The notes under the pieces: generated by a model | Seen by the model: only the letters and a program-made list of their open reading frames with translations | What the model was told of the DNA's origin: nothing | The model's database searches: none | DNA from: Blastocatellia bacterium | Lineage (GTDB): Bacteria; Acidobacteriota; Blastocatellia; HR10; J050 | Assembly (NCBI GenBank): GCA_025054955.1 | Contig: JANWZE010000152.1 | Location: 134,419 to 197,112, forward strand | Direction: 5' to 3' | DNA length: 62,694 bases | Shown: piece after piece, positions 1 to 62,694 of the stretch | Layout of the letters: the number at the start of each line of letters is the position of its first letter | Position numbering within the stretch: the first letter of the stretch is position 1 | Translations under genes and position numbers: made by a program

Positions 1-66
1 CGTGAGGTCATTTGCGCTGGGTCATGCGAGCGCCCAGCTTGAGCGAGCGTTCGTTCGCTTCCCAGC

Positions 67-2799
67 TCAATGGCTGAGGCCGTGACATTTCTTGTATTTC
101 TTGCCGCTGCCACATGGGCAGGGTTCATTCGGACCGACACGCGGCCCTTCATGCCGGACCGTGCGGGGTTGATTATCGGCAGTGTTGCTGCCGTCCAGGA
201 CATTGGCGGCATCATGTTTGTATTGGAGTCGGTCATGTCGGGGCGCGCGGCGGCGCAATCGCTCGGCTGACGGCTCGCGGACGGTGACCTGGATATTCCA
301 TAGAAATCGAATCGTGTCACGATCAATTCGATCCAGCATGGCCTGAAACAGCTCGAAGGATTCTCGTTTGTATTCAACCAACGGATCACGTTGCGCATAT
401 CCGCGCAGTCCGATGCCTTCTCGCAAATGATCAAGGACGAGCAGGTGATCTTTCCATTGAGCATCCACGACGTTGAGCATGATGGCACGCTCATACTGTC
501 GTAACAGGTCGGGGCCGATTAACGCTTCCTTGGTGGTATAAATCGCTTCGAGTTTTGGCCAGACCGTCTGCTTCAGCTCCGCATTGCTCATGTGCTCATA
601 ATCGGGGACTTCAGCCTCCAGGTCAAATCCATAGATATTGCGCAAGTCCAGCTTCAGGCCGTTGAAGTCCCACTCCTGCGGGCTCAGGTCTGTGTTTAGA
701 TACTGATCAACCATGTCCTCAAAGAGGTCTTGCGCGATGCTGAGAATGTAATCGCGTTGGTCGGTTTCGCTGAGCAACTGTCGGCGCAGGCTATAGATCG
801 TTTGCCGCTGCTTGTTCATCACGTCGTCATATTCGAGCAGGTGTTTTCGGATACTGAAGTTGTGCGCCTCGACAGATTTCTGCGCGCGCTCAATAGCTCT
901 GGAGACCATCTTGGATTCAATCGGTTCGCCTTTGGGCCAGCCGCCCAGACGGTCCATGATCCGGCGCACGCGCTCGCCAGCGAAGATACGCATCAAGTCA
1001 TCTTCTAAAGAAAGGTAGAAGCGGGACGAGCCAGGGTCACCCTGACGACCGGCGCGGCCACGAAGCTGATTATCAATGCGCCGCGATTCATGTCGCTCTG
1101 TGCCGAGGATATGCAAGCCGCCCAGCGCGACCACTTCCTCGTGTTCAGCGTCAGTGATCTTCTTCATTTCTTTGACGGCCTCAGCCCATTGTTCAGGCGT
1201 CGCGTCTTCGGGATTGATCTCCTTTTTCTTGAGGATTTCACGCGCCAAGAACTCCGGATTGCCGCCCAGCAGAATGTCGGTGCCGCGTCCGGCCATGTTG
1301 GTGGCAATCGTGACGGCCTTCTTGCGACCGGCTTGCGCGACAATCTCCGCTTCGCGCTCGTGGTATTTGGCGTTTAGCACATTGTGGGGGATGCCAAGCC
1401 TCTTGAGCCGCTTGGAGAGCATTTCTGAATTTTCCACCGAGACCGTGCCGACGAGCACCGGCTGTCCGCGCTCATAACAATCTTTGATCTCCTGCACGAC
1501 GGCGTCCCATTTCTCGGCCAGCGTTTGGTAGACCAAATCGGGACGATCGTCACGGATCATCGGCCGGTGCGTTGGGATCACCACCACATCGAGGTTATAG
1601 ATTTTGGCGAATTCTTCTGCTTCGGTTTCCGCCGTGCCGGTCATGCCAGCCAGCTTCTCGTACATACGAAACAGATTCTGGAAGGTGATCGTGGCCAACG
1701 TCTGATTTTCCGGCTCGATGCGCACGCCCTCCTTGGCTTCAATTGCCTGATGCAAACCGTCTGACCACCGCCGACCCGGCATGAGGCGTCCGGTGAAATC
1801 GTCCACGATGATGATCTCGCCATCTTTGTTCACGTAGTGACGGTCTAAGTGGTAGAGCGTGTGAGCCACGAGCGCCTGATTGACGCAGTGGAGAATCTCC
1901 ATGTTGGCTGGATCAAACAAATTGCCACAGTTGAGCAGTTGTTCAGCCCGCTCAACGCCGCTCTCGCTCAATGCGGCTGAGCGTGCTTTCTCATCCACCA
2001 TGAAGTCAATGTCTCGACGCAATCGTCGCACAACGGCGTCGGCGTCGTAGTAGCGTTGTGTGTTCTCTTCCGACGGGCCGGAGATGATCAACGGCGTGCG
2101 CGCTTCATCAATCAGAATCGAATCAACCTCGTCAACGATGGCGTAGTAGTGGCCGCGCTGCACGCATTGGCTCAATTCATACTTCATGTTGTCGCGCAGG
2201 TAGTCAAATCCAATCTCGTTATTCGTGCCGTAGGTGATGTCGCAGGCGTACATCTGACGGCGCTCGTTGTCGTCCAGCTCGTGAATGATCTTGCCAACGG
2301 TCAAACCGAGGAAGCGATAAATCTTGCCCATCCATTCCGCGTCGCGCTTGGCCAGGTAGTCGTTGACGGTGACGATATGCACGCCTCTGCCGGCCAACGC
2401 GTTGAGATAGGCCGGCAGGGTTGCCACCAGTGTTTTACCTTCACCGGTCTTCATCTCTGCGATTTTGCCTTCATGCAGCACGATCCCGCCGATCAGTTGC
2501 ACGTCGAAGTGGCGCATGCCGGTTGTGCGGACCGACGCTTCGCGCACGACGGCAAACGCTTCCGGCAACAATTCGTCCAGCGCCTCCTGCAGCCGGACTT
2601 TCATGTGCTCTTCTGGCACTGACTCGAGCATTCGATCAAGTCGTTGTCGGAACTCAGCGGTTTTGTCTCGCAGTTGCTGGTCAGTCAATTTCTTGACCTC
2701 CGGCTCCAGCGCGTTGATCTGTTCGATGCGTGGACGGAGTCGCTTTAGGTAACGCTCATTGGCACTTCCAAAGATGGCGGTAAGAATTTTGTTGAACAT
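67..2799 (-). CDS. secA: Preprotein translocase ATPase SecA
   Basis: ATP-driven motor that pushes unfolded preproteins through SecYEG at the inner membrane. The 910-residue product has the usual SecA length. The N-terminal nucleotide-binding fold carries a Walker A motif (MKTGEGKT, residues 116-123) and a DEVD box. The second helicase lobe has the [10 protein letters not shown] and GRAGRQGD motifs, followed by the preprotein cross-linking, wing and scaffold regions. The C-terminus ends in the zinc/SecB-binding tail CxCx8CH ([14 protein letters not shown]). The start [12 protein letters not shown] matches family N-termini. It is the first gene in the window and no Sec partner lies next to it. 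hemW follows on the same strand after about 120 bp. Confidence 0.98.
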
Positions 2800-2920
2800 T
2801 GCTCAAGTCCTTGGCCGGAAGATGATTCAGGCAAAGAATTTTAGTGACAGTCATGTGACAAGGCAACCACCAAGCGCGAACAGCCGCGCCCTTGTCCAGG
2901 CATGCAGCGTAAGGGTCTCT

Positions 2921-4060
2921 TCATACAAACACGGTGAGCACTTCATTGGATAGCGTCAGCCCACGACGTGTCAGTTTCAACCAGCCGTTTTCTCGGCTGA
3001 CCAATCCTGCTTCGATCAATGGCGTCAACGCTTCTTCGTACTCAGCCCACACGTCTATGCCATAGTGCGTTTGAAACTGGTGCAGGTTGATCCCGCCGAT
3101 TTGTCGCAATCCGAGGAACAAGGCTTCTTGTCGGCGCGTCTGCTGAGTGACAGGCGTTCGCATCCAGATGGCGTGACCCAGCCGACCAACCTGTTCGATG
3201 TAGGCGCCAGGCGTTTTCACATTGACGCGACGCTCAACCCAATCATAGCTGGCCGCGCTGCAACCGAATCCAAGATATGGTGTGTCTGACCAGTACTTGA
3301 GGTTATGACGCGAGCGGAATCCAGGCAGCGCCCAGTTGGAAAGTTCATAGTGCTCATATCCTTCAGCCCGCGCGCGATCCAACAGCAGCTCGTACATCTG
3401 AACGCTCAATTCTTCATCCGGTTGAGGCCAACGTCCCCGTTGGAGCTGTCTGGCCAACGGCGTGCCTTCATGCACCTCCAGCAAATAGGCGGAGATATGT
3501 GTTGGCCGCAGCGCCAAGGCTTGATCGAGAGTATATTGCCACTCGGTCAGTGATTGGTTGGGCAAGCCGATGATCAAATCCAGATTGAGATTGCTCAGTC
3601 CAGCCTCTCGCAAAATCCTAAAACATGCCCACACGTCTTGCGCCGTATGCCTGCGCCCTAACTGGCGCAGATGGCGCTCAATGAACGATTGCGCGCCGAT
3701 GCTGACGCGATTGATGCCGATTCGTCTGAGTTGTTCAGCCTTCTCTTCGTTGATGGATTCGGGGTTGGCTTCGAGTGTGACCTCTGGATCATCAGCGATG
3801 GTGAAGTGGTGATGAACTGCCTCAATGATTTGTTGCAGTTGCTCAGCGGTCAGTAGCGCCGGCGTGCCGCCGCCGAAATAGATCGTATCTGCTGTCAGCC
3901 CGTCCGGATACAGGTTGGCGCGCGTGTGAGCGATCTCGTTGATAACCGTCTCAACGTAAGGCTGCCTCAACCGGGCCGGGAAAACGCCGGCGTCGAAATC
4001 ACAGTAAGCGCAGTGATACGGGCAGAAGGGAACATGAATGTAAATGCCCCATACTGGCAT
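2921..4060 (-). CDS. hemW: HemW-like radical SAM heme chaperone
   Basis: The 379-residue protein belongs to the radical SAM HemW/HemN-like family, whose members bind heme and hand it to respiratory cytochromes; older annotations call them oxygen-independent coproporphyrinogen oxidases. The cluster-binding motif CxxxCxxC is at residues 13, 17 and 20 (FCPYHCAYCDF), followed by the family motifs YFGGGTPALL and VTLEANPES. The C-terminal HemN-type domain includes HNLKYWSDTPYLGFGCSA. The length and the lack of the extra N-terminal region of true HemN favour HemW. It lies downstream of secA on the same strand but about 120 bp away, so co-transcription is uncertain. A heme chaperone fits the multiheme cytochromes encoded at 26-34 kb, though no direct link is visible. 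Confidence 0.88.
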   Translation of the reverse strand: MPVWGIYIHVPFCPYHCAYCDFDAGVFPARLRQPYVETVINEIAHTRANLYPDGLTADTIYFGGGTPALLTAEQLQQIIEAVHHHFTIADDPEVTLEANPESINEEKAEQLRRIGINRVSIGAQSFIERHLRQLGRRHTAQDVWACFRILREAGLSNLNLDLIIGLPNQSLTEWQYTLDQALALRPTHISAYLLEVHEGTPLARQLQRGRWPQPDEELSVQMYELLLDRARAEGYEHYELSNWALPGFRSRHNLKYWSDTPYLGFGCSAASYDWVERRVNVKTPGAYIEQVGRLGHAIWMRTPVTQQTRRQEALFLGLRQIGGINLHQFQTHYGIDVWAEYEEALTPLIEAGLVSRENGWLKLTRRGLTLSNEVLTVFV

Positions 4061-4395
4061 GGTGTCACCAGAACATCACGTTAGCAAAGGCAAGGTTGTG
4101 AGCCGAGCGGTTGCCAGCCATCGCTCTAACCGGCAGCAGCCGGCCGGCCATCGTTTGAAGCGCGGTTGCAAACACGCATTTGTTCATAGGCAGGGCAATT
4201 GTAAAGCTGATCACATCAGAGGGCAACCACCAGCTTACAGGCGCTCTTTTTGATCGAGTGTGGATTGACCAACGTTGTTGACGGGCTTTTCCCCTCACGA
4301 TCAGCAGACTGTCACTAAGGCCAGCGAATCAACCTCAGCCGGTTACGAAGCCATCACGTTGTCGTGCTACAATTCGCTCACAGAGGTGAACGCTT
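4061..4395. other. Intergenic region between divergent hemW and M16 gene
   Basis: This 335-bp region separates the leftward hemW from the rightward M16-family gene. I see no credible gene. A possible -10 (TACAAT, 4368-4373) with a weak -35 (TTACGA, 4343-4348; 19-bp spacing) lies about 22 bp upstream of the M16 start codon. No inverted repeat or riboswitch-like fold is evident. Confidence 0.35.
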
Positions 4396-7300
4396 ATGAG
4401 GAAATGGATAACCATCGCCATGCTGCTTGTTGTTGGATTATGGTGGCTCCACCCGATGAGTGGACTGGCTCAAAGCGGGCGGCAAAGACCAGCCATTCGT
4501 CCGCGTCCAACTGAGCCAGAGAAACAGCCAGCAGAGAAGACGCCGGAGAAGGCTCCTGAGCCGAGCGCTGAGCCGAACACCGGAGCCATTGCTGCCGGCG
4601 GCCAGATTGTCAAACGGGCGTTTGATCCCAAAACGGCCACCATGCGGTTCCTTTTGAAGAATGGATTGACGGTGCTGGTTCGTGAGAAATACGCCAGGCC
4701 GATGGTCGCGATTGCAGCCTATGTCAAGGCCGGACGACTGAACGAGCCGGAAGGAAGTTGGGGCGTCGCGCAGCTCGTTCAGCGACTGTTGCTGCACGGC
4801 ACAACCCGTCGGCCTAAGACGCAAGCTGTGCGCGAACTGCGCATGCTGGGCGGTGTGTTTGATGCGCATACAGCCGACGACCATACGGTTTATCGCGTGG
4901 CGCTTCCCGCAGAGAAAGCACGTCAAGCATTGGACATTTTGGCCGACATGCTGCAACAGCCTGCATTCGACCCAGAAACCATTAAGCGGCAAGCTGAGCT
5001 GCTGTGGCAGGAGTACGATGCGCGTCAAAATGATCTGGCCACGCAGGCATCTTCGGCCGTTGCTGCATTGGCCATGCCGGGCCATCCGATTGCCCGCATG
5101 CCGGCCATTGAGAGCCTGCGAGCGATCCCGGTGGAAGCTGCTGTCGCGTTCTACCAGACGCATTACAGGCCGGGGAATGTCATCCTCAGTTTGGTGGGCG
5201 CGGTGAATCCGTTCACTGTCATCGAGCCGATTCAACGCGGTTACGGCGCGTGGCCTATCGTAGAGCTCAGCCCGCAGCCCGCAGAGCACAGACTGCAGAA
5301 ATCGCAAGGCGGCGAGCAGAAGGCGGAAACGACGGCTCAGGAGACGCGAGTTAGCCGTCAAGAATCGAGCCCGATGAATCCACAACCCGCAATCCAATTG
5401 GCGGCGCCGCCTCGACCGCAATCCGAAGAGCAGACGGCGACTGGTAATCAATTGCGCTACGATCGAAAGGAGATGGCAATTGATCAGGCGTTGCTCACGG
5501 TCGGCTATCGGCTTGATGCCATCGAGCCGTCGGATCGAGCTGCCCTCGACGTATTGGCTGCCGTGCTTGGCCTGGGGCAGATGTCGCAGCTTCAGCACGA
5601 ATTGCAATCGGTTCTGTCGGCGCCTGCGACGCTGACACGACTCACGTTGTCACGAGCCATCACTGGCGAGTCGCGGGCTATAGAATTATGGTTGTTTCAG
5701 TGCTGGGCGCCACCACGACAGTTCAATGCAGCCGAGCTGGCATTCTTTAATTTGATCCAGCGACTGCGTCGTGAGTTCATCTCACCTGGCCAGTTGCAAC
5801 GAGCACAATCATTGTTGGAACGGCAGTTTTACGATCGTCGCGCCATGTTGCACGACGAAGCCGCCGAATTAGCGCAAGCCGAGGCAGTGATGGGTGAGTA
5901 TCAGGAAGCCGATCGTTTCGTCGAGCGGATTCGCAGTGTCACGGCCGAGCAGGTACAGCGGGTCGCGGCCAAGTATTTTATGCTCACGAATGTCGCTATC
6001 TACGAAGTGCTCCCGCCAGGGCTGAGCGCGCCGGGCACAACGGCCGAGAGTATTGCTAACTGGCTGACCAAACAGATTCCCGGAATTGACAAGCCGGTCG
6101 AAGCCGGCCGAGCCGCATCGTCCCCTGCCATGCCGTTCATCCGCCAAGGGCAACGTGCGCGTCCGACAGACGAGACCGAAGCGATGCTGTTTTCACTGCA
6201 ACCGGAGCCAATTCGCAACTATTCGGTTCTGCGCGGTTCGCGCGCTTACGTGCGTGAAGACCGCGCGCGTCCGACGGTGGCAATAGGACTTTTCTTTCAG
6301 GGAGGCCGCCTGTTTGAAGAGGCCGCCAATAACGGCATCACTGAATTGATGCTGCGCGCGATGGCGCGTGGCGTCAAAAGCAAATGGAATCCAGAGACCG
6401 GCGCGCCAATCGAACGCGGCGACGAAGTGGCTGTTTCGGGCGACATGCTGGCGATCCAATTGGAGCAGCTTGGCGCCGAGCTACATATTGTCAACGAGGC
6501 AGACTTTTTTGGTTTCATCCTGAACGTCTTATCCCGCAATCAGGAACAGGCGCTCAGAACATTGGTAGATATCATCGAACGACCCACATTTGAAGAGGCA
6601 AATGTAAATCACGCCCGCGCGGCGTTACTGAGTGAAATTCGTCGGCGCGGTCCGCAGCCGCGCCAGTTGGCCTGGCAGGCGCTGCTCGGATCGCATCCGT
6701 ATGGTTTGCCACGGCTGGGTCAGGCCCAGGTCGTTCAGGCTCTCACCGCCCAGCAATTACGCGCGTGGCGCGAGCGCACCATTGGTCAGCAATTTCCTAT
6801 TGCGATCATCGTGGGTGATACGGACGGCTCGATTCTGGTCTCCAATGTAATCGGTAGAGAATTCCGTCGCCAGGAGACAGATCGAACATTCCGCGCCGTT
6901 ATCCCGTCGCCCCCTGCTCAACCGCGCGAGCAGGCGCAGGCGGACAACACCTTGTCAGCCCTGACTGTCGGTTTTCTGGCGCCGCAAAACAAGATGGACG
7001 AGCACGACGTGTTTGATGTGATTCAACAGCTCATGTCAGGCGCTGGCAGTCGGCTGACAGATCAACTGTGCGGTGAATCAACGTTGGCCTATCACGCAGA
7101 AGCGATCTATGAGCCGCGGCTCCTGTCCGGTGGCTTTTTCGCTTCGCTACTGCTTCGACCGGAACACGACGCGCCCGCCCGTGATGTGTTGGAGCGGGAG
7201 TTCAACCGGCTCGTGGCCGAGCCTATCGGAGATGATGAGCTGGCTCTCGGCGTCAATTCAGCCGTCAGCGCCCACGCTGTAAGACTTGATCAGCATGTTG

Positions 7301-7467
7301 CTCGCGTCTTGGCTTACACGCGACGCATCTTCTTGAATGGCCAGCCTGCCGACGTGGATGCTTACAGTGAGCGAGTGCGTGCTGTGACCAAAGAGAAAAT
7401 TCGCGCTGTTGCCGGCCAGTATTTCAAATGGACTCAACGCGGCGTGGGCGTGGTCCGCAAGCCCTGA
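4396..7467 (+). CDS. Secreted double M16 (insulinase-fold) protein lacking the zinc motif
   Basis: The 1023-residue protein starts with a signal peptide (cleavage near residue 25, after SGLAQ) and a Pro/Glu-rich linker. Two consecutive M16 modules follow, at about residues 75-560 and 610-1020. Active M16 peptidases carry HxxEH in the first helix of a module. At that place module 1 reads QLVQR (residues 126-130, in GVAQLVQRLLLHGT), and module 2 (NNGITELMLRAM) has none either. The protein therefore looks catalytically dead while keeping the fold. M16 proteins of Gram-negative bacteria often occur as an active/inactive pair, but no active partner is encoded in this window. A Gln/Glu-rich insert lies at about residues 295-355. 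The role is unknown: chaperone, scaffold or partner of a distant protease are all possible. Confidence 0.85.
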   Translation: MRKWITIAMLLVVGLWWLHPMSGLAQSGRQRPAIRPRPTEPEKQPAEKTPEKAPEPSAEPNTGAIAAGGQIVKRAFDPKTATMRFLLKNGLTVLVREKYARPMVAIAAYVKAGRLNEPEGSWGVAQLVQRLLLHGTTRRPKTQAVRELRMLGGVFDAHTADDHTVYRVALPAEKARQALDILADMLQQPAFDPETIKRQAELLWQEYDARQNDLATQASSAVAALAMPGHPIARMPAIESLRAIPVEAAVAFYQTHYRPGNVILSLVGAVNPFTVIEPIQRGYGAWPIVELSPQPAEHRLQKSQGGEQKAETTAQETRVSRQESSPMNPQPAIQLAAPPRPQSEEQTATGNQLRYDRKEMAIDQALLTVGYRLDAIEPSDRAALDVLAAVLGLGQMSQLQHELQSVLSAPATLTRLTLSRAITGESRAIELWLFQCWAPPRQFNAAELAFFNLIQRLRREFISPGQLQRAQSLLERQFYDRRAMLHDEAAELAQAEAVMGEYQEADRFVERIRSVTAEQVQRVAAKYFMLTNVAIYEVLPPGLSAPGTTAESIANWLTKQIPGIDKPVEAGRAASSPAMPFIRQGQRARPTDETEAMLFSLQPEPIRNYSVLRGSRAYVREDRARPTVAIGLFFQGGRLFEEAANNGITELMLRAMARGVKSKWNPETGAPIERGDEVAVSGDMLAIQLEQLGAELHIVNEADFFGFILNVLSRNQEQALRTLVDIIERPTFEEANVNHARAALLSEIRRRGPQPRQLAWQALLGSHPYGLPRLGQAQVVQALTAQQLRAWRERTIGQQFPIAIIVGDTDGSILVSNVIGREFRRQETDRTFRAVIPSPPAQPREQAQADNTLSALTVGFLAPQNKMDEHDVFDVIQQLMSGAGSRLTDQLCGESTLAYHAEAIYEPRLLSGGFFASLLLRPEHDAPARDVLEREFNRLVAEPIGDDELALGVNSAVSAHAVRLDQHVARVLAYTRRIFLNGQPADVDAYSERVRAVTKEKIRAVAGQYFKWTQRGVGVVRKP

Positions 7468-7559
7468 AAACTGGCGCTGCTTACGCTGGTTTCTCAGCAC
7501 GGTTTTGCACCTCAAGGTGTGAGGACTTTCGAGAAACAGCGATCATCTCTCCTAAAAAT

Positions 7560-7820
7560 AACATTTTCATCCTTCGTGGTGTGCGATAGCACATGAGCGA
7601 TTCCTCGCTTTATCTTGGAGTGCGCCGGCAGAGCGAAGCGGCGACGGCGCTTTCTCCTCAGAAAAAGTGGCACGGGCGTTCCCGCCTGTGGCGTTCTTGA
7701 TCGTTTCTGGGCGTCGTCCAGACGGCATGAACAACTCCTTAGAAAAAGTGGCACAGGCAATTCCTGCCTGCACTTCATTTTCATGGTTCGTGGCGGTCGC
7801 GGAGCACATGGGCGATTCCC
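7560..7820. repeat. Composite imperfect direct repeats
   Basis: Two nested repeat pairs fill this non-coding stretch. The inner pair (7654-7688 and 7735-7770) shares CTCCT, AGAAAAAGTGGCAC and a small GC-rich hairpin ending in GCCTG. The outer pair (about 7560-7604 and 7777-7820) shares TTCGTGG, AGCACATG and GCGATTCC. The copies differ by scattered substitutions and one indel, so they are old. Open frames crossing the region have no protein-like character. The arrangement resembles a decayed palindromic repeat cluster next to an insertion sequence. Confidence 0.6.
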
Positions 7821-7859
7821 TTAACATGTCATAGGCATGCTCTGAAAACTGGTACTCGA

Positions 7860-8032
7860 TCATGGAACCTCTTCAGCCCTAACTGGTCCGCGGAATTCTG
7901 AAACCAGCAATCTCCTCCAATCTTCTATAATGGCTGTAAGCCCGCTTCCATCCTGTTTCTCCGGAACAAGAAAGTCCTCATCAATTTCCTTGATCACGCC
8001 ACTGACGTAATCTCGCGCAGTGAATATGATTA
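7860..8032 (-). pseudogene. Small gene disrupted by the IS, followed by a truncated DUF4258-like start
   Basis: Reading leftward from the insertion sequence, an open frame encodes about 55 residues (from [11 protein letters not shown] to VRAEEVP) and stops at 7860. Its stop overlaps an ATG in the arrangement ATGA. The next frame begins MIEYQFSEHAYDMLRE, which resembles the start of DUF4258/toxin-like proteins, and then runs into repeat sequence. If the element and one TA copy are removed, the frame joins an ATG at 8870-8868 to read [15 protein letters not shown], so a 60-residue gene may have been split four codons in. A two-gene toxin-antitoxin-like module is one reading. The families are not securely recognised, and the rebuilt ATG lies inside a repeat unit. 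Confidence 0.35.
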
Positions 8033-8820
8033 GAAGCGGTCTCATAAATACACCTGAGCAGAATCATGATGCAGCCCAGATAAACGAAGCCGAGAAAGTT
8101 CTCTGGATGATACTTCTGGCGCACAACCAAGCGTCGAAAGCTTTGCCGCCACGCCCGCAGCCGCTCCACCTTCCCCCGTCGCATGGAGCGGCGCAACCGG
8201 CGACCATCCTGCGTGGCCGCCTTCGGTTCTTCTTGTGCGGCGCGATCATTTGAATGCCCCGTCGGCCATCTTCTGGCGAAGCCGATTATTGTCGTAGACC
8301 CGGTCGCCGACCAATCGCTCAGGCTCCTGTGAGACAACGCGTTGATCGAGCGTTGCTTCGACAAGGGTGACTTCATGCGGGCGAGCAGACGCCATGTTGA
8401 CGGCGCCAGCAAGACCAGCGTCGTCTGCTACGGCCATGAGCTTCGTCCCTTTGTCCCGCTTGGTCTTTCCCACGTCGAGACCCTTTCTTTTGCGACAACA
8501 AATGTGCCGTCAGTGAAGCATTCGGACAGGTCAATTCGGCCGCGTTGGCGCAGGTCTTCCGCCAGCGCCTGCAGCACCTGCCGTAACGTTCCGTCCCGTA
8601 CCCACTGTTGGAATCGGCGATGGCACGTCTGGGAGGGAGGAAAGCGCTCAGGCAGATCGTTCTACCCAGCCCCGCTCCGCAGGACCTAGAGAATGCCCTT
8701 AAGCACCTCTGCCGTATCTCTCCACGGCCGGCCACGACCGTCTTCACGGTGTGCAGGAGGTGGACTAAGAGGCTCGATCACTGCCCATTGCTCGTCGCTT
8801 AATTCTTCTAGTCTTGCCAT
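8033..8820 (-). pseudogene. IS5-family transposase, broken by a stop and frameshifts
   Basis: Translation from 8820 gives MARLEELSDEQWAVIEPL, the usual start of IS5/IS427-type transposases. An in-frame TAG (in place of an expected Trp codon) interrupts it at about 8689. Transposase-like sequence continues in other frames: a WVRDGTLRQVLQALAEDL block, then a SECFTDGTFVVAK block, then [28 protein letters not shown] and [11 protein letters not shown], then an [12 protein letters not shown] block, and finally [17 protein letters not shown] to LGCIMILLR. At least three frame changes are needed, more than the single programmed shift known in this group. I therefore call it a pseudogene. Confidence 0.85.
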
Positions 8821-8858
8821 AACTTTGTAACAAACCGGGGTATTTATGAGACCGCTTC
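8033..8858. mobile_element. IS5-family insertion sequence, decayed
   Basis: A roughly 826-bp element is bounded by perfect inverted repeats (8031-8051 against 8840-8860 including the flanking TA; 19 bp without it). The bases outside each end are TA, consistent with a TA target duplication as in the IS427 group of the IS5 family. The single gene, on the minus strand, is broken by stops and frameshifts, so the copy cannot move by itself, although its ends are intact and could be mobilised in trans. It sits between the remnant at 7860-8032 and a tandem repeat at 8861-8991. Confidence 0.85.
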
Positions 8859-8860
8859 TA

Positions 8861-8991
8861 GTTTGATCATTGGACTTTGTTTCGGATTTCGGGTGTGGTG
8901 CTTGGGATTTCCCCGCAGGGGCTTCGGATTTTTTGTAGTTTGGTCATTGGACTTTGTTTCGAGTCTCGGATTTGGAGCTTCGGATTTCCCC
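8861..8991. repeat. Imperfect tandem repeat upstream of the rrf2-suf promoter
   Basis: Two copies of a roughly 50-bp unit, at 8861-8911 and 8940-8991, share TCATTGGACTTTGTTTCG, then a TTCGGATTT-type track and GGATTTCCCC. The copies differ by substitutions and a short indel. They lie between the insertion sequence and the suf operator, and the right end of the IS abuts the first copy. No coding potential is seen. Confidence 0.6.
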
Positions 8992-9064
8992 TTCTGCGCA
9001 GTTGGTTTTTTATGATGCGGTCGCGCTGGGTTCTGATCAACCGCTGCTTCTCTTTGAGTTTGCT

Positions 9065-9089
9065 ATACTTGACAATTTAGTCAGATTAT
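9065..9089 (+). promoter_or_regulatory. IscR type 1-like operator overlapping the suf -35 element
   Basis: The 25-bp stretch begins ATACTTGAC, has the centre AATTTAGTCAG and ends TTAT. It fits the E. coli IscR type 1 pattern well: ATA, YYGAC half-site, A/T-rich centre, AGTC half-site, TAT. It contains a consensus -35 hexamer TTGACA at 9069-9074, and the start codon of the Rrf2 regulator is 34 bp downstream. The simplest reading is autoregulation by the cluster-bound Rrf2 protein. No convincing -10 is seen. Confidence 0.55.
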
Positions 9090-9122
9090 GTCAGACTTCG
9101 GTCTTAAGTTGGAAGTTACGTT

Positions 9123-9590
9123 ATGAGAATTACTGCACAAGAGGAATACGGCCTGCGTTGCATCCTGCAATTGGCGATGCAACCACCAAACACCACATTG
9201 TCAGTGAAGGAAATTGCTAGTCGTGAGGGGCTCTCTGTCGCGTATGTTGAGAAGCTTCTCTATCTGCTCAATCGTGCCGGTTTGGCCAAGAGCGTGCGTG
9301 GCAGCAGCGGCGGTTATTGTTTGAGCCGGCCGCCCGAGCAGATCTCTCTTGGCGAAGTGATACGAGCCTTGGGCGGGTTCGCATCGGATGTGGAGATTTG
9401 CAATCAGTTCACCGGCAATCTGGACTCGTGCGTGCATATTCGTAATTGTGGGCTACGCCCCCTGTGGAAGGTGGCTTTTTATGTTCAAAGCATGCTCGAC
9501 CGTATTTCTTTGTTGCAACTGCTTGACGATGAGAGTGAAGTGGAGATGAGACTGATGGCCAAGAGCCGCGCTCAGTTTGAAGCAGTCTAA
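9123..9590 (+). CDS. Rrf2-family Fe-S-sensing regulator of the suf operon
   Basis: The 155-residue Rrf2/IscR-type winged-helix regulator starts MRITAQEEYGLRCI. It has the family helix-turn-helix (IASREGLSVAYVEKLLYLL) and the wing sequence VRGSSGGYCLSRP. Three cysteines at residues 93, 103 and 109 (EICNQF, DSCVHIRNC) lie where IscR binds its [2Fe-2S] cluster (IscR Cys92, 98, 104), although the first spacing is longer here. It is followed after 60 bp by sufB, with a GGGGGAGAGGG ribosome site before sufB, and is preceded by the operator at 9065-9089. By family knowledge it would repress suf when clusters are abundant and release it under iron limitation or oxidative stress. Confidence 0.92.
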   Translation: MRITAQEEYGLRCILQLAMQPPNTTLSVKEIASREGLSVAYVEKLLYLLNRAGLAKSVRGSSGGYCLSRPPEQISLGEVIRALGGFASDVEICNQFTGNLDSCVHIRNCGLRPLWKVAFYVQSMLDRISLLQLLDDESEVEMRLMAKSRAQFEAV

Positions 9591-9650
9591 ATTTTTTTCG
9601 GCTTAATCATGACTTTTTAGTGTGGAATAAATCAGCACGGGGGAGAGGGT

Positions 9651-12170
9651 ATGACCTCGACAACGATTCAAGAACTGGCCAGCAAGGAGTACAAGTACGG
9701 ATTCGTAACTGATATCGAAGCCGATGTTGTGCCGCGCGGATTGAATGAGGACATCATTCGCCTGATTTCGGCCAAGAAGAACGAACCTGAATTCATGCTG
9801 GAGTGGCGCCTGAAAGCGTATCGTCACTGGCTCACCATGCAAGAGCCGCGATGGCAGAACGTCCACTATCCGCCGATTGACTATCAAGACATCATTTACT
9901 ATGCCGCTCCCAAGCTGAAGCAGCGGCCCAAGAGCCTGGATGAAGTTGACCCGGTCTTGTTGGAGACCTATGAAAAGCTCGGCATTCCGCTTCGGGAGCA
10001 AGAAATTCTAGCTGGCGTCGCTGTGGATGCCGTGTTCGACAGCATTTCGGTCGCCACGACGTTTAAGGACAAGCTGGCGGAGTTAGGCATCATCTTCTGT
10101 GCATTTTCTGAGGCGGTTCAGCATCACCCCGAGTTGGTGCAGCAGTATCTTGGCTCAGTTGTGCCGTACACCGACAATTTCTTTGCTGCGTTGAACTCGG
10201 CTGTCTTCAGTGATGGATCGTTTGTGTATGTTCCCAAAGGCGTGCGCTGTCCGATGGAGCTGTCCACGTACTTCCGCATCAACGCGGCGGATACAGGCCA
10301 GTTTGAGCGGACGCTGATCATTGCGGATGAGGGCGCTTACGTCTCGTATTTGGAAGGATGCCATCCGGCTGGCGAGCAAGTATGGACACCGACCGGCTGG
10401 GTTAACATTGAGCGGTTGAAGCCGGGTGATGTAGTCTACGACCACACCGGCTCGCCACAGAAAGTACGGGCCGTCATGACACGACATCATCGAGGCGAGA
10501 TGATCACGATTCGTCCTGTCTCCCGATACAATCAATTCCGTTTGACGCCGGAGCATCCTGTGCTCGCCATCAAGCGAGCCGCAGTGGTAGTGAAGCGTCA
10601 GCCCCGGAACGGATGGTTGCCCGAAGCCGACACTCAGAAACTCCTTGAAGCTGAACCCACGTGGATTCCTGCTGGCCAGCTTGAAAAGGGAGACTTTGTG
10701 CTCATTCCAAAATTACGGTGTGCAGGGGCACCTGCCTTTACGAATGAGGAAGTGGAACTGCTTGGGTATTATTTGGCTGAAGGAAGTTCCTACTACAACG
10801 AGGCCAATAAGCAATACACCAATCAATTTTCGTTTGGCTTGCATGAGACCACAATCATCAACCGGGTTCGCACCCTCATTAAGAATGTGACGGGACGCCC
10901 AGCCTATCTGATCGAACAGCCGGACCGGAATGGTGCTGGAATCAGCTTCTTTTCGGAGCAGTATTCCGATTGGTTCATCCGTCACTGTGGGAAAGGCGCC
11001 TGTTCAAAGCGCTTAAGCGCGGAGCTCATGAGCCTTTCAACGCGGCAGACGAGGATTTTCTTGGACGCTTATCTGGCCGGCGACGGAAACATTTGTGACC
11101 GCCAGAACTCCCGGATGATTCGGTTCTGCACAGGCTCGGAAACCGTCGCGCAACAGATTCAGATGCTGCTGAATCGTTTGGGCACGTATGCGTGGGTACA
11201 GGTTCGAGAAGGCGGAGATGTGAAATTCTCTAACCACTCGGACCGAACGATTCACCGTCAGCCGCTCTACCATGTTGGCTACACGGATACCAAGAAGTGG
11301 AGTATGGTCCGCGAAACAGAGACACATTTTATCGTTCCAATTCAAGAGGTGAGGCGGGAACCCTATGATGATTTCGTCTTCAACATTGATGTTGATCGAA
11401 CGCACAGTTATTTAGTTCGCGGTGTGGCTGTCCACAACTGCACGGCGCCCAAACGGGATGAGAATCAACTGCACGCAGCGGTCGTTGAGTTGATCGCGTT
11501 AGATAATGCGACGATCAAGTATTCAACCGTGCAGAATTGGTATCCCGGCGATAAGGATGGCAATGGCGGCATCTATAATTTCGTCACGAAACGTGGCAAG
11601 TGTCTGGGGAAGAATTCCAAAATTTCGTGGACACAAGTCGAAACCGGTTCGGCCATCACATGGAAATATCCGAGTTGTATTTTGCAAGGCGACAACTCAG
11701 TCGGCGAGTTTTATTCAGTTGCATTGACCAACAACTATCAACAGGCGGACACCGGCACGAAGATGATTCACATTGGCAAAAACACGCGCAGCACGATCGT
11801 CTCGAAAGGCATCTCTGCCGGTCACGGTCAGAACACGTATCGCGGCATGGTCAAGATTCTCAAGAGCGCCGATAATGCCCGGAATTATTCGCAGTGCGAT
11901 TCGTTGCTGCTCGGCGACAAATGCGGCGCGCATACGTTCCCCTACATTGAAGTGAGAAACAGCACGGCGCAGATGGAACACGAGGCGTCAACCTCAAAGA
12001 TCGGCGAGGATCAAATTTTCTATTGTCAGCAACGCGGCATCTCAGCGGAAGATGCTGTTTCGATGATCGTCAACGGCTTTTGTAAAGAAGTCTTCCGCGA
12101 GCTGCCGATGGAGTTCGCCGTCGAAGCGCAGAAGCTGCTGGGCATCAGCCTGGAAGGTAGTGTGGGATGA
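9651..12170 (+). CDS. sufB: SufB Fe-S scaffold protein interrupted by an intein
   Basis: The 839-residue precursor would splice to a 479-residue SufB, the core scaffold of the SufBCD complex on which Fe-S clusters form. The N-extein is residues 1-236 and ends in the conserved SYLEG. The intein is residues 237-596. The C-extein restarts at the conserved cysteine of the EGC(S/T)AP motif and runs through [49 protein letters not shown] and the C-terminal [18 protein letters not shown]. Both extein halves are intact and in frame, so function depends on splicing. The stop overlaps a possible upstream sufC ATG. Loss of splicing would remove SufB activity unless another Fe-S system exists elsewhere in the genome. 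Confidence 0.97.
10359..11438 (+). other. LAGLIDADG homing-endonuclease intein inside SufB
   Basis: This in-frame 360-residue insertion (SufB residues 237-596) has every splicing signature: Cys at position 1 ([14 protein letters not shown], block A), TxxH in RLTPEHPVL (T299, H302, block B), terminal His595-Asn596 ([10 protein letters not shown], block G) and Cys597 as the +1 extein residue. Between them lie two LAGLIDADG motifs, LLGYYLAEG (residues 370-378) and LDAYLAGDG (471-479). Both keep the acidic residue, so the endonuclease may still be active. The insertion point is the conserved SufB cysteine, a typical active-site location for inteins. SufB inteins are known from mycobacteria; I cannot tell here whether this site matches those. 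Confidence 0.96.
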
Positions 12171-12187
12171 AGGAGTCAAGAAAGACG

Positions 12188-12958
12188 ATGTTAGAAATTC
12201 GCAATCTGCATGCCAGCGTCGAAGGGAAGCAAATTCTGAATGGGATTACCCTGACGGTGAACGCTGGTGAAGTGCATGCCATTATGGGACCGAATGGGTC
12301 GGGCAAAAGCACGCTGGCACATGTGCTCTCGGGGCGCGACCATTACGAGGTGACTCAGGGGGAAGTGCTCTATCAAGGCAAAAACCTATTGGAGATGCCG
12401 CCGGAGATTCGCGCGCGAGAAGGCATTTTCCTGGCGTTTCAGTATCCGGTGGAGATTCCCGGCGTGAGCAATGTCTACTTCTTGAAGGCTGCGCTGAATT
12501 CCATTCGCAAGTATCGCGGTCAGCCGGAACTGGACGCGCTCGATTTTTTGAACCTCGTCAAAGAGAAGATGAAATTGGTCGAAATGGATGAAAGCCTCAT
12601 CAACCGTCCCGTCAATGAAGGCTTTTCCGGCGGCGAGAAGAAACGTAACGAAATTTTTCAGATGGCTGTGCTAGAACCGAAGCTGGCCATCCTCGACGAG
12701 ACTGATTCCGGCCTGGATATTGACGCGCTGCGGATTGTCGCCAATGGCGTCAATGCGCTGCGAAGTCCTGAGCGCGCGATGATTGTCATCACCCACTACC
12801 AACGGTTGCTCCAGTACATCGTGCCGGATTTTGTCCATGTGTTGTCGGACGGGCGTATAGTCAAATCGGGCGGGAAAGAGTTGGCGTTGGAATTGGAAGA
12901 GAAAGGCTACGCTTGGATTGAAGAAGAGGCGGCGCGGCTGGCGCGTGCCTCGGAGTGA
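12188..12958 (+). CDS. sufC: SufC, ABC-type ATPase of the Fe-S assembly complex
   Basis: The ATPase subunit drives conformational change in SufBCD during cluster assembly. The 256-residue product has Walker [11 protein letters not shown]-loop [16 protein letters not shown] signature [14 protein letters not shown], Walker [13 protein letters not shown] and the switch histidine in VITHYQRLL. The start at 12188 ([14 protein letters not shown]) is preferred over the in-frame ATG at 12167, because it matches family N-termini and has AGGAG at 12171-12175. The upstream ATG would overlap the sufB stop and place no ribosome site correctly. It lies directly between sufB and sufD, as in most suf operons. 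Confidence 0.96.
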
Positions 12959-12963
12959 GCGTC

Positions 12964-14310
12964 ATGACGAACACGCAGCCGGTGCAAGACAGCACGATTC
13001 ATGCTTGGTTAGAGCCGTTGCATAAAGCGTTCCCCCGCGGCGAACCTGGTTGGCTTCAGGCGATTCGCCGCGCGGCGCTCGAACAGTTCGTTGAACGCGG
13101 GTTCCCCACGACGCGGGATGAAGAGTGGCGGTTCACCAATGTCGCGCCGATTGCGCGGCAGCAGTTTCACCCAGCCCGAACGAATCCTGCCGCAGTGACT
13201 CCTGAGATGGTGAGTCGTTTCACGTTTGGGTGTTGGCAATGTCATACGTTAGTGTTTGTCAACGGCGTCTATGAGCCGGCGCTTTCGTCGCGGCAGGCGT
13301 TGCCCGCTGGCGTCGTGGCGCAAGGGCTTGGCCATGTGTTGAAGCATGAACCGGCGTGGTTGGAGCCGCACCTGGCTCGTTACGCCCGCATTGAGCAGCA
13401 GGCGTTCGTCGCGTTGAACACCGCGCTGATGGAAGATGGCGCGTTTGTCTACATTCCAGCCGGCGTGGTGGTTGACGCTCCGATTCATCTTTTGTTCATT
13501 TCGACTGCGGATGAACCGGCCGCCCTGGCACAGCCGCGAAACTTAATCGTGGTCGAAGCGAACGCGCAGGTCAACTTGATCGAGAGCTACGTTGGGTTGG
13601 ATGGCGGCATCTATTTCACCAATGCGGTGACGGAAATCGTTGCTGGTGATCGCGCCGTGATTGATCATTACAAGCTGCAACGGGAAAGTCTCAAAGCGTT
13701 TCACGTGGCCACGTTGCAAGTCTCTCAAGGCCGGCAGAGCAGCGTCTCGACTCACTCGATTTCGCTGGGCGGTCGGCTCGTGCGCAATGACGTGAACGTC
13801 GTCTTGGCTGGCGAAGGGTGCGACTGCACGCTGAACGGATCGTACATGGTCAAGGATCACCAACATGTAGACAACCACACGCTCATTGATCATGCCCAGC
13901 CACATGGCACAAGCCGCGAACTCTACAAAGGTATCCTCGACGATCACGCCAGCGGCGTGTTCAACGGACGGATCATCGTGCGTCCCGGCGCGCAAAAGAC
14001 CGATGCGCGCCAAACGAATAAGAATTTGCTTTTGTCCGAGGATGCCTTGGTCAACACCAACCCGCAGTTAGAAATCCATGCTGACGATGTCAAGTGCACG
14101 CACGGGGCGACCATCGGCCAGTTGGATGCCGATGCGCTCTATTACTTGCGCGCGCGCGGCATTGATTTGGAGACGGCGCGGCACATCCTGACGTACGCAT
14201 TTGCCAGCGACATCCTCAGCCGCATCAAGATCGCGCCGATTCGCACCGGCCTAGAATGCGGCTTGTTCATGAATGTGCCGCACGGCCACACCACATTGGA
14301 GGAGTTATGA
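12964..14310 (+). CDS. sufD: SufD subunit of the SufBCD scaffold
   Basis: The 448-residue SufB paralogue pairs with SufB on the SufC dimer and is needed for iron acquisition by the scaffold. The beta-helical core is recognisable from VNLIESYVG through VDNHTLIDHAQPHGTSRELYKG and GRIIVRPGAQKTDARQTNKNLLLS. It continues to the conserved TNPQLEIHADDVKCTHGATIGQLD and ends in a helical region. ATG 12964 has GGAG ten bases upstream. A GTG three codons earlier (12955) would overlap the sufC stop and sit too close to that site, so I chose the ATG. The sufS start codon overlaps its stop, so the two are probably translationally coupled. Confidence 0.95.
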   Translation: MTNTQPVQDSTIHAWLEPLHKAFPRGEPGWLQAIRRAALEQFVERGFPTTRDEEWRFTNVAPIARQQFHPARTNPAAVTPEMVSRFTFGCWQCHTLVFVNGVYEPALSSRQALPAGVVAQGLGHVLKHEPAWLEPHLARYARIEQQAFVALNTALMEDGAFVYIPAGVVVDAPIHLLFISTADEPAALAQPRNLIVVEANAQVNLIESYVGLDGGIYFTNAVTEIVAGDRAVIDHYKLQRESLKAFHVATLQVSQGRQSSVSTHSISLGGRLVRNDVNVVLAGEGCDCTLNGSYMVKDHQHVDNHTLIDHAQPHGTSRELYKGILDDHASGVFNGRIIVRPGAQKTDARQTNKNLLLSEDALVNTNPQLEIHADDVKCTHGATIGQLDADALYYLRARGIDLETARHILTYAFASDILSRIKIAPIRTGLECGLFMNVPHGHTTLEEL

Positions 14311-15560
14311 GCATCGCGGCGGAGACATTTCGAGCGACGACTTCATTCGACGTTTGGCGCATCCGCCAGGATTTTCCCATCCTCAAGCAACGGGTTCATG
14401 GCAAACCGCTCGTCTATCTGGATAATGCGGCAACCAGCCAGAAGCCGCAGCGAGTCATTGATGCCGTATGTCAGTTTTACGCGGAGGACTGCTCCAACAT
14501 TCATCGCGGCGTTCATGCCCTGAGCGAGCGCTCAACGCAAACCTATGAGCAGGCTCGTGTGAAGGTGCAACGCTACATCAATGCTGCGTCCGAGCGGGAG
14601 ATCATCTTCGTGCGTGGCACGACTGAAGGCATCAATCTCGTCGCTCAAACATTCGGCCGGAGCCGCGTGCAGCCCGGCGATGAAATCGTCATCTCGGCCA
14701 TGGAGCATCACTCGAACATCGTGCCTTGGCAATTGCTTTGCCAGCAGACGGGCGCGCGACTGCGCGTGATCCCGATGAATGACGATGGTGAATTGTTGCT
14801 GGACGAGTATGAGAAGCTGCTCAGTGACCGGACCAAATTGGTATCGGTCGTTCACGTCTCAAACGCGCTTGGCACGATTAACCCCATCCGTCACATGATT
14901 GCTTTGGCGCATGAGCGGAAGATTCCGATAATGATTGATGGAGCGCAAGCGGTGCAACATCTGAAGGTGGATGTGCAAGAGCTGGATTGCGATTTTTACA
15001 CGTTTTCCGGCCACAAATTGTACGGGCCGACGGGCATTGGCGTGCTCTATGGGAAGGCTCATTTGCTCGATGCAATGCCTCCCTACCAAGGCGGTGGCGA
15101 TATGATTCGCTCGGTTACGTTTGAGCAGACAACATACAATGACCTCCCTTACAAATTTGAAGCGGGCACACCGAACATTGCCGGCGCTATCGGGCTTGGC
15201 GCGGCGATTCAGTATGTCAATGAGATCGGCCTGGAGGCGATTGCCGCTTACGAACATGAACTGCTTGTGTATGCGACCGAGGTTGTGTCAAACATTCCGG
15301 GGTTACGCATCATCGGCACCGCGCGGCAGAAAACCAGTGTGCTCTCCTTCACGCTTGCCGGCGTGCATCCACACGACATCGGCACGATTCTCGATCAGGA
15401 AGGCATTGCCATTCGCACTGGCCATCATTGCGCACAGCCCGTCATGGATCGGTTCGGCGTGCCGGCGACGGCTCGCGCCTCGCTGGCGTTTTACAATACC
15501 AAAGAGGAGATTGATGCGCTCGTCGCCGCATTGCACAAGGTCAGGGAGGTGTTTGGTTAA
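14307..15560 (+). CDS. sufS: SufS cysteine desulfurase
   Basis: This PLP enzyme removes sulfur from L-cysteine as a persulfide and passes it to SufU and then SufB. The 417-residue product has the class V aminotransferase fold with VYLDNAATSQKP, the SAMEHHSNIVPW segment, the PLP lysine at residue 237 (FYTFSGHKLYGPTG) and the catalytic cysteine in the loop RTGHHCAQP. The start ATG (14307) overlaps the sufD stop as ATGA and has GGAGG just upstream. An open frame extends 17 codons further up but lies inside sufD and lacks a ribosome site. The sufU start overlaps its stop by one base. Confidence 0.96.
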   Translation: MSIAAETFRATTSFDVWRIRQDFPILKQRVHGKPLVYLDNAATSQKPQRVIDAVCQFYAEDCSNIHRGVHALSERSTQTYEQARVKVQRYINAASEREIIFVRGTTEGINLVAQTFGRSRVQPGDEIVISAMEHHSNIVPWQLLCQQTGARLRVIPMNDDGELLLDEYEKLLSDRTKLVSVVHVSNALGTINPIRHMIALAHERKIPIMIDGAQAVQHLKVDVQELDCDFYTFSGHKLYGPTGIGVLYGKAHLLDAMPPYQGGGDMIRSVTFEQTTYNDLPYKFEAGTPNIAGAIGLGAAIQYVNEIGLEAIAAYEHELLVYATEVVSNIPGLRIIGTARQKTSVLSFTLAGVHPHDIGTILDQEGIAIRTGHHCAQPVMDRFGVPATARASLAFYNTKEEIDALVAALHKVREVFG

Positions 15561-16012
15561 TGTCTGATTTACGCGATCTCTACCAAGAGGTCATTCTGGA
15601 TCACAACAAGCGGCCGCGCAATTTTGGTAAGCTGGAGCATCCCACTCATGAGGCCAAAGGCCACAATCCATTATGCGGAGACAAAGTAACGGTCTATCTG
15701 GTGGTCGAAAGCGGTGTGATTCAAGAGATCATGTTTGAAGGCGCTGGGTGTGCCGTCTCAACAGCCTCTGCGTCGGTCATGACGGAAAGTTTGAAAGGCA
15801 AAACGCCCGCCGAAGCGCAGGCGTTGTTCGAGAAATTCCACAGTCTGGTGACAGGTCAACCGGAGCCCTCAACTGAAGGCCCGCAACTCGGCAAACTGGA
15901 AATTTTTGCCGGCGTGCGGAAGTATCCGGTGCGCGTTAAGTGCGCCACCTTGCCCTGGCACACGATGCGGGCGGCATTAGAACACAAGACGGACGCCGTC
16001 TCAACCGAATGA
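15560..16012 (+). CDS. sufU: SufU sulfur-transfer protein
   Basis: This 150-residue IscU/SufU-fold protein starts MSDLRDLYQEVILDHNKRPR. It keeps the zinc-coordinating residues Cys39, Asp41, Cys64 and Cys128 (NPLCGD, GAGCAVSTAS, RVKCATLPWH). The insertion between the second and third cysteines is typical of SufU rather than IscU. SufU accepts the persulfide from SufS by zinc-ligand exchange, so no SufE is needed, and none is present. TAATG overlap with sufS indicates coupled translation. The gene position between sufS and sufT is the usual one in Firmicutes-type and Acidobacteria-type operons. Confidence 0.94.
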   Translation: MSDLRDLYQEVILDHNKRPRNFGKLEHPTHEAKGHNPLCGDKVTVYLVVESGVIQEIMFEGAGCAVSTASASVMTESLKGKTPAEAQALFEKFHSLVTGQPEPSTEGPQLGKLEIFAGVRKYPVRVKCATLPWHTMRAALEHKTDAVSTE

Positions 16013-16049
16013 TTTCGATCGTGCATCGCTGGTGTAGGAGTCAACGATC

Positions 16050-16391
16050 ATGCAAGCAAATTCCAATCCGATTGAAAATATGATTACGGCTCAAGAGCTG
16101 CGTGAGCGCGTCATCGAGCAACTGCGTCAAGTTTACGACCCGGAGATTCCCGTCAATATCTACGAGCTGGGCATGGTTTATGATGTTGACGTGGATGCGG
16201 CCGGTGGGGTGTACATTCGCATGACGCTGACGTCGCCGGCCTGTCCGGTGGCCGGCTCGTTGCCGGGCGAAGTTGAAGCCAAGCTGCGAGCCATCGAAGG
16301 CGTCACGTCGGTCATGGTTGATCTGGTGTGGGACCCACCCTGGTCGCCCGAAATGATGTCGGAAGTGGCGAAGCTTCAACTCGGCTGGTGA
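16050..16391 (+). CDS. sufT: SufT-like MIP18/DUF59 Fe-S assembly protein
   Basis: The 113-residue MIP18-family (DUF59) protein has the hallmark motifs YDPEIPVNIYELGMVYDVDV, TSPACPVAGSLPGEVE (conserved reactive cysteine) and VDLVWDPPWSPEMMS. Bacterial SufT proteins act in Fe-S cluster delivery or maturation and are usually the last gene of suf operons, as here, 37 bp after sufU. ATG 16050 is the first start. A second ATG eleven codons later (16080) is also possible, and homologues vary in this region. Confidence 0.9.
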   Translation: MQANSNPIENMITAQELRERVIEQLRQVYDPEIPVNIYELGMVYDVDVDAAGGVYIRMTLTSPACPVAGSLPGEVEAKLRAIEGVTSVMVDLVWDPPWSPEMMSEVAKLQLGW

Positions 16392-16481
16392 GACGAACGG
16401 AAGAGCTGCCGACAAATCACCGCAAAGGCGCAAAGAACGCATCTATGGAATTCGACTACGCCACCTGGGCGTCCTCTGGGA

Positions 16482-16964
16482 TTATTGGCTGCGATGCTGA
16501 TAGCAACGGCCGCCGCCACGAACCCGCCGCCGGCACGGTGTCCCTTTCTTGGTGATCGCGCCGCAGAGACTAGACGGAACCTTGGGCTTTGCCGAACGCG
16601 ATGGACGAACAAAGGACGGTTCCGCTGCGCTCTCATTCGACACGTTCTGCTCCAATGAATCGTTTGGCAGTGGCTGTGTGCCCGTTGGTTGATCGGGGAA
16701 GAATGTCGCTCGGTCTTGTGTTATTGCGCTCTGAGAAGCTATGAGCAATGGCGGGGATGGTTCATGATGACGGACGGCGCTCCAACTGCCTAAGCTAAAT
16801 CCTATGACGGCGCCGAGCGCCAACACAGCCATTGTGCGGCCCAGCCAACCGGTGTGAATTTTGGGCGCACAATCGGGGCAGAAGCCGCTGCTGTGCCAGG
16901 GACGCCAGCGCTCTCGCTCGATACGTTGGCCGCATTCGCAACAGTACTTGGGCCGGTACATCAT
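16482..16964 (-). CDS. Membrane protein with N-terminal zinc ribbon and C-terminal Cys/His motif
   Basis: No named family is recognised for the whole 160-residue protein. The first 35 residues form a zinc ribbon with CxxC pairs (CCECG near 8-11 and CPDC at 29-32). One hydrophobic segment follows at about 43-63, then a low-complexity Ser/Pro linker. The C-terminal 25 residues carry a second probable metal site, CGAITKKGTPCRRRV then GRCYQH. This Cx9C...CxxH tail occurs on many short bacterial proteins of unknown role. The gene faces the suf operon convergently. Topology and function are not evident. Confidence 0.7.
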   Translation of the reverse strand: MMYRPKYCCECGQRIERERWRPWHSSGFCPDCAPKIHTGWLGRTMAVLALGAVIGFSLGSWSAVRHHEPSPPLLIASQSAITQDRATFFPDQPTGTQPLPNDSLEQNVSNESAAEPSFVRPSRSAKPKVPSSLCGAITKKGTPCRRRVRGGGRCYQHRSQ

Positions 16965-17040
16965 GGCGCTGAGTTTATCACGTCTGGGCAGCGCGTGGCC
17001 ACTTGATCTGACCCGATTCGACCGCTACCATACGTCGCCT

Positions 17041-17292
17041 ATGACGATCAAAGTTTACACAACACCCTGGTGTCCGGACTGTCGGCTGGCCAAACAGTTT
17101 CTCGCTGAATGGAACATCCAGTACGAAGAAATCAACATTGATGAGAATCCCGATGCAGCGCAACACGTCATTGAACTGAACAATGGCAAGCGCAAAGTGC
17201 CAACATTCGAGCTTGAGGGATACTCCTTCGCTTGTTCGCCGTTTAATGTGGATGTGTTGCGGCAAGGTCTTGCGCCGGTGCTGAACCAATAA
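17041..17292 (+). CDS. Glutaredoxin-like (mycoredoxin-type) thiol reductase
   Basis: This 83-residue thioredoxin-fold protein starts MTIKVYTTPWCPDCRLAKQF. The active site CPDC (residues 11-14) lies after the first strand, and the cis-proline loop KVPTFELEG follows. The length and active site suit the mycoredoxin/NrdH-like glutaredoxins. The ATG at 17041 gives the family N-terminus; a longer open frame upstream is not protein-like. The last 50 bp overlap the 3' end of queG, which runs the other way. The nearby suf operon suggests redox or Fe-S work, but this is context only. Confidence 0.9.
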   Translation: MTIKVYTTPWCPDCRLAKQFLAEWNIQYEEINIDENPDAAQHVIELNNGKRKVPTFELEGYSFACSPFNVDVLRQGLAPVLNQ

Positions 17293-18415
17293 CTCCCAAC
17301 GCGATCATTGCTTCTTCTCGCACAAACGGGTTGTCATCGTTGAGGCAGCGCTCGATAGCAGGCCGCCACGTGCTGATAGGAAATTGCCCAAGCGCCCAGA
17401 CGGCATGGCCGCGAATGATCGGATCAGGATCAGATTGAGCCAGACGCGCTAACAGTGGGATCGCCGGTTCATAGTTCGTGTTGGCTGCGACAATTGCCGC
17501 ATTTCGCGCCAGTCCTCGACGTTTAGCGCGTCGCAAGGCCGTGTGACGGAAGCGCTGAGCAAACGCTTCGTCCGATTGAATGCCAAGCGCCTCTTCCACG
17601 CGGAGCGTCTTACCAACGCCTGATTCCGCGCGGAATTCGCTCCACCTCGTTTCTGGCAATTGACGATTATGTGGACAGACTTCTTGACAGACGTCGCAGC
17701 CAAATAACCAATCACCCAGCAACGGGCGTAGCTGACGGGGAATCACGCCCCGATTTTCAATCGTGTGATAGGAGATACAGCGTCGCGCGTCAACAACGTA
17801 TGGTCGCGCAATGGCGCCGGTCGGACACTGTGCGATGCAATCGAGCGCACCGATACACACACGGGTGTCGGGCGCATCAGGCGCCAGTTCCACGTCGAGC
17901 AAGATATCCGAGAGAAACACCCACGAGCCGAATTGATCAGTGATGAGGCATGAGTTGTAGCCGATGCGGCCAAGGCCAGCGCGACAGGCGACGGCACGCT
18001 CTAACAATGGCACAGCATCGGTAAAGCACCGTGCTGTCACCTTTCGGCCGAGCAGCTCTTCGATGCGCGCCACAAGCGCCCACAGCTTAGGAGGAATCAC
18101 GTAGTGGTAATCCAATCCCCAGGCATAACGGGCAATGCGTCCTTCGCCAGGCCTGCGTTCGTCGAACTCGCCGCTATAGTAATTGACTGCCAGTGAAATG
18201 ATCGAGCGCGCTGTCGGCGCCAGTTGCTGGGGTCGCGCGCGCAATGTTGGGTTGCGCTGCATGTAGGTCAGGTCCGCTGCCATGCCATCTTCAAGCCATG
18301 TTAGGTAGCGGCGCTCGTCGTCCGACAGCGGGACGATGCGAGTCACGCCGACGGCATCGAATCCTAACTGCCTGGCTTGCCGCTTGACCTCGGCTGTGAG
18401 CTGCTCGATGCGCAT
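17243..18415 (-). CDS. queG: Epoxyqueuosine reductase QueG
   Basis: QueG reduces epoxyqueuosine to queuosine in tRNA, the last step of the pathway, using cobalamin and two [4Fe-4S] clusters. The product is 390 residues from the start MRIEQLTAEVKRQARQLGF. It has the QueG core AVNYYSGEF, YAWGLDYHYVIPPK, GRIGYNSCLI and ferredoxin-type cysteine motifs CIGALDCIAQCPTGAI and CDVCQEVCPHN. A C-terminal HEAT-like region follows (HAVWALGQFPI). The open frame extends 30 codons further upstream but without family similarity. The gene diverges from fabD (103 bp between starts) and its 3' end overlaps the convergent glutaredoxin gene. The transporter at 39998-40822 belongs to the same pathway. Confidence 0.95.
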   Translation of the reverse strand: MRIEQLTAEVKRQARQLGFDAVGVTRIVPLSDDERRYLTWLEDGMAADLTYMQRNPTLRARPQQLAPTARSIISLAVNYYSGEFDERRPGEGRIARYAWGLDYHYVIPPKLWALVARIEELLGRKVTARCFTDAVPLLERAVACRAGLGRIGYNSCLITDQFGSWVFLSDILLDVELAPDAPDTRVCIGALDCIAQCPTGAIARPYVVDARRCISYHTIENRGVIPRQLRPLLGDWLFGCDVCQEVCPHNRQLPETRWSEFRAESGVGKTLRVEEALGIQSDEAFAQRFRHTALRRAKRRGLARNAAIVAANTNYEPAIPLLARLAQSDPDPIIRGHAVWALGQFPISTWRPAIERCLNDDNPFVREEAMIALGVIGSAPAQDLAATHPH

Positions 18416-18518
18416 GCCGAACACTTTACCAATCGGCGCGTGGGTTGACAATGATGAAGTCAGCCGCCGTATAATCCCGCCTTCGAGAAATCCTAGCGGA
18501 TACACCGATGGAGGCTGG

Positions 18519-19466
18519 ATGAACGTCGCATTTTTGTTTCCCGGTCAGGGTTCGCAAGCCGTCGGCATGGGCAAAGACCTTTATGAAAATTTCCCGCTGG
18601 CCAAGGAGCTGTTTGCGCAGGCGAACGACGCGCTCGGATTTGACATCGCCAAGCTCTGTTTTGAAGGGCCGGACGAACAACTGGTGCTCACCGCCAACAC
18701 GCAGCCAAGCATCTTGCTGGTCAGTTATGTCGCCTTTCGGCTGTTAAATCGGATGCCGATCGTAGCAGCCGGTCACAGTTTAGGGGAGTACTCGGCCTTG
18801 ACGGCGGCTGGCGCTTTGTCGCTGGCGGATGCGCTGCGACTGGTTCGCCTTCGTGGACAATTCATGCAGGAAGCCGTGCCGGTCGGTGTGGGCGCGATGG
18901 CTGCGCTGATCGGCGCTGATGTGGCCCGGGTCGAAGAGTACGTGGCCGCACGTCAAGCTGAAGGTCGCTTGATTGAGATTGCCAACTACAACAGCCCGCA
19001 GCAGCTCGTCTTATCAGGACGACGCACGGATATTGAGCAAGCCGTGCAGGACTTGAGCGCGTACAAGGCGAAGCTGCTGGCCGTGAGCGCGCCGTTTCAT
19101 TGCAGTTTGATGAAGCCAGCGGAAGAGCGGCTGGCCGCGGAGATTGATAAACTCAGGTTCTCTGACTTGCAATTTCCTATCTACACGAATGTGGAGGTTG
19201 AGCGCGTGACATCAGGTGAACGCGCCGCGCGCGCGCTCAAGCGGCAGGTCAGCCGTCCTGTACGCTGGACGGAAACAATTCGGCAGATGATTCACCGAGA
19301 CCGGGTCACGCATTTTGTCGAGATCGGTCCCGGCGCCGTGCTCACGGGCTTGGTCAAGCGGATTGCGAAAGCTGAGGAACAGCAGGTCGCTACGCTGAAC
19401 GTCTCGGACACTGCTTCGTTGACCAAAACATTGGAGACGCTCGACGGCGCGTCGCCCGGCCTGTAA
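18519..19466 (+). CDS. fabD: Malonyl-CoA:ACP transacylase FabD
   Basis: FabD loads malonyl groups from CoA onto acyl carrier protein for fatty-acid synthesis. The 315-residue product starts MNVAFLFPGQGSQAVGMGKD. It has the nucleophile motif GHSLGEYSALTAAG, the substrate arginine in VRLRGQFMQ, the catalytic histidine in VSAPFHCSLM and the C-terminal VEIGPGAVLTGLVKRI. The start follows GGAGG-type sequence (GGAGGCTGG). An open frame continues 61 codons upstream but overlaps queG in antisense and is not homologous. No other fab gene is adjacent. A palindromic repeat begins right after the stop codon. Confidence 0.96.
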   Translation: MNVAFLFPGQGSQAVGMGKDLYENFPLAKELFAQANDALGFDIAKLCFEGPDEQLVLTANTQPSILLVSYVAFRLLNRMPIVAAGHSLGEYSALTAAGALSLADALRLVRLRGQFMQEAVPVGVGAMAALIGADVARVEEYVAARQAEGRLIEIANYNSPQQLVLSGRRTDIEQAVQDLSAYKAKLLAVSAPFHCSLMKPAEERLAAEIDKLRFSDLQFPIYTNVEVERVTSGERAARALKRQVSRPVRWTETIRQMIHRDRVTHFVEIGPGAVLTGLVKRIAKAEEQQVATLNVSDTASLTKTLETLDGASPGL

Positions 19467-19474
19467 TGGCAATA

Positions 19475-19585
19475 GCATTAAGTTAGCACGGTTTTTGGAG
19501 TGCGGTGACGTGTCACCGCTTTCAAAAGCTGCGACACGTCGCAGCACTGCAAGGCGGTCGCAACCATCTTGGCTTAACTTAATGC
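19475..19585. repeat. Palindromic intergenic element, copy A
   Basis: This roughly 111-bp element starts nine bases after the fabD stop and is bounded by inverted repeats GCATTAAGTTAGC (19475-19487) and GCTTAACTTAATGC (19572-19585). Inside, at about 19491-19552, are two hairpins, one GGTGACGTGTCACC and one CTGCGACACGTCGCAG. This core matches the cores of copies B and C (25763-25830 and 37870-37935), but the ends differ from theirs. It may double as a terminator for fabD. Confidence 0.8.
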
Positions 19586-19714
19586 CATTGGCCTGTAATG
19601 GTCGGTGTGCTGCTGGGGTTCTCATGACGTTTTTGTGAGCTGTGAGCGCGGCGCTCAATTAACTGAAGACGAGCTGGCCTGCTGGTTGTGCGGCCACTGG
19701 CCCTGATAAATTCT

Positions 19715-20602
19715 ATGCAAATCCGGCGACGCATTCACTTACAACGAGTCGGCGTGGTGATCAAGCCAACGCTTGACCCTGTCCATGCCGGAGAAGTGCT
19801 CTGTCGCCTTTCTGGCTGGCTGACCGAACATGGGATTGAGCTGGTCGCTGAGCCTGTGTTGCATCAACTTGCGCCGAACTGTCAGGCGCACATTGTGCCG
19901 CGTGAGGAGATGAGCCGGCAGGTTGATTTGATCATCGTGTTAGGCGGCGATGGAACGATGATTGCCACAGCGCGTAGTGTGGCTCAGCCGCCCGTGCCGG
20001 TGCTGGGCGTCAATTTCGGCGGGCTTGGCTACCTGACCGAGTTCACGCTGGACGAGCTGTTTCCCGCGTTGCAGATGATCCGTGACGGCGATTTTGCTGT
20101 GCAACGACGCATGATGTTAGACGCCAGTCTTTGGCGCCAAGGAGAATGGATCACAACGCACACCGTGTTGAATGACGCGGTGGTCAACAAAGGCTCGCTG
20201 GCTCGCATGATTCAGATTGAATGTCTCGTGGATGACCGGTATGTGACGACACTCCGCGCCGACGGATTCATTGTCGCCACTCCGACCGGTTCGACGGCCT
20301 ACTCGCTCTCGGCTGGCGGTCCGATTGTCTATCCGACAATGGAAGCCATTCTGATCACGCCGGTCTGCCCGCACACATTGACTAATCGGCCGCTGGTGAT
20401 CCCTTCTGAATCAACGGTCAAGTTGATTTTGCGTTCAGCTCGCGAAGAAGTCACACTGACGCTGGATGGGCAAACCGGCATCGCGTTGCAATGCGATGAT
20501 CAGGTGATTGTCCGACGCAGCCAGAAGTTCTTCGAAGTCGTACAGCCGCCCGAGAAAAACTACTTTCAGGTGCTCCGCGATAAATTGCTCTGGGGAGCAT
20601 GA
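19715..20602 (+). CDS. nadK: NAD(+)/NADH kinase
   Basis: NAD kinase phosphorylates NAD to NADP. The product is 295 residues from ATG 19715 (MQIRRRIHLQRVGVVIKP). The diagnostic motifs are present: VLGGDGTMIATARS, GVNFGGLGYLTEF, LNDAVVNKG and FIVATPTGSTAYSLSAGGPIVYPT. A GTG nine codons earlier (19688) is an alternative start. The gene stands between repeat copy A and the convergent glycosyltransferase gene. A short tandem duplication follows the stop codon. Confidence 0.96.
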   Translation: MQIRRRIHLQRVGVVIKPTLDPVHAGEVLCRLSGWLTEHGIELVAEPVLHQLAPNCQAHIVPREEMSRQVDLIIVLGGDGTMIATARSVAQPPVPVLGVNFGGLGYLTEFTLDELFPALQMIRDGDFAVQRRMMLDASLWRQGEWITTHTVLNDAVVNKGSLARMIQIECLVDDRYVTTLRADGFIVATPTGSTAYSLSAGGPIVYPTMEAILITPVCPHTLTNRPLVIPSESTVKLILRSAREEVTLTLDGQTGIALQCDDQVIVRRSQKFFEVVQPPEKNYFQVLRDKLLWGA

Positions 20603-20681
20603 ACGCCCTCACTGGCCGGTGCGACGCAGCGATACATTGCTTTGGGGAGCATGAACAGCTTCACCGACCGGTGCGACTTTG
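20584..20681. repeat. Tandem duplication covering the nadK stop codon
   Basis: Two imperfect copies of a roughly 53-bp unit begin TTGCTCTGGGGAGCATGAAC (about 20584) and TTGCTTTGGGGAGCATGAAC (about 20637). Each continues with a CACYGRCCGGTGCGAC-type track. The first copy includes the last codons and stop of nadK. Each unit can fold a small GRCCGGTG hairpin. Confidence 0.55.
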
Positions 20682-20766
20682 TACGACTTAAGCGCGACCG
20701 AGCTTGCGCAACGCGCCCATTCAAGCTGTTGAAGCCGATTTTGGTAGATGCCAATGCAATGACGGT

Positions 20767-22155
20767 TCATCCGTATCGTTGCTTGCCGCCGGTGACTTCC
20801 TCCAGCACGCAGGCCAGCGCGTGCGTCAGTCTGACGCGATTGAACTGCTCGATGAAGCGTTGATCGGGGCGGTAATACGTGTGTCGGAACTGATCCACAT
20901 CTGTGGCAATATCGGCCAGGACGCTAACCAGCCGGTCTATATCCTGTGGCTCAACAACCAAACCAACGCCTGCTTGGCGAAGTAGCTCGCTGGCGATGCC
21001 TTCCGGCGCGACGGCCAGCACGGGACGACCGGCATACAAGTATTCGAATAATTTGCCGGGATACCACTTGCGTCCTCCTTCATTGCCGACCAGCAAAAGC
21101 AGCAACACGTCAGCAGCCAGCATCTGCTGAATCGCGTCGTGATGTGAAATGCGTTTTTCCACATGCACGAACCCGTCCAGTTGATGCTCATGGATGAATT
21201 GCCATTTGGACGGCGGCAGTCCGCCGATGAAATTAACTTGGAGGTTAAGCCTGGCCGATTGGCGTCGCAGTTGGCTGAGCGCATCCAGCAGCGGCTGAGC
21301 CGCGTCGCCCCAGGCGATGCCTGTGTGTGTCAATTGCACAACGCGGTGGTGAGCGCGAGGTTCGTTGTGATTGTCTAATGGAGACGTGTGGCGCTGAACG
21401 TGGCGGAAATCGTCTTCGTCATAGCCATTGGTGATAACGCGACATTTGCCTCGACAGCGTGGTTCTAGTCTCTGGAAATCGTCGGCCATCGCTTGGTGGA
21501 CGCAGATGATTCGGTCAGCATGGCGCAGCACCCAGCGTTCGACGCTGGCGTCGAGCCAGTCACGAAACGGGCGGGTTTGTTTAACAGCCCACATCGTCCA
21601 GTAATCGCGGAAATCCACAATCAACGGCACGCGCAAGGCGCCTTGTAAGAGCACGCCGAGAATGCCTAATGTCCATGGGCTGACCGACACGTAAATAGCT
21701 TCAACGCGGTGTTGCACAGCCACTTCGATACAGCGTGGCAGCGCCCGGAGACTCCAATAGAAAAACATATCGCCAACAGGCGCCAGTGCTGCGTGGTAAA
21801 CGCTCCGGGCTGCGGTATAGAAGCGGCTGCGCGGCCGCTCATCGCTGCTCACTTCGGCGCGCAAGCGAGCTTCTGCCGGCAGGAGCGGTTCAGGACGTTT
21901 GCGGGCGAGCCAGCGCGGCAAAGCGATCAAGGGATGGTATGGCGGGTAGCGGATGATGGGGATGTCAGTAGGAATTTCCTTCAACAGCGTTTCGTCGAGC
22001 GGGTCGTCGGTTTGCGCCTGATGCCAATCCAGTGTCACCACGACCGGTTGCCAGCCGAACCGGCCAAGATACTTGACGAATTTAGCGTTGCGGTAGGTGC
22101 CACTGCTATTGAGTGGTGGAAAATCGAGCGCAATGTAGAGAAGCCGACGGAGCAT
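20767..22155 (-). CDS. Glycosyltransferase, GT4-like (group 1)
   Basis: The 462-residue protein starts MLRRLLYIALDFPPLNSSGT, the typical N-terminal donor-fold opening of GT4-like enzymes with the FPPLNSSGTYR signature. It continues with VDFRDYWTMW and ICVHQAMADDF. The C-terminal lobe has VVQLTHTGIAWG, VNFIGGLPPSKWQ, HDAIQQMLAADVLLLLLV and KLFEYLYAGRPVLAVAPEG, the sugar-nucleotide binding region. Acceptor and product cannot be told from the sequence; surface polysaccharide is likely by family. The start ten codons before (22185) is possible, but the chosen Met matches homologues. It stands alone between convergent nadK and the same-strand M20 peptidase gene. Confidence 0.88.
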   Translation of the reverse strand: MLRRLLYIALDFPPLNSSGTYRNAKFVKYLGRFGWQPVVVTLDWHQAQTDDPLDETLLKEIPTDIPIIRYPPYHPLIALPRWLARKRPEPLLPAEARLRAEVSSDERPRSRFYTAARSVYHAALAPVGDMFFYWSLRALPRCIEVAVQHRVEAIYVSVSPWTLGILGVLLQGALRVPLIVDFRDYWTMWAVKQTRPFRDWLDASVERWVLRHADRIICVHQAMADDFQRLEPRCRGKCRVITNGYDEDDFRHVQRHTSPLDNHNEPRAHHRVVQLTHTGIAWGDAAQPLLDALSQLRRQSARLNLQVNFIGGLPPSKWQFIHEHQLDGFVHVEKRISHHDAIQQMLAADVLLLLLVGNEGGRKWYPGKLFEYLYAGRPVLAVAPEGIASELLRQAGVGLVVEPQDIDRLVSVLADIATDVDQFRHTYYRPDQRFIEQFNRVRLTHALACVLEEVTGGKQRYG

Positions 22156-22227
22156 GAACTCTCGCAACCTATCGCCAGCCTTCATTCAGATGGTTGATGA
22201 GCATTGCCGATGGGACAAGTTGCTTGA

Positions 22228-23601
22228 TTAGAACTGCACGTTAGCCAAAGCCTGATAGAGATAGGCGCAACTGATGATGCCTTGGTGATAATTGACGAGA
22301 TTCAGCTTTTCATTCGGCGCATGCGAATTTTCGTCGGGCAGGCCCAGTCCTAGCAGAATACACGGCACGTTGAGCGCCTCGTAAATCGTGTTGACAAATG
22401 GAATGGAGCCGCCTTCGCGGATGAAGACCGCTTTTGTGCCAAAGCCTTGCTCCAACGCATCAATCGCCGCTTGAAAGGCCGGATGATCATACGGCGCGAG
22501 GAATCCGGCGCCGGCTGACAGCTTGCGTACCTGAACGCGCACTGTTGGAGGCGCGATAGCATGGACGTAAGCGATGAACTGTTCGGCGATTTCATCAGGG
22601 TCTTGATGGGGCACCAACCGCATACTCACTTTGGCCAGCGCCTTGCTGGGAATGATGGTCTTGGAGCCTTCACCGGTGTGTCCGCTCACGAAGCCGTTGA
22701 CGTCGAGCGTCGGTCGCGCCCACATACGTTCCAATGTGGTGTAACCCGGCTCGCCAAACGGCGCCGGCGAACCAGTCAGGGCTAAGTATTGTTGCTCGTC
22801 AAATGGCAACGCGGCCAGCCGCGCGCGCTCGTCTTCACTGAGCGGGACGACCTTGTCGTAAAAGCCGGGGATGGTCACACGCCCTTCGGCGTCTTTTAAC
22901 TGCGCCACAATCTGGCACAGCACATTGGCCGGATTGGCCACGATGCCGCCGAACGAGCCAGAGTGCAGGTCCATCGTGGGTCCTTCAACCTCAATCTCCA
23001 TGTAGGTCAATCCGCGCAGTCCATAGCAAATGGACGGCACGCCTCGATCCAGCATCGGTGTGTCGGAGATGACCACGACATCGGCTTGAAGCAACTGCCG
23101 ATGCTCGTTCAGGAATGATTCCAGATGTAAGCTCCCAATCTCTTCCTCACCCTCTACGATAAACTTGACGTTGATCGGCAGGCGGCCTTCGTTTTTGATC
23201 CACGCTTCGACGGCCATCAAATGGGCATAGACTTGACCTTTGTCGTCAACTGTGCCACGCCCGTAGAGTTCGCCGTGGCGAATCTCCGGCTCGAATGGCG
23301 GCGACATCCACTGATCGAGTGGTTCAACCGGCTGCACGTCATAGTGGCCATATATCAGCACGGTGGGTCGGCCCGGCGCGCCGAGCCATTCAGCATAAAC
23401 AACAGGATGCAGCGGCGTCGGTATCACCTCCGCACGCATCAATCCGGCAGCCAGCAACCTCTCTTTCAAGTACACAGCGCAGCGTTGAACGTCAGCGCTG
23501 TGTTCGCTGCTACAACTAATGCTGGGAATCTTGACAATCTCAACCAGCTCGTCAATGTAACGCTGCCGGTTCCGGTTAATGTACTCAATGATCTTTTCCA
23601 T
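22228..23601 (-). CDS. M20-family metallopeptidase (dipeptidase)
   Basis: The 457-residue M20 peptidase starts MEKIIEYINRNRQRYIDELV, with GGGAGAG upstream of the ATG at 23601. The di-zinc site is intact: YGHYDVQP (His, with Asp two residues later), GRGTVDDKGQ (bridging Asp), EGEEEIGS (catalytic and ligand Glu), ISDTPML and a C-terminal His in ENSHAPNE. The dimerisation domain insert lies at about residues 210-350. This subgroup includes carnosinase-like dipeptidases and Xaa-His dipeptidases. Substrate specificity is not readable. An eight-codon upstream extension exists in the frame. Confidence 0.92.
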   Translation of the reverse strand: MEKIIEYINRNRQRYIDELVEIVKIPSISCSSEHSADVQRCAVYLKERLLAAGLMRAEVIPTPLHPVVYAEWLGAPGRPTVLIYGHYDVQPVEPLDQWMSPPFEPEIRHGELYGRGTVDDKGQVYAHLMAVEAWIKNEGRLPINVKFIVEGEEEIGSLHLESFLNEHRQLLQADVVVISDTPMLDRGVPSICYGLRGLTYMEIEVEGPTMDLHSGSFGGIVANPANVLCQIVAQLKDAEGRVTIPGFYDKVVPLSEDERARLAALPFDEQQYLALTGSPAPFGEPGYTTLERMWARPTLDVNGFVSGHTGEGSKTIIPSKALAKVSMRLVPHQDPDEIAEQFIAYVHAIAPPTVRVQVRKLSAGAGFLAPYDHPAFQAAIDALEQGFGTKAVFIREGGSIPFVNTIYEALNVPCILLGLGLPDENSHAPNEKLNLVNYHQGIISCAYLYQALANVQF

Positions 23602-23629
23602 GACATGCTCTCCCTTCCACCTCAATCCT

Positions 23630-23734
23630 GAACCAGCTTCTTTCGCAGCTTGTCGTGGTTGCTACTCTACTGAATGAAACGCCACAACTGGTCACGCTCT
23701 GAACTAACTTCTTTCACGGTTTGTCGGGGGTGCT
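23630..23734. repeat. Imperfect 34-bp direct repeat pair
   Basis: GAACCAGCTTCTTTCGCAGC and its continuation (about 23630-23663) recur with changes at about 23701-23734 (GAACTAACTTCTTTCACGG). The spacing is about 71 bp, close to the 72-bp period of the neighbouring CRISPR-like locus. The pair lies just upstream of the leftward M20 peptidase gene. It could be an older, degenerate part of the same array or an unrelated duplication. Confidence 0.4.
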
Positions 23735-23741
23735 CCTGGCC

Positions 23742-23850
23742 CTGTCCATCAATATGCGATCAAACAACTGACCGCGAGTTGAGCGCGATACACCAAATGG
23801 CCGCGTCATTGAACTGTCCATCAATATGCGATCAAACAACTGACCGCGAG
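23742..23850. CRISPR. Minimal CRISPR-like locus: two identical 37-bp repeats, one 35-bp spacer
   Basis: Two identical 37-bp units (23742-23778 and 23814-23850) begin CTGTCCATCAATATGCG and end CTGACCGCGAG. The 35 bp between them (23779-23813) match neither flank, and identity stops exactly at the unit boundaries on both sides. Repeat length, spacer length and abrupt edges are those of a CRISPR array. No cas gene occurs in the window and the repeat has only weak internal symmetry. It may be a remnant array or a duplicated non-CRISPR element. With only two units the call is uncertain. Confidence 0.5.
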
Positions 23851-24149
23851 ACATGCACCGGTTTGTGAACAACTGCGCAAGAGTGGTCACCATAACATGA
23901 GACGCGCTATTACTCAATAGCTTCATTGAGAAACAAGAGATTGAGGGATGCTTGCCTTATGCGCCAAGCAACGAAGTCGCCGAGGAAGCAGAACCACTGA
24001 GCTACATGATTTGGCTCTCATGAGCGCGTTTGTCTCACCGGTCGCTGCGGGTGCGCTCCCGCTGGCCTTGGGTTGGCATGAAGCATCACTTGAGTCTTAA
24101 GCAGAGGCTTTCTACAATTGGCTTTGCGATTACACTGTGGAGATGGGTC

Positions 24150-24416
24150 ATGAACAAGGGAAAGGCCAAATCAAGAGATTACAAAGTGGGTGATGAAGTT
24201 TCCTATGCGTTGGCGGCTGGCATTCGCTATGGCACTGTTGTGAGCGTCTTTGGTGAGGTCGTCGAAATCGAATTCGAAGATGGACGCAAAGAGATGAAGA
24301 AAGTGAGCGATGATCGTTTGCGATTGTTGCGCCGCGCTCAGAGCGAGCGTGACGACCGAGACCGGCATCGTCAGGACATCCGCGAGCTGTACCGTAGCGA
24401 AGTGCGTCGTCGCTGA
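24150..24416 (+). CDS. Small basic protein with SH3-like N-terminal half, unknown function
   Basis: The 88-residue protein starts MNKGKAKSRDYKVGDEVSYA with GGAGATGG just upstream. The N-terminal 50 residues (VGDEVSYALAAGIRYGTVVS and VVEIEFEDGRKEMKKVSDD) look like a small beta-barrel of the KOW/SH3 type. The C-terminal 30 residues are highly charged and Arg-rich (DDRDRHRQDIRE). Nucleic-acid binding is plausible from this composition, but no named family is recognised. The open frame extends 40 codons upstream without protein-like character. Confidence 0.6.
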   Translation: MNKGKAKSRDYKVGDEVSYALAAGIRYGTVVSVFGEVVEIEFEDGRKEMKKVSDDRLRLLRRAQSERDDRDRHRQDIRELYRSEVRRR

Positions 24417-24516
24417 GCCGACACTCACGCAAAGCCATCGCATCGGCACTCAGCCGGTTCGTTCCTCCCTGGCACGACCGATGACTTTGCGTGAGGAAGC
24501 GATCTGGCAAGCGCGG

Positions 24517-25251
24517 CTAGGGACTGACTGCTACGTGGTGGCCACCGACGCTGATGAGGCGAACGCGCTGAAAATCCTTGGTGGCCGGTGGCGTGCGATG
24601 TTGCGGATCAGGCACAACACAGGTGGCGCGACCCTCTCGACCAATTGTGAGCCAGCGAAGGTGAACGTTGGGAATCTCCCCTTTGAGGTTATTCAAATCA
24701 ACGTCGCTGATGTTCAACAGTCTGAGAATAATCTGCACAATCTGCTGAGTCGCCGGCGGCATATCAATCCGCACCGGCGTTGTCCCGACCGATTCCACGA
24801 CGGCCAACGGCCACTGCGTGTCTGACTCAATCAGTACTGTTCGGCCGGCTGTCGGCACATTCAATTGCGCTTCGTAAATCACCGCATCGGCGGGAACCAC
24901 CAGGATACGAGTCGTAAACGTGCGCCTCAAGCTCTCAAACGTGACCGGTACGTTTTGCCATTCCGGTTCGTTGCCCCGCAAACGAACTTGCACGGTGGCG
25001 ATGTAAGGAACATCCACCACGATGCGACCCAAGCAAGGGAGTCGTTGATCCACGGTCATCGTAGCCCACTGGCCGTCGGGTTTTTGCAGTCCGACCTGCA
25101 CCTCTGAACCATCGTAAACGACAGCACTCGTAGGAACCGCCACATAGTCGGTGGCCTGCGGCAGTGGGCTGGGCCGAGCACCAACAGCAATGCTCATCAA
25201 AACACTCATCAACACTAAAACCGCGATAACACCAATCAGTCGCATTCGCAT
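24517..25251 (-). CDS. Secreted protein of unknown function
   Basis: The 244-residue protein has an N-terminal signal sequence (MRMRLIGVIAVLVLMSVLMS, cleavage near SIAVGA). The start at 25251 has GGAG eight bases upstream; the frame opens 26 codons earlier without a ribosome site. The mature part is mostly beta-strand by composition, with Val/Thr-rich segments (ATVQVRLRGNEPEW, TFTTRILVVPADAVIYEAQL) and two cysteines that could form a disulfide. No family is recognised. It faces the small gene at 24150-24416 convergently and shows no link to its neighbours. Confidence 0.6.
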   Translation of the reverse strand: MRMRLIGVIAVLVLMSVLMSIAVGARPSPLPQATDYVAVPTSAVVYDGSEVQVGLQKPDGQWATMTVDQRLPCLGRIVVDVPYIATVQVRLRGNEPEWQNVPVTFESLRRTFTTRILVVPADAVIYEAQLNVPTAGRTVLIESDTQWPLAVVESVGTTPVRIDMPPATQQIVQIILRLLNISDVDLNNLKGEIPNVHLRWLTIGREGRATCVVPDPQHRTPPATKDFQRVRLISVGGHHVAVSP

Positions 25252-25744
25252 CAATTTTTCTCCTTCACATCTCCGGCGTGTGCCTGACGCCTGCTTTGAT
25301 TGTTTCTCATCAGGGATGATGGCGAGCAACTTTTGTGCCGCAACCTGGCCGTGTTAGCTCATGGCTGCTGAAAACCTGGATCTTGAAATTGGTCATGTCC
25401 AATGCCACATCAGCTCTAGCCTTGCCTAGCTGGCGGTAAGTTGTTTGTGTTCAACATACCACTTTCATGGACACACCGCATGGTCGAGGTTTGTTCCGGT
25501 TGTCAGGTCCGTGTCGGTTATGAGCAGGAGATTGGCTGCTCGGCAGCGACGCTTGTGTCGTTGATCAGCGACGCCGCAGTCAATAACGTATTCGGTGAGA
25601 GCTCACCACAGCCTCAGAGTGAGGGCTGGCAGGGGAGCACGTGGGTTTCTGCTGTTGCTGGGCAGCGACAGGCAAACGACAACGCAGCATGTTCCCCGTC
25701 AGTCCATCTCAGCCAGAGCAGGAGCCGGTGTTCAGCTAAGTAAT
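25252..25744. other. Non-coding stretch left of repeat copy B
   Basis: About 490 bp contain no gene I can support; frames crossing it read as low-quality peptides. GCCGGTGTTCAGCTA occurs at about 25724-25738 and again at about 25940-25954, flanking repeat copy B. This could mark a duplication made when the repeat arrived, although it is larger and further out than a target-site duplication. Confidence 0.4.
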
Positions 25745-25868
25745 GTGACAAAAGTTGGTGGCGTTTTTGGAGTGCTGCGACGTGTCGCAGCTTTGGCCGG
25801 AAAGCGGTGACACGTCACCGCACGCCAAAACATCCCGTCCCCCAAAATGTCCCAGACCTTTTGTCCAC
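25745..25868. repeat. Palindromic intergenic element, copy B (MITE-like)
   Basis: This 124-bp element begins GTGACAAAAG and ends CTTTTGTCCAC, which are near-perfect inverted termini. It is almost identical to copy C (37832-37956) read in the opposite direction. The core (25763-25830) holds the hairpins CTGCGACGTGTCGCAG and CGGTGACACGTCACCG, followed by CCCGTCCCCCAAAATGTCCC. It has no coding capacity. Size, terminal inverted repeats and near-identity between distant copies indicate a non-autonomous mobile element. Confidence 0.85.
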
Positions 25869-26051
25869 CTGCTTAGCGGCGCAGGGAATGGCGTTTTTGA
25901 AAGGATTGAATCTGACAGCCAAATCATCTTCGCAGTGGCCGGTGTTCAGCTATCCAGTGATTGTGCCGGTTTGGTGCTCACCGTCCACTGTCTTTGATCT
26001 ATGGGCTGTGCTTGTCGGCGTGGCGATGGAACCTGTTGGAAACTAGCAGCC

Positions 26052-26123
26052 GACCGCCAAGACGCCAGGCGCGCCCACAGGAGGAGTCTTTAACTTCTCT
26101 GCGGCCTTGGCGTCTGGGCGGTC
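26052..26123. repeat. Long inverted repeat downstream of the cytochrome operon
   Basis: GACCGCCAAGACGCCAGG (26052-26069) pairs with CCTTGGCGTCTGGGCGGTC (26105-26123), with one bulge and a 35-bp loop. It lies 18 bp beyond the stop codon of the leftward cytochrome gene, at the end of that operon, so it may stop or protect the transcript. There is no T-tract. Confidence 0.55.
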
Positions 26124-26140
26124 AACTTTGGAATGACTGG

Positions 26141-26743
26141 TTAGTGTTTGCCCGGATCAAGCGGGACCCCTTTGCGCGTGGATGTAATGTAGGCTTCCAG
26201 CGCGATCATCTTTTCATCATCCAGCTTCAGCGGGGGTCCTTTCATTGGGTTTTCAATGCACCAGTTGATCATGTCGCGGAGTGTGGCCACCTTTTTCAGT
26301 TGTGTCTGAAATTTGGGATACGTCTCGGGGTGTGTGTTTGCGGCATTGGGGTGACACATGTCGCAGGAGATGCCGATGGTGCCGCCCAACGCTTTCCAGT
26401 CATGAAACAGCTTGTCGCCTTCGGCGATCATGCGTTTTTGTTCGCGTTCCCAGATCATCCGGTCGCGGGCTGTCCATTTGGAGACTTGTTGCGCCTGTTG
26501 TTCAGCATAGGCAGCCATCAACAGGTTGGCCACCTCGCGCGCTTTATCGGGGGGTAGGATTTCGCCTGGACGGACGCCGGCGACTTCCACTGACGTTTGT
26601 CCATCACACAATTGGACGACAAGATCGCCATTGCGGCTCTTCACCTCAGGGTGCGTAGGTGATGTTTGTTGCTGCGCTACGGCGATCAAGACTGTACTGA
26701 AGACAACGGCGAGAATCATTGAGCTTTTGAATCGTTGGTTCAT
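26141..26743 (-). CDS. SoxA-like monoheme c-type cytochrome
   Basis: The 200-residue exported protein has a signal sequence (MNQRFKSSMILAVVFSTVLI, cleavage near AVAQQ) and one heme-attachment motif CDMCH in GGTIGISCDMCHPNAANTHP. The following segment (LRDMINWCIENPMKGPPL) resembles SoxA-family cytochromes and contains an extra cysteine that could act as a ligand. The start at 26743 has GGAGGG upstream. It is the last gene of a leftward run with a metallophosphoesterase (14 bp gap) and a di-heme peroxidase. No other sox gene is nearby, so thiosulfate oxidation is not supported. An electron carrier for the peroxidase is a reasonable guess. Confidence 0.82.
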   Translation of the reverse strand: MNQRFKSSMILAVVFSTVLIAVAQQQTSPTHPEVKSRNGDLVVQLCDGQTSVEVAGVRPGEILPPDKAREVANLLMAAYAEQQAQQVSKWTARDRMIWEREQKRMIAEGDKLFHDWKALGGTIGISCDMCHPNAANTHPETYPKFQTQLKKVATLRDMINWCIENPMKGPPLKLDDEKMIALEAYITSTRKGVPLDPGKH

Positions 26744-26757
26744 GTTGCCCTCCTGAA

Positions 26758-27879
26758 TTAGTAAGATGGGAACACCGGCGCCGGTGGTCGGTGAGTTTTG
26801 CCCCATGAGTCAAGGTAGGCTTTGGCCACAGTCAGCGGGTTGCGGCTCCACAACAGATAATGCTTATCCACATAGCCGCCGCCATACACATCAATTGTGC
26901 CCAGCCCTGCGCCATCGGCTTCGTCAAACGGGTCGGCACGGTCCATCTGGACAGTGAGTTTTGGCAGCCCTTCCGGCGCATACGGCCACGGCCATGCAGT
27001 CGAAAGCATCCCGTGAAAATGAATGTTCCTGATGCGATTGGTTAACATCTGGTGCGTGTGTCCGTGAATGACCGTCACCGATTTGTAAGGGAAGAGCATC
27101 GCCTGAACCGCTTCTGCATCCTCTGTCCAGAAATTCCACGGCCTGTAATACTTGTACAGCGGCGAATGGGAAAAGATGACCAGCGGCGTGGTTTTTGGCA
27201 CCTTGGCCAAATCTTTCTTCAGCCACTCGCGTCCGGCCTCGCCAACTTCAAATCGGCTCTGGATCGGGTTATCTAGCCCGGCCACTGTTAGCATGCGTTC
27301 CATCGGCGTCATGTTGCGTTCGGTCCAGAAATCTTTCTCGTTGACGCTCATCAGCACGATGAAATGAATGCCCTTGTGATCGAACGAATAGTTGGGTGGA
27401 CCGAACAGCTCGATCCACTTCTCTCCCATATCCAGGAACCAATCGTGTTCGCCCACCATCATTTTGACCGGGGCCTTTAGCTCGCTGAGGATCTGTTTGC
27501 CGAGTTCGAGTTCTTTCGGTTGGCCCAACTGTGCCAGGTCGCCGCCAAACAGAACGAAATCCGGCTGCGGGTCCAGCGCGTTGACATCTTTGACCGCGCG
27601 CAGCGCCGCATTGACGAACCGCTCGTTCAACTCGCGCTCGTACAGATGCGTGTCAGAAATGTAAGCGAAGCGGAACGCCGGTTTGTTTTGCGTTGCGGCG
27701 CTGACCACTTCGACAAGCTGAAATGAATGGGGCATGAGCTGCTCAGCCGTTGTGACAGCGGCTGTCATGCTGGCCACTTTGAGGAATGATCGGCGGTCCA
27801 ATCGAGCGACCGCCTGAAAGAAGTCGGCGCGTTCTCGCCGATATTGTTCTTCGCGTTGTTTCCATTTCAAATGCCACAT
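26758..27879 (-). CDS. Tat-exported calcineurin-like metallophosphoesterase
   Basis: The 373-residue protein has a twin-arginine type leader (DRRSFLKVAS at about residues 29-38, then a moderately hydrophobic stretch). The calcineurin-like phosphoesterase motifs follow in order: AYISDTHLYE, FVLFGGDLAQ, MVGEHDW, VIFSHSPLY and VIHGHTHQ. GNHD is replaced by GEHD, a common variant. The start MWHLKWKQREEQYRRERADF has GGGAGG upstream. By family it would be a periplasmic di-metal phosphatase with unknown substrate. It is sandwiched between a cytochrome and a di-heme peroxidase gene, a combination with no obvious shared pathway, which suggests an extracytoplasmic redox or phosphate role. Confidence 0.88.
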   Translation of the reverse strand: MWHLKWKQREEQYRRERADFFQAVARLDRRSFLKVASMTAAVTTAEQLMPHSFQLVEVVSAATQNKPAFRFAYISDTHLYERELNERFVNAALRAVKDVNALDPQPDFVLFGGDLAQLGQPKELELGKQILSELKAPVKMMVGEHDWFLDMGEKWIELFGPPNYSFDHKGIHFIVLMSVNEKDFWTERNMTPMERMLTVAGLDNPIQSRFEVGEAGREWLKKDLAKVPKTTPLVIFSHSPLYKYYRPWNFWTEDAEAVQAMLFPYKSVTVIHGHTHQMLTNRIRNIHFHGMLSTAWPWPYAPEGLPKLTVQMDRADPFDEADGAGLGTIDVYGGGYVDKHYLLWSRNPLTVAKAYLDSWGKTHRPPAPVFPSY

Positions 27880-27965
27880 AGTCGCCTCCCAAAAAGCATG
27901 GGCAGCCGCAGGCCGGCAGCGATCGGTCGTAGTCGTGTCATCCACCGGCCCTGTCGGCTGTCCAC

Positions 27966-29162
27966 TTAAAGTTTTTCTTCTCCCCGCGCCAGTCGCCGCA
28001 CGCGGTCACTGGTCAGGGTTTTGAGAAATTCTTCCAGATCGCTGATTTCAGAGTCTGTCAAATTCAATTTGATGATCCCGCCGTCGAGGTTCGGGTTCGG
28101 CTCGCCGCCTTTATTGTAAAACTCGATCACCTCGCGCAGCGTCTTGAGACTGCCATCATGCATATAGGGTGCGGTCAGCTCAATATCACGCAGGGGTGAT
28201 GTTTTGAATGCGCCCAGATCACGCGGTTGCCGTGTGACCAGGAATCGTCCCAACTCGGAAAAGCCTTCCGTCAACGCCAGCTTATCGAGCGCTTCTTGTG
28301 TGAGCGTGCCTTGTTGAGCCATGCGTTGAATCTGTCGGGTTAGCGCCTCGAAATTCTGCGTCGCTTTCATCCCGATACCGATGTTGTGATATTTGAAGTC
28401 GGTAAAGAAAACCGACGAGGTGTTGAATTCATGGCAGGTGATACAGCGTGCTTTGCCCTTGAACAATTCCCAGCCCCGCTGCGCGGCTGGGCTGATGGCC
28501 TGTTTATCGCCGGCGATGAACCGGTCGAACGGCGCGTCGCCGGAAAGCTGCGTTCGCTCAAACGCAGCAATCGCCTTGACAACGTTGTCAATCGTAATAG
28601 GCCCGCCAAATACTTCACGAAATCGTCTGACGTAGTCGGCGTCCTGTTGAAGTTTGGCCACGACAGCCGCATGTGATGGCATGGCCATCTCCAGCGGGTT
28701 GATCAGCGGTCCCTTGGCTTGTTCTTCCAACGACGAGGCGCGTCCATCCCAGAATTGCTCAACGTTAAACATGGCGTTCAAGATCGTCGGTGAATTTCGC
28801 GCGCCCTTCTTGCCGCCGACACCTTCGGCCACCGGTTTGCCATCAGTGAAGGCCAGCGCCGGGTCATGGCAGGTCGCGCAACTGACCGTGTTATCCACGG
28901 AGAGTCGCTTATCGAAGTAAAGGTCTCTGCCGAGCGCCACCTTGGCTTCGGTGATCGGATTGTCCTCAGGAATAAACATCTCCCACAGATCAGCGGGAAT
29001 CGCCGGCGGCAACGATATGGTGAATTTCTTTGCTTGTATCGCTGGTGATGCAGCGACCCACGTTGGCCGGTTGCCAGAAGCGACCAGGCCAACCAACATC
29101 ACCGCCGTGACACTGAGCAACAGGAATAATTTGATCGCTTGCTTGTACCGTGTCTGCATCAT
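27966..29162 (-). CDS. Di-heme cytochrome c peroxidase (CcpA/MauG family)
   Basis: The 398-residue exported di-heme enzyme has an N-terminal signal segment (LFLLLSVTAVMLVGLVAS) and two CxxCH motifs: VSCATCHDPALAF in the first domain and ARCITCHEFNTS in the second. The conserved framework LGRDLYFDKRLS, NSPTILNAMFN, FWDGRASSLEEQA and LTAPYMHDGSLKTLREVIEFY is present; the Met in the last block is the usual distal ligand region. These enzymes reduce hydrogen peroxide in the periplasm or oxidise protein residues (MauG type). It heads the leftward operon with the phosphoesterase and the monoheme cytochrome, and diverges from the ECF sigma gene 108 bp away. Confidence 0.93.
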   Translation of the reverse strand: MMQTRYKQAIKLFLLLSVTAVMLVGLVASGNRPTWVAASPAIQAKKFTISLPPAIPADLWEMFIPEDNPITEAKVALGRDLYFDKRLSVDNTVSCATCHDPALAFTDGKPVAEGVGGKKGARNSPTILNAMFNVEQFWDGRASSLEEQAKGPLINPLEMAMPSHAAVVAKLQQDADYVRRFREVFGGPITIDNVVKAIAAFERTQLSGDAPFDRFIAGDKQAISPAAQRGWELFKGKARCITCHEFNTSSVFFTDFKYHNIGIGMKATQNFEALTRQIQRMAQQGTLTQEALDKLALTEGFSELGRFLVTRQPRDLGAFKTSPLRDIELTAPYMHDGSLKTLREVIEFYNKGGEPNPNLDGGIIKLNLTDSEISDLEEFLKTLTSDRVRRLARGEEKL

Positions 29163-29270
29163 TGCTTACCTCCTTCATTGAACCATCACCCACAAGCGGC
29201 GGTTTTATTCCCGGCACTGTTCACAAAATTATGATCATGGGGAATAATTGGCTCGTTCACGTGTGATACG

Positions 29271-29870
29271 TTGATGGAAGCAATCATGGTCACGGGGTCG
29301 GCGGTGGACGGGTCGGTGTTAACTGAATTTGAGCGCTCGGCATTGGAGCACTTACAGCCGCTCTATGGTTATGCTATGGCGCTGACCCACAACGCGACTG
29401 ATGCTGAAGATTTAGTGCAGGAGACCTACTTGCGGGCTATTCGCAGCGCGCAGCGGGCGGTCCCGACTGGTGACATGAAGAGTTGGTTATTCACCATCTT
29501 GCGCAATCTGTGGCTCAATCGCCGGCGCCGGCACGTTCACGGACCCGATTTTCTCTCGCTGGAAGGCGAGGTGGCGGAGGCCAACGAGCCTGATTGGTTC
29601 GTGGATGAGCGTCATCGGCCTGATGTGGACTTTGATCGCGCTATGTTGCGGCACGAGCTTCGCGCAGCGCTCGATGATTTGCCCGATATATTTCGTGAGG
29701 TGATTGTGCTCAGGTGTATCGAAGAGTTTAGCTACAGTCAGATTGCGCAGATTCTGAATTGCCCGGCGGGCACGGTCATGTCACGGCTGAGTCGCGCGCG
29801 CGCGGCGCTGCGCCGCCGGCTCGGCGTCTATCTCAGCGACTCATGGTCCTATATGGAGGAACAGCCGTGA
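29271..29870 (+). CDS. ECF RNA polymerase sigma factor
   Basis: The 199-residue group 4 (ECF) sigma factor has region 2 at about residues 30-100 (YGYAMALTHNATDAEDLVQETYLRA) and region 4 at about 130-190 (DLPDIFREVIVLRCIEEFSY and AQILNCPAGTVMSRLSRAR). A roughly 40-residue acidic linker lies between them. The first residues (MMEAIMVTGS) offer several starts (29271, 29274, 29286). Its stop overlaps the anti-sigma start codon (GTGA), so the pair is co-translated. The divergent di-heme peroxidase and the downstream porin/decaheme genes are likely targets by position only. Confidence 0.92.
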   Translation: MMEAIMVTGSAVDGSVLTEFERSALEHLQPLYGYAMALTHNATDAEDLVQETYLRAIRSAQRAVPTGDMKSWLFTILRNLWLNRRRRHVHGPDFLSLEGEVAEANEPDWFVDERHRPDVDFDRAMLRHELRAALDDLPDIFREVIVLRCIEEFSYSQIAQILNCPAGTVMSRLSRARAALRRRLGVYLSDSWSYMEEQP

Positions 29871-30691
29871 ACGAGCATCCAGTTGAACGCATCATGTTCT
29901 ATGTGGACGCCGAATTGCAGGGCGATGAGCGACGAGCCTTTGAGCAGCATGTCAGCCAGTGTCAAAGCTGCCGGGCGATGCTACAGGACCAACTGCGATG
30001 GCAGGCAGCGATTCGTCGCGTGCGGCCGCTCTATCCGGTTCCCGATGAGTTGCGTGCCCGGCTGACCTGCTTATTAACCAATTCACGTCCTTCATCCTGG
30101 AGCCACCGTCGGACGCGCATCGGATTGGCGGCGGCTGCTGTGCTGGTGGCGGCATTGAGCATTGTGCTGTGGTATCGGCCTCCAGCCGCGCCGCCGCCGT
30201 CAAGTTTTGCGCTGGCCGCTGTTGAGGCGCATCAGCGGTACACCCGCCAGCAGTTGCCGTTGGAAATTACCAGCGAATCGCCTGAGACGATTTCCCAGTG
30301 GTTTGTTGGCAAGCTGCCATTCAACGTCAAACTACCCAATTATCCCGAAGGGCCGGGTCAATCCAAGCCGTATCAAATTGTCGGCGCGCGGCTGATGGGC
30401 TTCAATCAAGATTATGTCGCCTACGTGGCCTACCGGTTGCGCAACCGCGCGATTTCATTATTGGTGACAACTCAGAAGGCCGCTCAGCCTTCCGGTGGCG
30501 AACAAATTGCCTGGCAAGGACTCACCTTCCACTTCAACGCCATCAACGGATGGAAGGTACTGACGTGGTCGGATAATGGATTGACTTACGCGCTAGTCTC
30601 TGACTTTGAAGAACGAGGGCAAGCCTCCTGTATTGTCTGCCATCCAGGGCCGCAAGACCAACGCATGTTTGAAGGATTGCGGCTGAAGTAG
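29867..30691 (+). CDS. Membrane anti-sigma factor with C-terminal CxxCH heme motif
   Basis: The 274-residue protein starts at a GTG overlapping the sigma-factor stop. The N-terminus is a zinc anti-sigma domain (H28-x3-C32-x2-C35 in EQHVSQCQSC). One transmembrane helix (about residues 85-103) puts the rest in the periplasm. The sensor domain has the usual ending of this class (NGWKVLTWSDNGLTYALVSD). It then carries an unusual tail ERGQASCIVCHPGPQDQ, where C255-x-x-C258-H259 is a c-type heme attachment motif. By its location between two heme-protein operons it could sense heme, peroxide or periplasmic redox state. The motif is seen directly; heme binding and signalling are inference. Confidence 0.85.
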   Translation: MNEHPVERIMFYVDAELQGDERRAFEQHVSQCQSCRAMLQDQLRWQAAIRRVRPLYPVPDELRARLTCLLTNSRPSSWSHRRTRIGLAAAAVLVAALSIVLWYRPPAAPPPSSFALAAVEAHQRYTRQQLPLEITSESPETISQWFVGKLPFNVKLPNYPEGPGQSKPYQIVGARLMGFNQDYVAYVAYRLRNRAISLLVTTQKAAQPSGGEQIAWQGLTFHFNAINGWKVLTWSDNGLTYALVSDFEERGQASCIVCHPGPQDQRMFEGLRLK

Positions 30692-30697
30692 TCACGC

Positions 30698-32827
30698 TCA
30701 GAACGAGAATCGTAAGCTGGTGGTCAGCAGATGGGCGTGGTAGTCCTGCGCCGTGCGGAACTGCTCATTATAGTCGTAGCGTTGATAATCGAGCCGCAGG
30801 CTCACCGCCCGGTGTAGCGGCACAGCAAGATGCGCATAGGGGCGGTGAAAGCGAATCGGATAGCTGCCCTGCGAGCGCGTCCAACGATACCCAAGCCCGC
30901 TGCGAATTCCTTTCAACAACGTCACGTCGGCGCCGGCGTGCAGCACATCGCTGGTTTCCGTGTAAAGAATCAACGGACGCGCTGCGCCTTCCTGTGTCAG
31001 GTCAATCGTGTTGATATGAGCGGTGATGTGACCCCGTGTGTAGTCAACATCAAAGGCTAACCGCTGGGTCGGGAACCAACTGACCGACAAACCGCTGCTG
31101 CGATTGCGATTTTGGTTGACGTTGGCGCGGCTCGGCTGCGCCAATGAGCGACTTGGTCTGGTCTGATCGCTGATAGCGCCGAAGGCTGTCACTGACCATT
31201 GGTCGGTTGGCTTAAGCTGGAGGCGCAGCCGGCCACGTTGAAAATCGCGCGTATCAACGCGAATGAACTCGGTCAGGTAGCCGCCGTTCTCGTAATCGAG
31301 CGCGACGCGCACTACTCGCCGGAGTCGGTAACTGCCGCCGACGAGCAACGTGTGCGCCGTTTGCATGGCATCCTCGTCGCGCACGCGGTCCAATGAAGGC
31401 AGGCTCGGCCCCGTTATCGAGTCGAAGGCTTGGTCGCGTTGTTGAAAGAGCGCGCGACGATGATTGACGCGATGCCCGGCTCGCACCAGCAGGTTCTTGG
31501 TGAAGGCAAACTCACCCTGCACTTGATTCATGACCGAGCGCAGCGACGTGCGACGATAGGATATTTCTTCGCGCACGACGGGCACGTCCGGCAGATCAGC
31601 ATCCACCAACTGGTCGCGTAGGATGCGCTCGCCAGCAATCACATAATGCGAGCCGCGCAGTATGTGAGTCACAGCAAGCCGCCGGCTCACGTGGATGCGT
31701 AGTGTGCCGTCGCCCACCGTGTACGGCTTGCTCGGCGCGGCGCGGCTGGCCGACAACTCGCTGGCTGCGAAGATGCCGAGATCACGGTTGAAAACCAGCC
31801 CGGTGAAGGCTCGGCTGTAGGTCGCGTCAATTTCCGCATCGCTGTAGTAGAGTCGCCCGTTGAACACGACACGCGGGATTTGATTGGAGACAATAGCCAC
31901 GCGCGTTGTGGGGATCGAGCCGCGAACAAAATCGTTGCGCCGAAGCTGATCAAGGAAGAGTTGGTAGAGATCAAACAGCAACCCAGCATCATTGCCTGCC
32001 GTATAGTCTCGCCGTGTGTGTCCTTCGTCGTTGTTGAAGTCGCGCCAGGCTTGCTCAAAGCTGATGCCCAGTTTCCAGAGGCGGAGGTCAAAGCCGGCGC
32101 GATAATCGTTGACCCGATTTTTCACGTGTCGCCCAATCAAAAATTCATCGCCACCCAGATTGACGGTGGAGAAGGCCGGACCAAACGCGCTGTTGCGAGC
32201 ATAGGCAGCATGCAGTTGAAACCGTTGCGCATTGGGGAAAATCGTCAATCGCGCATTGGACATTCGGCGCGTTGCGTCGCTGCTGTGTTGGCCGAAGGTG
32301 ACGCCCTGCCCGAATAGTGGGTTGGCAAATTCGGGAATGAAATGGAAGTAGTCAATCTTTTGGTAGCGGTACTGAAAGTCATAGGCGAGGTTCTTTTTCA
32401 GATGAACCGTCGCCGTGTTGTATGGCTCGCCGCCCCAGTTGTCGAAGGTGATAGAAAGCCGGTCGAACCAGCGACCACTGCTTTCTGGGGCGCTCAGCTC
32501 GGTCGCGCCATGCAACAGCTTCATGCCGTTGCCCAGGTTGACATGGCTGCGGTAAACATCCTCATTGCCCTGCACATCACGCCAGCGCGCGCCCAACTCA
32601 ATCGTGCTGTTGAACAACAGCCCATTGAGACTCACCGTATCTTGCGCTGGCGCGCTCGCCGAGGCAGCAGCGGGTGAGGGCACTGAGCTGACTCGGCGCG
32701 CTTCGGCGACTTGCGGATTGGCCGGCGGTTGCTCTGCTAGGCCACGAGCGGCGGCGATCATGACGATGATGATCGCGGTCATCCATTGGCTTATCATCCT
32801 GCTTTTGTCATTCATCTTGGTGTTCAT
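30698..32827 (-). CDS. Outer-membrane beta-barrel, MtrB/PioB-like porin
   Basis: The 709-residue protein has a signal sequence (about residues 12-31, ending GLAEQ) and a Pro/Ala-rich segment. The remainder is alternating beta-strands rich in Arg and aromatic residues, ending in a terminal Phe (TTSLRFSF), as outer-membrane barrels do. Length and the partner gene fit the MtrB/PioB family, in which a large barrel sheathes a decaheme cytochrome so electrons can cross the outer membrane. The CxxC seen near the N-terminus of Shewanella MtrB is absent. It lies 12 bp downstream of the decaheme gene on the same strand. Assignment rests on size, barrel features and context. Confidence 0.82.
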   Translation of the reverse strand: MNTKMNDKSRMISQWMTAIIIVMIAAARGLAEQPPANPQVAEARRVSSVPSPAAASASAPAQDTVSLNGLLFNSTIELGARWRDVQGNEDVYRSHVNLGNGMKLLHGATELSAPESSGRWFDRLSITFDNWGGEPYNTATVHLKKNLAYDFQYRYQKIDYFHFIPEFANPLFGQGVTFGQHSSDATRRMSNARLTIFPNAQRFQLHAAYARNSAFGPAFSTVNLGGDEFLIGRHVKNRVNDYRAGFDLRLWKLGISFEQAWRDFNNDEGHTRRDYTAGNDAGLLFDLYQLFLDQLRRNDFVRGSIPTTRVAIVSNQIPRVVFNGRLYYSDAEIDATYSRAFTGLVFNRDLGIFAASELSASRAAPSKPYTVGDGTLRIHVSRRLAVTHILRGSHYVIAGERILRDQLVDADLPDVPVVREEISYRRTSLRSVMNQVQGEFAFTKNLLVRAGHRVNHRRALFQQRDQAFDSITGPSLPSLDRVRDEDAMQTAHTLLVGGSYRLRRVVRVALDYENGGYLTEFIRVDTRDFQRGRLRLQLKPTDQWSVTAFGAISDQTRPSRSLAQPSRANVNQNRNRSSGLSVSWFPTQRLAFDVDYTRGHITAHINTIDLTQEGAARPLILYTETSDVLHAGADVTLLKGIRSGLGYRWTRSQGSYPIRFHRPYAHLAVPLHRAVSLRLDYQRYDYNEQFRTAQDYHAHLLTTSLRFSF

Positions 32828-32839
32828 CGCGCTGCCTTC

Positions 32840-33874
32840 TTACCGGAAGAAGAGTCGGCTTGTATTCGAGCCGTGAATCATCACGTGGCAACTGGTGCAA
32901 TGCTGATACCGAGGGTTCGTCAGGTCATGGATCCCTTGCGGCAAATCACCAGACGCCCCCTGACGGTCGAAGTGACATTCCTGACAAAGCATCCGGACTT
33001 CGCTGCGAATTAAGAGCCGATTGTTAATCGAACCGTGCGGCGTATGACAGGTCAGGCATTGGTCGGCGAGAAACCGGCTCTCATTCAGTTGATTGTGCTC
33101 GAACACGAACGGCCCCTGCTTGTCCGTGTGACAACGCACGCAAATAGAGCTTATGCCGCCGGCCAGCTCGACCGTCTGCGTTCGATTCAGCGAGCCGTGT
33201 TGCTGATGACAATCGCGGCAATCCATGGCGCCTTCAGGGACTTTGTGATGAAACGGACGGGCAAACTCTGCTTTGATTTCGCGGTGGCAGTTGAAGCACA
33301 AGGCTGGAGACTTCTCCCGCAGGATATACGGATGAGTGATTTCCTGATGCGGATTGTGGCAGTCGTGACAGGCCACCACGTCTACGTTGTGCTGGTTCTG
33401 CTGAAAGCCACATTGACCGAGACGTTTTTCTTGGTGACAGCTCGTGCACATGGCCACAACGTCCCTGGCCGCGGCTTTACGTGGATTGAAAATAGCGACC
33501 GGCCCGCCGCCTGCTTCGACGTGTTGTTTGCCCGGTCCGTGACACATTTCGCACCCTTTTGTGGGCGGGATAAACTTCTCGCTTTTGATGGTGGCGAAGT
33601 GCGCTGTGCGTGAGAGCCACTGATACTGGCTGGGATGACAGACCCGACAGGTTTCAGCGCCAACATAGTTTTCCGCTCCGGCCATAGGATTTTGCTCAGT
33701 CGGCCTGGGCGCTTGATCCTCGACAGCGCGTTCGGACGCCCGGGAGGCTGCCGCTTCAGGGCGCGGCTGCGCGTTGCCGGTCAGTGGACTCAGCGAGTGG
33801 CTGAACGTCATCAGGCTGATGGGGAAAAATACGCCCATGGTGATGAGCTTGATGCGAACTCGCCAATGTTTCAT
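32840..33874 (-). CDS. Decaheme c-type cytochrome, MtrA/DmsE-like
   Basis: The 344-residue exported protein has ten CxxCH motifs, in order CRVCH, CEMCH, CTSCH, CHDCH, CFNCH, CRDCH, CVRCH, CLTCH, CQECH and CTSCH, plus several extra histidines placed as distal ligands. The N-terminus is a signal segment (IKLITMGVFFPISLMTFSHS) followed by a roughly 45-residue linker. Ten hemes in about 300 residues and the terminal ...CHVMIHGSN motif are typical of the DmsE/MtrA family, periplasmic wires that plug into an MtrB-type porin. The porin gene follows directly. No outer-surface multiheme cytochrome (MtrC-like) or inner-membrane quinol oxidase is encoded in the window. Confidence 0.93.
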   Translation of the reverse strand: MKHWRVRIKLITMGVFFPISLMTFSHSLSPLTGNAQPRPEAAASRASERAVEDQAPRPTEQNPMAGAENYVGAETCRVCHPSQYQWLSRTAHFATIKSEKFIPPTKGCEMCHGPGKQHVEAGGGPVAIFNPRKAAARDVVAMCTSCHQEKRLGQCGFQQNQHNVDVVACHDCHNPHQEITHPYILREKSPALCFNCHREIKAEFARPFHHKVPEGAMDCRDCHQQHGSLNRTQTVELAGGISSICVRCHTDKQGPFVFEHNQLNESRFLADQCLTCHTPHGSINNRLLIRSEVRMLCQECHFDRQGASGDLPQGIHDLTNPRYQHCTSCHVMIHGSNTSRLFFR

Positions 33875-33911
33875 ATCGCCTGTGCGCCAGTGAGATCAAT
33901 AGGGCGGCCTG

Positions 33912-33941
33912 TTGATACACTAGCGCGATTGACACTGTCAA
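33912..33941 (-). promoter_or_regulatory. Candidate promoter of the decaheme-porin operon
   Basis: On the minus strand, TTGACA (33941-33936) and TATCAA (33917-33912) are spaced by 18 bp, about 40 bp upstream of the decaheme start codon. The -35 is embedded in a perfect dyad TTGACACTGTCAA (33929-33941), a possible operator. The -35/-10 pair looks like housekeeping sigma-70, not ECF. Confidence 0.45.
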
Positions 33942-34125
33942 GCAAAATACGTGCGCGATCAGTCAGTGAAACCGCCAGGCAAGCGGCTTGCCGACGCCTG
34001 ATGCGTTCCAGCCCGCCGTGGCTGTCAATGAGCTCATCGTGATTGACATCTGAACAAATCCTCTGTAGCCTACACGTCGTTGTTCATGACTCATAGACCA
34101 TTCACTTTCTTGGAGGAATTGCCGA

Positions 34126-35367
34126 ATGTTTCCAAAGGTGTTGATCCTTTTAGTGGGAGCGCTGTTGCTAGCGATAGGCAACAATGTCGCCGTTAGCTCA
34201 AGCAGCACGAAAGCTCAGGTAGATATTGAGCGCCATGCCATCACCCCTGAACAGACGCTCGATGATCGGTTTGCCGCCACGGCTCAACAGATTCCTGCCT
34301 TCGGCGGACTGTTCTACGATGAGCAAGGCCAGCTCACGGTCTACGTGGTAGAAACCGAACGCAACGTACAGCAGGCCGTCAATGCCATCATGGCTTCGCT
34401 CGGCCGTGTGGATAAGCGTGGCCTCGACCTTGCGGCGATCCGGGTTCTGCCCGCTCGTTATAATTTCGCGCAACTGAAGCAATGGCATGATCGCTTGTTT
34501 GCGCCTGTGTTTTCTATTCCTGGTGTGGTTTTGACCGATGTGGACGAAGCATCCAACCGGGTGAGAATTGGCGTGGAAAACCCGCAGGCCGCCGCTGATG
34601 TCGAAGAAAAGCTGGCCGAGTTGGGCATCCCTCGCCAAGCCGTGTTGGTTGAACTGACGGAGCCGATCCGCGCGCTGGCGACACTGCGCGATCATGTGCG
34701 ACCGTTGCAGGGTGGTTTGCAGATCACCTTCTCAGGTTTCTTATGCACGCTCGGGTTCAACGCCACCCGCAATGGCGTTCCCGGCTTTGTGACATGCTCC
34801 CATTGCACCGACCGACAAGGTGGCGTGGAAAGCACGGTCTACTATCAGCCGTCAACCTCCTCCTCGAATTTCATCGGCACGGAGACGGTTGATCCCAACT
34901 ACTTTCGTGGCGGTGCGTGCCCGCGTGGCAACCGGTGCCGCTATAGCGACAGCGCGTTTGCGTCGTTAGCGTCGGGCGTCAGCTCCACATTTGCTATTGA
35001 ACAGACAACTGGACTCGGTTCAATCACCATTGCCGGCAGCTATGCGATCACGGGTGAAGTGGCTGCGCCACTGGTTGGCGAAACGCTCAACAAGGTGGGG
35101 CGGACGACCGGTTGGTCGCAGGGCAATGTGACGGCAACGTGCGTCAATACCGGCGTCGCTGGCTCTAACATCGTCCAGTTGTGTCAGGATTTCGTCCTGG
35201 CTACCGTCGCTGGCGGAGACAGTGGATCGCCTGTGTTCAAGATCACTGGCTCAGCGAGCGCGCAACTGTATGGAATTTTATGGGGCGGCAGCTCAACCCA
35301 ATTTGTGTTTAGCCGCATGGCTAATGTGGAGCGTTCCGGCGAGCTTGGCCCATTGACGACATTCTAG
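34126..35367 (+). CDS. Secreted trypsin-like (S1) serine protease with propeptide
   Basis: The 413-residue protein starts with a signal peptide (FPKVLILLVGALLLAIG, cleavage near residue 30). A roughly 150-residue proregion follows (VYVVETERNVQQAVNAIM, VRIGVENPQAAADVEEKL). The C-terminal chymotrypsin-fold domain has a complete triad: His226 (FVTCSHCTD), Asp275 (YSDSAFA) and Ser366 (AGGDSGSPVF). The arrangement of propeptide plus short S1 domain recalls alpha-lytic-type proteases (S1E/S1D). GGAGG precedes the start. Two cysteine pairs near the active-site His suggest disulfides and an extracellular location. It has no functional link to the cytochrome genes on its left. Confidence 0.85.
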   Translation: MFPKVLILLVGALLLAIGNNVAVSSSSTKAQVDIERHAITPEQTLDDRFAATAQQIPAFGGLFYDEQGQLTVYVVETERNVQQAVNAIMASLGRVDKRGLDLAAIRVLPARYNFAQLKQWHDRLFAPVFSIPGVVLTDVDEASNRVRIGVENPQAAADVEEKLAELGIPRQAVLVELTEPIRALATLRDHVRPLQGGLQITFSGFLCTLGFNATRNGVPGFVTCSHCTDRQGGVESTVYYQPSTSSSNFIGTETVDPNYFRGGACPRGNRCRYSDSAFASLASGVSSTFAIEQTTGLGSITIAGSYAITGEVAAPLVGETLNKVGRTTGWSQGNVTATCVNTGVAGSNIVQLCQDFVLATVAGGDSGSPVFKITGSASAQLYGILWGGSSTQFVFSRMANVERSGELGPLTTF

Positions 35368-35651
35368 CTGCGATTGCTCAGCGCCGTTGCAGCGAGCGCA
35401 AAAGAAAGGTGCGTGGCCGGTGATCCGTTGTGTCAGCCGGAATGGATTCTGAAGCTGACTGATGAGGTTGCTGGCCACAGCACATTTTTTTGATGAGCAT
35501 TTACGCATTGATGGTGGTGTCGCTTCAGCAGGAGCGGGATGGTTCTACAAATGAGAACGCGCTGTTCGAGTGCCCGTGACCGCTGATCAATCTGAGCCTT
35601 CTCAATCGTTCGATTTGCTAATCATCTACAACCCGCGTTCCACAATCGGTA

Positions 35652-36293
35652 TTAGCCAGGGACAATCACCGAGCTTGTCTCTTGTGGGGGGTAGGGTTGA
35701 TAGAGTGTCGCATTGGATATCCATGCGCGCGGGCCTTTGCCCGATTGTCGGTCGTACTGAATGGCTTCGCTGAGAAATTGCAGGCAGGTGATAATGTCGC
35801 GCGTTGTCAGAAGCGATGATTGCTGATTTTGTTGCAAATGATGCCTTACCTTGTCCACGAGTTTAATCACTGAGTCCGTGACGGCGTGTATGCGCGGTGA
35901 TTCCGATGGATGCTCATAGATGATGCCACGATCCAATGTCTGATAGGTCTTCAGCGCATTGTCAACGCCCGCCAAGACTTCCTCATCGGTCAAATCGCTA
36001 AACTGATTACGCTGGACCTCGATAATGGCACGTTCCAGCGCAAACAAGAAACGCTCCAGTCGAGTAGTTGATAGAAGTAGCTCTTGTTTGTTTTGTCCCT
36101 CCAGGTATTGGAGCAACTTTGGCAAACGTTTCTCCAACTGGGTAGCCCGCGCTGTTTGCAAGTAGGAGCATGTTTCCGGGCAACGCAGTGTGATCATCCG
36201 GTCCTGGGCGCAGCAGAGCGCGCAGATATGGTACGCCAAGGCCGGACAAAATCGGTTGGCTTTCCGGGTTGAACATCGAGGACAGGTAGACAT
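35652..36293 (-). CDS. N-terminal zinc-cluster protein with helical C-terminus, unknown function
   Basis: From the start MSTCPRCSTRKANRFCPALA the product is 213 residues; the frame opens 32 codons earlier and the true start is not certain. The first 45 residues have eight cysteines (CPRC, FCP, CALCC, RCPETCSYL), typical of a double zinc cluster. The rest is amphipathic helix (LERFLFALERAIIEVQRNQF, VIKLVDKVRHHLQQNQ). Short Cys-rich plus helical proteins of this form are common in Acidobacteriota-like genomes but unnamed. It is downstream of dnaJ on the same strand after about 150 bp. Confidence 0.65.
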   Translation of the reverse strand: MSTCPRCSTRKANRFCPALAYHICALCCAQDRMITLRCPETCSYLQTARATQLEKRLPKLLQYLEGQNKQELLLSTTRLERFLFALERAIIEVQRNQFSDLTDEEVLAGVDNALKTYQTLDRGIIYEHPSESPRIHAVTDSVIKLVDKVRHHLQQNQQSSLLTTRDIITCLQFLSEAIQYDRQSGKGPRAWISNATLYQPYPPQETSSVIVPG

Positions 36294-36447
36294 AGAATCG
36301 CTGGTATCATCCGTTATGTGTCCGGTCACTGGATTGGCCGGGCGCGTTGCCCAAGACCCGATGACCGTCTGCATGACTGTTGATCCCAACCGCCCCGGAG
36401 ACGATGAAGAACATGAGTTGCCGAAGGCTCGATGAGCGTCTGCATGA

Positions 36448-37593
36448 CTATTCCGCCGTGAACAGCTCCTTCATTTTCTCTAACAGGCTCTTATCTGCGC
36501 CTTCGCTCTTTTTTTCTAGTTTGGCCAGTTCCTCGAAAAGACGGCGTTGTTCGCGAGAGAGTTTTGTTGGGGTCATGACCTTGACGTTGACATAAAAATC
36601 GCCGGCGCCGGCTTGTCCAAGTTTGGGCATACCCTTGCCAGGTAGCCGAAAGACAGAGCCTGATTGAGTGCCGGCAGGAATTCTCAGGACTTCTTGACGA
36701 CCCAAGAGCCCCGGTATTTTCAATTCCGTGCCCAGCGCCGCTTGAGCGAATGTGATTGGGACTGTGCAGTACAAGTCAGCGCCCCGGCGTTGATAGAGCT
36801 CGTGCTCACGCACATGGATGACCACATAGAGGTCGCCATAGCGTCCGCCGTGTGTGCCGGCCTCACCTTCGCCAGTGATGCGCAGCCGTGAGCCCGTGTC
36901 CACGCCGGGTGGGATTCTGACTTCAATGGTTTTTTCGCGGCGAACGCGCCCCTGACCGCGACACTCAGCGCAAGGATTACGAATAATCGTGCCGGCGCCG
37001 TAGCATTGGCTGCATGTGCGGGCCACGGTGAAGAAGCCTTGTTGATAGCGAACCTGGCCGGAACCGCCGCAGGTCGGACACGTGGACACGCTTGTGCCCG
37101 GCGCTGTGCCCGCGCCCCGGCACGATGGGCAGTGTTCCAGACGTGGCACGGTCAAGGTCTTCTCCACGCCTTGAGCCGCTTCTTCCAGCGTGATCTCCAG
37201 GTCATAGCGCAAGTCGGCCCCTTGTTGGGCGCGGGTGCGCCGACGTGTCGTTGTGCCAAACACGTCACCGAATCCAAAAAACTCGCCAAGTAAATCTTCA
37301 AATGTTGTGAAGGGATCAAAGCCAGCAAAGCCGCCGCCCGCTGCGCTACTAATGCCGGCATGACCGAATCGGTCGTAACGCGCGCGTTTCTCCTCATCTG
37401 ACAGCACGCTGTAGGCTTCAGCCAGCTCTTTGAACTTTTCTTCGGCCTCCTTATTCCCCGGATTGCGGTCGGGGTGATACTGCATGGCCAGTTTGCGATA
37501 AGCGTTCTTAATCGTTTGCAGGTCGGCTGTTCTATCAACCCCTAGGACTTCGTAATAGTCGCGTTTGTCCAATTCGGTTCTGACTCCTTCCAC
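36448..37593 (-). CDS. dnaJ: Chaperone DnaJ (Hsp40)
   Basis: Co-chaperone that stimulates DnaK ATPase and delivers unfolded clients. The 381-residue protein has an N-terminal J domain with the HPD triad (MQYHPDRNPG), a Gly/Phe-rich linker (GGGFAGFDPFTTF) and four CxxCxGxG zinc repeats (CPSCRGAG, CPTCGGSG, CSQCYGAG, CAECRGQG). The C-terminal substrate-binding beta domains follow (VRIPPGVDTGSRLRITGEGE). The start could also be a few codons in (LDKRDYYEVLGV is the conserved opening). dnaK and grpE are not in the window, so this may be a separate DnaJ copy. Confidence 0.96.
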   Translation of the reverse strand: MEGVRTELDKRDYYEVLGVDRTADLQTIKNAYRKLAMQYHPDRNPGNKEAEEKFKELAEAYSVLSDEEKRARYDRFGHAGISSAAGGGFAGFDPFTTFEDLLGEFFGFGDVFGTTTRRRTRAQQGADLRYDLEITLEEAAQGVEKTLTVPRLEHCPSCRGAGTAPGTSVSTCPTCGGSGQVRYQQGFFTVARTCSQCYGAGTIIRNPCAECRGQGRVRREKTIEVRIPPGVDTGSRLRITGEGEAGTHGGRYGDLYVVIHVREHELYQRRGADLYCTVPITFAQAALGTELKIPGLLGRQEVLRIPAGTQSGSVFRLPGKGMPKLGQAGAGDFYVNVKVMTPTKLSREQRRLFEELAKLEKKSEGADKSLLEKMKELFTAE

Positions 37594-37831
37594 AATGTTT
37601 ACTCGAAGGGCTAAGTTTGCATTGTCTGGCGAAAAAATGCAAGATAGCCCTCAGTGCGCTGTAATTCCCCATCAATCGCTGCTGTGCGACAGCACGCCAC
37701 GACGGATGAAATGCAAGCGCAGATGCACAGAGCAACTGATTTGACTGTGAATCGGTTGATCTGTGCCTACGTTATGTTCCGGCGGGTAAAAAATGCTCGG
37801 CGAGCGCTCCCGATCTTCATCAAGCTATTAG

Positions 37832-37956
37832 GTGGACAAAAGGGTCTGGGACATTTTGGGGGACGGGACGTTTTGGCGTGCGGTGGCGTGTCACCGCTTT
37901 CCGGCCCAAGCTGCGACACGTCGCAGCACTCCAAAAACGCCCCGAACTTTTGTCAC
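37832..37956. repeat. Palindromic intergenic element, copy C (MITE-like)
   Basis: This 125-bp element starts GTGGACAAAAG and ends CTTTTGTCAC, as near-perfect inverted termini. It is the reverse-complement twin of copy B (25745-25868). The core (37870-37935) contains the hairpins CGGTGGCGTGTCACCG and CTGCGACACGTCGCAG and is in the same direction as the core of copy A (19491-19552). It lies six bases beyond the stop codon of the leftward mutY gene, so it may also act as its terminator. Confidence 0.85.
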
Positions 37957-37961
37957 GTTAC

Positions 37962-39044
37962 CTAGGGCGCTGACCAGAGATATTCAATCAATCTCTTGTT
38001 CGCGGCCGGGAAGGGATATTGACGGAGTTGGTGAGGTAAAACCCATCGGACTTGCTGGCAGGCGAGCGGCTTAGGCGTGCCGCTGCGGTAGCGACAGGCA
38101 AATACGTGCATCGTGATGCGAAAATGCGAATAGGCGTGGTTGATCGTCATGAGCTTGCGGCCAACGCGCACGCTGACGCCGACCTCTTCTCGAACCTCGC
38201 GGGCGCAGCACTGCTGCAATGTCTCGCGCGGTTGGCATTTGCCGCCGGGAAATTCCCATAATCCGCCGAGCAGGCCATGATTGTCGCGTTGTGCAATGAG
38301 AACGTGTCCGTCCTTCCAGACAACGCCGACGGCAATCTGGTGATGGGGCAACGGGCGAGACGGCGATTTGACTGGCAGGGCCGTTTGTAAACCAAGCTGC
38401 CGCGCCTGACAGCCAAAGTTCCAGCAACACCGGTCGCAACGAGGCGCTTGTGGCGTGCAGACGAGCGCGCCGAGTTCCATCAATGCTTGATTGAAATCCC
38501 GCGCCTGTCCGGGCGGTATCAGCTCGCTCGTCACCTGACGCAGGCGAGCGCGCGTCGTGGGCTGGCGCGGGTCGTCTGCAATTGCGAAAAACCGGCAGAT
38601 GACGCGCGTCACGTTGCCATCGAGCACCGCCACCGGTTGATTGAATGCAATGCTGGCAATGGCGGCAGCCGTGTAGGGACCACAGCCGGGCAACATGAGT
38701 AATCCTTCGTAGGAATTTGGAATGCGACCGCCCAATTCCCGGACGATTTTCTTGGCTGCTGCGTGCAGATGGCGCGCGCGATGGTAGTAACCCATGCCTT
38801 CCCACGCTTTCAGCACGCGCTGCGATGAAGCGCGCGCCAGCGCCTGGATGTTAGGAAATTGCTTCAAAAAACGATCATAATAGTGGCGCACACGATCGAG
38901 CTGTGTTTGCTGCGACATGTATTCCGCCACCAGGATACAGTATGGATCATCGGTTGTTCGCCACGGCAAATCGCGTTTGGCTCCGTGATACCAGTTCAGC
39001 AACGTGCGTCGCATGCGTGCTTTTAATGAGCGATTGAGGTTCAT
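37962..39044 (-). CDS. mutY: A/G-specific adenine DNA glycosylase MutY
   Basis: MutY removes adenine mispaired with 8-oxoguanine. The 360-residue protein has the catalytic N-terminal HhH-GPD domain (RDLPWRTTDDPYCILVAEYM, QQTQLDRV, LPGCGPYTAAAIASIAF with the HhH, and the catalytic Asp in AVLDGNVTRV). The [4Fe-4S] motif is C-x6-C-x2-C-x5-C (CTPQAPRCDRCCWNFGC). The C-terminal NUDIX-like domain (WEFPGGKCQPRE, REVREEVGVSV) recognises 8-oxoG. The upstream neighbour on the same strand is an OGG1-type 8-oxoguanine glycosylase, so the two complementary repair enzymes are adjacent. Repeat copy C starts just after the stop codon. Confidence 0.96.
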   Translation of the reverse strand: MNLNRSLKARMRRTLLNWYHGAKRDLPWRTTDDPYCILVAEYMSQQTQLDRVRHYYDRFLKQFPNIQALARASSQRVLKAWEGMGYYHRARHLHAAAKKIVRELGGRIPNSYEGLLMLPGCGPYTAAAIASIAFNQPVAVLDGNVTRVICRFFAIADDPRQPTTRARLRQVTSELIPPGQARDFNQALMELGALVCTPQAPRCDRCCWNFGCQARQLGLQTALPVKSPSRPLPHHQIAVGVVWKDGHVLIAQRDNHGLLGGLWEFPGGKCQPRETLQQCCAREVREEVGVSVRVGRKLMTINHAYSHFRITMHVFACRYRSGTPKPLACQQVRWVLPHQLRQYPFPAANKRLIEYLWSAP

Positions 39045-39059
39045 TGGTTCTTGCTGTTT

Positions 39060-39106
39060 TAGTGATTGGAGTCAGGAGTCAGAAGTCAGGAGACAGGAGT
39101 CAGGGA
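39060..39106. repeat. Short simple repeat of GTCAGGAGTC units
   Basis: The gap between mutY and ogg holds overlapping copies of a roughly 8-bp motif such as GTCAGGAG, AGTCAGAAGTCAGGAG and GACAGGAGTCAGG. The reverse form (GACTCCTGG, CTCCTGACTTCTGACTTC) recurs at about 48518-48556, at the 3' end of the MBL-hydrolase gene. It is a low-complexity tract that may vary by slippage. Confidence 0.5.
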
Positions 39107-39988
39107 TCAGCAGTTAGGAGCCGGACGTCTGTCTTCCGACCGCTGCCTGACAAACAGATATTGCTGCGCAATGCCAGCATAAGCGCCGAACCGCCGGGCA
39201 GCGCATGCTTGGATTGCCCGCCGATTTGGTCTCTCATTGGGAAAATACAGTTCGGTCATAGCCCGTCGAATCCAGGTGTCTACAGGGAATGCGTCCAGCC
39301 GATGATAACCGAATAACAAGATGCAATCGGCGACCTTTTCGCCGATACCGTGAAGCTGCAATAAACGGCGTCGCAGCTTCGCTGATGGCAGCTTGTGCCA
39401 GGCAGCGAAATCACGCTGACGGGCAAGCTGTCGCGCTGTTGCTGCTACGTACTGATCACGATAACCCAGCCCGCAATGATGGTGCAAATCGGCTAGGCGA
39501 GCGCGTGCCAGCGCCTCCGCCGTAGGAAAGCTGTAGGCCCGGCCAAAGGCTGTGTCAAATGGTTCACCATAGCGTTCGCAGATTCGTTCGATGATTGAGC
39601 GAATGCGGGGGATGTGATTATTGGCTGAAATGATGAAGGAGATGATCGTCTCAAAAGGATGTTGTCGTAGGATGTGCAGTGTCGCCGGTCCTGGCACAAT
39701 ACGGGCAAACACGTGATCGCGTCGCAGGCGGTGTAAGATGGCAGTGTAGTCGAGCGCCAGATCGAAATAGTCAATCACCTCTTGCCACAGGTGAGTCGGC
39801 CTCCGGCCACCGACATGGCGCACGGTTAATCGGTCGGCATCTTGTCGGACATAGAGTGCGCTGCCGTTGACGACGCCCCACCATTCATGATCGGAGAGCT
39901 GCTGCCAGCGAAACGACTGGCCGCTCTGGAGCGTCTCAGTCAGATTGAATTCAGCCACTGAGACAGTTAGTTCGCACCTCGTGCCCAC
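39107..39988 (-). CDS. ogg: OGG1-type 8-oxoguanine DNA glycosylase/AP lyase
   Basis: This bifunctional enzyme excises 8-oxoguanine opposite cytosine. The 293-residue protein resembles eukaryotic and archaeal OGG1 rather than Fpg/MutM. It has the N-terminal TBP-like domain (ETLQSGQSFRW, WWGVVNGSALYVRQ), then SFIISANNHIPRI, the HhH with Lys218 (LHGIGEKVADCILLF) and the catalytic Asp237 (AFPVDTWIRRAM). It is the partner of mutY on the same strand, 62 bp away. The last residues (RSEDRRPAPNC) overlap the simple repeat next to mutY and may not be conserved. Alternative start codons lie near the N-terminus; GTG/ATG at 39988 gives the family length. Confidence 0.9.
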   Translation of the reverse strand: MGTRCELTVSVAEFNLTETLQSGQSFRWQQLSDHEWWGVVNGSALYVRQDADRLTVRHVGGRRPTHLWQEVIDYFDLALDYTAILHRLRRDHVFARIVPGPATLHILRQHPFETIISFIISANNHIPRIRSIIERICERYGEPFDTAFGRAYSFPTAEALARARLADLHHHCGLGYRDQYVAATARQLARQRDFAAWHKLPSAKLRRRLLQLHGIGEKVADCILLFGYHRLDAFPVDTWIRRAMTELYFPNERPNRRAIQACAARRFGAYAGIAQQYLFVRQRSEDRRPAPNC

Positions 39989-39997
39989 TGGTCGTTC

Positions 39998-40822
39998 TCA
40001 CACCTTGAGGATAAACGGATTGAAATTTGTATCACGGTCATAATAGTCTTCGTGTTCGGCGCGTTTGAGGAAGTTCACAACGCGATATGTCAGCGGCGTC
40101 GCTGCTACTTCCCAAAGCACTTTGATGATGTAGTTGTGCCACATCACTTCAGTGACCTCAGCCCATGTCCACCGGCCGAGAAATGCGACGGGATAAAAAA
40201 TCAACGTGTCAATGCCTTCGCCGACGATTGTTGACCCAATGGTGCGCACCCAGAGAAAACGACCTTCGGTGCCGATTTTGAGCTTGGCCAGCACGAATGA
40301 ATTGGAGAACTCGCCTGCCCAAAACGCCAGTAACGATGCCAGTACGATGCGTGGTGTGCCGCCAAAGACGGTTTCGTAAGCGGCTTGATGCGGCCAGCCC
40401 GGCGCGGGTGGCAGCCCGAGGATCACATAGCTCATCAACGACGCAAACCCCATTGCGGCAAAACCGGCCCAGATGACGCGACGCGACCGGGCATAGCCGT
40501 AAACTTCTGTGAGGATGTCACCGAACACGTAACTGAGCGGGAAGAAAAAAATGCCTGCCCCGAATGTAAAACCAGCTATCTGCGTTCGTTTGCTGGCCGC
40601 AATCAAATTGACGCACAGCACGATCGTGACGAAGGCGGCCATGATGAAATCGAAGTATTTGTAGACGCGGCGTTGGCCGGTCATGAGTGAAGCTGCATGT
40701 GATGCAGTGGTTGCAGGTGCTGCCAGAGACTGTGTTTCCAATGTGCACTCCTTGTAGTTCACGGGTGATAGCGAGTCGAGCGTTTCTCCCAACAACGAGG
40801 CGTCAGTATAATCCATCGGCAC
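39998..40822 (-). CDS. Queuosine precursor transporter (YhhQ/VUT family)
   Basis: The 274-residue inner-membrane protein of the VUT (vitamin uptake-like) family has about six helices, starting near residue 55 (FDFIMAAFVTIVLCVNLIAA). The family motif PLSYVFGDILTEVYGYARSR is present, along with LLAFWAGEFSNSFVLAKLKI, GSTIVGEGIDTLIFYPVAF and TPLTYRVVNFLK. YhhQ-type transporters import queuine or preQ0/preQ1 for tRNA queuosine. This matches queG elsewhere in the window. The N-terminal 50 residues (LLGETLDSLSPVNYKECTLE) are soluble and may include extra sequence before the true start. It is nine bp downstream of ogg on the same strand. Confidence 0.88.
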   Translation of the reverse strand: MPMDYTDASLLGETLDSLSPVNYKECTLETQSLAAPATTASHAASLMTGQRRVYKYFDFIMAAFVTIVLCVNLIAASKRTQIAGFTFGAGIFFFPLSYVFGDILTEVYGYARSRRVIWAGFAAMGFASLMSYVILGLPPAPGWPHQAAYETVFGGTPRIVLASLLAFWAGEFSNSFVLAKLKIGTEGRFLWVRTIGSTIVGEGIDTLIFYPVAFLGRWTWAEVTEVMWHNYIIKVLWEVAATPLTYRVVNFLKRAEHEDYYDRDTNFNPFILKV

Positions 40823-40995
40823 GCGAGCAGAAAAGACTCATCCAATTGTGAGAGTGGAGAGGGCTGAGCGAGCGTATGCTTGTGCTTTCCCTGGCGTTGA
40901 AGTAACATTTCACCGCCTGCGGTTGAAGAGCCCACTTAAACAAAGAACGGCGGTTGGCGTGCGCTGACCGCCATGATCTATGTGGAGGAATGATA

Positions 40996-41391
40996 ATGAG
41001 CGCAAGACTGATTATACTGGCAACGTTGCTTTTATTTTTGATAGTTCCAGGCGCGGCGCTGTCTACTGATGATGTGGCGCAAGACGCCGGCGTCGTTGAG
41101 CAACTCTACGGCGTACAAGTTGGCCCCGAAGGGATCACATTTCAGGTTTTCTCCGGAGGGTGCACAACCAAAGGGAACTTTCGCATCCAGCGATTCACGG
41201 CTGATCCGATTCAGATTCTTTTGATCCGTGTGGTGCCCGATCTGTGTGAAGCATTCCGGCCGTATGGCACGACGCTGACCTATTCTTATGAGAGCCTCGG
41301 CTTGGAGAATGGACAGAGCTTCATCGTGCTCAATCCGCTCTCACCGATCAAAGTAGTGAAACAACCACAACTGTCGGTTGCATCACCATAA
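40996..41391 (+). CDS. Small secreted protein of unknown function
   Basis: The 131-residue protein starts MSARLIILATLLLFLIVPGA, a clear signal peptide with GGAGG eight bases upstream. The mature part has three cysteines (GGCTTKG, VVPDLCEAF) and beta-strand-rich segments (ITFQVFSGG, TTLTYSYESLGL). The CTTKGNFRI-like pattern with a later LCxxF occurs in unnamed secreted proteins; I assign no family. The open frame extends 14 codons upstream without a ribosome site. The next gene is a secreted protease about 220 bp downstream. Confidence 0.65.
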   Translation: MSARLIILATLLLFLIVPGAALSTDDVAQDAGVVEQLYGVQVGPEGITFQVFSGGCTTKGNFRIQRFTADPIQILLIRVVPDLCEAFRPYGTTLTYSYESLGLENGQSFIVLNPLSPIKVVKQPQLSVASP

Positions 41392-41610
41392 TTGCTCGTG
41401 TGTTTGTTTTGTATGCCAACACGCTTGACGCGTGCAAGCATGTTTTATACTCTTGCGTGCCTGCCACTGCCCTTGACGATGAGACATGTTGTGAACAAGA
41501 GGGGACCAATAACAAATCAATGGAATCACGCGTTTGTTCCGATGGCGGGGCATTGCAGCCCAGGACAACAACATACGAGTCACAATTCCTAGTTGAGGAG
41601 AAACCAAAAT

Positions 41611-43410
41611 ATGAGACAAATCCTAGTCCTTCGCATCGCCATGATCGCGGCGTTCGTTTTCATCGGCCTGCCAACGATGGTAAGCGCTCAGACGTCGCCG
41701 GTTCCGTTCCGAGTGAAGCCTTATAGATGGAGCTCGGCGGTTCATGACGGCATTCCCGGTCGTCCGGCTGAGTCAGCCATGGTTGAGCGATTTGTTGTCA
41801 GAGAGCCGGGGGCGCCGTGGATTCGGCTTCACTTTGATCGAGCCAATCTTGGATCAGGCAGCTTCATCACCATCACGTCGCTCTACGATGGGGCCATGCA
41901 GATTCTGGATGCCACCAGCTTGCAACAGTGGCGGATGACCAGCGCCTATTTCAACGGCGACGCAGTGGAAATCCAACTGCACGTTGGTCCCAACGATTTG
42001 AATGTTTTTCTGCAGCTCAGAGAGGTGTTCATCGGCGAGCCGCCACCCGAAAGTCAATGCGGCCCGACCGATGACCGCACACCATCCAACGATCCGCGGG
42101 TCGGGCGCATTGTGCCCATCGGTTGCACAGGGTGGATCGTCAACAATGGGCTTCACGTAACTGCCGGTCACTGCCGTAGCAGTGGCACGTTGCAGTTTAA
42201 TGTGCCACCCTCGTTGCCCAATGGGACAATTCAGCATCCACCGCCACAGGATCAGTATTCGATCAATAATTCCAGTTGGACCTCCGCTGACGGCGGCATC
42301 GGTAACGATTGGGGCGTGTTCAGCGTCTTCAACAATTCGACGACAGGCTTGCAGCCGATTGCCGCACAGGGCGGCGGGTTTACTGTTGTGCAGAACCTCG
42401 GCCCTCCTAACATTCGGATTACCGGCTTTGGCGTTGATAGCGGTGATCGGAATCAAACCCAGCAAACGCATGTCGGTCCTAACGCCGGTTCATCGGGAAC
42501 GACCATGCGGTATCAAGCCGATACCGAGCCGGGCAATTCGGGCAGTCCGGTGATTGACGATGCCAACGGCACAGCCGTCGGCGTTCACACGCACGGTGGT
42601 TGTTCGACCAGTGGCAGCGGTAACAACAACGGGACCTCAACGTTTAACGCAGCCTTCTGGGCTGCGCTCAATGTCGGGCCGCCAACGCCGACTATCACCG
42701 TCACCTCGCCTAATGGCGGCGAAAACTTGCAGATCGGCAATGTGCATGTGATCACATGGACCTCCTCGAACGTCACCGGCAACGTCAAGATCGAAATTTC
42801 ACGTGACGGCGGAGGATCATACCAGCCACTCTTTGCCGACACAGCTAATGATGGCTCGGAATCGTGGACTGTCACCGGTCCGGCTACCACGCAGGCCCGC
42901 ATTCGCGTTTCCAGCGTGAGCAATCCTGCCGTCAACGATACCAGCAATAGTAATTTCACTATTAGTGATCCACCGCCTCCGCCACCGCCGCCGCCACCAC
43001 CGGGCGTGTGCGCCGTCAGAGCTGTCACCGAAGGCACAACGACAGAGACTGAGACGCTTGATCTGCTCTACCAATTCCGCGACCGCATACTGGCGCAAAC
43101 AATCAAAGGGCAAGAATACATCCGTGTCTACTACCAATCGTCCCGCGAGCTGGTAGGTATTTTACTGAACGATCCGAGCCTGATGGTGAAAACCCAGCAG
43201 GCGCTCGATCGGTTCTTGCCTGTCATACGCTCGCTGGTGGAAAGCGGTCGAGCGACGGTCCGACAGGCTGACTTGCAGGCGCTAGACCAATTGATTGCCG
43301 GCTTCATCAACGCCAGCAGTCCGTCGCTGCGCCGCACGTTTGAGCAACTGAGGCGCGACATCCGTGATCCGCAGACGCAGCGGCTCTTCGGTATCACAGT
43401 GAGGCCGTAA
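41611..43410 (+). CDS. Large secreted trypsin-like protease with Ig-like domain and Pro-rich linker
   Basis: From ATG 41611 (GAGGAG upstream) the protein has 599 residues; a TTG start six codons earlier is unlikely. It has a signal peptide ending near MVSAQ, then a roughly 150-residue N-terminal domain. The trypsin-like domain holds His187 (LHVTAGHC), Asp233 (GNDWGVFSVF) and Ser310 (TEPGNSGSPVID). A secreted Ser/Thr-rich beta-sandwich domain follows (TVTSPNGGENLQIGNVHVIT to STSNFTI-like end), then 11 consecutive prolines, and a helical C-terminus with conserved-looking LLYQFRDRIL and LRRTFEQLRRDIRD. The layout suggests an extracellular protease with a surface-binding module; the substrate is unknown. 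Confidence 0.85.
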   Translation: MRQILVLRIAMIAAFVFIGLPTMVSAQTSPVPFRVKPYRWSSAVHDGIPGRPAESAMVERFVVREPGAPWIRLHFDRANLGSGSFITITSLYDGAMQILDATSLQQWRMTSAYFNGDAVEIQLHVGPNDLNVFLQLREVFIGEPPPESQCGPTDDRTPSNDPRVGRIVPIGCTGWIVNNGLHVTAGHCRSSGTLQFNVPPSLPNGTIQHPPPQDQYSINNSSWTSADGGIGNDWGVFSVFNNSTTGLQPIAAQGGGFTVVQNLGPPNIRITGFGVDSGDRNQTQQTHVGPNAGSSGTTMRYQADTEPGNSGSPVIDDANGTAVGVHTHGGCSTSGSGNNNGTSTFNAAFWAALNVGPPTPTITVTSPNGGENLQIGNVHVITWTSSNVTGNVKIEISRDGGGSYQPLFADTANDGSESWTVTGPATTQARIRVSSVSNPAVNDTSNSNFTISDPPPPPPPPPPPGVCAVRAVTEGTTTETETLDLLYQFRDRILAQTIKGQEYIRVYYQSSRELVGILLNDPSLMVKTQQALDRFLPVIRSLVESGRATVRQADLQALDQLIAGFINASSPSLRRTFEQLRRDIRDPQTQRLFGITVRP

Positions 43411-43812
43411 GTCAACGCATTCACATCGTCGAGGGTCCCGTTGATGGGACCTTCGACGGTCGCGCCATGTGAATTTGGGCGTGCTTTGCGTGCTACGCCT
43501 CGTGTGGGCGGCTGCTGCCGCTGCTCCGAGCTCGCTCTGTTTAAAACACCACACTTGAGCCAGTGCCCACACAGCGAGGCCCTGACAAAAACTTGGTCTT
43601 TATTCTGCACAATTGGTATTACCCGCGTCATGTTGTCACTAAGTTCGTCATAGGGCGATTTCATTGCCATCCTCTAATCGGTCTTTATCGTTGGTGGCGT
43701 GTGCCAACAGACGACCGATTCTTCCGTTCGTCCCTTGCCTGCTTTGACATCTGTCAGTGAACGTCGGTAAGATTTATAGCTCTATAAACTATATTGATGC
43801 ATGAGGTGCAGG
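43411..43812. other. Non-coding region after the secreted protease
   Basis: About 400 bp between the protease and the acyl-CoA dehydrogenase. Apart from the hairpin at 43427-43458 I see no gene, repeat or RNA. The stretch before the dehydrogenase start (TTTATAGCTCTATAAACTAT, about 43771-43790) is A/T-rich, includes TATAAACTAT and could hold its promoter. Confidence 0.4.
43427..43458. terminator. Stable hairpin after the secreted protease gene
   Basis: CGTCGAGGGTCCCG (43427-43440) pairs with GGGACCTTCGACG (43446-43458) with one bulge and a short loop. The hairpin begins 16 bp after the stop codon. There is no following T-tract, so it could act as a factor-assisted terminator or RNA-stabilising stem. 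Confidence 0.5.
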
Positions 43813-44955
43813 ATGGAATTTGGGTTGACGGAAGAACAACAACACATCAAGCGCACGATCCACGAATTTGCTGAAGCTGAGATCAAGCCTCACGTGATGC
43901 AGTGGGATGAGTCTCAGCATTTTCCTCGCGAACTGATTCCCAAGCTGGCCGAGTTGGGTTTATTAGGCGTCATCTTTCCGGAGGATTATGGCGGCGCTGG
44001 ACTGGGGCTGATTGAGTATTGCTTGGTCGTTGAAGAGCTGGCGCGGGTTGATCCTTCGGTGGCATTGTCGGTCGCAGCCCATGTTGGGTTGAGCGCCAAA
44101 CATATTTTTCTGGCCGGCACAGATGAGCAGAAGCGGAAGCACCTGACGCCGCTGGCGCGCGGCGAGAAGTTAGGCGCGTGGGCCTTGACCGAGTCGTCCA
44201 GTGGCAGCGATGCCGCCAACATGAGAACGACCGCCGTCAAGCAAAATGGTATGTGGGTGTTGAACGGTTCCAAGAATTTTATTACTCACGCCAGCTATGC
44301 CGACACCTATGTGATTATGGCGGTGACCGATCGCTCGCAAGGGCAGCGGGGCATTTCTGCGTTCATCGTGGAGCGCGGCACACCGGGGCTGATGCCGGGT
44401 CGCAAGGAGAATAAACTGGGCATGCGGGCCAGCGATACGGCGGCGCTTGTTTTAGAGGAGTGTCGCGTCCCGGATGAGAACTTGCTGGGTCAACTCAACA
44501 GTGGGTTCATTGATTCGCTGCGGGTGTTGGACGGTGGACGAATCGCGATTGGCGCGCTGGCCGTCGGATTAGCGCAAGGAGCGTTGGAAGCTGCATTACG
44601 CTATGCGCGGGAGCGTGTGGCCTTCGGTCGGGCGATTGCTGAGTTTCAAGCGATTCAGTTCAAGCTGGCTGACATGAGCACGCAGATCGAAGCGGCGCGG
44701 CTGTTGACACTGCAGGCAGCTTATCTGGCGCAGCAGGGCAAACCGTTCAAGAAGGCTGCTTCGATGGCCAAGTTATTCGCCTCGGAAATGGCTGTGCGCG
44801 TCGCTGAAGAGGCCATTCAAATCTACGGTGGCTACGGGTACATCAAAGACTACCCGGTAGAAAAATACTGGCGCGACGCCAAGCTGCTCACCATTGGCGA
44901 AGGAACAAGCGAGGTGCAACGGATGGTCATTGCCCGCGAGCTGTTAAGGCAGTAA
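43813..44955 (+). CDS. Acyl-CoA dehydrogenase (short/branched-chain type)
   Basis: This FAD enzyme forms the alpha-beta double bond of acyl-CoA in fatty-acid or branched-chain amino-acid breakdown. The 380-residue product starts [20 protein letters not shown]. It has the family signatures [56 protein letters not shown] and [21 protein letters not shown]. The catalytic base Glu is in [18 protein letters not shown], at the position used by short-chain enzymes. An open frame four codons further upstream exists. meaB and mce follow on the same strand, which suggests a propionyl/methylmalonyl-CoA related pathway. Confidence 0.93.
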
Positions 44956-45035
44956 CCACTCGACCCACAGAGAAACAAGCAAAATAGAGATGACCATCGC
45001 TGACTCGGTCTGTTCTGTCACAGCGTGGCTTGTTT

Positions 45036-45050
45036 GCGCCGACGCGGCGC
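45036..45050. terminator. GC-rich hairpin between acyl-CoA dehydrogenase and meaB
   Basis: GCGCCG-ACG-CGGCGC is a perfect six-base-pair stem about 80 bp after the dehydrogenase stop and 54 bp before meaB. It has no T-tract. It may attenuate or separate the two genes, and it is the only structure in this 148-bp gap. Confidence 0.3.
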
Positions 45051-45103
45051 CAACCGGTGGTTGACTGTTTTCTGTTTACCCGCTAAGGTTTCGATTTTGT
45101 TAT

Positions 45104-46054
45104 ATGGGTGGGGGTCTTAATAACATCATCGAGGGCGTGTTGGCACGCAAGCCGCTGGCCATCGCGCGCGCTATATCGCTGGTTGAGAATCGGGAGGCGG
45201 ATGCGCTGCCGTTGCTCAAGTCCCTGTTTTCAGAGACGGGGCGGGCCGAGATCATCGGCGTAACAGGGGCGCCGGGCGCCGGCAAGAGCACACTGGTGGA
45301 TCGGCTCGCCGCCCACTATCGCGCGCACGATCAACTGGTCGGCATCATCGCTGTTGATCCATCCAGTCCATTTTCCGGCGGGGCGCTTCTTGGCGACCGC
45401 ATTCGCATGCAAACGCTGGGCACTGATCCCGGCGTGTTCATCCGCAGCATGGCGACGCGCGGCAACCTCGGCGGATTGGCGGCGACGACAGTTGATGTGG
45501 TTTCGATTCTGGACGCCGCCGGCTACCAGAAAATCCTTGTCGAGACAGTGGGCGTTGGTCAGGATGAGATTGATATTGTCAAAACAGCCGATGTGGTGAG
45601 CGTTGTGCTCGTGCCCGGCATGGGCGACGAGATTCAGACGATCAAGGCCGGTATCATGGAAATCGGCGATGTGTTTGTCATCAACAAGGCTGACCGTGAT
45701 GGCGTTGAGCGGCTTGAGCAAGGATTGCATGCGCTGCTGGAATTGACGCGCCGGCCAGACCAGTGGACTCCCATGATTGTTAAGACCATTGCCACACAAA
45801 ACAAAGGCATTGATCGATGGGCTGCTGCGCTGGCTTCGTATGCTGAGTTTCGCCAGTCCTCAGAGCAGGCCGCGCCGCGCCGCCAGCAGATTGCCGAACA
45901 ACGCCTGGTTACGCTGCTTGGCGAGCGGTTGCTGAGTATTGCGCTGAGTCGCGGGTTGAGCAATGGCGAATTGAGTCGCTTGGCTCAGGCCGTCGTGCGA
46001 AGAGAACGAGACCCCTATTCCATCGTGGAGGAGATTACATCGCGGATTTTATGA
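45104..46054 (+). CDS. meaB: Methylmalonyl-CoA mutase-associated GTPase MeaB
   Basis: MeaB is a G3E/SIMIBI-class GTPase that protects and reloads adenosylcobalamin-dependent methylmalonyl-CoA mutase. The 316-residue product has Walker A VTGAPGAGKSTLVD, VDPSSPFSGGALLGDRIRM (typical of MeaB/ArgK), the switch sequence MATRGNLGGLAA, VETVGVGQDEIDI and NKADRDG. The N-terminus MGGGLNNIIEGVLARKPLAI is usual. The mutase itself is not in the window. The stop codon overlaps the start of the epimerase gene, so the two are coupled. Confidence 0.94.
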   Translation: MGGGLNNIIEGVLARKPLAIARAISLVENREADALPLLKSLFSETGRAEIIGVTGAPGAGKSTLVDRLAAHYRAHDQLVGIIAVDPSSPFSGGALLGDRIRMQTLGTDPGVFIRSMATRGNLGGLAATTVDVVSILDAAGYQKILVETVGVGQDEIDIVKTADVVSVVLVPGMGDEIQTIKAGIMEIGDVFVINKADRDGVERLEQGLHALLELTRRPDQWTPMIVKTIATQNKGIDRWAAALASYAEFRQSSEQAAPRRQQIAEQRLVTLLGERLLSIALSRGLSNGELSRLAQAVVRRERDPYSIVEEITSRIL

Positions 46055-46449
46055 ACATAGATCACATTGGCATTGCTGTTCGCTCATTGGATGAGTCGTT
46101 GAAGTTTTATCAGGATGCGCTAGGCTTGCACTTGCATGAGACCGAAGTTGTCGAAGAGCAAAAAGTGCGGGCAGCGCTCTTGCCGGTAGGCTCCTCGCGG
46201 ATCGAGTTGTTGGAAGCCACCAGCGATGAGTCGCCGATTGCCAAGTTCATGGCTAAGCGCGGCGAGGGCATTCACCATATCTGCTTCGAGGTGGACGATA
46301 TTGAGGCGCATCTGGAACGGTTGAAAGCGGCTGGCGCGCGCCTGATTGACGAAACGCCCAGACGCGGCGTCGGCGGCCATAAGATCGCATTTATTCATCC
46401 AACGAGCGCGCACGGCGTGCTCATCGAACTGGTCGAGAAAGTATCATGA
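46051..46449 (+). CDS. mce: Methylmalonyl-CoA epimerase
   Basis: This vicinal-oxygen-chelate fold epimerase converts the (S) and (R) forms of methylmalonyl-CoA. The 132-residue protein starts MNIDHIGIAVRSLDESLKFY and ends with the metal-site strand HGVLIELVEKV. The paired beta-alpha-beta modules and metal ligands (His in NIDHIGIA, His in IHHICFEV, Glu in LIELVEK) are visible. It overlaps meaB by four bases (ATGA). Together with acyl-CoA dehydrogenase and meaB it forms part of a propionyl-CoA/branched-chain degradation route. Confidence 0.94.
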   Translation: MNIDHIGIAVRSLDESLKFYQDALGLHLHETEVVEEQKVRAALLPVGSSRIELLEATSDESPIAKFMAKRGEGIHHICFEVDDIEAHLERLKAAGARLIDETPRRGVGGHKIAFIHPTSAHGVLIELVEKVS

Positions 46450-46469
46450 GCTTTTGAAGGAGCACACGT

Positions 46470-47627
46470 ATGTCATCAACCAAGGTCAAAGTTGCCTTAC
46501 TGGTCATGGGGTTGCTAACGCTCGGTGGGTTACTAGCCCAGTACCGGGCCACCACTCGAGGTGAGTCGGTACATCTCAATGCCCAACAGGTTGAGCTGCT
46601 CATCAATTCCATGCCTGAGCAGCAGCGCAACCTGTATGCGGACCCGGAATCACGCCAGCGCATGCTGGGGATGTTGCAAGAGGCGATCATCTTCGGCGCC
46701 GAAGCGCGACGCTTGGGGTATACCAGCCGGCATGAGCATATCTATCAAATGGGAGTCCAGCGGGATTTCCTATTGAGTTCAGCGTATCGGGATCGGCACA
46801 GAGAAGTGACGGTCAAGCCAGAAGAGGTCGAGGCATATTTTCGACAAAACCCCGGCGCGATGGATGAATTCCTCCGCTACAACCCACAGTTTGGCAGCCG
46901 ACGGCAAGGCATTGACCAGCGGCTCAGGCAACAACTGGCCGAGATTCGCATCTTGGCGGAGCGGGCACGTCAGGAAGGATTGGATCGCGATCCGGGCGTG
47001 GCCATGCAACTTGCCTACTTCCCGCTCTACGTGTTGCGTGAAGCGTTGCTTAAGGACTTGCAAGCCAAAGTCAGGGTCAGTGATGAGGAGATCGAAGAAT
47101 TTTATCACCGGCACAGAAGCGAATTCGATCAAGTTCGCGCCCGACACATTCTGTTCAACACCAAGCCGCCACTAGGCTCAGACGGCAAGTCGTCGCCAGC
47201 GCCCGATCCGGCTGCTGTGCGCCAGAAAGCCGAAGCTGTGCTCAAACGCGCCAAAGCCGGCGAGGATTTTGCTCAACTGGCAAAGGAATTTTCTGAAGAC
47301 CCCAGCTCCAAAGAGCAGGGCGGCGATCTCGGCTTTTTCGGCAAAGGGCAGATGACGCCCAAGTTTGAGGAAGTCGCCTTCAGCTTGTCACCAGGGACTA
47401 TCAGCGACATCGTTGAAACGCCGTTCGGGTTACATATCATCAAGGTGGAAGAACGTCGCACCGCGCCGCTAGACCAAGACCTCAAAGGCGTGATCGAGAA
47501 TCGGCTTCGACGCCGCAAGCATGAAGAGCAGTTACGTCAGATTCGGGCGCGGCACCCGGTCATCGTCGAAGGAGCGAAGCCGCCTGATGAGATGAACTCG
47601 AACGAAAGACCGTTGCGAAAACGATAA
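46470..47627 (+). CDS. Parvulin-type peptidyl-prolyl isomerase (SurA/PrsA-like)
   Basis: The 385-residue exported or membrane-anchored foldase has an N-terminal hydrophobic segment (VKVALLVMGLLTLGGLLA). A helical chaperone domain follows at about residues 30-210 (SurA_N-like). The parvulin domain at about 215-340 has VRARHILFNTKP, ELAKEFSEDPSSKEQGGDLG-type sequence and SPGTISDIVETPFGLHIIKV. The C-terminal tail is basic. It helps outer-membrane or secreted proteins fold. Its stop overlaps the start of the MBL-hydrolase gene (TAATG), and the gene follows mce by 20 bp, but the functional link to these neighbours is not clear. Confidence 0.88.
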   Translation: MSSTKVKVALLVMGLLTLGGLLAQYRATTRGESVHLNAQQVELLINSMPEQQRNLYADPESRQRMLGMLQEAIIFGAEARRLGYTSRHEHIYQMGVQRDFLLSSAYRDRHREVTVKPEEVEAYFRQNPGAMDEFLRYNPQFGSRRQGIDQRLRQQLAEIRILAERARQEGLDRDPGVAMQLAYFPLYVLREALLKDLQAKVRVSDEEIEEFYHRHRSEFDQVRARHILFNTKPPLGSDGKSSPAPDPAAVRQKAEAVLKRAKAGEDFAQLAKEFSEDPSSKEQGGDLGFFGKGQMTPKFEEVAFSLSPGTISDIVETPFGLHIIKVEERRTAPLDQDLKGVIENRLRRRKHEEQLRQIRARHPVIVEGAKPPDEMNSNERPLRKR

Positions 47628-48535
47628 TGCACGATGAGTCATCAGCCCATGACATTCAGTTAGGCGATTTTTGCCTGAGCGTTATCTCCGATGGAACGTT
47701 CTGGCTCGACGGCGGAGCAGTTTTCGGCGTTGTGCCGCGCCAGTTGTGGCAACAGGTGGCTCCGCCTGATTCATACAATCGCGTTCGGTTGGGATTAAAT
47801 ACGCTGCTGGTGCGCACGGGAGATTATACCGTGCTGATTGATACCGGCATTGGCGATAAGTGGGATCAAAAACATCGCGCCATGTATGGAATCAGCAACT
47901 CACCTACGCTTCTCGACGGTTTGAGGCAACGCGGTGTTGCGCCGGAAGACGTTGATCTGGTCATCAACACGCATCTGCACTTCGATCACTGTGGCTGGAA
48001 TACGCGCGTTGTGGACGGCATGCTGCGCCCGACGTTTCCGCGCGCCCGCTACGTTGTCCAACGGGGCGAGTATGAGCATGCCAATCAGCCGCATGAGCGT
48101 GACCGCGCCAGTTATCGTGCGGAGAACTGGGCTGGATTGGAAGCCAGCGGACAACTGGAGTTGATCGAGGGCGACCAGCAGGTGCTACCGGGCATTCACG
48201 TGATGAAATTAGGTGGGCACAATCGCGATTTTCAATGCGTCCTGATTCAGTCATGTGGCCGCACAGCCATCTTCTGGAGCGACCTGATACCGATGACGCC
48301 GCATGTGCAACTGCCCTGGATCATGGCGTTCGATTTGTATCCCGAACAGACGTTAATGCACAAAAAACGGCTCATTCCGCAGGCAGCACGCGAAGGGTGG
48401 CTGTGTGTGTTTCATCATGACGCAGCGATGCCAGTGGGAACAATTGTGGAGGAGAATGGAAAATACGTAGTCAGAAGCCTGACGTCAGAATCCGGGATGC
48501 AGAAGGGGGATTCGCTTTTGACTCCTGGCTCCTGA
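47627..48535 (+). CDS. MBL-fold metallo-hydrolase
   Basis: The 302-residue metallo-beta-lactamase-fold enzyme has the motif HLHFDHCGWNT (two-metal site), preceded by VLIDTGIGDKWD. A third His is in MKLGGHNRDFQ, an Asp in IFWSDLIP and a final His near the C-terminus (VFHHDAAMP). The sequence is typical of the AHL-lactonase/Zn-hydrolase-like subgroup, but no specific substrate can be read. The last residues overlap a GACTCCTGG-type simple repeat, so the natural C-terminus may have been extended. The start overlaps the preceding gene's stop by one base. Confidence 0.88.
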   Translation: MHDESSAHDIQLGDFCLSVISDGTFWLDGGAVFGVVPRQLWQQVAPPDSYNRVRLGLNTLLVRTGDYTVLIDTGIGDKWDQKHRAMYGISNSPTLLDGLRQRGVAPEDVDLVINTHLHFDHCGWNTRVVDGMLRPTFPRARYVVQRGEYEHANQPHERDRASYRAENWAGLEASGQLELIEGDQQVLPGIHVMKLGGHNRDFQCVLIQSCGRTAIFWSDLIPMTPHVQLPWIMAFDLYPEQTLMHKKRLIPQAAREGWLCVFHHDAAMPVGTIVEENGKYVVRSLTSESGMQKGDSLLTPGS

Positions 48536-48576
48536 CTTCTGACTTCTAACTTCTGACTCGGCGATTTGGAGGCTCT

Positions 48577-49449
48577 ATGGCTCAAGCAGACATCGGCGTG
48601 ATTGGCGGCAGTGGCTTTTATCAAATGGAAGGGCTGACCGACATCGAAGAGGTCAGCATTGATACGCCGTTTGGCGCGCCCTCGGATCAGTTCCTCATTG
48701 GGACACTGGAAGGCCAGCGCGTGGCCTTCCTGGCTCGACATGGACGCGGCCATTTGTTGTTGCCGACGGAGCTGCCATTCCGCGCCAACATCTATGCAAT
48801 GAAACTGCTCGGCGTTCGACGAATCATCTCGGCGAGCGCTGTCGGCTCATTGCAGGAACGCTATGCGCCGACAGACATCGTGATCCCTGATCAATTTTTT
48901 GATCGGACACGACAGCGGGTCTCTACATTCTTCGGTCACGGTTTGGTGGCTCATATCACTTTCGCTGATCCGGTTTGTCCTGTGCTCGGCGATGTGTTGC
49001 AGGCGGCGGCGAGCGAGATCAACGGATTGAAGGTGCATCGCGGTGGGACCTACCTGTGTATGGAGGGGCCGGCCTTTTCCACCAAAGCTGAATCGCATGT
49101 CTACCGTTCATGGGGCATGGATGTGATCGGCATGACCAATCTGCAAGAGGCCAAGCTGGCCCGCGAAGCAGAAATTTGCTACAGCACAATGGCGCTGGTG
49201 ACCGATTATGATTGTTGGCATCCTGAGCACGATTCGGTGACCGTGGAAATGGTCATCAATTACTTGAATCAGAACACGGCCAATGCTCAGCAGCTCATCC
49301 GAAACGCTGTCCGGCGCCTCAACGATCCACAGCCGCCGTGTAAATGCCAATCATCGCTCAAGCATGCTATACTCACACAGCGGGATAAAATTCCGCGGGA
49401 AACGATCGAGAAACTGTGGGCCATTGTCGGAAAGTATTTTCAGGAGTAA
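48577..49449 (+). CDS. mtnP: S-methyl-5'-thioadenosine phosphorylase
   Basis: MTA phosphorylase cleaves methylthioadenosine to adenine and methylthioribose-1-phosphate in methionine salvage. The 290-residue protein starts [20 protein letters not shown]. It shows the phosphate/purine sites of this family: [69 protein letters not shown] and TDYDCWH. The pattern is of the mtnP type rather than PNP. A PfkB-family kinase gene lies 0.7 kb downstream with a TPR gene between. Other salvage genes (mtnA, mtnB etc.) are not in the window. Confidence 0.94.
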
Positions 49450-49454
49450 GACGT

Positions 49455-49844
49455 ATGAGATGGTTGATCGCCATTGCGCTGATACTGGCAGTGAAGCTAC
49501 CGGCCGCGTGGGCGTGGCAAGGGGGCGTCGTACACGGTCCGGTTGAAGAATGGCGCGACCGGGAACTGGAAAAACAATCGCTTCATCACCTGCAGGTCGC
49601 ACGATTCTATTTCAAGAAAAAACGGTGGGCGGCAGCGCGCGGTCGCTTGCAAGAGATCGTTGCCCGCAATCCGCGGTTCGCGGGCATGGCGGAAGTCTAT
49701 TACATGCTGGGCGAGGTCTATGCTCAGACTAACGAACCGGAACAGGCTCAGGAATTATTCTCTCGGGTGGTTGAAGAATTTCCTGATAGCGAGTTCGCAG
49801 GCAAAGCTAAAGCTCGGCTTGAGCAACTGGCGCGTAAAATGTAG
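49455..49844 (+). CDS. Small exported TPR protein (BamD/YbgF-like)
   Basis: The 129-residue protein starts MRWLIAIALILAVKLPAAWA, a signal peptide. Two or three tetratricopeptide repeats follow (HLQVARFYFKKKRWAAARGR, AEVYYMLGEVYAQTNEPEQA, ELFSRVVEEFPDSEFAGKAK). The layout recalls the BamD/YbgF-type outer-membrane lipoproteins, but I see no lipobox cysteine. It probably scaffolds an envelope complex. It begins five bases after the mtnP stop, so the two are likely in one transcript. Confidence 0.75.
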   Translation: MRWLIAIALILAVKLPAAWAWQGGVVHGPVEEWRDRELEKQSLHHLQVARFYFKKKRWAAARGRLQEIVARNPRFAGMAEVYYMLGEVYAQTNEPEQAQELFSRVVEEFPDSEFAGKAKARLEQLARKM

Positions 49845-50038
49845 AGTGGGAGGAACCGCAAGGCACAGTAGAGTGGCATGAAGCGCAAGGCACGCTGTCG
49901 CGCGTGTGGACGTATCGAGGTTGAGATGGAGGCAGGCCAGTTCAACCTATCGCTTCTCTCAGGTCAGATGAGTAACTGATGGGTCTTCAGGTGAGGTAAG
50001 CAAGCAAGGTCAAACAAACTATGAACAGCAACTGGAAA

Positions 50039-50095
50039 ACGGCGCCGGCAAGCGCCGGGCGGAAAACGGCGCCGGCAGGCGGCGCGCAGAGAAGT
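50039..50095. repeat. Short GC-rich tandem repeat
   Basis: GGAAAACGGCGCCGGCA occurs twice in tandem in the 283-bp gap before the PfkB kinase gene, followed by related GC-rich pieces (GCGCCGGCAC). Each unit can fold a GCCGGCGCC hairpin. No gene is visible in this gap. Confidence 0.45.
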
Positions 50096-50126
50096 GCGCC
50101 GGCACATTTTAGTCAGGGAGGTATGC

Positions 50127-51086
50127 ATGTCTATCGTGGTGGTTGGCTCCGTCGCGTTTGATGCGATTGAGACGCCGTTTGGTCAGCGCGATAAAATTTT
50201 GGGTGGCTCAGCGACGCATTTTTCACTGGCTGCCAGCTTTTTCACTGATGTCAAGGTGATTGCCGTCGTCGGAGCCGATTTCGGTCCATCTGAAGAGGCT
50301 GTGTTTCACGCCCGTCACATTGATATTTCCGGGATTGAGCGCGTGCCTGATGGAAAAACGTTTTTCTGGTCTGGGTTGTATGGGTACGATTTGAATGATC
50401 GCGTCACACGCGCCACCGAGTTGAATGTGTTTGCTGATTTCAAGCCGAAGCTGGATGAAGCGGCTTGTCGAGCGCCCTATTTGTTTCTAGGCAACATCCA
50501 TCCGAGGCTGCAATTGGACGTCAAGCGACAGATGGTCGGACCGCGCCTGGTGGCGCTCGATACGATGAATTACTGGATTGAACGCACGCGCGAGGAATTG
50601 CTGGCGGTGCTTCGGGAAATTGACGTGTTGATCATCAATGATGCTGAAGCGCGTCAATTGACAGGCGAGCCGAATCTGGTCAAGGCCGCGCAGCAGATTC
50701 GTCAGTGGGGCCCCAAAACGCTCGTTATCAAACGAGGCGAGTACGGCGCTGTGATGTTTGATAATGGTGAGTTTTTTGTAGCGCCTGGTCTGCCGCTGGA
50801 AACAGTGTTCGATCCGACCGGCGCCGGCGATTCCTTTGCCGGTGGCTTTCTGGGTTACCTGGCCGCGATTGGTCATGTTGACACAGTCGCTCTGCGGCGG
50901 GCAGTGATTTACGGATCAGTGATGGCTTCATTTTGCGTGGAAGCGTTTGGTTGTGAACGATTGTGCGCCCTGACCTACGATGACATCAATGCTCGATTCC
51001 GTCAGTTCAAGCAACTTGTGCAATTCGAAGACAGTGAGTTCCAACGGCCAACCGGCACGGCCATCGGCGTCACATTGGCCGAGTAA
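50127..51086 (+). CDS. PfkB-family sugar/nucleoside kinase
   Basis: From ATG 50127 (GGAGG upstream) the product is 319 residues. It has the two PfkB signatures: an N-terminal glycine-rich motif (ILGGSATHFSLAAS) and the C-terminal DPTGAGDSFAGGFLGYLA containing the catalytic Asp. VIIND-type and ALDTMNYW segments support a ribokinase-like fold. The substrate is not determined; members near mtnP may phosphorylate nucleosides or methylthioribose-like sugars, but this is context only. The open frame extends eleven codons upstream without support. Confidence 0.85.
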   Translation: MSIVVVGSVAFDAIETPFGQRDKILGGSATHFSLAASFFTDVKVIAVVGADFGPSEEAVFHARHIDISGIERVPDGKTFFWSGLYGYDLNDRVTRATELNVFADFKPKLDEAACRAPYLFLGNIHPRLQLDVKRQMVGPRLVALDTMNYWIERTREELLAVLREIDVLIINDAEARQLTGEPNLVKAAQQIRQWGPKTLVIKRGEYGAVMFDNGEFFVAPGLPLETVFDPTGAGDSFAGGFLGYLAAIGHVDTVALRRAVIYGSVMASFCVEAFGCERLCALTYDDINARFRQFKQLVQFEDSEFQRPTGTAIGVTLAE

Positions 51087-51103
51087 GCAGACCAAGCTCC
51101 TCT

Positions 51104-51961
51104 ATGCAGTTTGTCAAGTATCAGGCGTCGGGCAATGATTTCTTGGTGGTAGACAAGGCTGACTTACCTGAGCGGACGGTGGTGGGACAACTCGCCCAGC
51201 GGCTCTGTGAGCGGCATTATGGAGCGGGAGCCGATGGCCTGTTAGTGATCGAACGTTGTCAGCACGGCGCGTCGGCGGATTTCTCCATGCTGGTGATCAA
51301 TGCCGACGGCAGCGCCGCTGAGATGTCAGGTAACGGCGTTCGTTGCGCCGCTGCGTATGTCTATCACGAGAAGCAGTGGGCTGGAGATGTAGTTCGTATT
51401 GATACCCACGCCGGGACCAAATCGCTCCGACGATTAAGCCCGTGTGGGCCGACCATGATGTTCGAGGTTGAAATGGGCCGACCTCAACTGGCCAGTTCTG
51501 ACATTCCTATCTTAGTAGATCGAGCATTGACGCCGGTGGTCAACTACCCGTTGAAGCTTGGTGATGCGGTCCTCTCCATCACTGCTTCCTCAATGGGGAA
51601 TCCACATTGCTCGGTGATCGTGTCGGACCTCACGTTGATTGATGTGAACACGCTGGGCCCTCAGATTGAAAATCATCCCGTGTTTCCTCAGCGCACGAAC
51701 GTTGAATTTGTTCAGGTCATCCGTCGCGATCAGATTGAGGTGCGCTTTTGGGAACGCGGCGTCGGTCGCACGTTATCCTCGGGCACAGGTTCGTGCGCGG
51801 CAGCGATTGCCGCGATACTGAACGGTTTGACCGACCGAGAGGTCCGCGTGCAGACACAGGCTGGCGAGCTGTCGGTTCGGTGGCGCGACGATGACGTCGT
51901 CGTGCTGGTCGGCCCCGTCACCGTCGTCTATCGGGGCGAGTGGCTGGCCCCGTTGGATTAA
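51104..51961 (+). CDS. dapF: Diaminopimelate epimerase DapF
   Basis: DapF converts LL- to meso-diaminopimelate for lysine and peptidoglycan. The 285-residue product starts MQFVKYQASGNDFLVVDKAD. It has the two catalytic cysteines in EMSGNGVRCAAAYV and LSSGTGSCAAAIAAI, the two halves of the pseudo-symmetric fold and the conserved segments ADGLLVIE, NADGSAAE, MGNPHCSVIV and VEFVQVIRRDQIEVRFWERGVG. Only 17 bp separate it from the PfkB gene, so co-transcription is likely. meso-DAP-type peptidoglycan is implied. Confidence 0.96.
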   Translation: MQFVKYQASGNDFLVVDKADLPERTVVGQLAQRLCERHYGAGADGLLVIERCQHGASADFSMLVINADGSAAEMSGNGVRCAAAYVYHEKQWAGDVVRIDTHAGTKSLRRLSPCGPTMMFEVEMGRPQLASSDIPILVDRALTPVVNYPLKLGDAVLSITASSMGNPHCSVIVSDLTLIDVNTLGPQIENHPVFPQRTNVEFVQVIRRDQIEVRFWERGVGRTLSSGTGSCAAAIAAILNGLTDREVRVQTQAGELSVRWRDDDVVVLVGPVTVVYRGEWLAPLD

Positions 51962-51977
51962 ACGCTTTGGAGGGATC

Positions 51978-52358
51978 ATGCCATTTTGCCCGCAGTGTCG
52001 AACCGAATATCGTCCGGAGTACACGCAGTGTAGCGATTGTGGCGAGTGGTTGGTGGCTGTGTTGCCGGAGGCATCAACGTTGGAAGAAGAAGAGGCAGGC
52101 CAACAGACCATTCATCTGGTGAAACTGGCGGAGTTTCTCACCCCAGTTGAATCGGAGATGCTCAGGGAGCTCCTCCAGCAAAACGGCATCGAGGTGGTTG
52201 TGCGTGGCTACGCCGATGCAATCAGTCCGCTACATGGCGTCACGGTGCTTGTGGCCGAACCACACCTGCAACGCGCGATCGAGCTTTATGAGGCTTTCTT
52301 CGGTGAGTTTGATCGTGAGGATGAGCCGATGGGATTCGATCAGGAGCCTTATCAATGA
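51978..52358 (+). CDS. Zinc-ribbon protein with DUF2007-like domain
   Basis: The 126-residue protein starts MPFCPQCRTEYRPEYTQCSDC with GGAGGG upstream. The N-terminal zinc ribbon has two CxxC pairs (FCPQC, CSDC). The C-terminal half (SEMLRELLQQNGIEVVVRGY, VLVAEPHLQRAIELYEAF) resembles the DUF2007 ferredoxin-like domain found behind zinc ribbons in many bacteria. The function is unknown. It overlaps the upstream end of the comF frame (ATGA), suggesting coupled translation. Confidence 0.78.
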   Translation: MPFCPQCRTEYRPEYTQCSDCGEWLVAVLPEASTLEEEEAGQQTIHLVKLAEFLTPVESEMLRELLQQNGIEVVVRGYADAISPLHGVTVLVAEPHLQRAIELYEAFFGEFDREDEPMGFDQEPYQ

Positions 52359-53212
52359 TGTTCAGTCGGGCAGGGCAGTGGTTCAAATTCATTGGCCACG
52401 CTTTCGCAAGGACGCCTACAGCAAAGCCGGTAGCTGGTCGGGCAGAGCAATGGTTCAAATTCATCGGTGACACGGCTGTCGCCTTGATGTTTCCCCAGAT
52501 GTGTTCTCTCTGTGGCTTGCCGGTTGACTCATTAGACGACGGGGTCACCTGTCGTCGCTGTTGGGACGAAACGCCCCGCCTTGACCGAACAAGCTGTTGT
52601 GAGCGATGTGGCTGGCCGGCTCACGTCAAACAGCCGCGCGGCGCTCACTCAGCGGGATGTCCTCAATGCCGCGACCTTGTGCTGACCGCATTGCGATATG
52701 CTGCCCCGTATGAGGGCGCATGCCGCCAGAATATCCTGTTTCTCAAAGACCATCCTGTTGTGTGCGGTCGGATTAAGGAGATGCTCGTCCAGACGCTGAA
52801 ACAAGAAGCTGTGCTTCAAGCCGCCACGTTAGTCGTGCCCGTCCCATTGCATCCTCAAAGACGACGTGAGCGCGGATTTAATCAAGCCGAGCTGGTGAGC
52901 AGGATAGTGGCGCGCGTCATGGGCACTGCGTTATGTCGTCGCGCGTTGATTCGGATCAAGCACACGGAACAACATCGCGCTGGCATGGATGCCATCGCGC
53001 GAGCTAAAAGCGTCAGTGAGGCATTTGCTCTGAAGCATCCTCACCTGATCGCCGACCAACATGTGATGTTGGTTGATGATGTGTACACCAGTGGCGCCAC
53101 ACTCAATGCGTGCGCGCGGGTTCTGTGGCAAGCCGGCGCCCGCTCGGTGGTGGGTTTTACTATCGCGCGCGTGGTGAGTCGCTCGGCTCTGCCGCAGCGC
53201 TCAGCAGCTTGA
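52355..53212 (+). CDS. comF: ComF-family phosphoribosyltransferase
   Basis: The 285-residue protein has a zinc-finger region (CSLCGLPVDS, CRRCWDE, CCERCGW, GCPQCRD) and a C-terminal PRTase domain with AATLVVPVPLHPQRRRERGFNQAE and the PRPP motif VMLVDDVYTSGATLNAC. ComF proteins function in DNA uptake or nucleotide metabolism. The first 44 residues repeat a short unit (QWFKFIG twice) and are encoded by a 70-bp direct repeat. The natural start may be the in-frame ATG at 52487 (MFPQMCSLCGLPVDSL), which gives the family N-terminus. The ATG at 52355 overlaps the upstream gene by four bases. Confidence 0.9.
   Translation: MMFSRAGQWFKFIGHAFARTPTAKPVAGRAEQWFKFIGDTAVALMFPQMCSLCGLPVDSLDDGVTCRRCWDETPRLDRTSCCERCGWPAHVKQPRGAHSAGCPQCRDLVLTALRYAAPYEGACRQNILFLKDHPVVCGRIKEMLVQTLKQEAVLQAATLVVPVPLHPQRRRERGFNQAELVSRIVARVMGTALCRRALIRIKHTEQHRAGMDAIARAKSVSEAFALKHPHLIADQHVMLVDDVYTSGATLNACARVLWQAGARSVVGFTIARVVSRSALPQRSAA
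52372..52466 (+). repeat. Direct repeat inside the comF N-terminal extension
   Basis: GGCAGGGCAGTGGTTCAAAT at about 52371-52390 recurs as GGCAGAGCAATGGTTCAAAT at 52441-52460, each followed by TCAT(T/C)GG, with a spacing of 70 bp. The copies encode QWFKFIG twice in the comF frame. The pattern looks like an inserted intergenic repeat that stayed in frame, or sits upstream of the true comF start. Confidence 0.6.
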
Positions 53213-53245
53213 AGTTCGACACTCAACCGCGTAGACTGATGGCTT

Positions 53246-53482
53246 ATGAAACGAGTCACCAAACATTGTGTTTTTTGTCAAACACCGACCGATGTCGTGG
53301 TAGATAAGAGTTTTGATCAAACATTGATTCGGCTGCTTGAGGAGAAGCCAGCCATTTGTCGCCGTTGCGTTCAGGAACGCCACCGCGACCCGAACGAAAA
53401 ATACTTCGTCTATGCCGGGGATATTTATCAAAAATGCGGCGATGTGCATCTGCGGTTATGGCCGATTGGCTCATTTCATTAA
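53246..53482 (+). CDS. Small CxxC protein of unknown function
   Basis: The 78-residue protein starts MKRVTKHCVFCQTPTDVVVD. It has two CxxC pairs (CVFC at about residues 8-11 and CRRC at about 38-41), a probable zinc ribbon, then a charged C-terminal segment (ERHRDPNEKYFVYAGDIYQK) with one more cysteine. It starts 34 bp after comF. No family is recognised. The frame's composition and the CxxC spacing support a real gene. Confidence 0.55.
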   Translation: MKRVTKHCVFCQTPTDVVVDKSFDQTLIRLLEEKPAICRRCVQERHRDPNEKYFVYAGDIYQKCGDVHLRLWPIGSFH

Positions 53483-53590
53483 CCGCTCTGCAACGTGGTG
53501 TTCACTCGGCGATCTTCGCGCAGCTTTCGCATCCACGATTGGAAGGTGAACAATCAACGAGCCTCAGCAAATTCATCCGGCTCGAATCGC

Positions 53591-54346
53591 TCAAGGTTGT
53601 TTGCGTAGCTGAATGGTTCCGGACACAGTGCGCACCAACAAGATTGCATGACCCTGGCCGTAGTCTCCTGTCACGTGATGATCTGAGCGTTGTGCTCCGT
53701 TCAGATGAACTCCTTCGGTTTGAATACGACCTTGTCGCGTGGCGGCATCGAAGGTAAATGAGGCTGGATCGCGAAAGCTGATGTCAATGCGGCCCATGGC
53801 TGAGTAGAGGTGGTATTTGCCTTCGTGGTTCAGTTGACCCGACAGTTTGATGTTGCCACTCATGCTGCTGGTCGCGTCTATCCAGGTGCCACCCGTGTCA
53901 ATCAACTCAATGTCTCCGTCAGTGGTCAACGCCTTCAGCTTAGTCCGCACCCCGCGCACAACAATTTTCCCATTCATTGTTGATAGGTTGACTTCGCAGG
54001 TGGGAGGCAGCCAAACACGAAAATGAACCGGCTCCGTCGAGACCAGTCCTTTGCGACGCAGCTTGATGATGAGCGCCCCTTTCGATAGGTTGGGTTCAAT
54101 GAACGTATGAGGCGCATGGATTTCGGCCATTATTTTGATCTCCTGGCGGTCCCAGGCCTGGACTTCAATGTTGCCGTGCAGTGATGTATTGTCCAGCGTC
54201 AAGGATGAAATCTGGTGTGCTGGGAAAGTTTTTTCGTACGGTTGGGGCTGCGTTTTTAGACGGCCGGCTGAAGGTTGCGCCAAGAGAGGAACCGTTGTGA
54301 TGAGCAAGAAAATGACCAGCGTATCAGCACGATATGTTTGCCTCAT
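53591..54346 (-). CDS. Exported DUF4097-like beta-helix protein
   Basis: The 251-residue protein starts MRQTYRADTLVIFLLITTVP, a signal peptide (cleavage near LLAQP). The mature part is repetitive beta-strand with the DUF4097 pattern (LTLDNTSLHGNIEVQAWDRQ, KALTTDGDIELIDTGGTWID, GKIVVRGVRTK, GNIKLSGQL). DUF4097 proteins are common targets of ECF sigma/anti-sigma pairs and are thought to form putative adhesin-like beta-helices. Here it is the last gene of the leftward operon with an anti-sigma and ECF sigma factor, 29 bp away. Alternative start four codons earlier (54358). Confidence 0.82.
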   Translation of the reverse strand: MRQTYRADTLVIFLLITTVPLLAQPSAGRLKTQPQPYEKTFPAHQISSLTLDNTSLHGNIEVQAWDRQEIKIMAEIHAPHTFIEPNLSKGALIIKLRRKGLVSTEPVHFRVWLPPTCEVNLSTMNGKIVVRGVRTKLKALTTDGDIELIDTGGTWIDATSSMSGNIKLSGQLNHEGKYHLYSAMGRIDISFRDPASFTFDAATRQGRIQTEGVHLNGAQRSDHHVTGDYGQGHAILLVRTVSGTIQLRKQP

Positions 54347-54375
54347 GCCTCCCACCACTGATGAGAATTGTGATC

Positions 54376-55095
54376 TTAAAGCTCAGAAAACTGCTTGAGC
54401 ATTTCCAGTTTGGCCTGCAACGCCGATTCGTAAACGGCCTGCAGCGCCAGATCAGTAGAGTTGAGCCGCGCCTTCTCCTGGCAATAGGACAGGCACGCAT
54501 CAATTTTCTTGAGATTCTGTTGGTAGACGGCTTTCAATTCAGGGCTCCAGCGAGACTGGGCGACTTTAATCCGTTGCTGTAGTTCGTTGATGCGTTCTTG
54601 CACGATGTCCATTTCGATCCTCGTTTTCTGAGTGATCGACTTGTTAGTGATTCTTCTGCTTATTCTGGGGGTGCTCCCCTCTCCCCAGTTGGACGAGTTA
54701 CCCTGGGCGATCGGTGGTTGGTTCACCGGCGTTGAGGTACGGTAATAGAAGACGGCGCCCCCGATGGCAATGAGCAACACCGCGGCCAGCGCCGGTTGCC
54801 AGGCCCAGCCGCTGAAGTTAAAAGGGAGCCAACGTTCCAACCAGCGTGTGGGTGCTGGCACTGGCCTGGGCGTTGGCGCTGAGTTAATATGGGCAAGAAT
54901 GTTCTGCCAGACGCGGTCACTCGGTTCGTGCAAGGGGAGTTGGCGACTCGCCTGGCAAATGGCCAGTAAATCTTGATAGCATGAATAGCAATCAGGGCAA
55001 TCCAGAAAATGAGTCTCAATAAGCTGGCGCTCAGCCGGAGATAAGAGCTCGTCAATATAGTCAGAGATTTTTTCTTGATATGCTGTGCATGACAT
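54376..55095 (-). CDS. Membrane-anchored zinc anti-sigma factor
   Basis: The 239-residue protein has an N-terminal zf-HC2 domain (MSCTAYQEKISDYIDELLSP, then H-x3-C-x2-C in ETHFLDCPDC). One transmembrane helix (PALAAVLLIAIGGAVFYY) follows, and then a periplasmic part ending in an extended helix (RINELQQRIKVAQSRWSPEL) that may be a coiled coil. It lies between the ECF sigma gene (six bp upstream) and the DUF4097 gene. It would hold that sigma factor at the membrane until an envelope signal frees it. Unlike the anti-sigma factor at 29867-30691, it has no CxxCH motif. Confidence 0.88.
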   Translation of the reverse strand: MSCTAYQEKISDYIDELLSPAERQLIETHFLDCPDCYSCYQDLLAICQASRQLPLHEPSDRVWQNILAHINSAPTPRPVPAPTRWLERWLPFNFSGWAWQPALAAVLLIAIGGAVFYYRTSTPVNQPPIAQGNSSNWGEGSTPRISRRITNKSITQKTRIEMDIVQERINELQQRIKVAQSRWSPELKAVYQQNLKKIDACLSYCQEKARLNSTDLALQAVYESALQAKLEMLKQFSEL

Positions 55096-55101
55096 ATATC
55101 C

Positions 55102-55665
55102 TTACTCCTCAGAACGCAGTATGCTCCGCAGTCTCATGCGGGCTTTATGCAATTGCGATTTGGAAGTCCCCACACTGCAATGGAGCATCCGGGCGATTTC
55201 CTCATGCTCATAGCCTTCGACATCATGCAGAAGAAACACGGAACGATAGCCAGGCGGAAGCTGTGCAATGGCTTGTTCCAGGGCGACGCGATCAACAATG
55301 GGCATCTCCTGGGGGCGCTCCGTGCCTGGCTCGGTGACCTCGACCATGTCTCCTTCTTCAGTGGTTGTTTCCAGGCGCACATTGCGCTTGCGAAAGTGCA
55401 TGAGGATTTGGTTGATGGTCAGTCGGTGTAGCCAGGTGGTGAAGGCGGCTTCGCCTCGGAAGCTCCCGATCTTGCGGTATACCTGGATGAAGACCTCTTG
55501 CGTCATATCCTCAGCGTCGGCCGGATTGTTCAACATCCTTAAGCATAGTGAGTACACCCGCCGACGGTGCATCTCATAAAGCTTGCCAAAGGCATCTATG
55601 TCCCCGCTCGCTGATTGAGCTACTAGTTGGGATTCCGAAGCGTCGTCTAAAATGTTCGCCCCCAT
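55102..55665 (-). CDS. ECF RNA polymerase sigma factor (RpoE-like)
   Basis: The 187-residue ECF sigma factor has region 2 ([40 protein letters not shown]) and region 4 ([40 protein letters not shown]), plus a short acidic linker rich in Glu/Thr. The sequence is of the SigW/RpoE type. It heads a leftward operon with its anti-sigma factor and a DUF4097 protein. The upstream 235 bp to the divergent XdhC gene should contain its own promoter, possibly self-dependent, but I could not pick a convincing site. Confidence 0.93.
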
Positions 55666-55899
55666 TGCTCCGCTTTCTTTGTCGGAGCATCCCAGCTAGC
55701 CATTCAATCACGCTCACTGCGATGCTCTCATTTTTTGATCGGTTGTCCCGCGCATTATAGTATTTTAATTTTTCAGGCGAAAGGCCTTGTCAGCGGTGAC
55801 CAAGACTGCGCTAAAAGTCCAGCAAGGCGCTCTTGCCTGTGTGTTGCTTTAGGTGATCAACCCACATATAATCTTGCCCTTAGCTCGAATCACGCTGAT

Positions 55900-56232
55900 A
55901 TGAAGACGGTCATCTCGACACAACAGCTCTACGAACAGGTCTCAGCCGCCCTCGATCAGGGCGACAGCGTGGTCATTGCCACTGTTGTCGAAACAATTGG
56001 TTCAACCCCTCAACGGGCCGGAGCCAAGCTGGCTATTTTTGAAGATGGCCACATGATTGGGACCGTTGGGGGTGGTTGTGTTGAAGCAGAGGTGTGGGCG
56101 CAGGCCCGTGAAGTGCGCCGCCGAGGTCAGTCCGGTCTGTTCACGTTTTACTTGAATGATGATCCCGAAAAAGAAGAAGGAGACGTGTGCGGCGGCACGA
56201 TGAAGATATTCCTCGACCTGTGGTCGCCTTGA
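55900..56232 (+). CDS. XdhC/CoxI-family N-terminal domain protein (stand-alone)
   Basis: This 110-residue protein consists only of the XdhC_CoxI domain. It shows VVETIGSTPQRAGAKLAIF, the signature GTVGGGCVEAEVWAQAREV and the second Cys motif EEGDVCGGTMKIFLDL. XdhC proteins insert or sulfurate the molybdenum cofactor of xanthine dehydrogenase-type hydroxylases. The usual C-terminal Rossmann domain is missing here. It is instead on a second gene at 57062-57871, whose own N-terminal domain has lost the GGGC motif. The start follows the frame but no strong ribosome site is visible. Confidence 0.85.
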   Translation: MKTVISTQQLYEQVSAALDQGDSVVIATVVETIGSTPQRAGAKLAIFEDGHMIGTVGGGCVEAEVWAQAREVRRRGQSGLFTFYLNDDPEKEEGDVCGGTMKIFLDLWSP

Positions 56233-56312
56233 GCGCGAGGCTACTGATTGACCGTCGCCTCAGTCGAACCGTGACTGAGCAGGAACCAGCTTCCTGAGCA
56301 GGCTTTGCCCCT

Positions 56313-57065
56313 ATGGATTTAGCAGCGCGTCTGAAATTGCGATCCAATGACGTCGTCTCGTTTGTCGGAGGCGGTGGAAAAACAACGTGCATCTTTCGGC
56401 TGGGCAGAGAGCTTTTTCAACAACGTCGAAAAGCCATCATCACGACCACTACGCGCATAGGTGCTTGGCAGACCGATGGACATCCTGTGCTGATGCTGAG
56501 CTGTTGGCCGACGGCATCGGCGTGGCTGAGCCAGCTTCACGCTCAACTGGCTTTCCATTCAGTGGTGATCGTGGTAGCAAAACGAGAGGACCATAAGCTC
56601 ATCGGGATTGCCCCTGAAGCGATTTCGTCTTTTTGCTCGTTTGTGGACGCCGTGTTGGTTGAAGCCGATGGAGCGCGGTCACGGTCACTGAAAGCGCCGG
56701 CTGCGTATGAACCGGTTTGGCCTCCGGCGACGACCTTGGCTATCGCTGTCGTCGGCGTGGACGCCGTCGGCGCCCCGTTCAACTCAACAGTGGTTCATCG
56801 GCTTGAGCAGGTCGCCGCTATTGCTGGCCTGAGCGAGGGCGAACTCATTACGCCTCATGCGGTCGCTTCATGTATCTTGCACGAGGATGGGCTATTTGCT
56901 CGCGTCCCTTCGATGGCTCGGCGATGTGTGTTGATCAACAAGGTGAATTCAGAGGCACAACGCGCCGTGGCGATGCAGATTGCTCAGATCGTCGCTGGGC
57001 GCGATTCGGCGCTTGATGTAGTCATCGCTGATGTTCGCCTTAATTACGTCAAGGTGTGGTTATGA
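56313..57065 (+). CDS. yqeC: YqeC-like Mo-hydroxylase accessory GTPase/ATPase
   Basis: The 250-residue protein starts MDLAARLKLRSNDVVSFVGG. It has a Walker A-type GGGGKTT motif (SFVGGGGKTTCIFRLGREL), the TTTTRIGAW segment, an IADGAR-like block (VLVEADGARSRSLKAPA) and a C-terminal INKVNSEAQRAVAMQIAQ segment. This is the YqeC family, an accessory protein of selenium-dependent molybdenum hydroxylases. It lies between the two XdhC-type genes and overlaps the second one. The hydroxylase is not present in the window. Confidence 0.88.
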   Translation: MDLAARLKLRSNDVVSFVGGGGKTTCIFRLGRELFQQRRKAIITTTTRIGAWQTDGHPVLMLSCWPTASAWLSQLHAQLAFHSVVIVVAKREDHKLIGIAPEAISSFCSFVDAVLVEADGARSRSLKAPAAYEPVWPPATTLAIAVVGVDAVGAPFNSTVVHRLEQVAAIAGLSEGELITPHAVASCILHEDGLFARVPSMARRCVLINKVNSEAQRAVAMQIAQIVAGRDSALDVVIADVRLNYVKVWL

Positions 57066-57871
57066 CCGACAGAGAACTGGCGCAAGCGATCAAGCGGGTC
57101 TACAGTGAAGGAGTTCCGGCGGCGCTCATCACCGTGTTGGAAGCAGCGCCTGAGCTGGTCGGAGCAAAACTGCTCATTCGATTTTCTGAATCGGGTTTGC
57201 CTGAGCTTATTGGTGAGCCGTTGCCGCCTCTTGTGAAGTGCTGTGATCAACTGGTAGAAGCGGCCAGAGGCGTCATCCAGCGTGGGACAATTTCGCACCT
57301 GCGGATTGCAGTTGAAGGCAAGCATGACTCAATACACGTAATGATCGAGCCTGTGCGTCGCCGGCCTGAACTGATCATTTGCGGGGCGGGGCACATCGGC
57401 CAGGCGCTCGCTCCGATGGCCTGCCTGCTCGATTTTGAGGTGATCGTGATTGATGATCGCGCTGATTATGCTTCGCCCGAACTTTTTCCTGACGGCGTTC
57501 GGCTGATCGCGCAACCTTATGCGGAAGCCCTTGCCTCGTTGAACGTGACGCCGTCAACAAGCATTGTCGTGGTGACGCGCGGGCACAAGCATGACGAGAG
57601 TTGTTTAAGGATTGTGCTCAACACGCCCGCCCACTACATCGGCATGATCGGCAGTCGCAAGCGGGTGATCACCGTTTTTCGTCGGTTGCTGGATGAGGGA
57701 TATTCACGGGAAGCCATCGGGCGGGTTCATGCGCCGATTGGACTGGACATCGGCGCGCGCACGCCGGCGGAGATTGCCGTGGCGATTCTGGCTGAGATCA
57801 TCCTCAACAAGTACGGCGGTACAGGCGCGCCGAAACGACAGGCGGTCAAGCCCGAATTGCATCTGCGATAG
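57062..57871 (+). CDS. XdhC-family protein with degenerate N-domain and Rossmann C-domain
   Basis: From ATG 57062 (overlapping the yqeC stop as ATGA) the product is 269 residues. The N-terminal part corresponds to the XdhC_CoxI domain but reads PPLVKCCDQLVEAARGVIQR where the GGGC motif should be, so the motif is lost. The C-terminal Rossmann domain (LIICGAGHIGQALAPMACLL, VVVTRGHKHDESCLRIVLNT, YIGMIGSRKRVITVFRRL, GLDIGARTPAEIAVAILAEI) is complete and typical of XdhC. It therefore seems to complement the motif-bearing stand-alone domain at 55900-56232. Confidence 0.87.
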   Translation: MTDRELAQAIKRVYSEGVPAALITVLEAAPELVGAKLLIRFSESGLPELIGEPLPPLVKCCDQLVEAARGVIQRGTISHLRIAVEGKHDSIHVMIEPVRRRPELIICGAGHIGQALAPMACLLDFEVIVIDDRADYASPELFPDGVRLIAQPYAEALASLNVTPSTSIVVVTRGHKHDESCLRIVLNTPAHYIGMIGSRKRVITVFRRLLDEGYSREAIGRVHAPIGLDIGARTPAEIAVAILAEIILNKYGGTGAPKRQAVKPELHLR

Positions 57872-58220
57872 GGTTGCAAAATGATTCAACGACGAATTGA
57901 TGTTCATGCGTGGAGTTGATCGAGGACGTGCTCAACGGTTCAGGGGACGGGTTGAAGGTGAACATATACTCAGACCGAAGTGCAGGCCATATCAATGATG
58001 AACGGCTCAAGCAGCGCTTGGTGAGAATGTGGAGCTGGCCGAGAGTATTTTGTCTCAAAGCAAAGGGCCGGCGCGTGCTTACCGCCGGGAAAAATGCTCT
58101 CTGCCATGATGAACCGCTTAGAGCGATTTTCAATTGCCTTTAGTCTGGAAGCCTCACATCTTGCGGGCTCACGCACGATGGAAGCGTGCGCTCCCGAGGT
58201 AAACTCGTTCGCAAATCACT
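57872..58220. other. Intergenic region between XdhC and the ABC ATPase gene
   Basis: About 350 bp separate two convergent genes. I found no ORF with protein-like character, no inverted repeat of note and no RNA. Nothing suggests a feature here. Confidence 0.3.
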
Positions 58221-59197
58221 TTAGGGTTTCTTGACCAGGTAGCACGCGACATGATGGCCGGGTTCGGCTTCGATCAGGGTTGGTTCTTTCTCTTTGCATT
58301 CAGGCATCACAAACGGGCAGCGCGTATGAAACCGGCAGCCAGACGGCGGGTTGAGCGGCGAGGGCAGGTCACCCCTGGCCAGTGTGCGTTCACGCTTGAT
58401 GTCCGGGTCGGCGACCGGCACGCTCGAGAGCAACAGTTGGGTGTATGGATGCAAAGGGTTTTGGTAAATCGTATCGCTCGGCGCCAGCTCCACGAGTTTC
58501 CCCAGGTACATGACACCAACGCGCGTCGAAATGTGGCGGACGATAGACAGATCATGTGAGATGAACAGGTAAGTCAAGCCGTGCCGCTCTTGCAGGTCTT
58601 GAAGCAAATTGATGATTTGCGCTTGAATGGAAACGTCGAGAGCGGAGACCGGCTCATCCGCCACGATGAATTTCGGATTCAGCGCCAGCGCCCGCGCGAT
58701 GCCGATGCGTTGACGCTGGCCGCCGGAGAATTCGTGTGGATAGCGACTCGCGTAGCTTGGATCAAGTCCGACATCCTCCATTAGCTCACGCACGCGCTGT
58801 TGCCGTTCAGCTTTCGAGCCCAGACGGTGGACGATGAGCGGTTCCTCAATAATCTTGCCAACGGTCATCCTCGGATTGAGTGAGGAGTACGGGTCTTGAA
58901 AGATGATCTGCATGTGACGGCGCATGGCGCGCATCTCGTTGCGGTTCAGTTGCAGCAGATTCGTTCCTTCAAATCGAACAGCGCCGGCGTCGGGTTCAAT
59001 CAGCCTGAGAATACAGCGACCGAATGTTGTCTTGCCGCAGCCTGATTCGCCCACCAATCCCAATGTCTCGCCTTGTGCGATAGAGAGACTTAGGTCGTCT
59101 ACGGCGCGCACCACCTGTCGTTGGCGAGCAAAGAACCCTTCGTTGAGCCTGAAATGTTTGGTCAGATTGTTGACTTGGACAAGCGGAATCGTTTCAC

Positions 59198-59201
<4 letters not shown>
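58221..59201 (-). CDS. Oligopeptide/dipeptide ABC transporter ATP-binding protein (OppF/DppF-like)
   Basis: The 326-residue ATPase from Met 59201 has Walker [16 protein letters not shown], the Q-loop [16 protein letters not shown] and the signature [18 protein letters not shown]. The Walker B is [20 protein letters not shown] and the switch is [11 protein letters not shown]. The C-terminal oligopeptide/dipeptide-type extension follows ([41 protein letters not shown]). No permease or substrate-binding gene is in view. The ATG overlaps the kbl stop (ATGA). A 43-codon upstream extension of the frame lies inside kbl and is not used. Confidence 0.92.
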
Positions 59202-60433
<1,232 letters not shown>

Positions 60434-60460
60434 GTTTGTTCACCTCCTGTAACGCTGAGG

Positions 60461-61480
60461 TTATTTTTGGTAGTAACGTGAGATGGTCGGCACGAGGTAC
60501 TCATCAAAGGCGCGATCCAGATCATAATCCGGCTTCCAGCCCCAATCATCGCGCGCCGGCATGTCGTCAACGTTGGCCGGCCAGGAGTCAACAATCCGCG
60601 CGCGCGGCACATCCACTTTGAACGTGATACGAGCGTTGGGAAATGCGCGCAGAACACGGTCGCGGAATTCACCTGCTGTGAAACTGAAGGATGTGACATT
60701 GTACACCCGTTGCGTCAGCCGCTCGGCGGGCGCGTCGGCCAGCATGGTCAGCGCTTTGATCGCGTCGGGCATGACCATGAACGGCAACTGCGCGCCTTCA
60801 TCTACGAAGCACTCGTAGGGTTCGCCTTTGGCGGCTGCGTGAAGCATTTCGGGCGCGTAATCGCTGGTGCCGCCTGAAGGAATCGTGGTCGCGCTGATCA
60901 ATCCGGGAAAGCGCAGCGCCCGGAAGTCTACCCCGCTGGAGGCTTGCTCTGCCGAAAGCTGACGGAAGTGCAGCGTGAAGTAACGGCCGAGTTGTTCGCA
61001 GTAGAGTTTATTGCAGCCATACATGGTCGTGGGGAAATTGAAGTCAGTTTCTCGCACGCGGCCGATGCGCATTTTGGTGGCGCGATCCGGTAACCCATAG
61101 GCAGCAATCGAGCTTGGAAATAGGAATTTGACAGTGTGGCCATGCCAGCGCGACTGCTCATGAGCCAGTTGCAACAGATTGAGCGTCCCTTCCACATTGA
61201 CGCGATGCGCGCGCGCCGGCGTGTATTCTGAGCGTGTGCTGAGCAGCGCCGCCAGATGGTAAATTTGATGAATTTCGTATTCGCTCACCATGCGCTGCAA
61301 CAGATTCTCGTCCAGGATGTCGCCGACGATGGTCGCCGTGCAATAGCGCGCCAACTGTTCGTCAATTTGATTGAGATCAATGGCCACGATGTTTGACGCT
61401 CCGTGTTGACCGAGGTGGTTGATGAGTCCGTGTCCGATCTCACCGTTAGCGCCGGTAATCAAAATAACAGGCTTTCGCAT
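60461..61480 (-). CDS. tdh: SDR-type L-threonine 3-dehydrogenase
   Basis: The 339-residue NAD-dependent SDR starts MRKPVILITGANGEIGHGLI. It has the Rossmann GxxGxxG (GANGEIG), the active-site YxxxK (MYGCNKLYCEQLGRY) and conserved blocks IYHLAALLSTRSE, VNVEGTLNLLQLA, LRFPGLISATTIPSGGTSDY and YNVTSFSFTAGEF. This is the short-chain (mammalian-type) L-threonine dehydrogenase, not the zinc-dependent E. coli Tdh. It makes 2-amino-3-ketobutyrate for Kbl, whose gene follows directly. Together with kbl it converts threonine to glycine and acetyl-CoA. Confidence 0.92.
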   Translation of the reverse strand: MRKPVILITGANGEIGHGLINHLGQHGASNIVAIDLNQIDEQLARYCTATIVGDILDENLLQRMVSEYEIHQIYHLAALLSTRSEYTPARAHRVNVEGTLNLLQLAHEQSRWHGHTVKFLFPSSIAAYGLPDRATKMRIGRVRETDFNFPTTMYGCNKLYCEQLGRYFTLHFRQLSAEQASSGVDFRALRFPGLISATTIPSGGTSDYAPEMLHAAAKGEPYECFVDEGAQLPFMVMPDAIKALTMLADAPAERLTQRVYNVTSFSFTAGEFRDRVLRAFPNARITFKVDVPRARIVDSWPANVDDMPARDDWGWKPDYDLDRAFDEYLVPTISRYYQK

Positions 61481-61495
61481 AGGCCCTGATTGTAC

Positions 61496-62694
61496 TCAGG
61501 GCTGTTGAATTATTCCAGAGCGTGGATTGAGCCACATGATTTTGTGATTCAATCGCCGCACAAGCGGACCGCTGAGGAGCCGATCGTCGGTCAATCGCCT
61601 CGCTGCTCTGGCACGCCGCGAACAATCAAAATGGATCACCGGCGGGAACGCCTGCGCCACATTCTGCTCATCCTGACGATCCGCGCGCACGAAGTGCGGC
61701 GTAGTGATGTGATTTTCCGTCACGTGCTCCAGATCAGCGCATTTCCACTCGGTGCCGGGCTGATTGGTCCTGTGCCATTCGACGCACGACTGATCGGTCC
61801 TCGCTTGATACAGCCCCATCGAGACGTTATTCCATTGGTGCTGCATCAGGGCGGTGTAACTACACAGATTCGGAGGATTGAGACAGCCGACAAAGTTCGT
61901 GTAGTTCAGGTCTTCAAATGCCGTCCATAGCCGGCATCAATCACGGCGCGATACACCAGCGGGCAATTCCCGCCCGACTGGCACTGGACGTTATCTCGAC
62001 GCAGGAGTTGTCCGAGCCGGTCAGCATGATGTCGGACGCCGCTTGATCCGGCCGACGTGCCGGAGAACAGCACGTGGGTGGCGGTGTCTAAATCGGGCAT
62101 CGTGATGCGCTCGCGTTCGGCGTTCTGATAGGTGACGGGCTGACCGCCGGGCAGCCGCTGCAACATCCTGATGACGGCCTCCAAGATGTTGGTGCCCTTG
62201 AAGTGGATTCGGTATTGGATGGTGTTACCGCCAGGCCCTATCGCCGATAACACCACATTGCGAGCAGTCCCGGACCAAACGTCAGAGCTGCAATAGTAGA
62301 TGAGCACATGGTTCCAGGAGGCGAAATGGTTCCGTGGGTCCTGAGTGAAGATGCCGTCACCTCGGATTGAAGACGGAAGCGGTCTGAACGTGGTGCTCAT
62401 TTTGTCGGCGCCGAAGTTGGTCCCGGAGCTGCACCATCGTTCGGCGCACGATTGGCCATCTTGGCATCCGCCACCGCCTTGCAAGTGAATGTGCCATTTG
62501 TTTCGATCAGCTTCACTCGAATATCGGCGAACGTAGAAGACAGCGCCCGACCCGTCATTGCAGACGGCGTCGGGGAAGTTGTTGAGATTGACATTGATTC
62601 TGAACAGGGCGTTCCCAGGGGCGACATCGCCGACTTCTCCCACCCGACCACAGGGCAACGCGTTGTCAATTTCCGGTGGTTGTTGAGCAGAGCT
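61496..62694 (-). pseudogene. Pectinacetylesterase-like (Notum-family) esterase, frameshifted and cut by the window edge
   Basis: The upstream portion (frame open to the right edge, stop at 61906) shows the pectinacetylesterase pattern HIHLQGGGGCQDGQSCAERW, VLIYYCSSDVWSGTA and the nucleophile elbow FSGTSAGSSGVRHHADR. It stops after VIDAGYGRHLKT. The rest of the family sequence continues in the next frame (AFEDLNYTNFVGCLNPPNLC and HQWNNVSMGLYQARTDQSCV), down to a stop at 61496. A one-base loss near 61925 explains the break. It may be a real mutation or an assembly error. The protein start lies beyond the right edge; residues before the esterase core (AQQPPEIDNALPCG) look like the end of a signal peptide. 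Confidence 0.8.

Follow-up and report, generated by a model that had tools for sequence, protein, structure and literature searches.

Organization of the locus

The window, which is the whole stretch of DNA analysed, comprises 62,694 nucleotides of the genome of a Blastocatellia bacterium. An ECF sigma factor gene followed by the gene of a membrane anti-sigma factor lies in it between two operons for heme proteins, a divergent one that starts with a di-heme peroxidase gene and a convergent one that includes a decaheme cytochrome gene (Table 1). This location and the overlap of the two regulatory genes had been described in the initial annotation, and both were confirmed by the family matches of the flanking genes and by the coordinates (the sigma stop codon at 29868-29870 gives an overlap of 4 nt). 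The same holds for the composition of the anti-sigma protein, in which a zinc domain is joined by a single membrane helix to an outer domain with CIVCH near its end. Further in-frame starts of the sigma gene are present upstream at 29271 and 29274, but their use is unlikely, since the -10 element of the sigma gene's own promoter ends at 29268.

Table 1. Genes, protein domains and promoters of the locus, in positions of the window.
Feature	Position	Strand	Evidence and remarks
SoxA/TsdA-like mono-heme cytochrome c	26141..26806	-	PF21342, E 2e-15; start probably inside the ORF
Tat-exported calcineurin-like metallophosphoesterase	26758..27945	-	PF00149, E 2e-17; residues 49-66 form a Tat signal; actual start probably within the ORF
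Di-heme cytochrome c peroxidase/MauG-like protein, first gene of the target operon	27966..29162	-	PF03150, E 8e-60
Divergent promoter of the peroxidase operon, same type	29184..29211	-	GGAATAA-N15-GTGATG; GGAATAAAACCGCCGCTTGTGGGTGATG
ECF-type promoter of the sigma/anti-sigma operon	29241..29268	+	GGAATAA-N15-GTGATA; GGAATAATTGGCTCGTTCACGTGTGATA
ECF sigma factor gene	29286..29870	+	Likely start ATG 29286; Pfam Sigma70_r2, E 8e-16; Sigma70_r4_2, E 1e-15
Anti-sigma factor with C-terminal heme-c motif	29867..30691	+	GTG start; 274 aa
Zinc-binding anti-sigma domain, residues 7-36	29885..29974	+	zf-HC2, E 1.1e-6; H28-x3-C32-x2-C35
Transmembrane helix, residues 82-102	30110..30172	+	AlphaFold2 helix; positive residues (HRRTR) on the N-terminal side
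Predicted outer (periplasmic) sensor domain, residues 113-248	30203..30610	+	AlphaFold2 model; moderate fold match to the RseB C-terminal domain
CIVCH heme-c attachment motif, C255-I-V-C258-H259	30629..30643	+	Residue before the motif is S
DmsE-type decaheme cytochrome (ten CxxCH) and 709-aa protein	30698-33874	-	TIGR03508, 221 bits (cut-off 192); convergent operon downstream

The zinc domain scored 29 bits against zf-HC2 (Pfam cut-off 22.2), and its H28, C32 and C35 are invariant in the alignment of the homologues. Profile comparison with solved structures gave sequence matches to RsiW (E 5e-6) and RsrA (E 1e-5), while the N-terminal part of the structural model resembles RslA (3hug, Z 7.2) and RsiW (5wuq, Z 6.7). 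A sigma factor homologue adjoins the anti-sigma gene in nearly all relatives. By its N-terminal HxxxCxxC domain and its co-encoded ECF sigma factor the protein is assigned to the zinc-type anti-sigma factors, and it is predicted to inhibit the sigma factor.

The AlphaFold2 model contains a single helix of membrane length. The outer domain behind it matched no Pfam or NCBIfam family above the cut-off; in particular, no Pfam match to the RseB/MucB C-terminal domain or to DUF3365 was obtained for the protein, and FecR was absent from its Pfam matches up to E 1. In the fold comparison RseB (2p4b) was first with a Z of only 7.5 (rmsd 2.8, 89 positions aligned), which is below the level that excludes chance, and the matches other than RseB and anti-sigma domains (PsbP, Tsi3, DcrB and others) were middling. 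The modelled resemblance to RseB is moderate and may reflect a common arrangement alone.

Conservation of the C-terminal motif

A search of 98 related genomes in which the motif was not used for selection yielded 18 close full-length homologues, and in the resulting alignment (19 rows including the window) C255, V257, C258 and H259 are invariant. The 84,980 species genomes that were scanned gave 24 named loci, a biased sample as one of the two search patterns contains the motif. The species belong to the Acidobacteriota (Blastocatellia, Pyrinomonadaceae, Vicinamibacteria), to MAGs labelled Deltaproteobacteria or Binatia and, in one case, to a Tectomicrobia MAG. Profile searches in 396 genomes from the phylum and in 198 from another phylum yielded more diverged members, in which the C-x-x-C-H persists in altered surroundings (NNSCPTCHRE, RAACTSCHAD, AEACAVCHVG). 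Every full-length match with E below about 1e-33 in the searches that were not motif-selected carries the tail.

Altogether, the CxxCH is kept in 35 of the 35 distinct tail-bearing relatives of the subfamily that were aligned, down to approx. 30% identity, in Acidobacteriota and in Binatota/Myxococcota-labelled and Tectomicrobia MAGs. Judged from these alignments the tail is not a product of chance, its conservation being far beyond that. The assignment of a c-type heme site to the anti-sigma factor was upheld; the site is conserved and, by the predicted topology, faces outward. The initial annotation had also named homologues lacking the CxxCH as evidence against a heme tail. None was found among the aligned members of the subfamily, but in 11 of 11 more distant homologues the motif is absent and a different, heme-less end segment is present. 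These heme-less proteins retain the zinc domain and the outer domain, and His122 is kept in 10 of the 11. The tree of the outer domain, calculated without the tail, has long branches and gave two changes of state; a single clade was not rejected by the AU test (p 0.18), and the tail may have arisen once or more often.

Proposed heme attachment to the tail

By the predicted topology of the model, the tail is on the outer side of the membrane. The genome of the organism encodes a cytochrome c assembly protein with CcsA-like sequence, and the cytochrome c assembly family PF01578 was detected in all 31 checked genomes that carry the anti-sigma protein. From the motif, its place and this assembly machinery we infer a covalently bound heme on the tail. 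A candidate for the second heme ligand is His222, which 32 of the 35 tail-bearing members retain and all the heme-less ones lack. His122 was considered as a heme-specific ligand and rejected; His222 is the better candidate since His122 is conserved in the heme-less homologues too. The second ligand and the heme pocket could not be placed in the structure, because the prediction for the tail (residues 250-274) in this heme-free model is of low confidence, near 53.

As heme attachment is a prediction, it can be asked whether the CxxCH binds a metal or forms a disulfide instead. We consider this very unlikely, since neither the spacing nor the following His varies, the predicted location of the tail is outside the membrane in organisms that all (as far as checked) have cytochrome c assembly proteins, and heme proteins cluster with the tail-bearing pair, as described below.

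Promoters and proposed target genes

About 110 bp separate the sigma gene from the divergent peroxidase gene, and this gap contains two outward-facing copies of one promoter type. In the whole 4.69-Mb genome GGAATAA-N15-GTGATA was found, within one mismatch, only at these two sites, while the reversed control pattern occurred once. When the window was scored with a weight matrix trained on the other loci, the two promoters took the top two ranks with 22.8 and 15.1 bits, ahead of a site with 11.9. Scores of at least 15 bits in both directions were obtained in 12 of 21 loci, the window included, and 0-2 positions reached that level in a background of 328,068. In these 12 loci the divergent pair has the form GGAATAA-N15-GTKWTW. 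The motif was first spotted by eye in the same regions, so the leave-one-out scores and the held-out loci are the cleaner evidence; both promoters were present in the four loci outside the training set (L103-L106).

Back-to-back GGAATAA-type sites were also seen upstream of a heme-less pair (L046:3097-3124). The promoter type may be common to a wider group of sigma factors, among which cross-talk would be possible.

The decaheme/porin operon was rejected as a target of the sigma factor. Its 709-aa protein has no Pfam match and is probably an MtrB/PioB-type porin. The initial annotation had supposed that the sigma factor acts on this operon, in which case it would be a regulator of extracellular electron transfer. 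Adjacency, which is seen in the window only, would speak for such a role, but the best weight-matrix score at the operon was -2.6, compared with 22.8 and 15.1 for the real sites, and the operon was absent beside every relative examined; we regard this possibility as extremely improbable. Of the co-occurrence with peroxidase or MtrAB-type genes that had been proposed as a check, the peroxidase part stood, while the decaheme/porin part did not. The link to a neighbouring heme-protein operon is borne out for the di-heme peroxidase operon by the shared promoter and by conserved synteny. As read from the promoters and the neighbourhoods, the circuit is more local than had been supposed.

The first protein of this operon is related to both peroxidases and MauG, and its best NCBIfam model, the MbnH family, scored below the cut-off. 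MauG-like proteins are not always peroxide scavengers. The peroxidase, the metallophosphoesterase and the SoxA-like cytochrome occur together beside the pair in ten further loci (L039, L040, L053, L055, L056, L060, L101, L102, L105 and L106), and the latter two in L041, L043, L047, L048 and L050. The peroxidase is found beside the pair in L038 and another di-heme MauG-related protein in L045, L046, L051, L054 and L103. In the very diverged L101 and L102 the peroxidase, metallophosphoesterase and cytochrome genes come directly after the anti-sigma gene. The genome that contains L101 has 3.5 Mb; between this locus and the window the anti-sigma proteins share only about 28-30% identity, yet the peroxidases share 71%. 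In L058 and L104 the place beside the pair is taken by a catalase-peroxidase, KatG. These katG genes (L058:6030-8312, L104:8687-10906) scored above the equivalog cut-offs and stand under the same divergent promoter type, and the N-termini of both proteins, read by eye, look like export signals. Two unrelated types of peroxidase are thus found under one promoter type.

Heme enzymes or cytochromes from this small set are present beside 24 of 35 tail-bearing pairs and 0 of 10 heme-less pairs (Fisher p 1e-4, which is only indicative as related loci are not independent and the stretches differ in length). In about one third of the tail-bearing loci (L042, L044, L049, L052, L057, L059 and L096-L100) no peroxidase or cytochrome neighbour was found in the stretch examined.

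The partner operon at L043:4897-6656 has a SoxY/SoxZ-like fusion and a five-CxxCH cytochrome in addition, and a five-CxxCH gene is also near the pair in L050. Heme-less homologous pairs (L108, L112, L116 and L046:2050-4480) adjoin a paralogue, approx. 33% identical, of the Tat metallophosphoesterase, and no CxxCH protein was found near the pair in L108, L112 and L116. The pairing with a metallophosphoesterase may have preceded the heme tail.

Proposed function

On the basis of the architecture, the conserved CxxCH, the operon partner and the promoter pair, which are read directly from the DNA, we infer the covalent heme, the signal and the steps of sigma release as follows. In the resting state the zinc domain would hold the ECF sigma factor. 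An oxidant reaching the heme would change the state or the ligation of the iron, upon which the outer domain would change its shape or open to proteolysis, and via the membrane helix the sigma factor would be released. Transcription by the free sigma factor would be confined to two units: the operon that encodes it and the divergent one for the di-heme peroxidase, the metallophosphoesterase and the cytochrome c. Removal of the oxidant by the peroxidases would close the loop. The targets favour peroxide or the redox state as the signal, and on sensing one of these in the periplasm the heme-c tail probably frees the sigma factor for the production of periplasmic peroxidases. A more specific form of this proposal, to which we give an even chance, is a new class of one-protein redox sensor: a covalent heme c would have replaced the last segment of the outer domain, and peroxide chemistry at this heme, outside the membrane, would directly control a sigma factor that serves a single divergent operon for periplasmic peroxidases.

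The main competing reading is a checkpoint of cytochrome c maturation, in which the outer domain would be stable with heme, while without heme the free C-terminus would be cut by a periplasmic protease and the sigma factor released. The position of the motif in a short tail near the C-terminus, the low confidence of this part in the heme-free model and the likeness of the modelled outer domain to a part of RseB, which regulates the proteolysis of an anti-sigma factor, fit such a checkpoint, as does L038, where the peroxidase gene is followed by cytochrome c biogenesis genes (CcdA-like and CcsA/CcmF-like). However, biogenesis genes were seen in this one locus only, KatG (L058, L104) is independent of cytochrome c maturation and the recurrent targets are peroxidases, so we hold a checkpoint to be unlikely. 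The targets also bear on the question of NO as the signal, with an operon serving nitrosative stress. Binding of NO is known from heme-c Cache sensors with fused signalling modules, which are not oxygen sensors (PMC12889525), but the neighbouring operons contained no recognisable gene for NO detoxification and, again, it is peroxidases that recur, which makes NO sensing a decidedly unlikely role.

Sensing of peroxide or the redox state, the reading we prefer, can be compared with known regulators. RsiW, RslA, RsrA and ChrR (class I anti-sigma domain) likewise have the HxxxCxxC domain and are encoded right after the ECF sigma gene, and the membrane-bound zinc anti-sigma factors have a single membrane helix like the protein of the window. 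To our knowledge, none of these four carries a heme-c motif at the end of an outer domain, and we know of no heme-c motif in HasS/HxuR. The latter anti-sigma factors share heme-related ECF regulation with the present system but differ in their domains; their response to heme runs through a TonB-dependent receptor (PMC12670364). In comparison with RseA/RseB (MucA/MucB), the outer domain described here appears from its model to be arranged like the RseB C-terminal domain (a moderate fold match without a sequence-family match), whereas RseB itself is a separate heme-free protein that regulates an anti-sigma factor.

A further close parallel is given by the heme-c Cache sensors (DUF3365/Tll0287; Geobacter GSU0582/GSU0935), in which an outer sensor domain has gained a CxxCH and heme-free homologues exist (PMC12889525). 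In both cases an outer domain with a CxxCH signals inward, by prediction in the case of the anti-sigma protein. The Cache sensors, however, have a Cache fold, their motif lies between two strands and they are attached to kinases, chemoreceptors or cyclases, in contrast to the putative RseB-like domain, C-terminal motif and anti-sigma output seen here. Sigma factors are not mentioned in PMC12889525, nor heme or cytochrome in the reviews PMC8103513, PMC8999054 and PMC7406223. In the open-access literature searched, no anti-sigma factor with its own heme-c site was found.

If the proposal is true, sigma/anti-sigma pairs would be a further output of heme-c sensors beside the known chemoreceptors, kinases and cyclases, and the two-promoter circuit would be small enough to be rebuilt in E. 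coli. The heme-bearing and heme-free homologues form a natural test of the acquisition of a cofactor by a sensor domain. For the Acidobacteriota, the anti-sigma factor would be a candidate for periplasmic peroxide sensing.

Follow-up and report, generated by a model that had tools for sequence, protein, structure and literature searches.

A bare decaheme–porin gene pair in Blastocatellia as a probable MtrAB-type electron conduit with a divergent porin

Introduction

Shewanella MtrAB (PDB 6R2Q), whose MtrB forms 26 antiparallel strands (PMC7198977), is the structural point of comparison for the locus described here. In the excerpts of the literature drawn on (PMC6295460, PMC7399161, PMC10654088, PMC8805035, PMC12545173, PMC8100337, PMC4245776, PMC12016527, PMC13343851 and PMC7198977), MtoAB of Sideroxydans and PioAB of Rhodopseudomonas comprise an MtrAB core without MtrC, iron-oxidiser gene clusters without MtrC are reported (PMC4245776), MtrAB is called reversible (PMC12016527), and the porin-cytochrome complexes (Pcc) of Geobacter are described as phylogenetically unrelated to Mtr proteins (PMC4245776). 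The same excerpts describe MtrAB-type conduits of Acidobacteriota from Acidobacteriia and Holophaga, and note Pio homologues in the phylum. A search of open-licence literature returned no paper on the stand-alone lineage treated below.

The window, meaning the whole stretch of 62,694 nucleotides that was analysed, comes from an uncultured acidobacterium of the class Blastocatellia and carries one decaheme cytochrome gene followed by a porin gene (Table 1). With Shewanella MtrAB this pair shares the decaheme family, ten hemes and a predicted 26-strand barrel fold, but its porin is 12% identical in structural alignment, lacks Cys and falls under TIGR03509 detection, and the unit has no OmcA/MtrC gene, unlike MtrCAB. 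MtoAB and PioAB, compared by gene content, have the same core without MtrC, whereas no CymA, MtoD or PioC gene adjoins the window pair. The likeness to Shewanella DmsEF extends to the NCBI family name of the decaheme only, with no adjacent DmsA/DmsB-type gene found, and that to Geobacter Pcc, compared by description, to the working principle only.

The decaheme cytochrome and its porin

Both genes lie on the minus strand as a two-gene unit, decaheme first and porin second, with 12 bases between them. The earlier note had described a decaheme with ten CxxCH and a porin of about 700 residues ending in Phe, and its coordinates, counts and C-terminal residue were all verified. The two genes are also neighbours in four other genomes of the order (G006, G001, G002 and G003), in which the porin orthologues are 43–57% identical to the window porin; conservation of the pair across the window and these four genomes is beyond what chance gives. 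A sigma-70 promoter scan, with one site against 1.9 expected, was uninformative.

Table 1. Features of the gene pair and its neighbourhood (positions within the window).
Feature	Position	Strand	Description
SoxA/TsdA-like mono-heme cytochrome, outside conduit	26141..26806	(-)	PF21342
Calcineurin-like phosphoesterase, outside conduit	26758..27945	(-)	PF00149
MauG/MbnH-type di-heme protein, outside conduit	27966..29162	(-)	CCP_MauG; divergent from sigma gene
ECF sigma factor, outside conduit	29271..29870	(+)	Sigma70_r2/r4
zf-HC2 anti-sigma factor, C-terminal CxxCH, outside conduit	29759..30691	(+)	zf-HC2 match
Outer-membrane beta-barrel, predicted MtrB-type fold	30698..32827	(-)	709 aa, C-terminal Phe, AlphaFold2 and fold matches
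Cytochrome c with ten hemes, MtrA/DmsE family (stand-alone lineage)	32840..33874	(-)	344 aa, ten CxxCH, TIGR03508

In profile searches the decaheme scores 221.1 bits against TIGR03508 (cut-off 192.2), which places it in the MtrA/DmsE family; the clustering with unrelated families that had been considered beforehand did not occur. TIGR03508 bears the DmsE name, and by name and matches DmsE and MtrA are not separated. The score against NF041028 (GSU2203-family) is 195.4 bits, under the cut-off of 325. The top PDB chain is 6r2q_A in both sequence (E 3.5e-37) and profile (E 1.1e-39) searches. The protein's 21 Cys include those of exactly ten CxxCH motifs, and all ten heme His together with 11 further His are invariant in the five stand-alone orthologues, a count that would be enough for ten bis-His hemes. 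Judged by eye, the N-terminus contains a signal-like stretch. A six-frame scan of the window placed CxxCH in five open frames longer than 60 aa, with more than two motifs only in the decaheme; the other four are MauG-like, SoxA-like, anti-sigma and SufBD-core genes. Over the whole genome, the corresponding DNA pattern was uninformative. Among plasmids, the decaheme matched two records (Photobacterium and Rhizobium), and no match to the porin was found.

The porin contains no Cys and ends in Phe. It gave no NCBIfam or Pfam matches at E 0.01, TIGR03509 (MtrB/PioB porin) did not match at its locus, and sequence searches of the PDB returned two chance-level matches (E 1.3 and 1.4). Gammaproteobacterial MtrB carries an N-terminal CxxC, which the Cys-free window porin lacks. 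The barrel, at first guessed from sequence, was borne out by structure prediction: the AlphaFold2 model (mean pLDDT 60.6, pTM 0.52, alignment of five sequences) has 26 strands of at least 8 residues, and the best PDB match in Foldseek is MtrB, 6r2q_B (E 2.0e-13; next 2.4e-8). VIA-align likewise ranks 6r2q_B best (Z 22.2, rmsd 4.0, 516 residues aligned; next Z 18.0), and the fold match spans porin residues 64–709. Altogether 210 chains matched at E ≤0.001 in Foldseek, and siderophore-type barrels, with weaker scores, dominate among the matches listed. The other four porin models have mean pLDDT of 39.6–55.4. The predicted fold is that of an MtrB-type barrel, on a model of middling confidence.

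Genomic neighbourhood and partner genes

The statement in the earlier note that no MtrC/OmcA-type cytochrome or quinol oxidase lies nearby holds for the window, where neither a surface cytochrome nor a quinol oxidase was found; candidate partner genes are on contig C23. Searching the rest of the genome for multiheme and CymA-like genes located there its single OmcA/MtrC above cut-off (504 bits against 209.3) and its single NapC-family match above cut-off, both beside another decaheme/porin pair (MtrA and MtrB-like genes, L003). The genome has a second, better equipped copy of the pair, with the decaheme again before the porin and with about 43% (decaheme) and 32% (porin) identity to the window proteins. 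The C23 pair differs in its company of CbcL-like, OmcA/MtrC, ImcH/NapC-like, histidine kinase and sigma-54-type regulator genes. The C23 OmcA/MtrC is a possible candidate for the distant surface partner that had been suggested.

Contig C56 carries an alternative-complex-III-like (ACIII-like) operon and genes for a 984-aa molybdopterin–FeS fusion and NrfD; its protein matches the QrcB/QrcC models under cut-off. The names CbcL-like, ImcH-like and ACIII-like were set by gene order, domain matches and descriptions in the literature. All QrcB-profile matches in the genome lie on contigs other than that of the window, and no molybdopterin reductase was found among 44 of the 54 window ORFs of at least 170 aa, scanned with Pfam. 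No free ORF of at least 50 aa that might be pioC exists between 26.0 and 37.5 kb, and no CymA or MtoD gene stands beside the pair, the four frames named above being the only others with CxxCH.

The anti-sigma gene is convergent with the porin gene, the two ending 6 bases apart. The ECF sigma factor, the heme-tagged anti-sigma factor and the MauG-like protein are encoded in a conserved module of their own. CxxCH is present in all 17 fetched anti-sigma homologues, whose sigma gene accompanies them at loci away from MtrAB; a MauG-like gene (at least 58% identity) lies near in 7 of the 17 loci, the SoxA/TsdA-like cytochrome in 5 and the phosphoesterase in 4. The window MauG-like protein itself scores 248.3 bits with TIGR04039, under the cut-off of 362.85. 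A role of the sigma/anti-sigma genes as conduit regulator was rejected as the default, since none of the 17 loci has a listed MtrAB gene and, in genomes with both, the matches lie on different contigs or about 58 kb apart (G019). The gene maps rest on a greedy choice of ORFs, in which antisense ORFs masked some genes (the L033 and L037 decahemes and the anti-sigmas of L106, L109 and L110, later recovered), so that "not listed" is a weak negative.

Two lineages in the order

Phylogenies of both proteins show that this Blastocatellia order has two old lineages of MtrAB: the first sits in a richer gene cluster, and the second is bare and includes the window pair. In the 43-row decaheme tree the stand-alone lineage (5 rows) has support of 97/90, or 100/99 with G013b, the cluster lineage (8 rows) 98/91, and the two joined 90/83; in the 36-row tree the same groups have, in order, 92/78, 100/99, 93/92 and 99/98. 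The porin tree recovers the same two lineages (5 rows, 100/100; 10 rows, 100/99). With other classes included, support for joining the two lineages is not strong (90/83; 89/86). Of the comparison with MtrA, PioA and DmsE that the earlier note had proposed, the trees cover two gammaproteobacterial MtrA references together with Acidobacteriota sequences.

For the two smaller trees (36-row decaheme and porin), repeat entries of a locus were removed by locus id; the 43-row tree also leaves out two very long rows, L072 and L074. The decaheme AU test was run without two more long rows and both references; for the porin AU test, the porins of Photobacterium and L072 were left out. No analysis used L073's 18-CxxCH protein or the short protein of L075. 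The contig scan for named references yielded 8 loci, of which 3 belong to the stand-alone lineage.

Within the stand-alone lineage the two proteins disagree. The window porin groups with G006 (100/98), and its grouping with G001/G002 is rejected (AU p 0.018), whereas the window decaheme groups with G001/G002 (96/87 in 36 rows; 93/69 in 43 rows), although its grouping with G006 survives the test (AU p 0.085). Gene exchange is a possible explanation. G013 has a stand-alone-type pair whose decaheme joins the lineage at 100/99; the placement test of its porin gave AU p 0.237.

Within the cluster lineage, OmcA/MtrC is directly next to the decaheme in G000, G001 and G002, some 6–11 kb away in G004, G005 and G007, and on a different contig in G003, G006 and G008. 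Across the class the porin was matched in 40 of 58 genomes against 9 of 58 for OmcA/MtrC, and MtrAB without MtrC is therefore common in the class.

Discussion

The pair is probably an MtrAB-type outer-membrane electron conduit with a divergent porin, and a bare paralogue of the C23 pair. The reading of the two genes as a conduit core is supported by the decaheme score above the TIGR03508 cut-off and the MtrB fold predicted for the porin; no marker neighbour of PioAB, MtoAB or the DMSO-type DmsEF was found. In the proposed mechanism the decaheme would be threaded into the 26-strand barrel, its ten hemes forming an insulated wire across the outer membrane. An old paralogue kept as a two-gene unit, the window lineage would have neither its own MtrC nor an inner-membrane quinone enzyme. 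The inner end most likely swaps electrons with shared periplasmic cytochromes, which would be fed by unlinked quinone enzymes, the CbcL-like and ImcH/NapC-like ones of C23 and the ACIII-like operon of C56. The outer end may contact soluble or mineral iron directly or dock the genome's single OmcA/MtrC.

A plausible alternative, though less likely than not, is that the pair relies in trans on the C23 OmcA/MtrC. It would then be a second route of export that reduces minerals or Fe(III), a copy of the C23 conduit kept as a spare or for particular conditions. OmcA/MtrC is present in all five order genomes with the stand-alone pair, and its distance from the decaheme in much of the cluster lineage makes a remote partner normal. 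But OmcA/MtrC occurs in every order genome except G009 (73% complete), and because nearly all carry it, such co-occurrence says little; moreover, the genome of G013, with a completeness rating of 100%, has a stand-alone-type pair but gave no OmcA/MtrC match at E 1e-10.

Dedicated electron uptake, as proposed for MtoAB/PioAB, from Fe(II) or solids through the decaheme and a Qrc/ACIII-like complex to the quinone pool, is somewhat less probable and on the whole doubtful. It would agree with the excerpted account of iron-oxidiser clusters without MtrC (PMC4245776), and the pair of G001 and G002 runs convergently with the genes of a five-gene complex (a pentaheme, a molybdopterin-like, an FeS and an NrfD-like protein and one of 174 aa); a similar set lies next to mtrCAB in two genomes of other classes, G145 and G192. 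Near-full-length matches to the large subunit of this complex (E 1e-80) were obtained in 4 of the 5 order genomes that have the pair and in none of the 5 that lack it, but the latter are one genus and perhaps reflect one event. A close copy is missing from the window's genome, which has just the fused subunit on C56, the G001/G002 complex scores under the QrcA, QrcB and QrcC cut-offs, and pioC, mtoD and cymA do not adjoin the pair. As MtrAB is called reversible in the excerpts (PMC12016527), gene content does not fix the direction.

It is very unlikely that there is no conduit, the barrel serving as a transporter of an unrelated kind and the decaheme, free in the periplasm, storing electrons, perhaps under ECF-sigma control. 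Every MtrB profile tried missed the porin, and the anti-sigma gene ends close by; against this stand the unit kept in five genomes, a best fold match to MtrB that clearly outscores those to other barrels, agreement of the decaheme and porin trees on the two lineages, and anti-sigma homologues at 17 other loci away from MtrAB. Least probable of all is that the pair supplies electrons to an extracellular molybdopterin reductase (for DMSO or similar) as in DmsEF, for although the decaheme's NCBI family carries the DmsE name, the scanned window ORFs include no such reductase and the QrcB-profile matches lie on other contigs.

The pair is a divergent relative of the known MtrAB machine, encoded on its own, and very probably moves electrons into or out of the cell. 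A more speculative and rather improbable extension is that the stand-alone lineage of this Blastocatellia order has specialised away from MtrC, accepting electrons from Fe(II) or solids and passing them to menaquinone via a Qrc/ACIII-like complex, and the MtrC-associated pair exports them. If true, these bacteria would have two opposite extracellular electron routes, export through the MtrC-associated pair and import through the bare one. A divergent MtrAB branch is common in Blastocatellia, its window member is missed by the standard porin profile, and a recognisable MtrC is lacking from most class genomes that match the porin. An order with MtrC-associated as well as bare MtrAB lends itself naturally to testing whether MtrC determines which way the electrons flow.

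The decaheme-porin pair

The decaheme protein exceeds the cut-off of the DmsE/MtrA-family profile TIGR03508 (221.1 bits, cut-off 192.2), and its top sequence match in the PDB is 6r2q_A (profile E 1.1e-39), a chain of the Shewanella baltica Mtr complex that carries a different protein's name in its file. In a scan of the window's frames, none besides the decaheme held more than two CxxCH motifs; the window forms the end of a contig of 197 kb, and the completeness of the 4.69-Mb genome is rated 99.48%. The insertion near the eighth heme motif of the decaheme is missing in all four other aligned orthologues of the stand-alone type, i.e., bare decaheme and porin pairs.

Features of the window and of related loci
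Feature	Location	Strand	Description
Decaheme	window 33874-32840	minus	344 aa, ten CxxCH
Decaheme insertion	window 33059-33094		within residues 261-272; five residues immediately before eighth heme motif
Porin	window 32827-30698	minus	709 aa, starts 12 bases past decaheme end
Putative sigma/anti-sigma/MauG-like module	window 26141-30691; L103-L119		also phosphoesterase and SoxA-like genes
SufBD-type protein	window 9651-12170		839 aa
Regulators	contig C23		histidine kinase, sigma-54-type response regulator
CbcL-like protein	contig C23		11 CxxCH, cytochrome b561-type domain
Small cytochrome c	contig C23
OmcA/MtrC-family decaheme	contig C23		504.3 bits, cut-off 209.3
ImcH-like protein	contig C23		NapC-family, five CxxCH and one CX3CH
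Second decaheme and porin	contig C23
Cytochrome c552-family gene	contig C142 (L086 1137-5040)		flanked by 11-CxxCH and 5-CxxCH genes
Qrc/ACIII-like complexes adjoining MtrAB/MtrCAB	L030 8805-14431; L031 2155-7771; L126 2223-7177; L129 11796-18030

Neither NCBIfam nor Pfam models match the porin at E 0.01, and a search with the MtrB/PioB profile TIGR03509 returned nothing at its locus, so that by sequence it lies outside the profile-defined MtrB/PioB family. Its AlphaFold2 model, built on an alignment of five sequences (mean pLDDT 60.6, pTM 0.52), contains 26 strands of at least eight residues each, and an excerpt of PMC7198977 describes 26 antiparallel strands in MtrB. For this model 6r2q_B ranked first in Foldseek (E 2.0e-13; runner-up 2.4e-8) and, over porin residues 64-709, in VIA-align (Z 22.2, rmsd 4.0, 516 aligned), where the runner-up (Z 18.0) covered residues 315-666. 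Because both searches placed 6r2q_B on top and the strand number is that of MtrB, the modeled porin is an MtrB-type barrel by fold.

A second probable conduit in the same genome

A second decaheme, 48% identical to the first across the matched part, lies with its own porin in a richer cluster on contig C23, at least about 66 kb from the window pair as judged from contig positions. Its OmcA/MtrC-family neighbor is the sole one over the cut-off in the genome, with no lipobox detected by a simple motif search, and the genome's sole NapC-family match over the cut-off is likewise on C23. In this cluster (L003 10267-14851) the ImcH/NapC-like gene directly adjoins mtrAB, together with the CbcL-like and OmcA/MtrC genes; relatives of this gene near mtrAB also occur in loci L033, L037 and L128, and an excerpt of PMC6295460 states that mtrAB was not found next to imcH. 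On C56 a fused molybdopterin-FeS protein is encoded in one operon with NrfD-type genes, and this operon is read as alternative complex III. Further multiheme proteins are encoded on C142, C133, C50, C9 and C152, a non-exhaustive list since few profiles were searched.

Two MtrAB lineages and their distribution

The stand-alone lineage (the window and relatives G001, G002, G006 and G003) and the cluster lineage, of the C23 type, are each a clade whether decahemes or porins are compared. With 43 decaheme rows, the five of the stand-alone lineage group at 97/90 and, when the stand-alone-type G013b is included, at 100/99; the eight of the cluster lineage group at 98/91, and the two lineages join at 90/83. 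The corresponding values in the 36-row tree are 92/78, 100/99, 93/92 and 99/98. Among the porins, the clade of five rows has a support of 100/100 and that of ten rows 100/99, the placement of the G013b porin being not certain (AU p 0.237). Porin and decaheme trees conflict over whether G006 or G001/G002 is the nearest relative of the window pair (30698-33874), which hints at gene exchange within the order. How far OmcA/MtrC lies from the decaheme of the cluster lineage varies: it is next to it in G000, G001 and G002, about 6-11 kb away in G004, G005 and G007, and on separate contigs in G003, G006 and G008; a genome search of G009 did not find it.

Across the class, Blastocatellia, porin matches at E 0.001 occur in 40 of 58 genomes, some weak or fragmented, and OmcA/MtrC at E 1e-10 in nine, all from the window's order (9/10 there); outside the order the counts are 30/48 and 0/48. 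Since 8- and 9-CxxCH proteins adjoin the porin in several of these outside loci (L042, L043, L047), other surface cytochromes may exist where OmcA/MtrC is missing. At E 1e-40 the window porin matches 20 of 396 genomes sampled from the phylum. Excerpts of earlier work describe an MtrCAB group from Acidobacteriia (PMC8805035, whose main text gave no mention of Blastocatellia in a word search) and an MtrB relative in Holophaga (PMC7399161).

Gene neighborhoods

The surroundings of the stand-alone pair differ between genomes: no cytochrome is listed among its neighbors in G006, in G003 the porin is followed by a mono-heme protein, and in G001 and G002 the pair is convergent with a five-gene set of Qrc/ACIII-like type. 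Among eight loci from other classes, a similar set adjoins mtrCAB in two (L126, L129), and an OmcA/MtrC relative lies near the decaheme in all eight, one cut by a contig end. Four of the five order genomes that have the stand-alone pair encode the large subunit of the complex at nearly full length, and none of the five that lack the pair does. As all of the latter belong to a single genus and no close copy exists in the window's genome, this co-occurrence is a lead only. In these Acidobacteriota the complex is a candidate for the quinone module that serves the conduits at the inner membrane.

Convergent with the window pair are ECF sigma and zf-HC2 anti-sigma genes, beside divergent MauG-like, phosphoesterase and SoxA-like genes. 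These look like a conserved Blastocatellia module of their own, because among 17 fetched anti-sigma loci the C-terminal CxxCH is kept in all, a MauG-like gene (at least 58% identity) occurs in seven, SoxA-like in five and phosphoesterase in four, and an MtrAB gene is listed in none. A heme bound covalently to the anti-sigma factor would point to a sensor of redox state or of a ligand in the periplasm; the two papers that a literature search listed are, by title and abstract, on other subjects. Elsewhere in the window, the SufBD-type protein shows its matches to the N-terminal and core domains widely separated, and the LAGLIDADG match that falls between the two probably marks a SufB intein.

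Proposed electron path

By homology with MtrAB, the decaheme would most likely thread the barrel, and its ten hemes would most likely pass electrons across the outer membrane; MtrAB by itself can carry electrons across a membrane, according to an excerpt of PMC4245776. On the inner side the partners would probably be the shared quinone enzymes encoded on C23 and C56; on the outer side there would be either no partner or the OmcA/MtrC of C23. The direction of electron flow cannot be read from gene content, a limit that the authors of PMC8805035, in an excerpt, also state for MtrCAB. The window pair is a machine of known type in a divergent, stand-alone form, found in a little-studied class.
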